Positions 1-64,000 of a DNA stretch of 64,000 nucleotides are shown in pieces. The notes below the pieces were generated by a model that searched no databases, was not told the origin of the DNA, and was given only the letters and a program-made list of their open reading frames with translations. Each line of letters begins with the position of its first letter. The first letter of the stretch is position 1. Location: positions 99,501 through 163,500 of the forward strand of contig NZ_CP015506.1 of the NCBI RefSeq assembly GCF_000294775.2. Direction: 5' to 3'. Position numbers and translations under genes: made by a program. The DNA comes from Cytobacillus oceanisediminis 2691. GTDB lineage: Bacteria; Bacillota; Bacilli; Bacillales; Cytobacillaceae.

Positions 1-2558
<2,558 letters not shown>

Positions 2559-2563
2559 AAACG

Positions 2564-2683
2564 AAAAGCGGAGGCGACTGTTCAACTTCGAGAGACGTTG
2601 GAGAGCCGGCCATTCAAATCCTGGTTTTGGGATTTGGAGGGACGGATCGAAACGGCCGAGAAGTTAGGAGCCGAAGCTAGACA
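2564..2683 (-). repeat. Hairpin repeat element inside the 23S-5S spacer (copy 1)
   Basis: A 120-bp segment of the 23S-5S spacer that starts AAAAGCGGAGGCG and ends AGCTAGACA. Read on the minus strand it begins TGTCTAGCT and ends CGCCTCCGCTTTT, the same two ends as the element at 28080-28200. The interior folds as a nested hairpin: AACTTC 2584-2589 with GAAGTT 2660-2665, CGGCC 2607-2611 with GGCCG 2654-2658, and CAAATCC 2615-2621 with GGATTTG 2630-2636. The spacer is 204 nt in total, which seems much longer than the roughly 50-60 nt I recall for B. subtilis. It is probably a mobile or REP-like sequence that is now part of the rRNA precursor; function unknown. Confidence 0.6.
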
Positions 2684-2762
2684 AGTCATTGGTGAATACT
2701 CGGCAAATGCTTCTTCATGCATTATCTAGTTTTGAGGGAACGAAGTTTCTTCAATTACATAG

Positions 2763-2879
<117 letters not shown>

Positions 2880-2888
2880 GTATATTAT

Positions 2889-2964
2889 GGAGGATTAGCT
2901 CAGCTGGGAGAGCATCTGCCTTACAAGCAGAGGGTCGGCGGTTCGATCCCGTCATCCTCCACCA
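2889..2964 (+). tRNA. tRNA-Val (anticodon TAC)
   Basis: 76 nt including an encoded CCA. The cloverleaf is intact: acceptor GGAGGAT/ATCCTCC, anticodon loop CTTACAA (anticodon TAC), T-loop TTCGATC. It is the first of nine tRNAs between 5S and the next 16S gene, in the order of the B. subtilis trnJ cluster. Confidence 0.97.
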
Positions 2965-2972
2965 TACAACTT

Positions 2973-3048
<76 letters not shown>

Positions 3049-3055
3049 CTTCAAC

Positions 3056-3081
3056 GAGCCATTAGCTCAGTCGGTAGAGCA
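3056..3081 (+). pseudogene. Truncated tRNA-Lys head (5' 26 nt only)
   Basis: These 26 nt are identical to the first 26 nt of the intact tRNA-Lys at 3192-3267. They cover the 5' acceptor strand, the whole D-arm and nucleotide 26, and the match stops exactly where the anticodon stem should begin. No anticodon, T-arm or 3' acceptor strand follows, so it cannot be a functional tRNA. It sits where tRNA-Lys is expected, 8 nt after tRNA-Thr. This looks like a tandem duplication or insertion scar within the tRNA operon. Confidence 0.9.
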
Positions 3082-3194
3082 GATTGCAGCATCAGTGAAT
3101 TTCTTCATCTGAATAGCAATCTGTGACAAAGCGTTTAGCTTTGGAACATCTGACTGCACATAACAGGCTTTAGGAATTCTCATAAAATTATGAG
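3081..3194 (+). repeat. Hairpin-rich insert between the tRNA-Lys fragment and intact tRNA-Lys
   Basis: About 110 nt separate the two tRNA-Lys heads. Three hairpins can be drawn. AGATTGC 3081-3087 pairs with GCAATCT 3116-3122 around an inner TCAGTGAA/TTCATCTGA stem with one bulged base. CAAAGC 3127-3132 pairs with GCTTTG 3138-3143. CTCATAA, just before 3186, pairs with TTATGAG, which overlaps the start of the real tRNA-Lys. The last hairpin could compete with folding of the tRNA acceptor stem. No ORF or known RNA recognised. Confidence 0.55.
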
Positions 3195-3267
3195 CCATTA
3201 GCTCAGTCGGTAGAGCATCTGACTTTTAATCAGAGGGTCGAAGGTTCGAGTCCTTCATGGCTCACCA
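3192..3267 (+). tRNA. tRNA-Lys (anticodon TTT)
   Basis: 76 nt with encoded CCA. Acceptor GAGCCAT/ATGGCTC, anticodon loop CTTTTAA (anticodon TTT), T-loop TTCGAGT. This is the intact copy; its first 26 nt are duplicated at 3056-3081. Confidence 0.97.
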
Positions 3268-3282
3268 TTTTAATTTCATATT

Positions 3283-3367
3283 GCGGGTGTGGCGGAATTG
3301 GCAGACGCACCAGACTTAGGATCTGGCGCCGCAAGGCGTGGGGGTTCGACTCCCTTCACCCGCACCA
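3283..3367 (+). tRNA. tRNA-Leu (anticodon TAG)
   Basis: 85-nt class II tRNA with encoded CCA. Acceptor GCGGGTG/CACCCGC, anticodon loop CTTAGGA (anticodon TAG), and a long variable arm GCGCCGCAAGGCGT as expected for leucine tRNAs. Confidence 0.97.
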
Positions 3368-3375
3368 TTCTTTAA

Positions 3376-3450
3376 GCGGAAGTAGTTCAGTGGTAGAACA
3401 TCACCTTGCCAAGGTGGGGGTCGCGGGTTCGAATCCCGTCTTCCGCTCCA
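3376..3450 (+). tRNA. tRNA-Gly (anticodon GCC)
   Basis: 75 nt ending in TCCA. Acceptor GCGGAAG/CTTCCGC, anticodon loop TTGCCAA (anticodon GCC), T-loop TTCGAAT. It is the fifth functional tRNA of the cluster. Confidence 0.97.
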
Positions 3451-3457
3451 TTTTTAT

Positions 3458-3546
3458 GCCGGGGTGGCGGAACTGGCAGACGCACAGGACTTAAAATCCT
3501 GCGGTAGGTGACTACCGTACCGGTTCGATTCCGGTCCTCGGCACCA
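3458..3546 (+). tRNA. tRNA-Leu (anticodon TAA)
   Basis: 89-nt class II tRNA with encoded CCA. Anticodon loop CTTAAAA (anticodon TAA), variable arm CGGTAGGTGACTACCGT, T-loop TTCGATT. It is a second leucine isoacceptor in the same cluster, as in B. subtilis trnJ. Confidence 0.97.
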
Positions 3547-3560
3547 TTTAATTTTATATT

Positions 3561-3637
3561 GCGCCCGTAGCTCAATTGGATAGAGCGTTTGACTACGGAT
3601 CAAAAGGTTAGGGGTTCGACTCCTCTCGGGCGCGCCA
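3561..3637 (+). tRNA. tRNA-Arg (anticodon ACG)
   Basis: 77 nt with encoded CCA. Acceptor GCGCCCG/CGGGCGC, anticodon loop CTACGGA (anticodon ACG). In bacteria A34 of this tRNA is deaminated to inosine by TadA to read CGU/CGC/CGA; this is known of the family and not visible here. Confidence 0.97.
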
Positions 3638-3642
3638 TATTA

Positions 3643-3719
3643 CGGGGAGTAGCTCAGCTTGGTAGAGCACTTGGTTTGGGACCAAGGGGTCGCAGGTTCG
3701 AATCCTGTCTTCCCGACCA
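3643..3719 (+). tRNA. tRNA-Pro (anticodon TGG)
   Basis: 77 nt with encoded CCA. Acceptor CGGGGAG/CTTCCCG, anticodon loop TTTGGGA (anticodon TGG), T-loop TTCGAAT. Confidence 0.97.
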
Positions 3720-3727
3720 TTAATATT

Positions 3728-3803
3728 GGGGCCTTAGCTCAGCTGGGAGAGCGCCTGCTTTGCACGCAGGAGGTCAGCGGTTCGATCCCGCTAGGCTCCA
3801 CCA
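3728..3803 (+). tRNA. tRNA-Ala (anticodon TGC)
   Basis: 76 nt with encoded CCA. Anticodon loop TTTGCAC (anticodon TGC), T-loop TTCGATC. It is the last tRNA of the cluster. The promoter of the next rRNA operon starts 22 nt downstream. Confidence 0.97.
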
Positions 3804-3825
3804 AAAAAACTTTCAAAAAAAGTTA

Positions 3826-3854
3826 TTGACTCAGGTCTTTAAACCTGATAAGAT
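3826..3854 (+). promoter_or_regulatory. Sigma-A promoter of the second rRNA operon
   Basis: TTGACT at 3826-3831, a 17-nt spacer, and TAAGAT at 3849-3854. A boxA-like antitermination segment (TGATCTTTGAAAACTG, about 3880-3895) follows in the leader, as usual for Bacillus rRNA operons. The two rRNA operons therefore need not depend on a single upstream promoter. Confidence 0.85.
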
Positions 3855-3966
3855 AATAAAGTCGCCTCAAGCGGCGGATTGATCTTTGAAAACTGAACGA
3901 ACAAAAACGTCAACGTTAATTCTTTAGTCTTTTTTGAAAAGACAACTTATGAGCTTAATCAACTCT

Positions 3967-8752
<4,786 letters not shown>

Positions 8753-8757
8753 AAACG

Positions 8758-8877
8758 AAAAGCGGAGGCGACTGTTCAACTTCGAGAGACGTTGGAGAGC
8801 CGGCCATTCAAATCCTGGTTTTGGGATTTGGAGGGACGGATCGAAACGGCCGAGAAGTTAGGAGCCGAAGCTAGACA
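8758..8877 (-). repeat. Hairpin repeat element inside the 23S-5S spacer (copy 2)
   Basis: The same 120 bp as 2564-2683, shifted by 6194, with the same AAAAGCGGAGGCG and AGCTAGACA ends and the same nested hairpin. The flanking spacer is also the same up to position 8948, so the element was present before the two operons were homogenised. Orientation is opposite to the copy at 28080-28200. Confidence 0.6.
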
Positions 8878-8956
8878 AGTCATTGGTGAATACTCGGCAA
8901 ATGCTTCTTCATGCATTATCTAGTTTTGAGGGAACGAAGTTTCTTCAACCAAATAG

Positions 8957-9073
<117 letters not shown>

Positions 9074-9078
9074 ATATG

Positions 9079-9106
9079 AAAGAGCACCTGATGGGTGCTC
9101 TTTTTT
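9079..9106 (+). terminator. Intrinsic terminator of the second rRNA operon
   Basis: AAAGAGCACC (9079-9088) pairs with GGTGCTCTTT (9094-9103) around a 5-nt loop, in a run ending TTTTTT at 9101-9106. It lies 5 nt after 5S, which has no tRNA genes behind it here. Confidence 0.92.
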
Positions 9107-9512
9107 GTATGTCTGGAGATTTATTGAATACAAATTTCTTATTTGGACTCTGCTTTTTAGTGGGAAATTGAGCTAAATGTGAGTTTACTTCATAAAGCTC
9201 AATTCATGCTAGATAAAAGTATCGCTAACTGCATCGCAGCTTCATAGAATCCAGAATCAGGGCATTCAGCAGGTTCATTCAGCCATTCTGCAGGATTCCA
9301 TCTCTCTATTCCGACCGAACATCAAGCCAGGACAGCTAACCATATCATCTGTCCATCTGGCAATCAAGCGCAAAACACTTCCCAGCCTCCAAAAAAACTT
9401 CTCCCATCCAAGCACAAACCCGCCCAATCAAAAATATATTGTTATCGACATTAACTTCCATTTTCAGGTTTGGGAAGTCAAAAAATGGGGGAAAATTATT
9501 AATACCCGCCAA
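9107..9512. other. Gene-free stretch between the rRNA operon and ctsR
   Basis: About 400 bases with stop codons in all frames and no ribosome-binding site in front of a credible ORF. A widely spaced inverted repeat (ATTGAGCT near 9166 and AGCTCAAT near 9197) and a C-rich section around 9330-9425 are the only irregularities. I see no gene, tRNA or known RNA here. Confidence 0.6.
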
Positions 9513-9542
9513 TTGCAAGAAATTACATAAATCATGTATAAT
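9513..9542 (+). promoter_or_regulatory. Sigma-A promoter of the ctsR operon
   Basis: TTGCAA at 9513-9518, an 18-nt spacer and TATAAT at 9537-9542, preceded directly by TG. The CtsR operator begins 3 nt after the -10 box, so bound repressor would cover the start site. Confidence 0.85.
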
Positions 9543-9545
9543 TAA

Positions 9546-9562
9546 TGTCAAATATAGTCAAA
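9546..9562 (+). promoter_or_regulatory. CtsR operator (heptad direct repeat)
   Basis: TGTCAAATATAGTCAAA matches the CtsR consensus (two direct GTCAAA heptads separated by three bases), with a further partial GTCA at 9563. CtsR is known to repress its own operon in Bacillaceae until heat or protein stress inactivates it. Confidence 0.88.
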
Positions 9563-9582
9563 GTCAGATAGGGGGAGGCCTG

Positions 9583-10044
9583 GTGAGGAATATATCCGAC
9601 ATAATTGAAAATTATCTAAAACAGGTTTTAGAGAAGAGCGAAAGGGAAATCGTGGAAATTAAAAGAAGTGAAATTGCTGATAAGTTCCAGTGTGTTCCTT
9701 CTCAGATCAATTATGTGATCAACACCCGTTTCACGATTGAGAAAGGCTATGCAGTAGAAAGTAAGCGGGGAGGCGGGGGCTTCATCCGGATTATGAAAGT
9801 CCAGTCCTATGACCATGCTGATTTAATTGACCAGTTAATATCATTGGTTCAAAGCAGGATTGCCCAGAGCAGTGCAGAGAATGTCATTTACCGTCTGGTA
9901 GAAGAAGAGATTATAACACATAGGGAAGCTAAAATAATGCTTAGTGTTATAGACCGCTCTGTTCTGTATATTGATCTTCCATTCAGGGATGAGCTGAGGG
10001 CAAGAATGCTTAAGGCAATGTTAACCACTTTGAAATATAAATAG
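9583..10044 (+). CDS. ctsR: Transcriptional repressor of class III heat-shock genes
   Basis: 153-residue CtsR, close to the 154 residues of B. subtilis. The N-terminal half is a winged helix-turn-helix with the glycine-rich wing (KRGGGGFIRI, around residues 60-70) that contacts DNA. The C-terminal half is the dimerisation and McsA/McsB/ClpC-responsive domain. The GTG start at 9583 is chosen because a strong GGGGGAGG lies 5-12 nt upstream and the sequence then begins like B. subtilis CtsR (RNISDIIE). An in-frame upstream ATG at 9439 would run back through the operator and promoter and is rejected. First gene of the ctsR-mcsA-mcsB-clpC operon and negatively autoregulated through 9546-9562. Confidence 0.96.
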   Translation: MRNISDIIENYLKQVLEKSEREIVEIKRSEIADKFQCVPSQINYVINTRFTIEKGYAVESKRGGGGFIRIMKVQSYDHADLIDQLISLVQSRIAQSSAENVIYRLVEEEIITHREAKIMLSVIDRSVLYIDLPFRDELRARMLKAMLTTLKYK

Positions 10045-10067
10045 TAGTGAGCTGGAGAGGTGACGTC

Positions 10068-10616
10068 ATGATTTGTCAGGAATGTAACCAAAGGCCGGCC
10101 ACGCTGCACTTTACAAAGGTTGTAAATGGCGAGAAAGCAGAGTTTCATCTTTGCGAGAAATGCGCACAGGAAAAAGGTGAAATGTTTATGCTGGGCAGCG
10201 GGTCTGGTTTTTCAATAAATAACTTGCTTGCTGGTCTTCTGAATATTCAGCCTGCCTTTCAGGAATCGGGCCAGGACGCTTTTCAGCAGGAGAAAGTCCT
10301 GCAGTGTGAACAATGTTCCCTCACCTTTCAGCAGTTTATTAAAGTAGGCCGCTTTGGATGCGCCAACTGCTATGAGACCTTTAAAGATCAATTGAACCCT
10401 ATTCTTAGAAGGCTACACAGCGGGAATTTCTCACACAGCGGAAAAATTCCTGCGCGAATCGGGGGAACCATTCACTTGCGAAGGAATATTGATGATTTAA
10501 AAAACAATTTAAAAGAAATGATTGCCAAAGAAGAGTTTGAAAGAGCGGCAGAATTGAGGGACGAAATAAGGAAATTGGAAAAGCAGCTCAATGCCGATCA
10601 AAAGGGAGGGGAGTAA
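10068..10616 (+). CDS. mcsA: McsA, zinc-binding activator of arginine kinase McsB
   Basis: 182 residues. Four CXXC pairs (C3/C6, C29/C32, C80/C83, C98/C101) form the zinc-binding part. The C-terminal ~40 residues are a UVR-type coiled domain ([20 protein letters not shown]), like the linker region of ClpC. In B. subtilis McsA binds and stimulates McsB and modulates CtsR. Start at ATG 10068, behind GGAGAGGTG; an in-frame ATG at 10047 would add seven residues without a matching family N-terminus. It lies 23 nt after ctsR and 2 nt before mcsB, in the same transcript. Confidence 0.96.
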
Positions 10617-10618
10617 GC

Positions 10619-11698
10619 TTGTCGCTGGAACGTTTCATGAATCAAGCTATTAGCTCCTGGATGAGTGCGGAAGGTCCTGATTCCGATATTGTATTAAGTT
10701 CACGAATCAGGCTTGCCCGCAATATAAAGCAATATAAATTCCCCACTTTATTTTCAAATGAAGAAGCAGAAGCAGTCATTGAAAAAATAAAGGCGAGGGT
10801 GGAGCATTCTTCTTTTTCGAAACTTGGGGAAATGGAGCTTTTATTAATGGATCGCCTTCAGCCTCTTCAAAAAAGAGTGCTGATGGAAAAGCATCTGATC
10901 AGTCCCCATCTTGCTGAGAATTCAACTTATGGTGCCTGCCTTCTTTCTGAAAATGAAGAAGTCAGCATCATGATTAATGAAGAAGACCATATAAGGATTC
11001 AATGCCTGTTTCCGGGGTTTCAGCTTTCTGAAGCCTTAAGTATGGCGAATGAAATTGATGATTGGCTGGAGGAAGAAGCCGATTATGCATTTGATGAAAA
11101 TATTGGCTTTTTAACAAGCTGTCCCACAAATGTAGGTACAGGGCTCAGGGCATCGGTTATGATGCATTTGCCGGGCCTCGTTCTCACACAGCAAATGAAC
11201 CGGATTATTCCGGCAATTAACCAGCTTGGTTTAGTTGTTAGAGGAATTTACGGGGAGGGCAGCGAAGCTTTAGGTAACATCTTTCAAGTTTCAAATCAGA
11301 TCACTCTCGGAAAATCAGAAGAGGATATCGCAGAGGATCTGAAAAGCGTTGTCAGCCAGCTGATTTCTCAGGAAAGATCGGCAAGGGAAGCATTAGCAAA
11401 GACTTCTAACATACAATTAGAAGACAGAGTCTTCCGCTCTTATGGCATTTTATCAAATAGCCGGATCATTGAATCAAAGGAAGCAGCACAATGCTTGTCT
11501 GATGTTCGCCTGGGGATTGATATGAAGTACATTAAAAACATATCAAAAAATATATTGAATGAGCTGATGATCCTGACACAGCCCGGATTCCTGCAGCAAT
11601 ATGCAGGCGGGCCGCTGAGACCGCATGAACGCGATATCCGCAGGGCTTCATTAATCAGGGAAAGATTAAAAATGGAAGATCAAGAGTTGGGAGGATGA
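10619..11698 (+). CDS. mcsB: Protein-arginine kinase McsB
   Basis: 359 residues, phosphagen (guanido) kinase fold. It phosphorylates arginines on proteins, marking them for ClpC-ClpP, and inactivates CtsR. Visible motifs: SSRIRLARN (27-35), the catalytic loop SCPTNVGTG near residue 167 containing the essential cysteine, and the C-terminal RDIRRA, matching the RDXXRA phospho-arginine docking motif that gives positive feedback. The start is TTG at 10619 with GGGAGGGG just upstream; the following SLERF aligns with the B. subtilis N-terminus. Coupled to mcsA (2-nt gap) and clpC (4-nt gap). Confidence 0.97.
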
Positions 11699-11702
11699 AA
11701 AT

Positions 11703-14153
11703 ATGATGTTCGGACGATTTACGGAAAGAGCTCAAAAAGTATTGGCTTTAGCACAGGAGGAAGCAATCCGTTTAGGACATAACAACATCGGAACAGAGCA
11801 TATTCTGCTGGGGCTTGTACGCGAAGGTGAAGGCATTGCTGCAAAAGCTTTGTATGCTTTAGGCCTCGGCTCTGATAAGATCCAAAAAGAGGTTGAGAAT
11901 TTAATCGGCAGGGGGCAGGATGCTTCCCAGACCATTCACTATACACCGCGTGCCAAGAAAGTTATTGAACTTTCCATGGACGAAGCAAGAAAGCTTGGCC
12001 ATTCCTATGTAGGAACAGAGCATATCCTGCTTGGCCTGATCCGCGAGGGCGAAGGCGTGGCAGCGAGAGTGTTGAATAACCTAGGAGTCAGCCTCAATAA
12101 AGCGCGTCAGCAAGTGCTTCAGCTATTAGGCAGCAATGAGTCCGGCAGCCATCAGGGAGGGTCCGCAGCCAATGCGAACACACCGACACTGGATGGATTG
12201 GCACGTGACTTGACTGCTATTGCCAGAGAAGGAAGCCTGGATCCGGTTATTGGGCGAAGCAAAGAAATTCAGCGCGTAATCGAAGTATTAAGCCGCAGGA
12301 CGAAAAACAACCCGGTTTTGATCGGTGAGCCTGGTGTAGGTAAAACAGCCATTGCAGAAGGCCTGGCACAGCAGATCATTAATAACGAAGTGCCGGAGAC
12401 TCTTCGTGATAAAAGGGTTATGACGCTTGATATGGGTACAGTTGTAGCTGGAACGAAGTATCGCGGTGAATTTGAAGACCGCCTGAAGAAGGTAATGGAT
12501 GAAATCAGGCAGGCCGGAAACATTATTTTATTCATTGACGAGCTTCATACATTAATAGGTGCAGGCGGAGCAGAAGGGGCGATAGATGCTTCCAACATCT
12601 TAAAGCCTTCTCTGGCACGCGGTGAACTTCAGTGCATAGGTGCAACAACTCTTGATGAATACAGAAAATACATTGAAAAGGATGCGGCACTTGAAAGAAG
12701 ATTCCAGCCTATTACGGTTGATGAGCCTACTGCGGAAGAATCAGTACAGATTCTTGAAGGTCTTCGTGACCGTTATGAGGCACACCATCGCGTGACGATT
12801 ACGGATGCAGCCATTCAAGCGGCTGTAAAACTATCAGACCGCTACATCTCAGACCGCTTCCTTCCAGATAAAGCGATTGATTTAATTGACGAAGCGGGTT
12901 CGAAGGTAAGACTTCGATCTTATACTACCCCTCCAAACCTGAAAGAGCTGGAGGTTAAACTCGAGGATGTAAGGAAAGAGAAAGATGCTGCCGTTCAAAG
13001 CCAGGAATTTGAAAAGGCGGCTTCCTTAAGAGATACAGAGCAGCGCCTGCGCGAACAGCTTGAAGAAACGAAGAAAACATGGAAAGAAAAGCAGGGCAAA
13101 GAGAACAGTGAAGTGACGGTTGAGGACATCGCCAATGTTGTGGCCAGCTGGACTGGAATCCCTGTATCGAAGCTGGCCCAAACAGAAACAGAAAAGCTTC
13201 TGAACCTGGAAGAAATTCTTCATTCCCGTGTAATCGGACAGGAAGAAGCGGTTAAGGCCATTTCGAAGGCTGTCCGCCGTGCCCGTGCAGGCCTTAAAGA
13301 TCCGAAGCGCCCGATTGGCTCATTTGTATTCCTTGGGCCGACTGGTGTAGGTAAAACGGAGCTAGCCCGTGCATTAGCAGAAGCGATGTTCGGTGACGAG
13401 GATGCGATGATCCGCATCGATATGTCAGAATACATGGAGAAACACTCTACATCCCGTCTGGTAGGTTCACCTCCGGGCTATGTAGGATATGAAGAAGGCG
13501 GGCAGTTAACCGAAAAAGTCCGCAGAAAGCCATATTCTGTTGTGCTGCTGGATGAAATTGAAAAGGCACATCCTGATGTATTCAACATCCTTTTACAGGT
13601 ATTGGAAGACGGAAGATTAACAGACTCTAAGGGCAGAACCGTTGATTTCCGCAATACCGTTCTGATTATGACATCCAATGTAGGTGCTGAAGCACTTAAG
13701 CGGAACAAATACGTTGGTTTTAACATCCAGGATGGGGAACAGGATTACAAAGATATGAAAGGAAAAGTAATGGAGGAGATGAAAAAGTCCTTCCGACCGG
13801 AATTCCTGAATCGTATCGATGAAATCATCGTTTTCCATGCATTGGAGAAAAAGCATCTTCAGGAAATTGTTTCGCTGATGTCTGACACGTTAACGAAACG
13901 ATTGAAGGAACAGGATATTACACTGGAATTGACGGATGCAGCCAAAGAAAAAATCTCGGTTGAGGGTTATGATCCTGAGTACGGTGCACGTCCGCTTCGC
14001 CGGGCTATTCAAAAGCATATTGAAGACCGCTTATCCGAAGAGCTGTTAAAGGGCACAGTCCTAACCGGGCAATCCGTGGTAATCGATGTAAAGGATGGAG
14101 AATTTGTTGTGAAAACGGCTGAACCAAGCGGAACAGCAAATCTTCAGAAATAA
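11703..14153 (+). CDS. clpC: ATP-dependent Clp protease ATPase subunit ClpC
   Basis: 816 residues (B. subtilis 810). Two Clp-N repeats (about 5-75 and 80-145) receive McsB-marked or MecA-delivered substrates. AAA+ domain 1 has Walker A GEPGVGKT at 208-215. A UVR-containing coiled middle domain lies around 415-460 and binds adaptors. AAA+ domain 2 has Walker A GPTGVGKT near 545. The hexamer unfolds proteins into ClpP. Start ATG-ATG at 11703, as in relatives. Last gene before the terminator at 14197, though readthrough into radA is usual in this operon. Confidence 0.98.
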
Positions 14154-14196
14154 GGTTAACGAACCCCTAATAAAGCATCAATAGATTTTACACAGC

Positions 14197-14233
14197 AAAA
14201 AGGTACACGTCCCTGTTATACGTGTACCTTTTT
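14197..14233 (+). terminator. Intrinsic terminator after clpC
   Basis: A 13-bp perfect stem, AAAAAGGTACACG with CGTGTACCTTTTT, around an 11-nt loop, with the T run forming the end of the stem. The adenosine run on the 5' side makes it partly bidirectional in appearance. The remaining 233 nt to radA contain no gene and no promoter that I can defend. Confidence 0.85.
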
Positions 14234-14466
14234 GTACTCTATCAGCCCATTTTTTCATTACAGCCTTAAAAGAGGTTTATTCTGCCGTTTTATGTTAATT
14301 TTAAGAGAGAAAGAGATATCAGGACAAAAACATTTTAAGACCCGTTGGAAAAGGGAATAGGAAGTAAACCGTACTTCTGTCATCACTGGTTCTTTCATGC
14401 AAGGCCGGTAATATTAAGATTTCCTTTAATACGGCTGGATGAATGTGTACAGAGAGGGGAAGAAGT

Positions 14467-15846
14467 ATGGCTAAAAGAAAAACGAAATTCATGTGCCAGG
14501 AATGCGGCTATGAATCACCGAAGTGGATGGGGAAATGTCCGGGATGCGGACAGTGGAATACGATGGTGGAAGAGGTGGAGAAGCCTGCTTCAACGAGAAG
14601 GGGCGCTTTTGCTCATTCACAGGGCTCTGCCATAGCGGCGAAAGCTACACCGATTACATCCATTGAAACAGTCAGCGAACCACGCATACATACCGATTTA
14701 ATAGAATTAAACCGTGTCCTTGGGGGAGGAATCGTTAGAGGTTCCCTTGTTCTTATTGGGGGAGATCCGGGCATCGGGAAATCAACGCTTCTTCTTCAAG
14801 TGTCATCACAGCTGGCGAACAGGAAGCATTCTGTTCTTTATATATCAGGGGAAGAATCCATGCGTCAGACGAAGCTGCGTGCTGACCGCTTAGGTGTTTC
14901 TTCAGACAATCTGCTTGTTTACTCGGAAACCAGCCTTGATGAAATCAGCAGAACAATTGATTCAGTGAGTCCTGACTTTGTCATTATAGACTCCATTCAG
15001 ACGATCTTTCATCCTGAAGTGACATCAGCGCCTGGCAGCGTTTCTCAGGTCCGGGAATGTACCGCTGAGCTAATGCGCATCGGCAAAACGAAGGGAATTG
15101 CCATTTTTATCGTAGGGCATGTTACAAAGGAAGGGTCCATTGCCGGTCCAAGACTTCTGGAGCATATGGTTGATACGGTTTTGTACTTTGAGGGTGAACG
15201 CCATCATACATACCGGATCCTGCGGGCAGTGAAAAACAGATTTGGCTCAACAAACGAGATGGGCATTTTTGAAATGAAGGAATTTGGGCTTGAGGAAGTG
15301 GCTAACCCGTCAGAAATTTTCCTGGAAGAGCGGTCACAGGGAGCTGCCGGTTCAACAGTAGTTGCTTCTATGGAAGGAACGAGGCCAGTCCTGGTTGAAA
15401 TTCAGGCGCTGATTTCTCCAACAAGCTTTGGAAATCCAAGACGAATGGCGACAGGAATTGATCATAACCGGGTTCCGCTCCTGATGGCGGTTTTGGAAAA
15501 ACGGGTCGGGATGCTCCTGCAAAATCAGGATGCATACTTAAAAGTGGCTGGCGGAGTGAAGCTTGATGAACCGGCTATTGATCTGGCCATTGCTGTGAGT
15601 ATTGCGTCAAGCTTTCGGGATAAGCCAACAAAGGCAACAGACTGCATCATCGGAGAAGTAGGACTCACAGGAGAGGTCAGGAGAGTATCAAGAATAGAAC
15701 AAAGAGTGCAGGAGGCAGCCAAGCTGGGTTTTGAGCGGGTTATCCTGCCGGCGAACAATCTTGGCGGCTGGAGCGCACCGGGAGGAATTGAACTAATCGG
15801 AGTAAGTTCGGTCGGTGAAGCTCTTAAGGCTGCGTTAGGGGGATAA
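14467..15846 (+). CDS. radA: DNA repair protein RadA (branch-migration helicase)
   Basis: 459 residues (B. subtilis 458). An N-terminal C4 zinc finger (C10, C13, C24, C27) is followed by a RecA-like ATPase with Walker [10 protein letters not shown] at 98-106, the RadA-specific KNRFG motif near 257, and a C-terminal Lon-protease-like domain without protease activity. It assists RecA in processing recombination intermediates and transformation. ATG 14467 sits behind GAGAGGGGAAG; an in-frame ATG at 14443 precedes that site and gives no family match. It is followed after 2 nt by disA; RadA and DisA interact functionally in B. subtilis. Confidence 0.97.
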
Positions 15847-15848
15847 AG

Positions 15849-16922
15849 ATGGAGACTAAAAAAATGGGCGAAAAAACGATGAGTGAAATCCTTCGGTTCA
15901 TGGCTCCGGGTACGCCTATCAGGGAAGGGATTGATAATGTTCTTCGCGCTAATACAGGCGGGCTGATTGTATTGGGATCAAAGGAAAAGTTGAGTAACCT
16001 TGTTGATGGCGGGTTCCAAATCAATTGCCCATTTTCGCCAAGCTATTTGTATGAACTGGCCAAGATGGATGGAGCCATTATTTTAAATGAAGAAGGGAAC
16101 AAGATTCTCATTGCTAATGCTCAGCTGGCTCCCGATCCTGGTGTACCTTCAACCGAAACGGGCATGCGGCACCGGACGGCTGAGCGGGTTGCCAGGCAAA
16201 CAGGCGCATTAGTGATTGCCATTTCCCAGAGACGAAATGTCATTACCCTTTATAAAGGCCATTCACGCTATGCCCTGCGTGATATTGGCGTCATTTTAAC
16301 TAAGGCGAATGTAGCCGTGCAGACTCTTGAAAAGTATAAGGTCGTTCTTGAACAGAGCATCGGCAACCTTAGCATCCTGGAATTTGAAGAGCTTGTTACA
16401 TACAGTGACATCCTGCATGTTTTTCATAATATCGAAATGGTTCTGCGCATTAAAAATGAACTGCTCACCTACTTAAGTGAACTGGGTACTGAAGGAAGGC
16501 TGATTCGGCTCCAGATGAATGAGCTGCTGATGGAGCTTGAACGAGAAGCAGAATGGATTATAAAAGACTATGCTCAATCCAGGGACATCGACTCAAGGGA
16601 TGCAATTGTTAAGCTTCAGGAGCTATCAAAAGGGGAAATGCTCGAAGATTCTGTCATTCTTAAGCTTCTTGGCTACAATGGGTATATTCATACGGAAGAA
16701 TTCAAATGCCCCCGCGGCTACCGCATGCTGAATAAAGTTCCCCGCCTTCCGCCGATTATTATCGACAATCTGATTAACCGGTTTGAAGAATTTCCGAATA
16801 TCATCACGGCGACAGTAGAGGAGCTCGATGAGGTAGAAGGAATCGGAGAGGTAAGGGCCAGAAAAATTAAAGAAGGACTTAAGCTCATAAAAGAGCAGGT
16901 TTTTGCGGACCGTCAGCTATAA
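15849..16922 (+). CDS. disA: DNA integrity scanning protein DisA, diadenylate cyclase
   Basis: 357 residues. It makes c-di-AMP from two ATP while scanning DNA, and stops on branched structures. The N-terminal DAC domain shows DGA at 74-76 and RHR at 107-109, both catalytic. A helical linker follows, then a C-terminal helix-hairpin-helix DNA-binding region ([16 protein letters not shown] near 330-345). The octamer is cytosolic and chromosome-associated. ATG 15849 overlaps the GGGGGAT sequence at the radA end, so translation is probably coupled to radA. Confidence 0.97.
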
Positions 16923-17123
16923 AGAGACCATTGAACTATGTAATTAGTTATGCTAAAATGATAAGTTAATTATTTGACAGTTTATTGCCAATGGTGCTAC
17001 CCTTAAAGTGTGTAGAAGTAAAAATTTAAGCAGTATAAAGACGTTTTTTTACTATCGTGAAATAATTATTAGGGAAAAATTGAAAATCCCCCGGATTCAG
17101 GGTTTCAATTTTGTGAATTTGTT

Positions 17124-17129
17124 TATAAT
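17124..17129 (+). promoter_or_regulatory. Possible -10 box upstream of yacL
   Basis: TATAAT at 17124-17129 in the AT-rich 227-nt disA-yacL gap. The -35 is weak (TTTCAA at 17103 with a 15-nt spacer). A TTGACA at 16974-16979 further upstream lacks a good -10 partner. Tentative. Confidence 0.35.
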
Positions 17130-17149
17130 GATTAAAAGGAGGTGACGGA

Positions 17150-18238
17150 ATGTTAAAACGTATTGTACAGGCATGCTTCCTTATTATCGGGGTAACGCTG
17201 GGTATATTTTTGATTCCTGACTTATTAAAATTAATCAGTTTAGATGACATTCCTCTTTTAAATAATCCATATGTGTCCGCCATTTTAGGTGCTATTATTT
17301 TTTATCTTTTAACTTTTTGGGCGGTTGATCATGTCGTCAATTTCGTGAGATGGGCAGAAGAATCACTGGTAAAAGTACCTATAACAGATATTATTTTTGG
17401 AAGTGTCGGCCTGGTTTTTGGATTAGTCATTGCCTTTTTAATCGGATATGCACTAAATGCGATTGAGGTCCCGATTCTGAATACCGTTGCTCCGATTGTT
17501 CTGACGCTCCTGTTCGGCTATCTAGGATTTCAGGTGGGCTTTAAAAAGCGGGATGAGCTTTTAAGTTTAATTTCAAGCAAGAAAAAGAAGAGCAGTGAAG
17601 AAGAACCCGAACCTGAAGCTGCACCCAAAAACTCACTCAAGATTCTTGATACCAGCGTTATTATCGATGGACGCATTGCTGATATCTGTCAGACGGGCTT
17701 TCTGGAAGGTACGATTGTCATTCCTCAGTTTGTACTCGAAGAGCTTCAGCACATTGCTGATTCTTCAGATGTATTAAAGCGCAACCGTGGCAGACGGGGT
17801 CTGGATATACTGAATCGGATCCAAAAAGAGCTTTCGATTAATGTGGAAATCTATGAAGGCGATTTTGAAGAAATCCAAGAGGTGGACAGCAAGCTCGTGA
17901 AGCTGGCTAAGCTGACGAATGGCGTCGTTGTGACCAATGACTTTAACTTAAACAAGGTATGTGAACTGCAAAAAGTGGCAGTCCTCAATATTAATGACCT
18001 GGCAAATGCCGTCAAACCGGTTGTGCTTCCAGGCGAAGAAATGAAGGTACAGGTTATTAAGGACGGCAAGGAACAGAATCAGGGAATTGCTTATCTGGAC
18101 GACGGCACGATGATTGTAGTGGAAGAAGGCAGAAATTATATTGGCAAACATATCGATGTTCTTGTCACAAGTGTTCTGCAGACATCAGCCGGACGAATGA
18201 TCTTTGCAAAACCTAAGCTTCTGGAAAAAGCTTTATAA
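17150..18238 (+). CDS. yacL: Membrane-anchored PIN/TRAM-domain protein YacL
   Basis: 362 residues (B. subtilis YacL about 366). Four hydrophobic segments at roughly 5-22, 42-60, 81-101 and 109-130 anchor it in the membrane. A lysine/glutamate-rich linker (140-160) follows. The PIN nuclease-like domain starts at [11 protein letters not shown] (164-174), with acidic D167 and D173 in metal-site positions. A C-terminal TRAM domain (about 295-355) is a predicted RNA-binding fold. Substrate unknown; a membrane-tethered RNase role is plausible from the domains only. RBS AAAGGAGGTG, 7 nt before ATG. It is conserved next to ispD/ispF in Bacillaceae. Confidence 0.92.
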
Positions 18239-18265
18239 TGTATGATAGAAAGTAGGACAGAATGT

Positions 18266-18293
18266 GCAGGGAGATTGCTTTCCCTGCCTTTTT
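18266..18293 (+). terminator. Probable terminator between yacL and ispD
   Basis: GCAGGGA (18266-18272) and TCCCTGC (18281-18287) form a 7-bp stem with an 8-nt loop, followed by CTTTTTCC and then another T run at 18299-18304. The stem is short but GC-rich. Confidence 0.65.
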
Positions 18294-18323
18294 CCTGCTT
18301 TTTTAAAAGATAGGAGCCATAAT

Positions 18324-19010
18324 ATGAATTATCAAGTGATTCTCCCGGCGGCCGGGCAGGGGAAAAGAATGGGAGCCGGAAAGAATAAGCTTCTCCTGGA
18401 AATCGGGAATGTCCCTGTGTTTATACATACGTTAAGAGTTTTTGAAAGTGACCCGGAATGCACGGGCATTTATCTGGCAATCAATCCTCAGGATGAGGAA
18501 GAAATACGCATTCTGTTAAAAGAGCATCAGATTACAAAAGTGGCCGCTATGGCAGAAGGCGGGCAGGAAAGGCAGCATAGCGTCTATAATGCGGCCAAGG
18601 CGGCTTCGGGTGAGCAAGTGGTGCTGGTTCATGACGCTGCCCGCCCTTTTATTACCCGGGATTTACTGCAGCCGCTGGTGAAAGCAGCATGGGAAAAAGG
18701 AGCTGCTGTTCTTGCAGTACCGCTGAAGGATACAGTTAAAAAAGCTGACGGAAATTTAATTACAGAAACACTTGAACGTTCCTGCCTGTGGGCTGTTCAA
18801 ACTCCACAGGCCTTTCGTGTTTCTTCCCTGCTTGAGGCACACCGCAAGGCCGAGGAAGACGGCTTCCTGGGAACAGATGATGCCAGCCTTGTGGAGCGTT
18901 TAGGCAATGAAGTGGTGATTGTTCAAGGAAGTTACGATAATATTAAGCTGACTACACCAGAAGATATTTATTTTGCGGAAGCAATTATAAAGAAAAGAAG
19001 TCATATATAA
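18324..19010 (+). CDS. ispD: 2-C-methyl-D-erythritol 4-phosphate cytidylyltransferase
   Basis: 228 residues. Third step of the MEP isoprenoid pathway: CTP plus MEP gives CDP-ME. The nucleotide-binding start [16 protein letters not shown] (7-22) is diagnostic of the IspD/cytidylyltransferase fold, and the VHDAARPF motif near residue 105 is present. Start ATG 18324 follows TAGGAG; an in-frame ATG at 18264 would translate the upstream terminator hairpin and is rejected. The gene is 13 nt before ispF and surely cotranscribed with it. Confidence 0.97.
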
Positions 19011-19023
19011 AGGAGATTGTATA

Positions 19024-19509
19024 ATGTTTCGGATTGGACAAGGTTTTGATGTTCATCAGTTTGCAGAAGGGCGCCCGCTGATTATCGGGGGTATTGAAAT
19101 ACCATATGAGAAAGGGCTGCTGGGGCATTCAGATGCAGATGTCCTGCTGCATACAGTGGCCGATGCCTGCCTTGGAGCAATTGGAGAAGGAGACATTGGT
19201 CGGCATTTTCCTGATACTGATCCTGAATTCAAGGATGCCGATTCTGCGAAGCTGCTCGCGCATGTGTGGGGAATCGTAAAAGAAAAAGGGTATGAGCTGG
19301 TTAATGCAGACTGCACCATCATTGCCCAGAAGCCGAAAATGGCTCCTCATATCGGGAAAATGCAGGAGCGGATTGCAGAGCTTCTGGAAACCGGGAAAGA
19401 AAATATTAATGTGAAAGCAACAACTACAGAAAAGCTTGGATTTACAGGACGGGGGGAGGGAATCGCCTCCCAGGCCGCTGTTTTGCTGAAAAAGAAAGAG
19501 AGCCAGTAA
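19024..19509 (+). CDS. ispF: 2-C-methyl-D-erythritol 2,4-cyclodiphosphate synthase
   Basis: 161 residues, a homotrimeric zinc enzyme that converts CDP-ME 2-phosphate to MEcPP with loss of CMP. Metal ligands D9, H11 and H43 are visible (GFDVHQF, HTVADA). Strong AAAGGAG RBS. It lies directly after ispD, as in most Firmicutes, giving two non-consecutive MEP-pathway steps in one transcript. Confidence 0.97.
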
Positions 19510-19539
19510 AATTACCTTTCAGAAGAAAAACCTGAGTGT

Positions 19540-19545
19540 TAAAAT
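19540..19545 (+). promoter_or_regulatory. Candidate extended -10 promoter for gltX
   Basis: TGTTAAAAT has an extended TGn plus TAAAAT at 19540-19545. The -35 region 17 nt upstream (TTTCAG) is poor. If used, the transcript would start near 19552 and the long hairpin at 19566-19632 would be at the 5' end of the gltX mRNA. Confidence 0.4.
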
Positions 19546-19565
19546 ATAGCTTATTGCAGTCTAAT

Positions 19566-19679
19566 GGGCAGTAAGACTCCCGATTTTGGACTCAAAGGAT
19601 TCCAAGGGAGATACGCGGGAGTCAAACTGCCCGTATAGGCCCGATTGGTTCAACCAGCAATCAGTAGCGGGAAAGCTGG
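19566..19679 (+). promoter_or_regulatory. Structured leader upstream of gltX (unknown class)
   Basis: A long imperfect hairpin: GGGCAGT 19566-19572 with ACTGCCC 19626-19632, an AA/AA internal loop, GACTCCCG 19575-19582 with CGGGAGTC 19616-19623, then TTGGA 19586-19590 with TCCAA 19601-19605. A second hairpin pairs CCAGC 19654-19658 with GCTGG 19675-19679. It lacks T-box signatures (no GGTGGNACCGCG-like antiterminator, no terminator before gltX). It could be a transcript-stabilising 5' structure, a protein-binding leader or an inserted repeat. Confidence 0.5.
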
Positions 19680-19787
19680 CTAAATGAGCAAATAAGTGTT
19701 CTATCGTTTGTATCAGCAACAAATCCCCATAGTTGTACCACTGATTGAGTTTCACTTTATCGTTAAGATTTTAAGGAGGCAATTAGT

Positions 19788-21245
19788 ATGTCAAATGAAA
19801 TCCGCGTCCGCTATGCTCCGAGTCCGACTGGACATTTGCATATCGGAAATGCAAGAACGGCGCTTTTCAACTATTTGTTTGCAAGAAGCAAAGGCGGGAA
19901 ATTCATCATCCGCATTGAGGATACAGATAAGAAAAGGAATATTGAAGGCGGCGAAGAAAGCCAGCTTCACTATTTAAAATGGCTTGGCATGGATTGGGAC
20001 GAGAGCATCGACCAGGAAGGCGAATTTGGCCCATACCGCCAATCTGAAAGAAATCATATCTATGAAACATACTACATGGAATTGCTCGACAAAGGGCATG
20101 CCTATAAATGCTATTGTACAGAAGAGGAACTGGAAGCAGAGCGAGAAGCTCAATCTGCAAAAGGCGATACTCCTGCTTACTCAGGAAAATGCCGTCATCT
20201 GACAGAGGATGAAAGAGCTGCACTGGAAGCAGAAGGCAGAAAGCCAAGCATCCGCTTCTTAGTGCCAAAAGGCAGGGAATTGACATTCAATGACATGGTA
20301 AAAGGCGAAGTGTCATTCGAATCTGAAGGCTTTGGCGATTTTGTCATTGTCAAAAAGGATGGCACTCCTACTTATAACTTTGCCGTAGCAGTGGATGACC
20401 ACCTTATGAAAATTTCTCATGTCCTGCGCGGAGATGACCATATCTCCAATACGCCTAAGCAGCAGATGATATACGAAGCATTAGGCTGGGACATTCCGAC
20501 GTTTGGCCATATGACGCTGATTGTCAATGAAAGCCGCAAAAAACTGAGCAAGCGGGACGAGACAATTATCCAGTTCATTGAGCAGTATGAAGAGCTCGGC
20601 TATCTGCCGGAAGCGCTCTTTAACTTTATTGCTCTGCTTGGCTGGTCTCCTGCAGGCGATGAAGAAATCTTCTCCAAAGAAGAATTCATTGATATTTTTG
20701 ATGAAAGCAGATTATCAAAATCTCCTGCCCTTTTCGATAAGCAGAAGCTTGAGTGGATGAATAACCAGTACATGAAGAAGCTTGATCAAGACCGTCTGGT
20801 GGCCATTTCAGCCCCTCACCTGGTAAAGGCAGGTAAGATCAGTGAAAACTGGAAGCAGGAAAATGAAGATTGGGTTAGAAGCCTGATCACTCTTTATCAG
20901 GAAAAAATGAGCTATGGCGCTCAAATTGCTGAGCTTTCAGAACTGTTCTTTACAGAAGAAATGACAGTTGATGAAGAAGCGAAGGAAGTTCTGGCTGAAG
21001 AGCAGGTTCCTGAAGTGCTGTCTGCTTTCCTGCAGGAAATTGATAATATGTCAGAGTTCAAAGCGGATGAAATTAAAGCGGCCATGAAGGCTGTGCAAAA
21101 ATCAACAGGCCACAAGGGCAAGAAACTGTTCATGCCAATCCGTTCAGCTACTACTGGCCAAACCCATGGGCCTGATCTGCCGCAGGCCATCGAGCTTTTA
21201 GGAAAAGAAAAAGTAAAAACTCGATTAATGAGCATTATTGGTTAA
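19788..21245 (+). CDS. gltX: Glutamyl-tRNA synthetase
   Basis: 485 residues (B. subtilis 483). Class Ic synthetase with the HIGH-type motif in [13 protein letters not shown] (11-23) and KLSKR (about 252-256) in the Rossmann catalytic domain. The C-terminal half is the helical anticodon-binding domain. In Bacillus this enzyme is non-discriminating and also makes Glu-tRNA-Gln, later amidated by GatCAB (established for the genus). Start ATG 19788 is 9 nt after AAGGAGG. It lies upstream of the cysE T-box; in B. subtilis gltX-cysE-cysS form one operon. Confidence 0.98.
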
Positions 21246-21309
21246 CATCTTGGAGAAAATGTAATATAGTATTAAGTAAATTCTATATCGAAAAGTGTTG
21301 AAGAGGAAA

Positions 21310-21541
21310 AGTAAGAAAAAAGATGCTTTTTAGAGAGAACCATCACCGGCTGAAAGTGGTTTAAGCCTCTCCTTTTTCCGAAGTGCGCCTCAGAGCCTCA
21401 ATTTGAACGGATGCCCATGTTTCCTAGTAGATTTGAGCGGAACTTATCCGTTAACAAGTTAAAGTTGAGGCTTCTGAAGCCTAAACAGAGTGGAACCGCG
21501 CATAAAGCGTCTCTGTCCGATTGTGGCAGAGGCGCTTTTTT
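21310..21541 (+). promoter_or_regulatory. T-box leader (cysteine) controlling cysE-cysS
   Basis: Classic T-box layout. Stem I includes GAGAGAACC and a GAAGTGCGCC segment whose TGC (21384-21386) fits a cysteine specifier codon. The T-box antiterminator sequence AGAGTGGAACCGCG is at 21487-21500. A 10-bp terminator then pairs AGCGTCTCTG with CAGAGGCGCT and is followed by TTTTTT. Uncharged tRNA-Cys should stabilise the antiterminator and let cysE-cysS be expressed. Downstream genes agree with the specifier. Confidence 0.9.
21506..21541 (+). terminator. Regulated terminator of the Cys T-box
   Basis: AGCGTCTCTG / CAGAGGCGCT stem with an 11-nt loop and a T run to 21541. It is mutually exclusive with the T-box antiterminator helix, because the 5' part overlaps the region following CCGCGC. 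Confidence 0.88.
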
Positions 21542-21644
21542 ATATTTTAAAACCTACTTTTATGGGCGGAGAAATATTATAGGGGAAAAGCTTTAGAAAA
21601 ATAAAAAAAGAGATCGAGATCTATGTCGGGAGGGGAAATGAACA

Positions 21645-22313
21645 ATGTTTGCAAGAATGAAGGAAGATATCGAAGTGGTATTTGAACAGGATCCGGCAGC
21701 AAGAAGTTATTTGGAAGTAGTATTAACATACTCAGGATTGCATGCTGTCTGGTCGCATCGCATAGCCCACGCACTTTTTAAAAGGAAGTTTTATTTTCTT
21801 GCAAGAGTTGTTTCCCAGGTCAGCCGCTTTTTCACAGGAATTGAAATTCACCCTGGAGCTAAGATCGGCAGACGCTTTTTTATCGACCATGGCATGGGGG
21901 TTGTCATCGGGGAAACTTGTGAAATCGGTGATAATGTAACTGTTTTCCAGGGTGTGACACTTGGGGGAACCGGAAAGGAAAAAGGCAAGCGGCATCCTAC
22001 AATTAAGGACAACGCGCTGATCGCGACTGGTGCGAAGGTTTTGGGTTCCATTACTATTGGAGAGAATTCTAAGATAGGGGCAGGCTCTGTTGTCCTTCAT
22101 GAGGTTCCGCCCAATTCAACCGTAGTCGGCATTCCTGGAAGAGTGAAAGTCCGGGATGGAGTAAAAATTAGCAAGGATTTAAATCATTGTGATCTTCCCG
22201 ATCCAATTGCAGACCGGTTTAAGGAATTGGAGAAGGAGCTGCAGGAATTAAAAGGCGAAGTCGAAACGCTGAGGAAAGAAAGGAGCCAGATTCATGGCCA
22301 TTCAAATCTATAA
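21645..22313 (+). CDS. cysE: Serine O-acetyltransferase
   Basis: 222 residues (B. subtilis 217). First step of cysteine synthesis from serine: acetyl-CoA plus L-serine gives O-acetylserine. An N-terminal helical part (1-60) is followed by a left-handed beta-helix of hexapeptide repeats (about 70-180), with active-site histidine in [10 protein letters not shown], and a charged C-terminal tail with the [10 protein letters not shown] segment. Strong GGGAGGGG RBS. Its 3' end overlaps cysS by 20 nt, so the two are translationally coupled and share T-box control. Confidence 0.97.
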
Positions 22314-23697
22314 TACACTTACTCGTCAAAAAGAAGATTTTATTCCCATAGAAGAGGGAAAAGTGAAAATGTATGTGTGCGGTCCTACCGTTTATAACTA
22401 TATCCATATAGGGAATGCGCGCCCGCCAATTGTATTTGATACTGTGCGCAGATATCTTGAATTCCGCGGCTTCGATGTTCAGTATGTATCCAATTTTACT
22501 GATGTGGATGATAAGCTGATCCGCGTAGCCAATGAACTGGGAACGGATGTTCCAAGCATCGCGGAACGATTCATTAATGCCTACTTCGAAGACGTTTCTG
22601 CACTGGGCTGCAGAAAGGCTGATGTCCACCCGAGAGTGACAGAAAGCATCGATATCATTATTGAGTTTATCCAGACATTGATTGATAAAGGCTTCGCGTA
22701 TGAATCAGAAGGGGATGTTTATTACCATACCCGTAAGTTCGATGAGTACGGAAAACTGTCCCATCAGTCCATTGATGAGTTGCGGGTCGGTGCCCGCATT
22801 GCGGTCGGCGAAAAGAAACAGGATTCTCTCGACTTTGTTCTTTGGAAAGCAGCGAAGGAAGGGGAAATCGCGTGGGAGAGCCCTTGGGGACAGGGAAGGC
22901 CGGGGTGGCATATTGAGTGCTCGGCTATGGCAAGGAAATACCTCGGGGACACAATTGATATTCATGCCGGCGGACAGGATCTGTCTTTCCCGCATCATGA
23001 AAATGAGATCGCCCAATCGGAAGCATTGACAGGCAAAACGTTTGCCCGCTATTGGATGCACAATGGCTATATTAATATCGACAACGAAAAAATGTCTAAA
23101 TCACTGGGGAATTTCGTCCTGGTTCATGACATTATCCAAAAGCATGACCCGCAGGTTCTAAGATTTTTCATGCTGTCCGTACATTACAGACATCCGATTA
23201 ACTACAGTGATGAGCTTCTTGAAAATACCCGTACAGGGCTCGAGCGCATTAAAACGTCTTATCACAATTTGCAGCATCGCAAAGAAGCAAGTGTGAACCT
23301 GACTGATAATAATCAGGAGTGGCTGGATAAAATAACCTCTCTACATGAACAGTTCATTCAAGATATGGATGATGATTTCAATACAGCCAATGCCGTATCT
23401 ATTTTGTTCGAACTGTCTAAGCTTGCGAATTATTATCTGATGGAGAAAAACACAGCTGTTGAAGTGATTGATGCTTTCACGAAAGAATTCGAAACGCTGT
23501 TTGACGTATTGGGCCTTTCTCTTGAAGAAACAAATGCTGACCTTCTGGATGAGGAAATCGAACAGCTGATTGAGCAGAGGCAGCAGGCCAGAAAAGAGCG
23601 TAATTTCGAACTGGCAGACAAAATCCGCGATCAGCTGAAAGAGATGAATATTATCCTTGAAGATACACCGCAGGGAATCAGATGGAAAAGAGGCTAA
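22294..23697 (+). CDS. cysS: Cysteinyl-tRNA synthetase
   Basis: 467 residues. Class I synthetase with [16 protein letters not shown] (29-44, HIGH-type) and KMSKS (about 266-270). C29 is one of the zinc ligands that selects cysteine. Start ATG 22294 lies inside cysE with AGGAG upstream in the cysE coding sequence. Coupling a cysteine biosynthetic gene with the charging enzyme under a Cys T-box makes both respond to tRNA-Cys charging. Confidence 0.98.
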
Positions 23698-23700
23698 GCA

Positions 23701-24126
23701 ATGCTTCACTATGAAAACAAAATAGATGAAAAACAATTGAATAGTCTTGCCTTGGCGTATATGGGGGATGCGGTATTTGAAACCTATATACGCCACCATC
23801 TCCTTCAGAATGGACGGGTTCGGCCCCATTTTCTCCATAAGGAGGCAACCCGATATGTTTCTGCAAAAGCCCAGTCCATAATCATTCATGAATTAATTGA
23901 CTCTGAACGGCTGACGGAGGAAGAACTGGCAGTAGTCCGCAGGGGGCGAAATGCAAAGTCCGGATCGGTGCCGAAAAATACAGATGTCCAAACATACAGA
24001 TACAGCACAGCTTTTGAATCTCTTATCGGATATCTGTTTTTGTCGAAAAGACAGGAGCGGATGGAAGAGCTGATTCTGGAATCCATACATTTAGTTGAGA
24101 AAAGGAAAGGAGGAGCGGCAAAGTGA
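23701..24126 (+). CDS. mrnC: Mini-ribonuclease III
   Basis: 141 residues. An RNase III catalytic domain without the double-stranded RNA-binding domain. It matures the 5' and 3' ends of 23S rRNA precursor in B. subtilis. The catalytic signature [10 protein letters not shown] has D23; the second acidic cluster is in the C-terminal half (ESLIGYLFL). It lies 3 nt after cysS and overlaps rlmB by 4 nt (ATGA-type coupling with a GTG start for rlmB). Its context with rlmB and rae1 forms a small rRNA/mRNA-processing group. Confidence 0.96.
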
Positions 24127-24866
24127 GCCAGGATTTTATCATCGGGAAAAATCCCGTTATTGAAGCATTAAAGTCAGAGAGGGATATTAATAAGATATTC
24201 ATTGCAGAAGGTTCGCAAAGCGGGCAGATGCAGCAGGTAATCGGTTTGGCGAAGTCCGCCGGGGTACTGGTCCAGTTCGTTCCCAAGAAAAAAATAGATG
24301 GGATGGCAGAGGGGAATCATCAGGGTGTTATTGCACAGGTTGCTGCTTATCAATATGCAGAAATCGACGATTTGTTTGCTGCTGCAGAAAAGAAAAATGA
24401 AGCAGCTTTCTTCTTGCTGCTGGATGAGATAGAAGATCCCCATAATCTTGGCTCCATCATGAGAACCGCAGATGCAGTCGGGGCGCACGGGATCATTATT
24501 CCGAAGAGAAGAGCGGTCGGGCTCACGGCAACAGTAGCCAAAGCCTCAACAGGAGCGATCGAGTATATCCCGGTTGTCCGGGTTACGAATATGGCCAGAA
24601 CAATTGATGAATTAAAAGAAAGAGGCGTCTGGATTGCCGGTACCGATGCAAAAGGGAAACAAGACTTCCGTCAGATGGATGGAACGATGCCTTTAGGTCT
24701 TGTAATTGGAAGCGAAGGTAAAGGGATGGGCCGCCTGATTCGCGATAAATGTGATTTTCTTATTAACCTGCCGATGGCTGGACATGTTACTTCCCTTAAC
24801 GCATCAGTTGCTGCTGCGCTGCTCATGTATGAGGTTTATCGGAAACGGCACCCGCTTGAGGGATAG
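24123..24866 (+). CDS. rlmB: 23S rRNA 2'-O-methyltransferase, SPOUT/TrmH family
   Basis: 247 residues. An N-terminal L30e-like RNA-binding substrate domain (1-75) is followed by a SPOUT knot domain with motif 1 [19 protein letters not shown], motif 2 VIGSEGKGM and motif 3 [17 protein letters not shown]. coli RlmB modifies G2251 of 23S rRNA; the B. subtilis orthologue is YacO. GTG start at 24123 within the mrnC end, RBS GGAGGAG. The exact nucleotide target is inferred from family and not proven here. Confidence 0.94.
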
Positions 24867-24868
24867 AA

Positions 24869-25378
24869 ATGGACATCCTTCTTGTTGATGGATACAACAT
24901 AATTGGTGCTTGGCCAGAACTCAGGGAGCTCAAAAACAAGGATTTATCGTCAGCAAGAGACCGCCTGATTGAAAAAATGGCCGAGTACCAGGGATATTCC
25001 GGGTACAGAGTGATTATCGTGTTTGATGCCCATTATGTAAAGGGCACGGAAAAAAAGTTTAAGGATTCAAAGGTCGAAGTTATTTTTACAAGAAATAATG
25101 AGACGGCCGATGAACGCATTGAAAAATTGGCTATTGATCTCAGTAATATTAAAACCCAAATTCATGTGGCAACCTCCGATTTCACAGAGCAATGGGTCAT
25201 ATTTGGCCAGGGAGCTCTAAGAAAATCAGCAAGGGAGCTGCTCAATGAAATGAATTTGATTGAAAGCAGCATCGAAAAAAAAGTAAAAAAAATTCAGCAG
25301 AAAAAGCCTGTATCCAAGATACCTCTCAGTGATGAAGTGGCAGAAATTTTTGAAAAATGGCGCAGAGGAGGACAATGA
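24869..25378 (+). CDS. rae1: Rae1, ribosome-dependent mRNA endonuclease (NYN domain)
   Basis: 169 residues, the orthologue of B. subtilis YacP/Rae1. The NYN (PIN-like) nuclease fold starts MDILLVDGYNIIGAW with acidic D7. Further acidic positions lie in VIIVFDAHY and TSDFTEQ. The C-terminus is a lysine-rich tail. In B. subtilis it enters the ribosomal A-site and cleaves translated mRNA between specific codons. It lies 2 nt after rlmB and ends 5 nt before the sigH promoter. Confidence 0.93.
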   Translation: MDILLVDGYNIIGAWPELRELKNKDLSSARDRLIEKMAEYQGYSGYRVIIVFDAHYVKGTEKKFKDSKVEVIFTRNNETADERIEKLAIDLSNIKTQIHVATSDFTEQWVIFGQGALRKSARELLNEMNLIESSIEKKVKKIQQKKPVSKIPLSDEVAEIFEKWRRGGQ

Positions 25379-25382
25379 GCGG

Positions 25383-25412
25383 TTGACGCTTGAAAAATCC
25401 GTGCTGTATAAT
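25383..25412 (+). promoter_or_regulatory. Sigma-A promoter of sigH
   Basis: TTGACG at 25383-25388, an 18-nt spacer and TATAAT at 25407-25412 preceded by TG. It begins right after the rae1 stop codon. In B. subtilis spo0H is transcribed from a sigma-A promoter repressed by AbrB; no AbrB consensus can be read by eye. Confidence 0.85.
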
Positions 25413-25448
25413 ATTTCTAACCATGCTTGTACGGTCGGGGGGATCCTA

Positions 25449-26105
25449 GTGAGTGCTGACTTCAAGACAATCGACGAAAATCTTATAGACTTTATCCAGC
25501 TTGAGGACGAAGAAATAGTTGAGCTCGTGCATAAGGGCGAGAGTGAGGCCCTTGATTATCTGATTCATAAGTACCGCAATTTTGTCCGGGCAAAAGCAAG
25601 ATCCTATTTTTTGATTGGCGCAGATAAAGAAGATATTGTACAAGAGGGAATGATCGGCTTATACAAGGCGATCCGCGATTTTAAAGAGGACAAGCTGTCT
25701 TCATTTAAAGCGTTTGCCGAACTGTGCATCACCAGGCAAATCATAACCGCCATCAAGACAGCGACCCGCCAAAAGCATATTCCGCTGAACTCTTATGTGT
25801 CTTTGGACAAGCCCATTTATGATGAGGAATCGGACAGGACGCTTATGGATGTAATCTCTGGGGCGAAGGTTATGGACCCTGAAGAGCTTATTATCAACCA
25901 GGAAGAATTTGATCACATTGAAGTGAAAATGTCAGAGCTTCTGAGTGACCTTGAACGAAAGGTGCTTGCCCTTTATTTGGATGGGCAGTCCTATCAGGAA
26001 ATTTCCGAAGAACTGAACCGCCATGTTAAATCGATTGACAACGCCCTGCAGCGGGTGAAAAGAAAGCTGGAAAGATATTTGGAAGTGCGTGAATTTTCCC
26101 TATAG
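25449..26105 (+). CDS. sigH: RNA polymerase sigma-H factor
   Basis: 218 residues, exactly the B. subtilis length. Directs transcription of early sporulation, competence and post-exponential genes. Region 2 (HKYRNFVRAKARSYFLIGADKEDIVQEGMIGLYKAIRDF) holds core-binding and -10 recognition. Region 4 (LSDLERKVLALYLDGQSYQEISEELNRHVKSIDNALQR) is the -35 helix-turn-helix. GTG start at 25449 with GGGGGGATC upstream; a longer in-frame start at 25329 would overlap rae1 and the promoter and is rejected. Presence of sigH argues for an endospore-forming lineage. Confidence 0.96.
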   Translation: MSADFKTIDENLIDFIQLEDEEIVELVHKGESEALDYLIHKYRNFVRAKARSYFLIGADKEDIVQEGMIGLYKAIRDFKEDKLSSFKAFAELCITRQIITAIKTATRQKHIPLNSYVSLDKPIYDEESDRTLMDVISGAKVMDPEELIINQEEFDHIEVKMSELLSDLERKVLALYLDGQSYQEISEELNRHVKSIDNALQRVKRKLERYLEVREFSL

Positions 26106-26141
26106 ACAGAATTTCCCAACACCTTGCTTTTTTTGCAGTTA

Positions 26142-26170
26142 TTGACATGTTTTGGGGTGCGTGTTAAAGT
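26142..26170 (+). promoter_or_regulatory. Sigma-A promoter of rpmG-secE
   Basis: TTGACA at 26142-26147, 17-nt spacer, TAAAGT at 26165-26170. A near-consensus promoter 35 nt upstream of the rpmG ATG. Confidence 0.85.
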
Positions 26171-26204
26171 TTTAAGGGCGTAATGTGACTTAGTAGGTGG
26201 AAAT

Positions 26205-26348
26205 ATGACTAAAAAGGTAATTTTGGCTTGCTCTGTATGTGGTTCCAGAAATTATTCCACTGCGGGCAAAAATGATTCTGCAAGGCTGGAACTGAAGAAG
26301 TTCTGCAGCACATGCAGCGCTCATACGATCCATAAAGAAACAAAGTGA
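26205..26348 (+). CDS. rpmG: Large-subunit ribosomal protein bL33 (zinc form)
   Basis: 47 residues, too short to stand out as an ORF but clear by translation. It begins [17 protein letters not shown] and ends TIHKETK. Two CXXC pairs (C9/C12, C34/C37) make it the zinc-binding, C+ type of L33. GTGG serves as the RBS (TAGGTGG). It lies in front of secE and nusG, the standard order in Firmicutes. A second, zinc-free L33 paralogue is expected elsewhere in such genomes (family knowledge). Confidence 0.95.
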
Positions 26349-26483
26349 TTATATAGATAAGAAGTTTGCTCTTTTAATAGCAGAAGCCTGAGCGTTTTAT
26401 GCAGACTGGAAGATTGGTCTGATTTTGAAGCCGCTTTCGCTTCTTGTTAAAGGGTACATCTCTTGAAAGTTGGGGGTTACGAA

Positions 26484-26666
26484 ATGCAGCGCATCGTGAA
26501 TTTTTTCCGTGAAGTTGGCCGGGAAATGAAAAAGGTCAGCTGGCCTAAACGCAAAGAGCTGACAAACTATACTGTTACCGTTCTTGCTACGGTTACGTTC
26601 TTCGCTCTGTTTTTTGCGGTGATTGACCTGGGAATTTCTGAATTGATTCGTTTAATTCTTGAATAA
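26484..26666 (+). CDS. secE: Preprotein translocase subunit SecE
   Basis: 60 residues (B. subtilis 59). An amphipathic N-terminal helix with the conserved EMKKVSWPKRKEL segment is followed by one transmembrane helix (about 34-55). It clamps SecY in the SecYEG channel. ATG 26484 lies behind TTGGGGGT; the in-frame TTG/ATG-like start at 26463 is rejected because the family begins at MQRIVNFF-like sequence. Precedes nusG. Confidence 0.95.
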   Translation: MQRIVNFFREVGREMKKVSWPKRKELTNYTVTVLATVTFFALFFAVIDLGISELIRLILE

Positions 26667-26689
26667 CCCCTGAGTTTCCATGGTATAAT
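26659..26689 (+). promoter_or_regulatory. Extended -10 promoter of nusG
   Basis: TATAAT at 26684-26689 with TGG immediately upstream (extended -10). A weak -35 TTGAAT at 26659-26664 is 19 nt away. It overlaps the secE stop codon. Confidence 0.6.
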
Positions 26690-26716
26690 GGAGAATAACA
26701 CAGGAAACATTTGCAA

Positions 26717-26736
26717 AGCCCGGAAACGGGTTTTTT
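26717..26736 (+). terminator. Terminator or attenuator hairpin in the nusG leader
   Basis: AGCCCG-GAAA-CGGGTT: a 6-bp stem (one G-U) closed by a GNRA tetraloop, running into TTTTTT at 26731-26736. It sits downstream of the nusG promoter, so it either ends secE transcripts only partly or acts as an attenuator in the nusG 5' UTR. Confidence 0.65.
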
Positions 26737-26770
26737 AATTTGGTCAAAAATAATAAATTGTTGAATACAG

Positions 26771-26798
26771 GGAGGGAAGGACGAACAAGTCCTCGTAA
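26771..26798 (+). promoter_or_regulatory. Unusual nusG ribosome-binding site with intervening hairpin
   Basis: The only Shine-Dalgarno match, GGAGGG (26771-26776), is 22 nt before the nusG ATG (26799), far beyond the usual 5-10 nt. The gap contains AGGAC-GAACAA-GTCCT (26778-26793), a 5-bp hairpin. If it folds, six unpaired nucleotides remain, an ordinary spacing. An in-frame TAA directly precedes the ATG, so no earlier start is possible. Confidence 0.7.
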
Positions 26799-27332
26799 AT
26801 GGAAAAGAATTGGTATGTTGTTCACACGTACTCCGGCTATGAAAATAAAGTCAAAGCCAATCTGGAGAAACGTGTTGAATCAATGGGTATGCAAGATAAG
26901 ATCTTCCGCGTGGTAGTTCCGGAAGAAGAAGAAACAGAATTGAAAAACGGCAAGAAAAAAGTAGTGAAGCGCAAAGTCTTCCCTGGTTATGTACTAGTAG
27001 AAATCGTGATGACGGATGATTCCTGGTATGTAGTAAGAAATACTCCGGGTGTAACTGGATTCGTAGGTTCAGCAGGTTCTGGCTCAAAGCCGACTCCACT
27101 ATTGCCGGAAGAAGTTACGAACATCCTTAAGCATATGGGTGTTGAAGAAGCACGCTTTGATATCAACTTTGAGATCGGTGAAACAGTTCAGGTGAAAGAA
27201 GGTCCGTTTGCGAACTTCACAGGCACCATTGAAGATATTGATAAAGATAAGGCGAAGATTAAAGTGCTTGTCAACATGTTTGGCCGTGACACTCCGGTTG
27301 AATTAGATTTTTCACAGATTGAAAAACTGTAA
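26799..27332 (+). CDS. nusG: Transcription elongation and pausing factor NusG
   Basis: 177 residues identical in length to B. subtilis NusG. The NGN domain (1-110, WYVVHTYSGYENKVK start) binds the RNA polymerase clamp. The KOW domain (about 125-177, GPFANFTGTIEDIDKDKAKIKVLVNMFGR) contacts partners and nucleic acid. In B. subtilis NusG promotes sequence-specific pausing at T-rich non-template DNA. Located between secE and rplK as in nearly all Bacilli. The start context is odd: see 26771-26798. Confidence 0.97.
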   Translation: MEKNWYVVHTYSGYENKVKANLEKRVESMGMQDKIFRVVVPEEEETELKNGKKKVVKRKVFPGYVLVEIVMTDDSWYVVRNTPGVTGFVGSAGSGSKPTPLLPEEVTNILKHMGVEEARFDINFEIGETVQVKEGPFANFTGTIEDIDKDKAKIKVLVNMFGRDTPVELDFSQIEKL

Positions 27333-27377
27333 GAAGCAGTCTGCTGAAAGTACTTTTATATATCTTTGTAAAAAAAC

Positions 27378-27406
27378 TTGAAATTGCCTTTGAAAAGTGA
27401 TAATAT
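27378..27406 (+). promoter_or_regulatory. Sigma-A promoter of rplK-rplA
   Basis: TTGAAA at 27378-27383, 17-nt spacer, TAATAT at 27401-27406. The ~130-nt leader that follows contains a small hairpin GTCTC-GGACAAA-GAGAC around 27422-27438. Confidence 0.8.
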
Positions 27407-27541
27407 TTCAAAGGTCAGTATGTCTCGGACAAAGAGACTGGACAATTGTTAAAAGTTCTTTATCTTAATATAAAGACTATAAGTTGAGTGGGAGGGAATT
27501 TTCCCTATTACCACATCACGGACTTTAAGGAGGTGTGTCTC

Positions 27542-27967
27542 GTGGCTAAAAAAGTAATCAAACTTGTAAAGCTGCAAATCCCTGCAGGTAAAGCAAACCC
27601 TGCACCACCAGTAGGACCGGCACTAGGTCAAGCAGGTGTTAACATCATGGGATTCTGTAAGGAATTTAACGCTCGCACAGCTGAACAAGCTGGCTTAATC
27701 ATTCCTGTTGAAATCACGGTTTTTGAAGACCGTTCATTTACATTTATTACGAAAACTCCTCCTGCTGCAGTTCTTCTTAAGAAAGCGGCTGGAATCGAGT
27801 CTGGTTCTGGTGAACCAAACCGTAATAAAGTAGCAACAGTCAAGCGTGACAAGGTACGCGAGATTGCTGAAACAAAGATGCCTGATCTAAACGCTGCTAG
27901 TGTAGAAGCTGCAATGCGTATGGTTGAAGGTACTGCACGCAGCATGGGTATCGTTATCGAGGACTAA
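27542..27967 (+). CDS. rplK: Large-subunit ribosomal protein uL11
   Basis: 141 residues, as in B. subtilis. It binds the GTPase-associated centre of 23S rRNA and is needed for (p)ppGpp synthesis by Rel and for thiostrepton action. The proline-rich N-terminal domain ([24 protein letters not shown]) and C-terminal rRNA-binding domain are complete. GTG start at 27542 after AAGGAGGTG. It is separated from rplA by 281 nt that hold a hairpin repeat, which is unusual for this two-gene operon. Confidence 0.97.
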
Positions 27968-28036
27968 TCCATGCACGAAGCAGATTTAGGGATGAGGTTG
28001 CGACGCTGAATTTTGTTTCACTCGCAACCTTTGTTC

Positions 28037-28078
28037 TGTCTAGAGCAGGCGCCTTTGACCGAGGCGCCTCCGCTTTTA
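28037..28078 (+). repeat. Internally deleted copy of the hairpin repeat
   Basis: This 42-bp segment starts TGTCTAG, reads through AGGCGCC and ends with the same 23 bases as the full element immediately downstream (28056-28078 equals 28178-28200). It looks like the two ends of the element joined without the central hairpin. Confidence 0.6.
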
Positions 28079-28079
28079 G

Positions 28080-28200
28080 TGTCTAGCTGCGGCGCCTAGC
28101 CCCTCGAGTCATAAGCTAATCCTCCCGGAAAGGTAAAGATCACCTTTCAGTGAGGCTCGTCTTATGCTTGTCGGGGCTGACCGAGGCGCCTCCGCTTTTA
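28080..28200 (+). repeat. Full-length hairpin repeat element in the rplK-rplA spacer
   Basis: 121 bp starting TGTCTAGCTGCGGCGCC and ending GGCGCCTCCGCTTTTA. It folds into a long nested hairpin: AGCCCC 28098-28103 with GGGGCT 28173-28178, CATAAG 28110-28115 with CTTATG 28161-28166, and GAAAGGT 28128-28134 with ACCTTTC 28142-28148. The T-rich end after the stem makes it terminator-like in the direction of rplA. The ends match the element in both 23S-5S spacers in reverse. No ORF. Confidence 0.7.
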
Positions 28201-28248
28201 CTCGTGGGAGGTTATTCCGCTAAAACCACAATCAAGGAGGAAATAAAA

Positions 28249-28947
28249 ATGGCTAAAAAAGGTAAGAAATACGCAGAAGCTGTGAAGCTTGTTGATTCTT
28301 CAAAAGCTTACCCAATTGCTGAGGCGATTGAACTTGCGAAGAAAACTAATTTTGCAAAATTTGATGCAACTGTTGAGGTAGCATTCCGTCTAGGAGTTGA
28401 CCCTAAGAAAGCTGACCAGCAAATCCGTGGAGCAGTTGTTCTTCCAAACGGAACTGGTAAAACTCAGCGCGTTCTTGTTTTCGCTAAGGGTGAAAAAGCG
28501 AAAGAAGCAGAAGCTGCTGGAGCAGATTTCGTAGGTGATTCTGAATACATCAACAAAATCAGCCAAGGCTGGTTCGACTTTGATGTAATCGTTGCTACAC
28601 CTGACATGATGGGTGAAGTTGGTAAACTTGGCCGCGTATTAGGACCTAAAGGCTTAATGCCAAACCCTAAGACTGGCACAGTTACTTTTGACGTTCAAAA
28701 AGCAGTTAACGAAATCAAAGCAGGTAAAGTTGAATACCGTGTTGACAAAGCTGGTAACATCCACGTGCCAATCGGTAAAGTATCTTTCGAAGACGAAAAG
28801 CTTGTTGAAAACTTCAACACTATTTTCGATACAATGATGAAAGTGAAGCCTGCTGCTGCTAAAGGAACTTACATGAAGAACGTTTCTGTTACTTCTACTA
28901 TGGGACCTGGCGTAAAAGTAGATCCTTCATCTGTTGCAGTAAAATAA
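28249..28947 (+). CDS. rplA: Large-subunit ribosomal protein uL1
   Basis: 232 residues, same as B. subtilis. It forms the L1 stalk that moves E-site tRNA, and can repress its own mRNA in some bacteria. ATG 28249 follows AAGGAGGAAA; the in-frame start at 28150 would translate the repeat element and is rejected. The conserved [14 protein letters not shown] segment is present. Whether it depends on readthrough of the repeat from the rplK promoter or has its own promoter cannot be decided by eye. Confidence 0.97.
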
Positions 28948-28953
28948 TAACAA

Positions 28954-28982
28954 TTGACATTCTAAAATACATGCTGTAATAT
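28954..28982 (+). promoter_or_regulatory. Sigma-A promoter of rplJ-rplL
   Basis: TTGACA at 28954-28959, 17-nt spacer, TAATAT at 28977-28982. A near-consensus promoter directly after rplA, feeding the L10 leader. Confidence 0.88.
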
Positions 28983-29009
28983 GTATTTTGTTGTTAAAAT
29001 ATAATAACA

Positions 29010-29128
29010 TTTGTGCCGTAGACAGCAGGTGCTTAATTGCTTAATTTCCTGCCGAGGTATTACGATAGAATTGCTTTTTCTTGCTATTGTATACTTCCTC
29101 CATGTCTGCAAAGTCGTGGAGGTTTTTT
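29010..29128 (+). ncRNA. L10 leader RNA (autoregulatory)
   Basis: The segment GTGCCGTAGACAGCAGGTGC ... CCTGCCGAGGT matches the L10-binding leader known upstream of rplJ in Bacilli (Rfam L10_leader). It ends in a terminator, CCTCCA 29097-29102 with TGGAGG 29117-29122 followed by six T. L10 or the L10-L12 complex is expected to bind and favour termination. Start site inferred from the promoter at 28954-28982. Confidence 0.85.
29097..29128 (+). terminator. L10-leader terminator
   Basis: CCTCCA / TGGAGG stem with a 14-nt loop that itself contains TGTCTGCA, then TTTTTT. It is 42 nt before the rplJ ATG, so it controls expression of rplJ-rplL. Confidence 0.88.
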
Positions 29129-29170
29129 ATTGGACGGTATGAATGTAGAAATTCTACAGGAGGTGTAAGG

Positions 29171-29671
29171 ATGAGCAGCGTTATCGAACAAAAGAAACAA
29201 ATCGTAGAAGAAATTGCTGATAAGCTTAAATCAAGTTTATCAACAGTTGTTGTTGACTACCGTGGTCTTACTGTTGCTGAAGTTACTGAACTTCGTAAAC
29301 AGCTTCGTGAAGCTGGCGTGGAATTCAAAGTATACAAGAATTCAATGACTCGCCGTGCTGCTGAAGCTGCTGAACTTTCGGGTTTAAACGAAGCTTTAAC
29401 TGGACCTAACGCAATCGCGTTCAGCACAGAAGATGTAGTTGCTCCAGCGAAAATCCTTAATGATTTCGCGAAAAAGCATGAAGCACTTGAAATTAAAGCA
29501 GGTGTAATCGAAGGAAATGTCGCTTCAGTAGAAGATATCAAAGCTCTTGCTGAACTACCATCACGCGAAGGCTTGCTTTCTATGCTACTCAGCGTACTTC
29601 AAGCACCTATCCGCAATCTTGCTCTTGCTGCAAAAGCTGTTGCAGATCAAAAAGAAGAACAAGGCGCGTAA
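29171..29671 (+). CDS. rplJ: Large-subunit ribosomal protein uL10
   Basis: 166 residues as in B. subtilis. The N-terminal globular domain binds 23S rRNA at the stalk base. The C-terminal helix carries L12 dimers. ATG 29171 is behind AGGAGGTG; a longer in-frame ORF from 29081 would run through the leader terminator. Regulated by the L10 leader just upstream. Confidence 0.97.
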
Positions 29672-29728
29672 GTTGATTTTAGCGTTAAACTAATAGATTC
29701 AAACCAAAAATAAGGAGGAAACATAATC

Positions 29729-30094
29729 ATGACTAAAGAACAAATCATTGAAGCAGTTAAAAATATGACTGTTTTAGAACTTAACGACTTAGTAAAAGCT
29801 ATCGAAGAAGAATTTGGTGTAACTGCTGCTGCTCCTGTAGCTGTAATGGGCGGAGCTGCTGGTGGAGACGCTGCTGCTGAGAAAACTGAATTTGACGTTG
29901 TTCTTGCTTCTGCAGGCGACCAAAAAATCAAAGTTATCAAAGTGGTACGTGAAATCACAGGTCTTGGACTTAAAGAAGCAAAAGAACTTGTTGACAACAC
30001 TCCAAAAGCTCTTAAAGAAGGCGTTTCTAAAGAAGAAGCTGAAGAAGTTAAAGCTAAGCTTGAAGAAGTTGGAGCTGGCGTTGAAGTTAAGTAA
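29729..30094 (+). CDS. rplL: Large-subunit ribosomal protein bL12 (L7/L12)
   Basis: 121 residues. Acidic stalk protein present in several copies per ribosome. It recruits EF-Tu, EF-G and IF2 through its C-terminal domain ([33 protein letters not shown]). An alanine/glycine-rich hinge lies around 35-52. Very strong RBS (TAAGGAGGAAA) fits the need for excess over L10. It is followed by a terminator at 30107. Confidence 0.97.
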
Positions 30095-30106
30095 TAACAT
30101 TTATGA

Positions 30107-30134
30107 AAAGTCCGCTGCTTAAGCGGGCTTTTTG
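30107..30134 (+). terminator. Terminator of the rplJ-rplL unit
   Basis: AAAGTCCGCT 30107-30116 pairs with AGCGGGCTTT 30122-30131 around a 5-nt loop, followed by TTTGTTTTG. It lies 12 nt after the rplL stop. Confidence 0.88.
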
Positions 30135-30171
30135 TTTTGCTGTAAAATCTATAACTTTAATCTGAAGGTAC

Positions 30172-30288
30172 TGTCCAGCTAAACAAGGAACGCTTCGTCA
30201 GCTTTATCATCGTACGACTAAAAGCATCGTGTTACGGAGGAGCCTGTTCCCTCGAGGTGTCGGGGAAGGGAAGGGCGCTTCTGCTTTT
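30172..30288 (+). repeat. Diverged member of the hairpin repeat family
   Basis: 117 bp beginning TGTCCAGCT and ending GGGCGCTTCTGCTTTT, the same end pattern and near-equal length as 28080-28200, with a different interior. The GTGTCGGGG near 30258 resembles the element's TGTCGGGGCTGA arm. Stem pairing is weaker (GGAAC near 30187 with GTTCC near 30246). It fills most of the 301-nt gap between rplL and ybxB. Confidence 0.45.
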
Positions 30289-30299
30289 CTGTTTACTTT

Positions 30300-30328
30300 T
30301 TGCTTTTTGATGGGCAATCCTATATAAT
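30300..30328 (+). promoter_or_regulatory. Probable promoter of ybxB
   Basis: TTGCTT at 30300-30305, 17-nt spacer, TATAAT at 30323-30328, directly after the repeat-like element. Confidence 0.65.
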
Positions 30329-30395
30329 TCCTTCGAAACCACTTAATTGTGATTCTTCTATTTTCTTCTTATATATTCTCCCTGGAGGTGATTTC

Positions 30396-30998
30396 ATGTC
30401 TGAACACTACTATTCCCAAACGCAAAAAGTTGAAAGCAGCCCTAAAACCTGGAGTTATACTCTAAAGGAGTATCCATTCCGATTTAAAACAGATAATGGT
30501 GTTTTTTCAAAGGGTGAAGTGGATTTTGGTTCAAGGTTATTAATTGAGACTTTTGAAGAGCCGGAAGCTGAAGGTAACATTCTCGATGTAGGCTGCGGAT
30601 ACGGGCCCATTGGGCTGACTGCAGCAAAGCTGATGCCTGAACGGACAGTTCATATGGTTGATGTAAATGAGAGGGCGCTTGGACTTGCGAAAGAAAATGC
30701 TGAATTGAACGGCATTAAAAATGTGCAAATCTATGAAAGTGACCGCCTTGAAAATACAAAAGGAAATAAGTTTGCGGCCATTCTGACAAACCCGCCGATC
30801 CGCGCCGGGAAAAAGGTTGTTCATGATATATTTGAACAAAGTTTTCATTCGCTGATTTCTGGAGGTGAGCTATGGGTTGTCATCCAGAAAAAGCAGGGTG
30901 CACCATCTGCCATAGATAAACTGACAGAGTTATTCGGTGAAGTAGAGACAGCAGAAAAGAAAAAAGGCTATTTTATTTTAAGAGCAAAAAAAGATTGA
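30396..30998 (+). CDS. ybxB: RsmC/RlmG-like class I methyltransferase YbxB
   Basis: 200 residues (B. subtilis YbxB about 201). A single Rossmann domain with the SAM-binding motif LDVGCGYGPIGL (63-74) and the NPP motif TNPPIRAGKK (131-140), typical of N2-guanine rRNA methyltransferases such as RsmC. The N-terminal duplicated domain of E. coli RsmC is absent. The exact rRNA target is not known from sequence. ATG 30396 follows CTGGAGGTG. It is conserved between rplL and rpoB in Bacilli. Its stop overlaps the rpoB promoter. Confidence 0.9.
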   Translation: MSEHYYSQTQKVESSPKTWSYTLKEYPFRFKTDNGVFSKGEVDFGSRLLIETFEEPEAEGNILDVGCGYGPIGLTAAKLMPERTVHMVDVNERALGLAKENAELNGIKNVQIYESDRLENTKGNKFAAILTNPPIRAGKKVVHDIFEQSFHSLISGGELWVVIQKKQGAPSAIDKLTELFGEVETAEKKKGYFILRAKKD

Positions 30999-31023
30999 CT
31001 TGACTTTTTTGCTATGATAGTAT
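30995..31023 (+). promoter_or_regulatory. Sigma-A promoter of rpoB
   Basis: TTGACT at 30995-31000, 17-nt spacer, TAGTAT at 31018-31023. Alternative pairings (TTGACT 31000-31005 with TAAAAT 31026) are less well spaced. It predicts an rpoB leader of about 340 nt. Confidence 0.65.
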
Positions 31024-31371
31024 TGTAAAATGCCAACATATTATATTTCTATTTATAACTAAATTTATCTAATAGTTGTATAAATTTGGTTTTAATGGGA
31101 AAGCTAACAAAATAATAGTCGTATTGTGAAAATGTGGTTTTTGAAGTGAAAACCCTTTTTCTTTTTGTCTTATAAGAATGGAGGTTTGGCTTATGTCCCT
31201 GTACTTTTTCGGGAAAAGTCCAGCTTCTAAGCCAGTTCGCTGGCGGCACTTTGCGCCATCGGTTCCGGCTCTTTTGCTTGTTGCCGATAGGCAGGCGCTC
31301 TATAGCTTTTCTTATAAGATGATATAAATTGCTATTAGCAACAATAACGCTTGATTTGAGGGGTGAATCAG
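31024..31371 (+). other. Long rpoB leader with structured section
   Basis: About 350 nt without an ORF. The first half is AT-rich. From 31190 to 31315 it becomes GC-rich with hairpins, for example TACTTTTTCGGGAAAAGTC around 31202-31220 and GCCAG-TTC-GCTGGC around 31231-31244. The section 31218-31310 (GTCCAGCTTC ... GGCGCTCTATAGCTTTT) has ends reminiscent of the hairpin repeat family, though weakly. There is no poly-T after a strong stem, so transcription probably continues. Confidence 0.5.
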
Positions 31372-34300
31372 TTGACAGGTCAACTAGTTCAGTATGGACG
31401 ACACCGCCAACGTAGAAGTTACGCACGAATCAGTGAAGTTTTAGAATTACCAAATCTAATCGAAATCCAAACCTCTTCTTATCAATGGTTTCTTGATGAG
31501 GGTTTACGAGAAATGTTCCATGATATTTCTCCGATTGAAGACTTTACTGGTAATTTGTCGCTTGAATTTATTGATTACAGCCTTGGCGAACCAAAATATT
31601 CCGTTGAGGAATCGAAAGAACGAGATGTTACATATTCTGCACCTTTACGTGTGAAAGTGCGTCTTGTAAACAAAGAAACAGGCGAAGTTAAAGACCAGGA
31701 TGTCTTTATGGGTGACTTCCCGCTTATGACAGAGACAGGTACGTTCGTTATTAACGGAGCGGAACGTGTCATTGTATCCCAGTTAGTACGTTCACCGAGC
31801 GTATATTTCAGTGGAAAGCTTGATAAAAACGGGAAAAAAGGCTTTACAGCAACCGTAATCCCGAACCGCGGCGCTTGGCTTGAGTATGAAACAGATGCCA
31901 AAGACGTCGTATACGTCAGAATAGATCGTACTCGGAAACTGCCCGTTACGGTTCTTTTGCGTGCACTTGGGTTCGGCTCTGATCAAGAGATCATCGATTT
32001 GATTGGAGACAACGAGTACATTCGCAACACTCTTGAAAAAGATAATACTGAAAGTACAGAGAAAGCGCTGCTTGAAATTTATGAGCGCCTTCGTCCGGGC
32101 GAACCGCCAACGGTTGAAAATGCGAAAAGCTTGCTTGTCTCAAGGTTTTTCGATCCAAAGCGCTATGACCTGGCGAATGTTGGACGCTATAAGATCAATA
32201 AGAAGCTTCATATCAAAAATCGCCTGTTCGGTCAAAAACTGGCTGAAACGCTTGTGGATCCAGAAACTGGCGAAATCATTGCGGAAAAAGGCGTTACGCT
32301 TGACCGCCGCACTTTAGACCGGATCCTTCCTAACCTGGAGAAGGATATCGGCTTTAAAACCGTAAGCCTTTTAGGCGGAGTTGTAGATGATGAAGTGCTG
32401 CTTCAGTCTATTAAGATTTACGCGCCTAATGAAGATGGCGAAAAAGTCATCAATGTAATTGGCAATGCTTATGTTGAAGAAGCAGTGAAAAACATTTCAC
32501 CTTCTGACATCATTGCTTCAATCAGTTATTTCTTTAACCTTCTGCACTCTGTAGGAGATACAGATGATATCGACCATCTTGGAAACAGACGTCTTCGTTC
32601 AGTCGGAGAACTATTGCAGAACCAGTTCCGCATCGGTCTTTCCCGTATGGAGCGTGTGGTCCGCGAGAGAATGTCCATCCAGGATACAAATACCATTACG
32701 CCTCAGCAGCTGATTAATATCCGTCCTGTTATTGCGTCAATTAAAGAGTTCTTTGGAAGCTCGCAGTTGTCCCAGTTCATGGACCAGACAAATCCGCTCG
32801 CTGAACTGACACATAAACGCCGTCTTTCTGCGTTAGGACCTGGTGGTCTGACACGTGAACGTGCCGGCTTCGAAGTACGTGACGTTCACTACTCTCACTA
32901 TGGCCGTATGTGTCCGATTGAAACGCCGGAGGGACCAAACATCGGTTTGATTAACTCCTTATCTTCATTTGCGAAGGTAAACCGTTTCGGATTTATCGAA
33001 ACACCGTATCGCCGAATTGACCCTGAGACCGGAAAAGTTACATCCCGCATCGACTATCTGACAGCTGATGAAGAGGATAACTATGTAGTGGCCCAGGCGA
33101 ATGCACTTCTTGGTGACGATGGCTCATTCCTTGACGAAGAAGTAGTTGCCCGTTTCAAAGGTGAAAACACAGTTGTGAAGCGAGACCGTGTTGACTACAT
33201 GGATGTATCGCCTAAACAGGTAGTTTCTGCTGCGACGGCATGTATCCCATTCCTGGAAAACGATGACTCCAACCGTGCCCTGATGGGAGCGAACATGCAG
33301 CGTCAGGCTGTGCCTTTGATGCAGCCGGAAGCGCCAAGAGTTGGTACTGGTATGGAATATGTATCAGGTAAAGACTCAGGTGCTGCAGTCATCTGTAAGC
33401 ATGAGGGGATCGTTGAGCACGTAGAAGCTCGCGAAGTTTGGGTTCGCCGCATTCAAAACGTGGATGGCCAGGAAGTTAAAGGCGATCTTGATAAATACAG
33501 AATGCTTAAATTCATCCGTTCCAACCAGGGAACTTGCTACAACCAGCGCCCAATCGTTGCTGTAGGCAACCGTGTAACTAAAGGAGAAATCCTTGCTGAC
33601 GGACCTTCCATGGAACTTGGTGAATTAGCGCTTGGACGCAACGTTCTCGTCGCGTTTATGACATGGGATGGATATAACTACGAGGATGCGATCATTATGA
33701 GTGAGCGCCTCGTAAAAGATGATGTTTATACATCTATCCATATTGAAGAATATGAATCAGAATCACGCGATACAAAGCTTGGACCTGAAGAGATCACAAG
33801 AGATATCCCTAACGTTGGGGAAGATGCACTGCGCAATCTGGACGAACGCGGAATTATCCGCACAGGTGCGGAAGTAAAAGATGGCGACCTTCTTGTTGGT
33901 AAAGTAACTCCTAAAGGGGTAACGGAACTAACAGCTGAAGAACGGCTATTGCACGCAATCTTTGGTGAAAAAGCTCGTGAAGTCCGCGATACTTCCCTTC
34001 GTGTGCCACACGGCGGCGGCGGTATCGTACTCGATGTTAAAGTATTTAACAGAGAAGATGGAGATGAGCTTCCTCCAGGTGTTAACCAGCTTGTGCGTGT
34101 ATATATCGTTCAGAAGCGTAAAATCTCTGAAGGTGACAAGATGGCCGGACGCCACGGTAACAAAGGTGTTATCTCCCGTATTTTACCGGAAGAAGACATG
34201 CCTTACCTGCCGGATGGCACCCCAGTAGACATCATGTTAAACCCTCTCGGGGTTCCATCGCGTATGAACATCGGACAGGTGCTTGAGCTTCACCTTGGTA

Positions 34301-34926
34301 TGGCTGCCAGAGCATTGGGCATTCACGTAGCATCTCCTGTATTTGATGGTGCCCGCGAGGAAGATGTATGGGCAACGATCGAAGAAGCAGGCATGGCGCG
34401 TGATGCTAAGACTGTCCTTTATGATGGACGTTCAGGCGAGCCGTTTGACAATCGCGTATCAGTAGGAGTCATGTATATGATCAAACTGGCGCACATGGTT
34501 GACGATAAGCTCCATGCCCGTTCAACAGGACCTTACTCTCTTGTTACGCAGCAGCCATTGGGCGGTAAAGCTCAGTTTGGCGGACAGCGTTTCGGTGAGA
34601 TGGAGGTTTGGGCACTTGAAGCATATGGTGCTGCCTATACACTTCAGGAAATCTTAACGGTTAAGTCCGATGACGTCGTTGGACGTGTTAAGACTTACGA
34701 ATCAATCGTCAAAGGCGAGAATGTTCCTGAACCGGGCGTACCGGAATCATTCAAGGTACTAATCAAAGAACTTCAAAGTTTAGGTATGGATGTTAAGATC
34801 CTTTCTGGCGATGAAGAAGAAATTGAAATGCGCGACCTGGAAGATGAAGATGATGTTCAGCAGGCTGAATCATTGACAATCGCTCCGGAAACGCAAAATG
34901 AAGAACAGGTAGTTACGAAAGAATAA
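31372..34926 (+). CDS. rpoB: DNA-directed RNA polymerase subunit beta
   Basis: 1184 residues. With beta-prime it forms the catalytic centre. The rifampicin cluster reads [32 protein letters not shown] without the common resistance substitutions, so it looks rifampicin-sensitive. The TTG at 31372 is taken as start: it gives the family N-terminus ([16 protein letters not shown]) and is 6-7 nt after AGGGGTG. The in-frame GTG at 31363 lies inside that Shine-Dalgarno sequence. The C-terminus has the acidic tail typical of Bacillus RpoB. A 130-nt spacer with a hairpin separates it from rpoC. Confidence 0.98.
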
Positions 34927-34946
34927 TTTAATATAAATCCTTAATC

Positions 34947-34986
34947 CCTGGGCGCTCCGCCCTAAATGGCGGAGGCTGCTGGGGAT
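34947..34986 (+). other. Hairpin in the rpoB-rpoC spacer
   Basis: CTCCGCC-CTAAAT-GGCGGAG forms a 7-bp GC-rich stem, extended through an internal mismatch to ATCCC/GGGGAT. No T run follows (ATATTATT), so it is more likely a processing or RNA-stability site than a terminator. rpoB and rpoC must be coexpressed. Confidence 0.6.
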
Positions 34987-35056
34987 ATTATTGGCACTTT
35001 TGCTGCTGTTTGAGCAATAAGGGTAAAACCCGGAGATCAAAAGGGAGGTAGGCCCC

Positions 35057-38000
35057 TTGCTAGATGTAAATAATTTCGAGTATATGAAAATAGGTCTTGC
35101 TTCACCGGATAAGATACGTTCTTGGTCACATGGTGAGGTTAAGAAGCCTGAAACGATCAACTATCGTACATTAAAACCAGAAAAAGACGGTTTATTCTGC
35201 GAACGCATTTTCGGACCGACAAAAGACTGGGAATGTCACTGCGGAAAGTATAAGCGTGTTCGATACAAAGGCGTTGTCTGTGATCGATGCGGCGTTGAAG
35301 TAACACGTGCAAAAGTGCGCCGTGAAAGAATGGGCCACATTGAACTTGCAGCCCCTGTATCCCACATTTGGTACTTCAAAGGCATCCCAAGCCGTATGGG
35401 TCTTGTGCTGGACATGTCTCCGCGTGCACTTGAGGAAGTTATTTACTTCGCTTCTTATGTTGTAACGGATCCTGGCGATACGGCTCTTGAAAAGAAGCAG
35501 CTGCTTTCCGAAAAAGAATACCGTGCATACCGTGAAAAGTATGGAAACAAGTTCCAGGCATCCATGGGTGCTGAATCCATTAAGAAACTTCTTTCTGACA
35601 TAGACCTCAACAAAGAAGTAGATACCCTTAAAGAGGAACTGAAAACTGCCCAGGGCCAGCGACGCACTCGTGCTATCAAGCGCCTGGAAGTTCTTGAAGC
35701 TTTCCGTGGCTCCGGAAATGAACCATCCTGGATGATTCTTGACGTTCTTCCGGTTATTCCTCCGGAACTTCGTCCGATGGTACAGCTGGATGGCGGACGT
35801 TTTGCCACTTCCGACTTAAATGATCTGTACCGCCGTGTAATCAACCGCAACAACCGCCTAAAGCGTCTATTGGACCTTGGTGCTCCAAGCATTATTGTTC
35901 AAAACGAAAAGCGCATGCTTCAGGAAGCAGTAGATGCGCTAATCGATAACGGCCGCCGCGGAAGACCGGTAACAGGACCAGGAAACCGTCCGTTAAAATC
36001 CCTGTCGCATATGCTTAAAGGGAAGCAGGGACGTTTCCGCCAAAACTTGCTTGGTAAGCGTGTTGACTATTCTGGACGATCGGTTATCGTCGTAGGACCA
36101 AACTTAAAAATGTACCAGTGCGGACTTCCGAAAGAAATGGCATTGGAATTATTCAAGCCATTCGTTATGAAGGAATTGGTGGAAAAAGGCTTAGCCCACA
36201 ACATCAAGTCTGCAAAACGCAAGATCGAAAGAGTGCAGCCGGAAGTTTGGGATGTTCTTGAAAGTGTCATTAAAGAGCACCCTGTATTGCTTAACCGTGC
36301 CCCAACTCTTCACAGACTGGGCATTCAGGCATTTGAACCGACATTGGTGGAAGGACGCGCTATTCGTCTTCATCCGCTTGTGTGTACTGCATACAACGCA
36401 GACTTTGACGGTGACCAAATGGCTGTTCACGTGCCGCTTTCAGCAGAAGCACAGGCAGAAGCCCGCCTGCTGATGCTTGCAGCACAGAACATCCTGAACC
36501 CGAAAGACGGTAAGCCAGTTGTTACTCCTTCACAGGATATGGTATTAGGTAACTATTACTTGACACTTGAAAGAGCCGGCGCTGTCGGAGAAGGCATGAT
36601 CTTCAATGATACAAGTGAAGCACTGCTTGCCTATCAGAACGGCTATGTTCATTTGCATACAAGAGTAGCTGTCCATGCTGGATCCTTGAATAACCAGACA
36701 TTCACCGAAGAACAAAATAAAAAGCTTTTATTAACTACGGTTGGTAAGCTTGTTTTCAACGAGATTCTGCCTGAGACATTCCCATACATCAACGAGCCTA
36801 CAAAAGAAAACCTTGAGATTGAAACTCCTGAGAAATACTTTGTAGAGCCTGCTACTGATGTAGCTGCTGTTATCAAGGAAATGCCTCTAGTAGATCCGTT
36901 TAAGAAAAAGATCCTTGGAAACATCATTGCGGAAGTCTTCAAACGCTTTAAAATCACTGAAACGTCTAAAATGCTTGACCGCATGAAAAATCTTGGATTC
37001 AGATACTCCACAAAAGCCGGCATCACGGTTGGTGTAGCTGACATCGTGGTATTGGGCGAGAAGCAGGAAATTATCCACGAAGCACAAAGCAAGGTTGATA
37101 ATGTCATGAAACAGTTCAGACGCGGTCTTATTACCGAAGATGAGCGTTATGATCGTGTTATTTCAATCTGGAGTGCAGCGAAGGATAATATCCAGGCAAA
37201 ATTGATGAAGTCATTGGATAAATCCAACCCAATCTTCATGATGAGTGACTCCGGTGCCCGTGGTAACGCATCCAACTTCACTCAGTTAGCTGGTATGCGC
37301 GGACTCATGGCCAACCCGGCTGGACGTATCATTGAATTACCGATTAAATCAAGTTTCCGTGAAGGTTTAACAGTACTCGAGTACTTTATTTCTACACACG
37401 GTGCCCGTAAAGGACTTGCCGATACAGCCCTTAAAACAGCTGACTCAGGTTACCTGACTCGCCGTCTGGTAGACGTAGCACAGGATGTCATCGTTCGTGA
37501 TGATGATTGTGGAACTGACCGCGGATTGCTGATCGCATCTCTTAAAGATGGTACTGAAGTTATTGAAGCGCTTGAAGAGCGTCTGATTGGCCGTTATGCA
37601 AGAAGAAATATCAAACATCCTGAGACAAATGAAGTGATTGTAGCTGAAAACGGATTGATCACTGAAGATATTGCAGTTGAAATTGTTTCAGCCGGCATCG
37701 AAAAAGTATGGATCCGTTCCGCGTTCACATGCAACACACGTCATGGGGTTTGTAAAAAGTGCTACGGCCGCAACCTGGCAACCGGACAAGAGGTTGAAGT
37801 TGGTGAAGCAGTAGGTATCATCGCTGCCCAATCCATCGGTGAACCAGGTACACAGTTAACAATGCGTACGTTCCATACCGGTGGGGTAGCAGGAGACGAT
37901 ATCACTCAAGGTTTACCGCGTATCCAGGAAATCTTCGAAGCGCGTAACCCTAAAGGTCAGGCAGTCATTTCTGAAATTGATGGTGTGGTAGTTGGCATCA

Positions 38001-38656
38001 ATGAAGGCCGTGACCGCCAGCATGAGATTGTTGTTCAGGGTGAAGTGGAGTCCAAGACGTATACAGCACCTTATACAGCCCGCTTAAAAGTAGCTGTAAA
38101 CGATGAAGTAGTACGTGGACAGGAATTGACTGAAGGTTCTATTGACCCTAAAGAGTTAATTAAAGTAAAAGATGTAACAGCTGTTCAAGAATACTTGCTG
38201 CGTGAAGTTCAGAAGGTATACCGCATGCAGGGTGTTGAAATTGGCGATAAGCACATCGAGGTAATGGTACGCCAGATGCTTCGCAAAGTGCGTGTAATTG
38301 ATGCAGCAGAAACAGATGTACTGCCAGGTACTCTGCTTGATATCCATCAATTTACAGATGCCAACGAAAAAGCCCTTCTTGCTGGCAAAATGCCTGCAAC
38401 AGGACGTCCGGTTCTGCTTGGTATCACAAAAGCATCTCTTGAAACAGATTCATTCTTATCAGCAGCATCCTTCCAGGAGACCACAAGAGTTCTTACCGAT
38501 GCAGCGATTAAAGGCAAGCGCGATGAGCTTCTTGGCCTGAAAGAGAATGTAATTATTGGTAAGCTTGTCCCTGCCGGAACAGGAATGCAGCGCTATAGAA
38601 GAGCAGAGCCTTATACAAATGAGGAAACTGCTGAAAATACTGTTACTGTAGAATAA
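35057..38656 (+). CDS. rpoC: DNA-directed RNA polymerase subunit beta-prime
   Basis: 1199 residues, same as B. subtilis. The N-terminal zinc finger shows CHCGKYKR and CDRCG. The catalytic Mg-binding motif is [12 protein letters not shown] near residue 450. The second zinc site is formed with [13 protein letters not shown] near residue 895. TTG start at 35057, 7 nt after GGGAGG. It lies downstream of rpoB in the same unit and is followed by a strong hairpin at 38666. Confidence 0.98.
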
Positions 38657-38665
38657 CTTTATTAT

Positions 38666-38704
38666 TGCGGTGCTTGCTTATTTACCAGCAAGTACCGCAT
38701 TTTA
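38666..38704 (+). terminator. Terminator after rpoC
   Basis: A 13-bp stem (TGCGGTGCTTGCT with AGCAAGTACCGCA, one G-U) followed by only TTTT. The stem is strong but the T tract is short. The next promoter begins 35 nt later. Confidence 0.7.
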
Positions 38705-38738
38705 AAGTGAATAAATAAAATAAAATTCATTTTGCTTG

Positions 38739-38767
38739 TTGACATCGAAAAATGAAGATGGTACTAT
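38739..38767 (+). promoter_or_regulatory. Sigma-A promoter of rplGB-rpsL-rpsG-fusA-tuf
   Basis: TTGACA at 38739-38744, 17-nt spacer, TACTAT at 38762-38767. It is 45 nt before the rplGB start and probably drives the str operon. Confidence 0.85.
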
Positions 38768-38812
38768 AGCAAAGGTGCTCCTATTCACCGGATACTTTGG
38801 AGGATGTCGTAA

Positions 38813-39061
38813 ATGTCTTATGATAAAGTATTGCAGGCTAAAAGTTTTATTGTAGGAACAAAGCAAACAGTCAAGGCTCTCAAACTGGGAACAATTGATG
38901 AAGTCGTAGTCGCCAGTGATGCTGATCCTAGGGTTACAGCTAAAGTGGTTAGTACAGCGAATGAGATGAACGTTCCGATTGTGTATGTTGATTCGATGAA
39001 AAAGCTCGGTAAAGCATGCGGAATCGAAGTTGGGGCAGCAGCTGTTGCCATATCTTTTTAA
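38813..39061 (+). CDS. rplGB: L7Ae-family K-turn RNA-binding protein (YbxF type)
   Basis: 82 residues, the orthologue of B. subtilis YbxF/RplGB. A single L7Ae/L30e fold. Such proteins bind kink-turn RNAs in vitro; the physiological RNA target is unsettled. The conserved segment [14 protein letters not shown] and the hydrophobic C-terminal strand ([13 protein letters not shown]) are complete. GGAGGATG before ATG 38813 is the RBS. First gene of the str operon, upstream of rpsL. Confidence 0.93.
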
Positions 39062-39164
39062 AAACTGTTTTTGTAGATTGCTATCTGCAAGAACTTTGTT
39101 TTTGCATCAAAATGAACCACCTGGATGTGTGGGCTTAAACAAATTCGAAGGGAGGAAAAATCAA

Positions 39165-39587
39165 ATGCCTACTATTAACCAATTAGTGCGCAAGCCTCGT
39201 CAAACTAAGTCAGAGAAGTCAAATTCACCAGCTCTTAACAAAGGCTACAACAGCTTCAAGAAAGCTCAAACAAACGTAGCTTCACCTCAAAAGCGTGGTG
39301 TTTGTACTCGTGTTGGTACAATGACTCCAAAGAAACCGAACTCTGCATTACGTAAATATGCTCGTGTTCGTTTAACAAACGGTATCGAGGTTAATGCTTA
39401 CATTCCTGGTATCGGACACAACCTTCAAGAGCACAGTGTTGTTCTTATCCGTGGAGGACGTGTAAAAGACTTACCGGGTGTACGTTACCACATCGTGCGC
39501 GGCGCTTTAGATACTGCTGGTGTTAACAACCGTATGCAAGGCCGTTCTAAATACGGTGCTAAGCGTCCAAAAGCAGCTAAAAAATAA
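39165..39587 (+). CDS. rpsL: Small-subunit ribosomal protein uS12
   Basis: 140 residues (B. subtilis 138). A decoding-centre protein. The streptomycin-determining loop [11 protein letters not shown] (54-64) is wild type, including K56 (E. coli K42), so ribosomal streptomycin resistance is not indicated. ATG 39165 follows GGGAGGAAAA; a longer in-frame start at 39030 overlaps rplGB and is rejected. rpsL-rpsG-fusA-tuf is the conserved str operon. Confidence 0.97.
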
Positions 39588-39614
39588 TTCTAAATAATAG
39601 ACAACCATCTTTGA

Positions 39615-40100
<486 letters not shown>

Positions 40101-40151
40101 GATATACAGCTTAACTAAAATAACACTCATACTAGGAAGGAGAAAGACCCA

Positions 40152-42230
40152 ATGGCTAGAGAGTTCTCCTTAGAAAATACTCGCAATATCGGTATCATGG
40201 CTCACATTGATGCCGGTAAAACAACAACAACTGAGCGTGTACTTTACTACACTGGCCGTATCCACAAAATCGGTGAAACACACGAAGGTGCTTCACAGAT
40301 GGACTGGATGGAGCAGGAGCAAGAGCGTGGAATCACAATCACTTCTGCTGCAACAACTGCACAGTGGAAAGGCCACCGCGTAAACATCATTGACACTCCT
40401 GGACACGTAGACTTCACAGTTGAAGTTGAGCGTTCACTTCGTGTTCTTGATGGTGCGGTTGCGGTACTTGATGCACAGTCAGGAGTTGAGCCTCAAACTG
40501 AAACAGTTTGGCGCCAGGCAACTACTTACGGAGTACCACGTGTGGTATTCGTAAACAAAATGGATAAAATCGGTGCTGACTTCTTATATTCATTGAAGAC
40601 ACTTCATGATCGTCTGCAAGCTAATGCGGCAGCTATCCAATTACCGATTGGTGCTGAAGACCAGTTCGAAGGAATCATCGATCTTATCACAATGAAAGCT
40701 ACGTTCTACGGTAATGACCTTGGTACTGATATCGAAGAGCGTGATATCCCAGAAGAATACATGGATCAAGCTGAAGAATACCGTGAAAAGCTAATTGAAG
40801 CGGTAGCTGAACTTGATGAAGAATTAATGGAGAAATACCTTGGCGGTGAGGAAATCACTAACGAAGAGCTAAAAGCAGCTATTCGTCAAGGTACAGTAAA
40901 CGTTGAGTTCTATCCTGTAATCTGTGGTTCTGCTTTCAAAAATAAAGGTGTACAAAAAATGCTAGATGCAGTAATCGATTATCTTCCTTCTCCATTAGAT
41001 GTACCAGCTATCAAAGGTACACTTCCAGATTCGGAAGAAGAGGTTACTCGTCCTTCTAGCGATGATGCACCTTTCTCAGCTCTTGCATTTAAAGTTATGA
41101 CTGACCCTTATGTCGGTAAACTTACATTCTTCCGTGTTTACTCTGGAACATTGAACTCAGGTTCATATGTACAGAACTCTACTAAAGGGAAGCGCGAGCG
41201 TGTAGGACGTATCCTGCAAATGCACGCTAACTCTCGTGAAGAGATCTCAGTAGTTCACGCTGGAGATATCGCAGCAGCTGTAGGTCTTAAAGATACTAGC
41301 ACTGGAGATACACTATGTGATGAAAAGAATCTTGTTATTCTTGAGTCTATGGAGTTCCCAGAACCAGTTATCTCATTATCTATCGAGCCGAAATCCAAGG
41401 CTGACCAAGATAAGATGACTACTGCTCTGCAGAAACTTCAAGAAGAAGATCCTACATTCCGAGCGCATACTGACCAGGAAACTGGACAGGTTATTATCGC
41501 TGGTATGGGTGAGCTTCACCTTGATATTCTAGTTGACCGTATGAAACGTGAATTTAAAGTGGAAGCAAACGTAGGTGCACCTCAGGTTGCATACCGCGAA
41601 ACTTTCCGTTCTTCAGCTCAGGTTGAAGGTAAATTCGCCCGTCAATCCGGTGGACGCGGACAATTCGGTCATGTATGGATCGAATTTGCTCCAAATGAAG
41701 AAGGTAAAGGCTTCGAATTCGAAAATGGCATTGTCGGTGGTGTTGTTCCACGTGAATACATCCCTGCAGTTCAAGCTGGTCTTGAAGATGCTCTTGAAAG
41801 AGGAGTACTTGCTGGATTCCCATTAGTAGATATCAAAGCTAGACTATTTGATGGTTCTTACCATGATGTCGACTCTTCTGAAATGGCATTTAAAATTGCT
41901 GCCTCTATGGCACTTAAAAATGCAGCGTCAAAATGTAATCCTGTAATTCTTGAGCCGGTTATGAAAGTTGAAGTAGTAATCCCTGAAGAATACATGGGTG
42001 ATATCATGGGTGATGTTACATCACGCCGTGGACGCGTTGAAGGTATGGAAGCTCGCGGTAATGCACAAGTAGTTCGTGCGATGGTTCCACTATCAGAAAT
42101 GTTTGGTTACGCAACTGCATTGCGTTCTAATACGCAGGGCCGCGGTACATTCTCAATGCACTTCGACCACTATGAAGAAGTACCTAAATCAATTTCTGAA
42201 GAAATCATCAAAAAAAATAAAGGTGAATAA
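40152..42230 (+). CDS. fusA: Elongation factor G
   Basis: 692 residues. A translational GTPase driving translocation and, with RRF, recycling. P-loop AHIDAGKTT (about 17-25), switch and DTPGH and NKMD motifs in domain G, then domains II-V. The length matches the single housekeeping EF-G of Bacilli. Strong AAGGAG RBS. Third gene of the str operon. Confidence 0.98.
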
Positions 42231-42349
42231 TTGATTTTACCTTTTTAATAAAGTATAACTACTATTGTAGGCAAAAAGCGCTGTGGGAAGGGAAACCTCT
42301 CCACAGCAAAAATTACTTAACTTTTATAATCTGAAGGAGGATTTTTCAA

Positions 42350-43537
<1,188 letters not shown>

Positions 43538-43548
43538 TTGCAATAGAT

Positions 43549-43583
43549 AAAAACAGATGGGTGACAACCCATCTGTTTTTTTT
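43549..43583 (+). terminator. Intrinsic terminator after tuf
   Basis: AAAACAGATGGG / CCCATCTGTTTT, a 12-bp perfect stem with a 6-nt loop and a long T run to 43583. It is the strongest terminator of the window. Confidence 0.95.
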
Positions 43584-43842
43584 TTGTGTTTTTGCGTCGG
43601 GCAAAATATCAGCATAGTTTCTTTGACAGTATGAAACTTTGTGCTCCTGCTGAGATAGAGATCGAATTTACTAAATCGCTTCAATGCTAACCATCAAGAT
43701 TCTGCAGCTTAAACAACCAAAGCTCATCAAAAGTATCCTATTATATACATTACTTTCTTCTATATATAATCACCTATTCTAACTACATCATTTGACAGTT
43801 CCCATGGACCTAAAGCAAATATTTAGACTTCTTCCTATCCTA
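43584..43842. other. Gene-free AT-rich stretch before the S10 promoters
   Basis: No ORF with a ribosome-binding site and no hairpin of note. A TTGACA at 43792-43797 has no matching -10 at a standard distance. Confidence 0.55.
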
Positions 43843-43871
43843 TTGAAAACTTTGTAATCTGCAGTTATAAT
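43843..43871 (+). promoter_or_regulatory. Upstream promoter of the S10 operon
   Basis: TTGAAA at 43843-43848, 17-nt spacer, TATAAT at 43866-43871. It is one of two well-spaced promoters in tandem. Confidence 0.78.
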
Positions 43872-43911
43872 AGTAAAAGTGTGCGAAACATAAAGAAATA
43901 ACATATACATG

Positions 43912-43940
43912 TTGCATTTCATTTATTGTTTCTGTATAAT
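43912..43940 (+). promoter_or_regulatory. Downstream promoter of the S10 operon
   Basis: TTGCAT at 43912-43917, 17-nt spacer, TATAAT at 43935-43940 preceded by TG. It gives a leader of about 125 nt before rpsJ. Confidence 0.85.
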
Positions 43941-43969
43941 AGACAATGTTGGTCTTTGACTGCGATGAT

Positions 43970-44029
43970 GTGAAAGGTTGCTGACACACCCGGCCGCTTT
44001 GCCATGGCGAGTGTGTGGGAAATTTTCAC
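43970..44029 (+). promoter_or_regulatory. Structured S10-operon leader
   Basis: A nested hairpin: GTGAAA 43970-43975 with TTTCAC 44024-44029, and ACACAC 43984-43989 with GTGTGT 44011-44016, with a GC-rich loop CCGGCCGCTTTGCCATGGC. It lies between the promoters and rpsJ (44072). Bacilli do not use the E. coli L4-type S10 leader, so the role of this structure is open. Confidence 0.6.
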
Positions 44030-44047
44030 GGAGAATGTCTATATTAA

Positions 44048-44380
<333 letters not shown>

Positions 44381-44420
44381 TCAATAAATAATCATAAGAA
44401 AATTAGGAGGTGTGACTGAA

Positions 44421-45047
44421 ATGACCAAAGGAATCTTAGGAAGAAAGATTGGTATGACTCAAGTATTTGCTGAAAACGGTGATCTTATCCCGGTAACAGT
44501 TGTTGAGGCAGCTCCAAACGTTGTTCTTCAAATGAAGTCAGTTGAAACTGATGGATATGAAGCGATCCAGCTTGGATTTGAAGATAAGCGCGAAAAGCTA
44601 TCCAACAAACCTGAAAAAGGCCATGTTGCTAAAGCAAACACTGCTCCTAAGCGCTTCGTACGCGAATTCCGCGGAGCTGATTTAGGACAATATGAAGTTG
44701 GTCAAGAAGTCAAAGTTGATATATTCGCAGAAGGCGAAACTGTTGATGTAACAGGAATCTCAAAGGGTAAAGGTTTCCAGGGTGCCATCAAGCGCCACGG
44801 ACAATCTCGCGGGCCTATGGCTCACGGTTCTCGTTACCACCGTCGCCCTGGTTCAATGGGTCCTGTAGCTCCAAACCGTGTATTTAAAGGTAAACTATTA
44901 CCTGGACGTATGGGCGGAGAGCAAATCACTGTACAAAACCTTGAAATCGTTAAAGTTGATGCTGAGCGCAACTTGCTATTGATCAAAGGTAACGTACCTG
45001 GTGCTAGAAAAGCATTAGTAAAAATCAAAAGTGCGGTAAAAGCATAA
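44421..45047 (+). CDS. rplC: Large-subunit ribosomal protein uL3
   Basis: 208 residues. An early assembly protein whose extension reaches the peptidyl-transferase centre. ATG 44421 gives [16 protein letters not shown] and sits 10 nt after AGGAGGTG; the in-frame GTG at 44412 lies within the SD region and is not used. The loop around [21 protein letters not shown], relevant to pleuromutilin/linezolid resistance, is of the usual type. Confidence 0.96.
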
Positions 45048-45075
45048 TAATTAAACCGGAAAGGAGGAAAACAGA

Positions 45076-45699
45076 ATGCCGAAAGTAGCATTGTTTAACC
45101 AAAGCGGATCTAAAGTTGGTGATATCGAACTTAATGATGCGATCTTTGGTATCGAGCCTAACCAGCACGTATTATTCGAAGCTATTGTTATGCAAAGAGC
45201 TTCTTTACGTCAAGGGACTCATAAAACTAAAATTCGTTCTGAAGTAGCGGGCGGAGGACGCAAGCCATGGCGCCAAAAAGGCACAGGCCGTGCACGTCAA
45301 GGTTCTATCCGTTCACCACAATGGCGCGGAGGCGGTACTGTATTTGGTCCTGTACCACGCAGCTACAGCTACAAACTACCTAAAAAGGTTCGCCGTCTGG
45401 CAATCAAATCTGCGTTATCTTCTAAAGTGTTAGAAGAAAACATCCTAGTATTAGAAGGCCTTGCTTTCGAAACTCCTAAAACAAAAGACTTCAAAGGTGT
45501 ATTAACTGGTCTTTCTGTTGATTCAAAAGCACTTATCGTAACTGCTGACCTAGATGAGAACGTAGCATTATCTGCTCGCAACATCCCTGGTGTAACAGTT
45601 GTGTCTGCTTCTGGAATCACTGTTTTAGATGTTTTAAACCATGATAAGCTTATCATGACGAAAGCAGCGGTTGAAAAAGTAGAGGAGGTGCTTGCATAA
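45076..45699 (+). CDS. rplD: Large-subunit ribosomal protein uL4
   Basis: 207 residues. Its extended loop ([25 protein letters not shown], about 55-80) lines the polypeptide exit tunnel. The [12 protein letters not shown] motif has no macrolide-resistance change recognisable. Its stop overlaps the rplW start (TAATG), coupling the two. Confidence 0.97.
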
Positions 45700-45983
45700 T
45701 GGATGCACGCGAAATCATTAAGCGCCCCGTAATCACTGAACGTTCTACTGATATTATGGCTGATAAAAAATATACGTTCGAAGTTGACGTACGAGCTAAC
45801 AAAACTCAAGTTAAGGACGCTGTAGAGCAAATCTTTGGCGTTAAAGTTGAGAAAGTTAACATCATGAACTACAAAGGTAAGTTCAAGCGTATGGGCAAAT
45901 TTGGCGGTTACACTAACAAACGCCGTAAAGCGATCGTTAAATTAACAGCTGAAAGTCAAGAAATCGAGCTATTTGAAGCTTAA
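45699..45983 (+). CDS. rplW: Large-subunit ribosomal protein uL23
   Basis: 94 residues. Sits at the tunnel exit and docks trigger factor and SRP. Core [22 protein letters not shown] and C-terminal basic loop are complete. Start ATG 45699 overlaps the rplD stop by one base, with GAGGAGGTG upstream inside rplD. Confidence 0.97.
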
Positions 45984-45994
45984 AACTACTATAA

Positions 45995-46846
<852 letters not shown>

Positions 46847-46906
46847 CGGGATTGTACTACGGTTCCAAATAAGAACCGTAGAGCAATCACGAAGGGAGGT
46901 TCAATC

Positions 46907-47185
46907 ATGGGTCGCAGCTTAAAAAAAGGACCTTTTGTTGATGAACATTTAATGACAAAGATCGAAAAGCTTAACGAAACAGAAAGCAAGCAAGTTACTA
47001 AAACTTGGTCTCGCCGTTCTACGATCTTCCCACAATTCATCGGACACACAATCGCAGTTTATGATGGTCGTAAACATGTGCCTGTATACATCACTGAAGA
47101 CATGGTAGGCCACAAGCTTGGAGAATTCGCTCCAACTCGTGCGTACAAAGGCCATGGCAATGATGATAAGAAAACAAGACGTTAA
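46907..47185 (+). CDS. rpsS: Small-subunit ribosomal protein uS19
   Basis: 92 residues. A 30S head protein that contacts the A-site tRNA and bridges to the 50S. Family start [15 protein letters not shown] and the [26 protein letters not shown] core (here [17 protein letters not shown]) are intact. RBS AAGGGAGG. Confidence 0.97.
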
Positions 47186-47188
47186 TGA

Positions 47189-48831
<1,643 letters not shown>

Positions 48832-48837
48832 TATTGA

Positions 48838-49116
<279 letters not shown>

Positions 49117-49129
49117 TTGTTCGGAATAA

Positions 49130-49525
<396 letters not shown>

Positions 49526-49562
49526 ATAACAAATTAAATTGCCTTTAAGGAGGTGCGCACAG

Positions 49563-49874
49563 ATGCATGTGAAAAAAGGTGACAAAGTTATGGTCATCTC
49601 TGGTAAGGATAAAGGCAAAACGGGCGTTATTCTTGCAGCGTTCCCTAAACAAAGCCGAGTGCTTGTTGAAGGAGTTAACATTGTAAAGAAACACTCTAAG
49701 CCTTCTCAGATGAACCCGCAGGGCGGAATCATCAGCCAAGAGGCACCTGTTCATGTATCAAACGTTATGCCTGTCGATCCTAAATCTGGTGAACCAACTC
49801 GTGTAGGCTATAAAACGGTTGATGGCAAAAAAGTACGTGTTGCAAAAAAATCCGGTGAAGTTCTAGATAAATAG
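49563..49874 (+). CDS. rplX: Large-subunit ribosomal protein uL24
   Basis: 103 residues, as in B. subtilis. An assembly initiator with an N-terminal KOW motif ([18 protein letters not shown]). ATG 49563 after AAGGAGGTG; a start at 49539 would cover the SD and is rejected. Confidence 0.97.
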
Positions 49875-49900
49875 TTTAAAGAAGAAGGGAGGTACAATGG

Positions 49901-50440
49901 ATGAACCGCCTAAAAGAAAAGCATTCAAAAGAAATTACTCCTGCTCTAATGAGCAAGTTTAACTATAAATCAGTTATGCAAGCACCTAAGCTTGAAAAAA
50001 TCGTTATCAACATGGGTGTTGGTGACGCTGTTCAAAACGCTAAAGCACTAGATAAAGCTGTTGAGGAATTAACATTGATTACTGGTCAAAAGCCGGTTAT
50101 CACTCGCGCTAAGAAATCTATCGCTGGCTTCCGTCTTCGTGAAGGTATGCCAATCGGTGCGAAAGTTACTCTTCGTGGAGAGCGCATGTATGAGTTCTTT
50201 GATAAGTTAGTATCTGTATCTCTTCCACGTGTACGTGACTTCCGCGGTATCTCTAAGAAGTCATTTGACGGCCGTGGTAACTATACTCTAGGTGTCAAAG
50301 AACAGTTGATCTTCCCTGAGATTGATTACGATAAAGTAAGCAAAGTTCGTGGTATGGATATCGTTATCGTAACTACAGCTAACACTGATGAAGAAGCTCG
50401 TGAACTTTTAACTCAATTTGGAATGCCATTCCAAAAGTAA
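49901..50440 (+). CDS. rplE: Large-subunit ribosomal protein uL5
   Basis: 179 residues. Binds 5S rRNA and the P-site tRNA elbow in the central protuberance. Family start [33 protein letters not shown], 10 nt upstream; a nearby ATG at 49897 is out of frame. Confidence 0.97.
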
Positions 50441-50447
50441 TCGCTAA

Positions 50448-50651
<204 letters not shown>

Positions 50652-50680
50652 ACCCCAAGTATGGGAAGGAGGTAAAAACA

Positions 50681-51079
50681 ATGGTCATGACAGATCCAAT
50701 TGCAGACTTGCTAACTCGCATCCGTAATGCGAACATGGTTCGTCACGAAAAATTAGAAGTTCCTGCTTCTAACATCAAGAAGGAAATTGCTGAGATCTTA
50801 AAGCGTGAAGGTTTTGTACGTGATGTTGAGCTTATCGAGGATAACAAGCAAGGCATCATCCGCATTTTCTTAAAATACGGTTCAAACAACGAACGCGTTA
50901 TCACTGGTCTTAAGCGTATCAGTAAGCCTGGTCTTCGTGTATACGCAAAGGCTGATGAAGTACCTCGCGTACTTAACGGTCTTGGAATCGCACTAGTTTC
51001 TACTTCTCAAGGAGTTCTTACAGACAAAGAAGCTCGCGCTAAACAAGTCGGCGGAGAAGTATTAGCATACGTTTGGTAA
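50681..51079 (+). CDS. rpsH: Small-subunit ribosomal protein uS8
   Basis: 132 residues, as in B. subtilis ([11 protein letters not shown]). Binds helix 21 of 16S rRNA and organises the platform. The C-terminal [13 protein letters not shown] segment is conserved. RBS AAGGAGGT. Two ATGs two codons apart; the first has the better spacing. Confidence 0.97.
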
Positions 51080-51110
51080 TAGAGTTTTTCATGAATGGAG
51101 GTGCAATTAA

Positions 51111-51647
51111 ATGTCTCGTATAGGTAAAAAACCAATCGAAATTCCATCTGGTGTTACTGTTACTATCGACAATAACACTGTTACTGTGAAGGGTCCTAAA
51201 GGTGAACTTTCCCGTTCATTCAACCAGGATATCGAAATCAAGGTGGAGGAGAACGTAATCAACGTTTCCCGTCCATCTGAAGCGAAAGAACACCGCGCAT
51301 TGCACGGAACAACTCGCGCACTTCTAGCTAACATGGTTGAAGGTGTGTCAAAAGGATTCGAAAGAGGACTAGAGCTTATCGGTGTCGGTTACCGTGCTCA
51401 AAAACAAGGCAAAAAGCTTGTTTTAAACGTTGGTTACTCTCATCCTGTTGAAATCGAGCCTGAAGAAGGTATTGAAGTTGAAGTGCCATCTAACACAAAG
51501 ATCATTGTTAAAGGTACTAGCAAAGAGCGTGTTGGTGCATTGGCTGCCAACATCCGTGATGTTCGTCCTCCAGAGCCTTACAAAGGTAAAGGTATCCGCT
51601 ATGAAGGCGAATATGTTCGTCGTAAAGAAGGTAAAACTGGTAAGTAA
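51111..51647 (+). CDS. rplF: Large-subunit ribosomal protein uL6
   Basis: 178 residues. Two homologous domains at the base of the L7/L12 stalk near the sarcin-ricin loop. Start [15 protein letters not shown] and C-terminal [25 protein letters not shown] are complete. RBS TGGAGGTG. Confidence 0.97.
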
Positions 51648-51679
51648 TGCCGCTTAGGTAAACGAAAGGAGTGACCGAA

Positions 51680-52042
51680 ATGATTACGAAGGCTGATAAA
51701 AATGCAGTTCGTAAGAAAAGACATGCTCGTGTGCGTGCGAAACTTTCTGGAACTGCGGCTCGTCCTCGTTTAAATGTGTATCGTTCAAACAAGCACATTT
51801 ATGCTCAACTTATTGATGATGTAAACGGAGTTACTGTAGCAAGTGCTTCTACACAAGATAAAGAAGTAAACCTTGATGCAACTGGCAACGTTGATGCAGC
51901 AGTTAAGGTCGGAGAATTAGTTGCAAAGCGCGCAGTCGAAAAAGGCGTTAAAGCTGTCGTTTTCGATCGTGGTGGCTATCTATATCATGGACGTGTTAAA
52001 GCATTAGCTGATGCAGCACGTGAAAATGGTTTAGAATTTTAA
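51680..52042 (+). CDS. rplR: Large-subunit ribosomal protein uL18
   Basis: 120 residues, as in B. subtilis. Binds 5S rRNA with L5. ATG 51680 gives [17 protein letters not shown]; the in-frame GTG at 51671 lies in the SD region (AAAGGAGTGA). [22 protein letters not shown] at the C-terminus is diagnostic. Confidence 0.97.
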
Positions 52043-52045
52043 TAG

Positions 52046-52567
<522 letters not shown>

Positions 52568-52580
52568 GGAGGGATATCAA

Positions 52581-52763
52581 ATGGCGAATAAACTAGAAGT
52601 AACCCTCACTCGCAGCGTGATTGGTCGCCCGCAAGACCAGCGCGAAACAGTTAAGGCTCTTGGCTTACGCAAAATGCACCAAACAGTTGAGCATCAAGAT
52701 AATCCTGCTATCCGCGGAATGATCAACAAAGTTGCTCACCTTGTTGTGGTAAAAGAAAAATAA
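52581..52763 (+). CDS. rpmD: Large-subunit ribosomal protein uL30
   Basis: 60 residues. A small ferredoxin-like 50S protein. Core [31 protein letters not shown] is complete. RBS AAGGAGGG. 13 nt after rpsE. Confidence 0.96.
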
Positions 52764-52795
52764 TTCTATTCTTCTACAAATAAGGAGGTGCCAAC

Positions 52796-53236
52796 ATGAA
52801 ACTTCATGAATTAAAGCCTGCAGAAGGTTCTCGTCAAGAACGCAAACGCAAAGGCCGTGGTATCGGTTCCGGTAATGGTAAAACTGCTGGTAAGGGTCAT
52901 AAAGGTCAAAACGCTCGTTCTGGCGGCGGTGTCCGTCCTGGATTCGAGGGTGGTCAAACACCTTTATTCCAACGCTTGCCTAAGCGCGGTTTCACTAACA
53001 TCAACCGTAAAGAATACGCGGTTGTGAACCTTGATGCTTTAAACCGTTTCGAAGATGGAGCAGAAGTAACTCCTGAGCTTCTTATCGAAACTGGTGTAGT
53101 AAGCAACGAAAAAGCAGGAATCAAGATTCTTGCAAAAGGCAAAGTTGAGAAAAAGCTTACAGTTAAAGCTCATAAATTCTCCTCTGCTGCAAAGGAAGCT
53201 ATCGAAGCTGCCGGCGGTCAAACTGAGGTGATTTAA
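52796..53236 (+). CDS. rplO: Large-subunit ribosomal protein uL15
   Basis: 146 residues. A late assembly protein with a glycine/arginine-rich N-terminal extension ([19 protein letters not shown]) that threads into 23S rRNA. Its stop overlaps the secY start (TAATG), coupling ribosome and translocon synthesis. RBS AAGGAGGTG. Confidence 0.97.
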
Positions 53237-54531
53237 TGTTTCAGACAATCTCCAATTTTATGCGTGTGGGTGATATAAGACGAAAGATTATTTTCACCCT
53301 TTTAATGCTGATCGTATTTCGCATCGGTACATTTATCCCTGTACCGGGCGTAAATGCAGATCTATTAAAAGCCCAGGATGAACTTAATGTATTCGGTGTT
53401 CTGAATACATTCGGCGGCGGGGCGCTCCTGAACTTCTCAATCCTTGCGATGGGCATCATGCCGTACATTACGGCATCCATCATTGTGCAGCTTCTGCAGA
53501 TGGATGTTGTTCCTAAGTTTACGGAATGGTCTAAGCAGGGTGAGGTTGGACGCCGTAAGTTAGCTCAGTTTACCCGTTACTTTACTATCGTGCTTGGTTT
53601 TATCCAGGCTCTCGGTATGTCTTATGGGTTTAATAACCTAGCAGGCGGAATGCTGATTGAAAATCCGGGAATTACTTCTTATCTATTGATTGCTGTAGTA
53701 TTGACTGCCGGAACTGCATTTCTAATGTGGCTTGGCGAGCAGATTACATCAAAAGGCGTTGGCAATGGTATTTCCATCATTATCTTTGCTGGTATCGCAG
53801 CTGGTATTCCTTCAACGGTTAACCAGATTTATGCTCAGCAGTTTGAAAATGCTGGAGAGCAGCTATTCCTTCGCATTGTGACAGTCGTGCTTATCCTGGT
53901 TGCAGTCATCGCTATTGTTGTGGGAACGATCTTTATCCAACAGGCATTAAGAAAAATTCCTATTCAATACGCTAAGCGCGTAACAGCAGGGAAAAATTCT
54001 GCTGGCGGACAATCAACTCATCTTCCGTTAAAAGTTAATGCAGCTGGTGTAATTCCAGTAATCTTTGCGATTTCTTTCATCATCACGCCAAGAACCATTG
54101 CAGGTTTCTTTGAGCAGAATGATGTGACGCTTTGGATTCAAAGAATATTTGACTACACGTCTCCAATCGGGATGGTCATTTATAGTGCATTAATCATTGC
54201 TTTTACTTATTTCTATGCTTTCATTCAGGTGAATCCGGAGCAAGTTGCGGAAAACCTGAAGAAGCAGGGCGGTTATATCCCGGGCATCCGTCCAGGAAAT
54301 AACACGCAGGAATATTTGACTCGCGTCTTATATCGTTTAACATTGGTCGGTGCGCTCTTCCTGACGGTCATTTCTATCCTGCCGGTATTCTTCATTAATA
54401 TCGCTGGATTACCTGAATCTGCGCAAATTGGAGGCACAAGCCTGCTAATCGTTGTCGGTGTTGCACTTGAAACGATGAAGCAGCTTGAAGCACAGCTGGT
54501 TAAGCGTCATTATAAAGGTTTCATTAAATAA
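53236..54531 (+). CDS. secY: Protein translocase subunit SecY
   Basis: 431 residues, ten transmembrane helices. Forms the protein-conducting channel with SecE (encoded at 26484) and SecG. The plug region [25 protein letters not shown] and the SecA/ribosome-binding cytosolic loops ([18 protein letters not shown]) are present. Start ATG 53236 overlaps the rplO stop. A 7-bp hairpin (GGGAGCG-TCT-CGTTCCC, 54543-54559) follows before adk but lacks a T tract. Confidence 0.98.
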
Positions 54532-54578
54532 TTTGGGTGTAGGGAGCGTCTCGTTCCCTTATACCATTTAGAGACTAG

Positions 54579-55984
<1,406 letters not shown>

Positions 55985-56000
55985 GGTGCAGGTGATTCCA

Positions 56001-56313
56001 TTGGTTGGTTCTGATACGAATCCGCAGCCTGGTCAAATTGTTTTGATCAAAAGCGGGCGCGATGCTGGTCAATATGCTATAATTATAAGGTTGATGGATG
56101 AAAGGTTTGTTATGCTTGCTGACGGCGGCAGGAAGAAATTCGATTGCCCGAAGAAAAAGAACATTCAGCATCTGCAATTGCTTAATTATATCTCTCCAGA
56201 AGTTCAGACCAGTCTCGAGGAGACCGGCCGTGTAACAAACGGAAAGTTGCGCTTTGCGCTTGCAAAGTATGTAAATGAATTCGTATATGATATGAAGAAG
56301 GGAGTATCGTTCA

Positions 56314-56336
<23 letters not shown>
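56001..56336 (+). CDS. KOW-like small RNA-binding protein between map and infA
   Basis: 111 residues if started at TTG 56001. The first half ([40 protein letters not shown]) resembles a KOW/L14e-type beta-barrel used by ribosomal proteins. A short helical tail follows. Function is not known, but location between map and infA points to translation. The start is uncertain: TTG 56001 has AGGTGAT at a good distance, while in-frame GTGs at 55986 and 55992 have poorer sites. Its 3' end overlaps infA by 23 nt, so the two are probably coupled. Confidence 0.75.
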
Positions 56337-56681
<345 letters not shown>

Positions 56682-56704
56682 ATTGAAGGAGGTGCGCTTA
56701 TACA

Positions 56705-57070
56705 ATGGCACGTATTGCTGGTGTAGATGTTCCACGTGAAAAACGTGTAGTAATCTCATTAACTTATATCTTTGGTATTGGTAAATCTACAGCTCAAAAA
56801 GTTTTGGCTGAAGCTGGTGTTTCTGAAGACACTCGTGTTCGTGATCTTACAGAAGATGAACTTAACAAAATCCGTGACATCATTGACAAATTGAAAGTTG
56901 AAGGTGACCTTCGCCGTGAAGTATCACTTAACATCAAACGTCTAATGGAGATCGGAAGCTATCGCGGTCTACGTCATCGCCGTGGTTTACCGGTTCGCGG
57001 ACAAAACACAAAAAACAACGCTCGTACTCGCAAAGGTCCTCGTAAGACTGTAGCGAACAAGAAGAAATAA
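56705..57070 (+). CDS. rpsM: Small-subunit ribosomal protein uS13
   Basis: 121 residues. 30S head protein touching the P-site tRNA and bridging to the 50S. Family start [26 protein letters not shown]; basic C-terminal tail ([17 protein letters not shown]). RBS AAGGAGGTG. 23 nt after rpmJ. Confidence 0.97.
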
Positions 57071-57091
57071 TCGGTAAAGGAGGTACTTTAA

Positions 57092-57481
<390 letters not shown>

Positions 57482-57654
57482 TTTTTCTGTATAGATTTTG
57501 TATCCTTGTCTATAATGGGATATGATACTAATTTTTTAGTTATACAGAACAATTATTCCAGTTGTTGTGCACAAAACGGGAACGTATACATGGGGGAATT
57601 TCGGTTAGAGATTGCTAGCCGGGGTTTCGACGTTTTGAAGGAGGGTATATTTTG

Positions 57655-58599
57655 ATGATCGAAATAGAAAAACCAAAAATCGAAACGGTTGAGATCAGCG
57701 ATGATGCCAAGTACGGCAAGTTCGTCGTCGAGCCACTTGAGCGTGGATATGGTACAACTTTGGGTAACTCCTTACGTCGTATCCTTTTATCCTCACTCCC
57801 AGGTGCCGCTGTCACATCGATCCAAATTGATGGGGTACTTCATGAGTTCTCAACAATTGAAGGCGTCGTAGAAGATGTAACATCTATCATTTTAAACATT
57901 AAAAAACTAGCACTTAAAATCTACTCTGATGAAGAAAAAACATTGGAAATCGATGTTCAGGGTGAAGGTGTAGTGAAGGCAGCTGACGTAACTCATGACA
58001 GCGATGTTGAAATCCTTAATCCGGATCTTCATATTGCTACTCTAGGTTCAAATGCCCACCTGCGCATGCGTTTAACTGCAAGACGCGGACGAGGGTATAC
58101 ACCAGCTGACCAAAACAAGAGAGAAGATCAGCCAATCGGTGTGATTCCGATCGATTCCATCTACACTCCAGTATCTCGCATTTCTTATCAGGTAGAGAAT
58201 ACACGTGTGGGTCAAATGACTAACTATGATAAGTTAACATTCGATGTTTGGACTGACGGAAGTACAGGTCCTCAAGATGCGGTTGCACTTGGAGCGAAGA
58301 TCTTAACTGAGCATTTGAATATCTTTGTCGGTTTAACTGATGAAGCTCAAAATGCCGAAATCATGGTTGAAAAAGAAGAAGACCAAAAAGAGAAAGTACT
58401 TGAGATGACAATTGAAGAACTTGATTTATCTGTACGTTCTTACAACTGCTTAAAGCGTGCTGGCATCAATACTGTTCAGGAATTAGCCAATAAGACTGAA
58501 GAGGATATGATGAAGGTCCGTAACCTGGGCAGAAAGTCACTTGAGGAAGTAAAACATAAATTAGAAGATCTTGGACTGGGCTTACGCAAAGACGATTGA
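57655..58599 (+). CDS. rpoA: DNA-directed RNA polymerase subunit alpha
   Basis: 314 residues, as in B. subtilis. The N-terminal domain (1-230) dimerises and nucleates core assembly ([14 protein letters not shown]). After a flexible linker, the C-terminal domain (about 245-314) binds UP elements and activators such as Spx ([36 protein letters not shown]). ATG 57655 is preferred over the adjacent in-frame TTG at 57652 because it gives the conserved [10 protein letters not shown] and better spacing from AAGGAGGG. Confidence 0.98.
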
Positions 58600-58654
58600 T
58601 TGATGTAAATTGATTCATCATCTTTATATGTTTGGCTTTCAGCAGATTGAATGA

Positions 58655-59041
<387 letters not shown>

Positions 59042-59049
59042 TTTTTTAA

Positions 59050-59098
59050 GGAAAGGGCGCGGGACGGTTTCATTGAACTTGTTCTTTGCCCTTTTTCT
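59050..59098 (+). terminator. Possible terminator after rplQ
   Basis: AAAGGGC (59052-59058) with GCCCTTT (59088-59094) and a T run, but a 29-nt loop. Weak by itself; the better hairpin is at 59243. Confidence 0.5.
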
Positions 59099-59230
59099 AT
59101 AAAAGCGGCTGTTTCCTTATTATGTTAGGAACGCCTATTTCAGGCCAAAAACGAGCGTTACGATGAGCATGTACAGCTATTATACAGGGATGGATGACCA
59201 ATAGATTCCCCATTACCTGGTACACTGTCT

Positions 59231-59312
59231 TGTCTAGCTCATGCACCTCTTCCGGAAAGAAGATTTGCGCCCGGCAGTTTACTGCCTGACGGAAAGAGGT
59301 GCAGGCTTTTTT
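59231..59312 (+). terminator. Long hairpin terminator with repeat-like ends downstream of rplQ
   Basis: GCACCTCTTCCG (59243-59254) pairs with CGGAAAGAGGTGC (59290-59302) with a single bulge. An inner hairpin GGCAG-TTTA-CTGCC lies around 59273-59286, and GGCTTTTTT follows. The sequence starts TGTCTAGCT and ends GCTTTTTT, the same end pattern as the element at 28080-28200, so it may be a compact relative. Confidence 0.65.
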
Positions 59313-59385
59313 AAATTTAGTATGTTCATAAACCATAAGGAAATCGAGGTCTCTGAACAGTCATACTATAGCAAGAACCAACCAC

Positions 59386-59402
59386 CATACTGCGTCAGTA
59401 TG
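59386..59402 (+). other. Perfect short hairpin upstream of the ecf leader
   Basis: CATACTG-CGT-CAGTATG, a 7-bp perfect stem with a 3-nt loop, followed by AGCTTTTAAT. It could be a weak terminator or part of the downstream structured leader. Confidence 0.5.
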
Positions 59403-59420
59403 AGCTTTTAATAGGGAGGC

Positions 59421-59532
59421 ATAATAGGCATCCAATAAGCTTAGATAGCAGAAATCCAGATTTTCTTGTGTATTACAAGTGTGGGAGAATGGTATCATTC
59501 AACGCTTGCTATCCGGTAACATAACCTATTAT
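59421..59532 (+). promoter_or_regulatory. Multibranched leader structure upstream of ecfA1 (candidate riboswitch-like element)
   Basis: Four helices nest without conflict: ATAATAGG 59421-59428 with CCTATTAT 59525-59532; GATAGCA 59444-59450 with TGCTATC 59507-59513; CTTGT-GTATT-ACAAG 59465-59479; GAATG-GTAT-CATTC 59487-59500. An intrinsic terminator follows 15 nt later, then ecfA1. Layout suggests an aptamer plus expression platform. The class is not recognised; a relation to the L17 downstream element motif known below rplQ in some Firmicutes is possible. Confidence 0.5.
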
Positions 59533-59546
59533 CGAACTATTTAAAG

Positions 59547-59570
59547 CTCGCCAAAAATGGCGGGTTTTTT
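59547..59570 (+). terminator. Intrinsic terminator directly upstream of ecfA1
   Basis: CTCGCCA 59547-59553 with TGGCGGG 59558-59564 (one G-U), AAAA loop, then TTTTTT. It lies 51 nt before the ecfA1 ATG, so transcripts from upstream must read through it. That suits an attenuation device. Confidence 0.85.
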
Positions 59571-59621
59571 CATTAGGAGCAGAGCTGAAATAGAGAAGCA
59601 GAGCTGAGAGGAGGACTTCAC

Positions 59622-60461
59622 ATGAACGAGCCGCTGGTAGAATTGAAAAATGTTTCGTTTAAATACGATGCAGAGGCTGGATATGCGCTGCACAATGTCT
59701 CTTTCAATATCTTGAAAGGGGAATGGCTTGCTATTGTTGGCCATAATGGTTCCGGGAAATCAACACTAGCCAAACTGCTGAATGGCCTGCATTATCCTCT
59801 GGAAGGCAGTATTGCAGTAGGAGGAATTCCATTGACCGAAGAGACCGTCTGGGAAACCAGAAAGAAGATCGGCATGGTTTTTCAGAATCCGGATAACCAG
59901 TTTGTCGGAACGACCGTACAGGATGATGTGGCTTTTGGTTTAGAAAACCATGGAATTGAAAGAAATGACATGGTTCAGCGTGTTGCGCAATCACTGGAGA
60001 AAGTCAAAATGGAACAATTTCTTAATCAAGAGCCGCACCATCTTTCTGGCGGCCAGAAACAAAGGGTGGCCATTGCCGGCGTCATCGCCCTAAGGCCGGA
60101 CATTATAATTCTGGACGAGTCAACCTCCATGCTTGATCCAAGAGGGCGTGAAGAGGTGCTTGAAACCGTCAGAGAGCTGAAGCAGGACTATCATATGACA
60201 GTCATTTCCATCACACATGATTTGGAGGAAGCTGCAAAGGCTGATCGCATCGTGGTTATGAACAGAGGACAGTTATATCGGGAAGGCACACCTGAGGAAA
60301 TCTTTCAAATGGATGAAGAGCTTGTAAAGCTGGGCCTGGATATTCCTTTTCCTGTGAAGCTAAGCAAGATATTAAGAGAAAAAGGCTTGCCGTTATCAAG
60401 GCATTATTTATCTGAAGAAGAGTTGGTGGAAGAATTATGGACATCTCACTCCAAAATGTAG
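59622..60461 (+). CDS. ecfA1: ECF transporter ATPase subunit A1
   Basis: 279 residues. ABC ATPase of the shared energy-coupling module that serves several vitamin-specific S components encoded elsewhere. Walker A GHNGSGKST (about 40-48), Q-loop VFQNPDNQFVGTTV, signature LSGGQKQR (about 142-149), Walker B DIIILDEST. ATG 59622 after GAGAGGAGGA. Overlaps ecfA2 by 25 nt. Preceded by a terminator and structured leader that may regulate the operon. Confidence 0.97.
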   Translation: MNEPLVELKNVSFKYDAEAGYALHNVSFNILKGEWLAIVGHNGSGKSTLAKLLNGLHYPLEGSIAVGGIPLTEETVWETRKKIGMVFQNPDNQFVGTTVQDDVAFGLENHGIERNDMVQRVAQSLEKVKMEQFLNQEPHHLSGGQKQRVAIAGVIALRPDIIILDESTSMLDPRGREEVLETVRELKQDYHMTVISITHDLEEAAKADRIVVMNRGQLYREGTPEEIFQMDEELVKLGLDIPFPVKLSKILREKGLPLSRHYLSEEELVEELWTSHSKM

Positions 60462-61306
60462 AATACCGGTATCAGGTCAATACGCCATTTGAACGCCTCG
60501 CGATAAAGGATGTTTCCATTGATATTCCATCAGGCACGTTTCTGGCAATTATCGGTCATACGGGATCAGGCAAATCGACTGTCCTCCAGCATTTAAATGC
60601 CCTGCTTAAACCGACAGAAGGCCAGGTAGTGATTGGAGAGCGTCTGATCACCTCGCATAAGAAACAAAAAAACCTGAAGGAAATCCGCCAAAGGGTCGGC
60701 ATCGTGTTTCAATTTCCTGAGCATCAGCTGTTTGAGGAAACGGTCGAGAAAGATATATGCTTTGGTCCGATGAACTTCGGAGTGTCAGAAGAGGAAGCCA
60801 AAAAAAGAGCAAGAGCAGCCATAAGCCAGGTTGGCCTGCCGGAGGAAATTTTACACAAGTCCCCATTTGACCTGTCAGGCGGCCAAATGAGACGGGTGGC
60901 GATAGCCGGAGTACTGGCAATGGAGCCTGATGTCATTGTCCTGGATGAGCCTACTGCAGGGCTTGACCCGCGGGGCAGAAAAGAAATCATGGATATGTTC
61001 TACAGCCTGCATGGTACAAGAGGGCTATCGACAGTGCTCGTGACACATAGCATGGAGGACGCCTCCCGCTATGCTGATCAGATTGTCATCATGCACAACG
61101 GTGAAGTGTACAGAAAGGGAACGCCTAAAGAAATCTTTTCTTCTCCGGAAGGCTTGCTTAAGCTTGGCCTCGATGTTCCGGAGGTTGTCCGTTTTCAGCT
61201 GAAAATGGAAGAATCACTTAACATCCGTTTCTCTAAGACATGTCTGACCATGGATGAGCTGACGGATGAGATTGCTGCTGCGATGAAAAGGGGGACGCCA
61301 AAATGA
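60437..61306 (+). CDS. ecfA2: ECF transporter ATPase subunit A2
   Basis: 289 residues. Second ABC ATPase, pairing with EcfA1. Walker A GHTGSGKST (about 36-44), VFQFPEHQLFEETV Q-loop, signature LSGGQMRR (about 144-151), Walker B DVIVLDEPT. The start is inside ecfA1 and the end overlaps ecfT by 4 nt, indicating tight translational coupling that sets subunit stoichiometry. Confidence 0.97.
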   Translation: MDISLQNVEYRYQVNTPFERLAIKDVSIDIPSGTFLAIIGHTGSGKSTVLQHLNALLKPTEGQVVIGERLITSHKKQKNLKEIRQRVGIVFQFPEHQLFEETVEKDICFGPMNFGVSEEEAKKRARAAISQVGLPEEILHKSPFDLSGGQMRRVAIAGVLAMEPDVIVLDEPTAGLDPRGRKEIMDMFYSLHGTRGLSTVLVTHSMEDASRYADQIVIMHNGEVYRKGTPKEIFSSPEGLLKLGLDVPEVVRFQLKMEESLNIRFSKTCLTMDELTDEIAAAMKRGTPK

Positions 61307-62100
61307 TGGATAAAATGATCTTTGGGCGCTATGTTCCGGCAGAGTCTGTCCTGCACAGGATGGATCCCCGTTCTAAGCTAGTCCTTATTTTCTTATTCGT
61401 GTGCATTGTCTTCCTGGCAAATAATATGCTGACATACGGCTTACTGACGGTTTACACCTTTTTGATGATTGCTTTATCGAAGGTTCCGATCCGGTTTATC
61501 TATACAGGGTTAAAGCCGGTCCTTCTGCTTGTTATTTTTACATTATTCCTCCACTTGTTTTTGACAAAAGAGGGTGAAGTCCTCTTCCGTTTTGGATGGA
61601 TTACAATCTATGAAGAAGGTTTGAGACAGGGGATTTTCATATCATTGCGCTTCTTCCTGCTCATTCTGATGACTTCCATTCTGACTTTGACAACGACTCC
61701 GATTGAAATAACGGATGGTCTGGAAAGCCTGCTGGCTCCATTGAATAAAATCAAGTTTCCGGTGCATGAACTGGCATTAATGATGTCGATTTCTCTTCGC
61801 TTTATCCCGACACTTATGCAGGAAACGGATAAAATCATGAAAGCTCAGACAGCCAGGGGAGTCGACTTTTCAAGCGGCCCGATTAAAGAACGTATCAAAG
61901 CCATTATTCCTCTCTTAATCCCTTTGTTTGTCAGTTCGTTCAAACGGGCTGAGGAGCTTGCTGTAGCGATGGAGTCACGCGGCTATAGAGGCGGGGAAGG
62001 CAGAACGAAATACAGGCAGCTTAACTGGGGTCTTAAGGATACGGCTATGCTGGCAATGCTTGCAGCCCTGACTCTGGTGTTAATCCTGCTGAGGACGTAA
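61303..62100 (+). CDS. ecfT: ECF transporter transmembrane scaffold subunit T
   Basis: 265 residues. Membrane scaffold linking the two ATPases to exchangeable S components. Several hydrophobic helices occupy roughly 25-60, 65-90, 105-130 and the C-terminus (240-262). The coupling helices carry the two short arginine motifs ARG (TARGVDF) and SRG (ESRGYRG). No S component follows, as expected for a group II (shared) ECF module. Start ATG 61303 or the adjacent in-frame ATG 61306. Confidence 0.96.
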   Translation: MMDKMIFGRYVPAESVLHRMDPRSKLVLIFLFVCIVFLANNMLTYGLLTVYTFLMIALSKVPIRFIYTGLKPVLLLVIFTLFLHLFLTKEGEVLFRFGWITIYEEGLRQGIFISLRFFLLILMTSILTLTTTPIEITDGLESLLAPLNKIKFPVHELALMMSISLRFIPTLMQETDKIMKAQTARGVDFSSGPIKERIKAIIPLLIPLFVSSFKRAEELAVAMESRGYRGGEGRTKYRQLNWGLKDTAMLAMLAALTLVLILLRT

Positions 62101-62112
62101 TGAGGTGACCCT

Positions 62113-62850
62113 ATGCAAAGATTTAAATGTAATATAACGTATGACGGCACCCATTTTGCAGGCTATCAGGTGCAGCCTGGCAAGCGGACTGTTCAAGGAG
62201 AGCTGGAGAGGGCCTTAAAGAAGCTTCATAAAGGAGAAGACATCAAGGTCACAGCCTCAGGCAGAACCGATGCGGGTGTCCATGCAAGGGGCCAGGTGAT
62301 CCATTTCGATTCCCCTTTGAATATTCCTATTGGAAAATGGGAAATCGCCCTTAATTCCCTGCTGCCGGATGAGGTGGCCATAGTGGGGGCTGAGACAGTG
62401 CCTGATGACTTTCATGTCCGTTTTGATGCGAAAGGGAAGGAATATCGGTACTTCGTGCATCGCTCATCCAGGAGAGACCCTTTTAAACGACATTATGCCT
62501 ATCATTACCCCTATCCCTTAAATACGGATGCAATCAAACAAGCGGCTGCGGATTTAATAGGGACACATGATTTTACAAGCTTCTGCTCCGCTAAGACGGA
62601 AGTGGAGGATAAGGTCAGGGAACTACAGGAGATAGAGGTGCAGGAAAAAGAGGATATGCTCATCTTCCGCTTTAGAGGCACCGGATTCTTATATAATATG
62701 GTCCGCATCCTGGCCGGCACACTACTTGAAGTTGGCTCAGGGGAAAGAGACCCCGATTCCATGCCTTCTGTTCTTAAAGAAAAAAACAGATCAGCTGCAG
62801 GGAAAACAGCGCCTCCTCAAGGTTTATATTTGTGGAAAGTTTTTTATTAA
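62113..62850 (+). CDS. truA: tRNA pseudouridine(38-40) synthase
   Basis: 245 residues (B. subtilis 247). Isomerises uridines 38-40 in the anticodon arm of many tRNAs. The catalytic aspartate is D53 in ASGRTDAGVHARGQV. FRGTGFLYNMVRILAG near residue 195 is the second conserved motif. RBS GAGGTGACC. 12 nt after ecfT and probably cotranscribed. Order ecfA1-ecfA2-ecfT-truA-rplM-rpsI is conserved in Bacilli. Confidence 0.97.
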   Translation: MQRFKCNITYDGTHFAGYQVQPGKRTVQGELERALKKLHKGEDIKVTASGRTDAGVHARGQVIHFDSPLNIPIGKWEIALNSLLPDEVAIVGAETVPDDFHVRFDAKGKEYRYFVHRSSRRDPFKRHYAYHYPYPLNTDAIKQAAADLIGTHDFTSFCSAKTEVEDKVRELQEIEVQEKEDMLIFRFRGTGFLYNMVRILAGTLLEVGSGERDPDSMPSVLKEKNRSAAGKTAPPQGLYLWKVFY

Positions 62851-62950
62851 AATTTTGGAAAAAACAATTGAAGAACCGCGAGGGCGCGTTGTAAAGCCAA
62901 ACTCATATAAAAAAAGAGTTTAAAACAACTAAACCAGGTGTAACATTCGC

Positions 62951-62979
62951 TTGACATTGGACTGTCAAAGTTATATTAT
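62951..62979 (+). promoter_or_regulatory. Sigma-A promoter of rplM-rpsI
   Basis: TTGACA at 62951-62956, 17-nt spacer, TATTAT at 62974-62979. A near-consensus promoter 100 nt downstream of truA. Confidence 0.87.
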
Positions 62980-62982
62980 AGC

Positions 62983-63084
62983 ATATGGTATTATTATTAA
63001 AACCACGATAAGCCCCGGAACTTATTGTGTCGAATAGATAAACCAAAAAAATGATTATGAATGGAATTATTAGGAGGGAAACTG
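62983..63084 (+). ncRNA. L13 leader (autoregulatory RNA)
   Basis: The ~100-nt segment between the promoter and rplM contains ACCACGATAAGCCCCGGAAC and ATAAACCAAAAAAATGATTATGAATG, which match my memory of the L13_leader family found upstream of rplM in Bacilli. The RBS TAGGAGGG is at its 3' end, so L13 binding could act on translation or termination. Not verified by a covariance model. Confidence 0.65.
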
Positions 63085-63522
63085 ATGCGTACAACGTTTA
63101 TGGCGAATTCAAACAATATCGAACGTAAATGGTACGTGATTGATGCTGAAGGCAAAACTCTTGGTCGTCTTGCTAGTGAAGTTGCATCAATTCTACGTGG
63201 TAAACATAAACCAACTTATACACCACATGTTGATACTGGTGATCATGTAATTCTTATCAATGCTTCAAAAATCGAACTTACTGGGAAAAAGCTTACTGAC
63301 AAGATCTACTATCGTCACAGCATGCACCCAGGCGGTCTAAAAACAAGAACTGCTCTTGAAATGCGTACAAACTACCCTGAGAGAATGCTTGAGCTTGCAA
63401 TCAAAGGCATGCTTCCAAAGAACTCTCTTGGTCGTCAAATGTTCAAGAAATTACACGTATATGCTGGTAGCGAACATAAGCACCAAGCACAACAACCTGA
63501 AGTTTACGAACTTCGTGGATAA
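63085..63522 (+). CDS. rplM: Large-subunit ribosomal protein uL13
   Basis: 145 residues, as in B. subtilis. Early 50S assembly protein. ATG 63085 gives [31 protein letters not shown]; the in-frame ATG at 63061 would cover the RBS TAGGAGGG. 20 nt before rpsI. Confidence 0.97.
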
Positions 63523-63542
63523 TTTTTAGGGAGGTTATTAAC

Positions 63543-63935
63543 TTGGCACAGGTTCAATATATTGGTACTGGTCGTCGTAAGAGCTCCGTTGCACGTGTTC
63601 GTTTAGTTCCAGGCGACGGTAAAATCATCATCAATGGTCGTGAAATCACAGATTACATTCCTTTTGCAGCTTTACGTGAAGTTGTAAAACAGCCGCTTGT
63701 AGCTACTGAAACTGTTAACAGCTACGACATTCTTGTAAATGTAAACGGCGGTGGATACACTGGTCAAGCTGGCGCAATCCGCCACGGCATCGCTCGTGCA
63801 TTGCTTCAAGCAGATCCAGAATTCCGTCCAACATTAAAGCGCGCAGGACTATTAACTCGTGACGCACGTATGAAAGAGCGTAAGAAATACGGTCTTAAAG
63901 GTGCTCGTCGTGCTCCTCAGTTCTCAAAGCGTTAA
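63543..63935 (+). CDS. rpsI: Small-subunit ribosomal protein uS9
   Basis: 130 residues. Its C-terminal tail ([14 protein letters not shown]) reaches the P-site tRNA anticodon. Core [19 protein letters not shown] is complete. The start is TTG at 63543, 8 nt after TAGGGAGG. Paired with rplM as in almost all bacteria. Confidence 0.97.
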
Positions 63936-63951
63936 TATTTGCTTATCAAAG

Positions 63952-63981
63952 CTCTCAGCCATTTTGGCTGGGAGTTTTTTT
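63952..63981 (+). terminator. Intrinsic terminator after rpsI
   Basis: CTCTCAGCC 63952-63960 with GGCTGGGAG 63966-63974 (one G-U), loop ATTTT, then TTTTTTT. It ends the rplM-rpsI unit. Confidence 0.93.
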
Positions 63982-64000
63982 ATTTCTTATTTTATTTATT

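Follow-up and report, generated by a model that had tools for sequence, protein, structure and literature searches.

The spacer between rplK and rplA of Cytobacillus oceanisediminis 2691 holds an apex-deleted and a full copy (positions 28037–28199 of the window, the whole 64,000-nucleotide stretch of DNA that was analysed) of a repeat of about 121 bp that is probably a non-autonomous mobile DNA hairpin. According to the prediction, an enzyme acting in trans moves it in the form of a folded single DNA strand, and it lands directly downstream of terminator-type hairpins. The repeat is likely REPIN-like and terminator-targeting. It is found inside core and rRNA operons, has no Rfam match and, for most of the host genus, is present in each genome tens of times.

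The spacer extends from the end of rplK (27968) to the start of rplA (28249) and contains, in this order, a hairpin with a T-rich stretch, a short copy of the element, a full copy and the GTGGGAGG...ACCACA motif, which may be L1-binding-like (Table 1). An earlier note on this DNA had described a tandem structured repeat with one full and one internally deleted copy, and both are indeed present: none of 200 shuffles folds as well as 28030–28210 (z −4.20), the 23-base direct repeat is exact, and the short copy keeps both ends and lacks the centre. The 121-bp repeat of that note stands, with a homologous core of 120 nt at this site, and so does its hairpin, whose consensus comprises 30 pairs in six to eight helices instead of three tiers. 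Scores refer to R1, a covariance model built from an alignment of 23 diverse copies; its matches in the window are the full copy, the short copy, both 23S–5S copies (minus strand) and, weakly, 30228–30288. The 232 residues of RplA are identical to those of Cytobacillus firmus DS1 RplA, so the host genome is close to C. firmus.

Table 1. Copies of the hairpin element and neighbouring features, in positions of the window
Feature	Position	Strand	Evidence
Full copy of the hairpin element (core, TGTCTAGC...GCTTTT)	28080..28199	+	R1, 130 bits (training member of R1)
Apex-deleted copy, both ends present	28037..28077	+	R1, 30.3 bits, E 1e-4, model positions 1–121 without the centre; outside the training set
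Exact 23-bp direct repeat, first copy (shared right end)	28056..28078	+	Sequence identity
Exact 23-bp direct repeat, second copy	28178..28200	+	Sequence identity
Conserved hairpin (GGTTGCGA...TCGCAACC) and T-rich stretch 3′ of rplK; putative landing site	27996..28036	+	Comparison with 80 relatives
GTGGGAGG...ACCACA motif before rplA, downstream border of insertions	28204..28230	+	GTGGGAG and ACCAC in 80/80 relatives
Diverged whole copy in the first 23S–5S spacer, antisense to rRNA	2564..2683	-	R1, 72 bits (training member)
Same copy in the second 23S–5S spacer	8758..8877	-	R1, 72 bits
Broken copy with inserted module, behind the terminator-like hairpin of rplL (30106–30134)	30172..30288	+	Weak R1 match at 30228–30288, 17.8 bits, E 0.061; extent by reading

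The frame of the rplK–rplA spacer, with a hairpin after rplK and a motif before rplA, is ancestral. A hairpin with a T run follows rplK in 77 of 80 relatives by script and is visible by eye in the other three (L034, L035 and L036), where it falls outside the script's window; the GTGGGAG...ACCAC motif precedes rplA in all 80. The T run leads directly into GTGGGAG, leaving a bare junction, in 38 of these relatives, and the spacer measures at most 128 nt in 45. An R1 match (E up to 0.1) lies inside the spacer in 11 of the 80. Shorter remnants can be seen by eye between the hairpin and GTGGGAG in further relatives of several genera, and in some spacers, again from several genera and by eye, a short and a full copy stand in series. 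At L024 and L036, the latter a relative's rplK–rplA spacer, a module CACCAAG...CTTCCTTGGATG...CGCAGGAAC is inserted in the hairpin's 3′ strand.

The element belongs to a large family. Its own genome yielded 47 matches with the window copy as query and 52 with the consensus, and each of 13 genomes of the genus searched with the consensus, its own included, yielded 9 to 69, fragments being included in all these counts; the consensus search gave a match in 17 of 21 genomes. The earlier note suspected that similar sequences are common in related Bacillaceae, and the genome searches that it proposed returned many copies, not a single occurrence: of the 249 genomes scanned in the order, 188 carry an R1 match, and they represent 82 of 106 genera. 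In a scan of the class, 39 of 299 genomes match, of which 19 belong to the same order, 19 to family f49 and one to family f78. Copy numbers per genome are lower bounds, drawn from the best 40 candidates (own genome, genus and rrn), 14 (order) or 12 (class). The repeat is confined to chromosomes, with BLAST matches of the consensus in only one of 72,556 plasmid records and none of 50,697 phage records. No description of the repeat was found among the literature matches listed, and no paper among them holds two of its four motif words, only the 9-letter word being present. Words like TGTCTAGCTCC presumably recur in Bacillaceae sequences.

Other copies in the window and in related genomes are diverged, broken or nested. 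The earlier note had linked the ends of the element to both 23S–5S spacers; the kinship is real and extends beyond the ends, since each spacer carries a whole, diverged copy on the minus strand. An R1 copy is also found in C. firmus DS1, in the stretch that corresponds to the region downstream of rplL (L032, 3482–3602). A second subfamily (TGTCTAGTTGCGGCTCC...GTCGCCTCCACATTTC) is nested in the first at L022, L023, L025, L026 and L028 (about 1150–1830), beside the apical helix (CACAAGC/.../CAATCC), and at L128 (G003:C1, about 839009–839643) two subfamilies, of the CCCCC/GGGGG and ATCGGC/GCCGAT types, alternate in tandem with a period of about 256 bp. In longer variants (L016, L029, L013, L187 and L176) the insertion of a module adds small hairpins, for example CCCAC-AGGAT-GTGGG and GCCAC-AGGAC-GTGGC, whose loops are alike and whose stems differ; in L176 a further module is nested inside the inserted one. 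The idea that these are CsrA-like GGA loops was discarded because the motif does not fit.

Presence and absence at orthologous and paralogous sites show that the element moves, as it is polymorphic between species, within species and among the rrn operons of one genome. Its reading as a non-autonomous mobile element, one of several offered by the earlier note, is supported. Among the matches listed for the rrn operons of G000, at least seven 23S–5S spacers hold a full copy, at least two an apex-deleted copy, and at least two are empty. The full copies of that genome are 98–100% alike, and its rrn copy without an apex is a counterpart of the short copy between rplK and rplA. In an alignment of four spacers, the empty rrn site reads ATGA/TTTGG and the filled one ATGA-CTTGTCTAGC...GCTTTTCGT-TTTGG, with no target duplication. 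A duplication of constant length was looked for at this site and at other junctions and was not found; the repeats differ in length, and the short ones seen at some junctions (L184, L130 and L134) could be target duplications.

Joined-flank searches, one of which covered 11 of 16 joined sites, found empty alleles for other sites as well, including one in a conspecific genome. This genome (G021) is empty at the L017 site over 400 joined bases, with an identity that rounds to 100%. The copy at L017 shares 90% identity with the consensus, and gain cannot be separated from loss at this site because G004 also carries a copy there (L122). Copies are oriented along the leading strand in 35 of 42 own-genome matches (from 47) and in 72 of 91 typed rows of the genus (from 100, nine G011 rows left out), a bias that assumes a terminus opposite the origin and is inseparable from gene direction.

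Copies lie next to unrelated genes and are enriched, in one orientation, directly behind structures formed by a hairpin and a T run. When the flanks were read, many copies proved to have an intrinsic terminator directly on their left, and empty alleles already carry these terminators. In the genus, where 88 distinct sites were kept from 119 copies, a hairpin and T run lies to the left on the same strand at 43 sites, against 6 to the right, 1 to the right on the other strand, 3 at 300 upstream, 7 at 200 upstream and 3 at 200 downstream. In other genera, a terminator stands to the left of 27 of 80 first copies (taken from 82 arrays; both samples consist of best-scoring matches), against 1–5 of 80 in the controls. 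The left window also scores high when it is read on the other strand (27 of 88 genus sites, 13 of 80 in other genera), because these hairpins are symmetric palindromes.

In the genus, 34 of 47 hairpins end 35–44 nt away from the core, since many of its sites have a conserved left arm, about 34 nt long, ahead of the core. Outside the genus the distances show no peak, and in family f49 only 3 of 20 sites have a terminator on the left. About half of the sites are without a scored terminator; by eye, many of these directly follow an older copy, whose right end forms a hairpin that closes with GCTTTT. Tandem arrays make up 37 of the 82, and all 59 linkers measure 2–6 nt.

REPINs are thought to be moved by Y1 transposases (RAYTs) (PMC3116915), which makes these enzymes the obvious suspects. 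It is nevertheless unlikely that the element is a true REPIN moved by a resident REP-associated tyrosine transposase, despite an architecture and scale like those of REPINs (PMC3116915). The two are associated across 249 genomes (156 with both Y1_Tnp and the element, 32 with the element only, 33 with Y1 only and 28 with neither; odds ratio 4.1, p 1.2e-5, kinship of genomes ignored), and RAYT-like proteins of 192–220 aa occur in some congeners. However, Y1_Tnp is missing from seven of 15 congeneric genomes, five of which hold 48–61 copies and two of which lay outside the copy search, and from 32 of the 188 carriers, at least 14 of which have at least 14 scored copies. Typically, a RAYT gene is flanked by its repeat, whereas the element lies within 1.5 kb at only one of 20 Y1 loci (L272, IS200-type) and at none of the seven RAYT-like loci. 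Furthermore, the three RAYT-like proteins tested score 59–64 bits, under the NCBIfam cut-off of 80.

A RAYT or IS200/IS605 flanked by the element was also sought in its own genome and rejected, as the sole Y1 gene is apparently in a prophage and has only short chance words within 1.5 kb. Two observations on Y1 genes can be added: L272 has a terminator on one side and copies of the repeat on the other, and the congener G009 has nine Y1_Tnp matches of identical score, the one tested being IS200-type by NCBIfam. REP units carry a terminal GTAG tetranucleotide (PMC3733652). By reading, terminal GTAG is absent from the element, whose core begins with TGTC and ends with GCTTTT.

It is improbable that the element is a classical MITE, which would have arisen by deletion from a DDE insertion sequence and would move as double-stranded DNA by way of short inverted repeats at its ends. 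A longer form in the genus, which starts with TAAGAAAG and ends with CTTTTCTTA, does have a short inverted repeat, and the short repeats at some junctions are possible duplications. Yet the rrn site has none, junction repeats elsewhere differ in length, the terminal repeat and the arm are missing from the rplK–rplA copies and from many others, and no insertion sequence with the same ends was found among 30 left-arm loci. When the left arm was searched as a pattern, 28 of these loci led into core-like sequence, one did not and one ended at a contig end, so that the candidate route to an autonomous partner through the left arm was abandoned.

Covariation throughout the fold also argues against a MITE, as it runs through all helices up to the apex and a protein that reads two ends would need none of it. 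The strong signal, obtained with a covariance model as the earlier note had advised, amounts to 122 double-change cells against 38.0 ± 5.8 in shuffled alignments; the weakest of five shuffle measures, that of further pair types, was reached by 22 of 500 shuffles. With 143 distinct rows, in an alignment fitted to the model, the count rises to 1043 against 308.0 ± 18.7, and sliding controls are far lower.

Covariation can arise in DNA or in RNA, and the two differ in their intermediates: a fold needed in RNA is expected to show G–U as a common intermediate and A–C as a rare one. With MAFFT and RNAalifold, 140 sequences of the element gave 47 GT and 76 AC cells, against 138 and 4 in the L10 leader passed through the same pipeline (79 sequences from the 80 relatives and the window) and 13 and 2 in the acceptor stems of 29 filtered tRNAs. 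Matches of 110–126 nt entered this pipeline, and column pairs were kept from 80% pairing upwards, which left 21 of 24 in the element and all 21 in the leader. Counted over the whole model alignment, GT fills 48 cells and AC 90, with GT/(GT+AC) = 0.35 (genome bootstrap 0.25–0.49, 11 genomes); G053 alone supplies 33 of the 90 AC cells, and GT exceeds AC in G000 and G197. The 84 genus sites gave 14 and 17, and in the 143-row alignment no pair has a wobble as its common type.

Since GT is no commoner than AC, unlike in real RNA, the fold seems to matter as DNA and not as RNA, and RNA of neither strand appears to explain the conservation well. Equal GT and AC could partly reflect the neutral decay of dead copies. 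The slight AC excess gives a weak hint of the bottom strand, as does the DNA fold of the window copy, which is more stable for that strand (−30.8 versus −27.4 kcal/mol); as DNA, the 23S–5S copy folds little better than shuffles (z −1.45). Counting GT against AC offers an easy way to tell structure kept at the DNA level from structure kept at the RNA level, and it could be used on other unassigned structured repeats.

These counts speak against the proposal that the sequence is a cis-acting RNA kept for its RNA fold, be it an rplK–rplA attenuator, a processing signal or a 3′-end stabiliser. The strong fold, the GC hairpin ending in TTTT, the location within an operon and the strong covariation would all suit such an RNA, and the earlier note had considered an attenuator or a stabilising 3′ structure. 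As a selected function, neither fits a fold with G–T as rare as A–C, copies that lie beside unrelated genes and antisense to rRNA, a junction that is uninserted in 38 of 80 relatives, and the lack of any Rfam match (a match to a known family was one of the outcomes that the note had named as refuting). This explanation is very improbable.

Least plausible of all, and hardly to be entertained, is the idea that the element is a short sequence carried along by the machinery of group IIC introns: these introns have a DNA stem-loop on the 5′ side of their insertion sites (PMC10190682), which is the same sort of target, and the element does insert behind a stem-loop, but it has no Rfam intron match and no RNA-type wobble signature, and RVT_1 is missing from five of 15 congeners (four with 39–61 copies, the fifth, G022, outside the copy search), which rules out a group II reverse transcriptase as a requirement.

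Searches for Y1_Tnp and reverse transcriptases found no mobilising enzyme. Both are missing from many carriers or congeners; hence a DNA hairpin mobilised in trans is preferred, and its enzyme is left unnamed. The substrate of this trans-acting enzyme would be the folded single strand, possibly the bottom one, and its targets would be exposed terminator hairpins. In the rplK–rplA spacer, a first copy may have landed behind the conserved rplK hairpin and then lost its apex, and a second copy would have landed behind the apex-deleted one.

A broader proposal can be put forward tentatively, as a possibility that falls well short of the preceding reading. Intrinsic terminators might serve, across the order, as landing pads of a single-stranded DNA hairpin system run by a non-Y1 enzyme that reads fold over sequence, perhaps on the bottom strand. 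Integron attC sites are known to be read on the bottom strand. Because a landed copy ends in a terminator-like hairpin, it could act as the next pad, and tandem arrays would be built in this way. If the repeat does target terminators, the stop signals of transcription are at the same time insertion sites for DNA hairpins, and this would account for the accumulation of such repeats at gene ends with the genes left intact.

Among known systems, REPINs come closest. The element is a short non-coding palindromic repeat with many chromosomal copies and a covarying stem, which is what characterises a REPIN, and it also shares with REPINs a presence/absence polymorphism and, probably, the lack of an enzyme of its own (PMC3116915). 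It differs from the REPINs of that account in sequence and length (a 121-nt core, in some copies with a 34-nt left arm), in its one-sided orientation behind terminators, in having no adjoining RAYT and in the many carriers without a Y1 gene (PMC3116915). Group IIC introns are likewise inserted beside a DNA stem-loop, at replication forks; they are ribozymes with a reverse transcriptase (PMC10190682), whereas the 121-nt element holds neither ribozyme domains nor an intron-encoded reverse transcriptase, as judged by the lack of an Rfam intron match.

Closer to the host, bcr1–bcr3 of the Bacillus cereus group are also MITE-like repeats between genes of Bacillaceae, present in tens of copies and with TTTAT, a T-rich motif, at their sites; compared by description only, they differ in being described as limited to the B. 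cereus group (PMC6542083, PMC3446304). Unnamed stem-loop families, listed as Bhal-1 and Bant-1, occur in other Bacillus species (PMC2267715). Finally, BOX, RUP and SPRITE of Streptococcus pneumoniae, again compared by description only, belong to other hosts, and landing behind existing terminators is not described in the available part of their account (PMC10969869). Like the element, they are small repeats that lie between genes, fold strongly, form clusters and are found inserted in each other, and SPRITE is terminator-like (PMC10969869).
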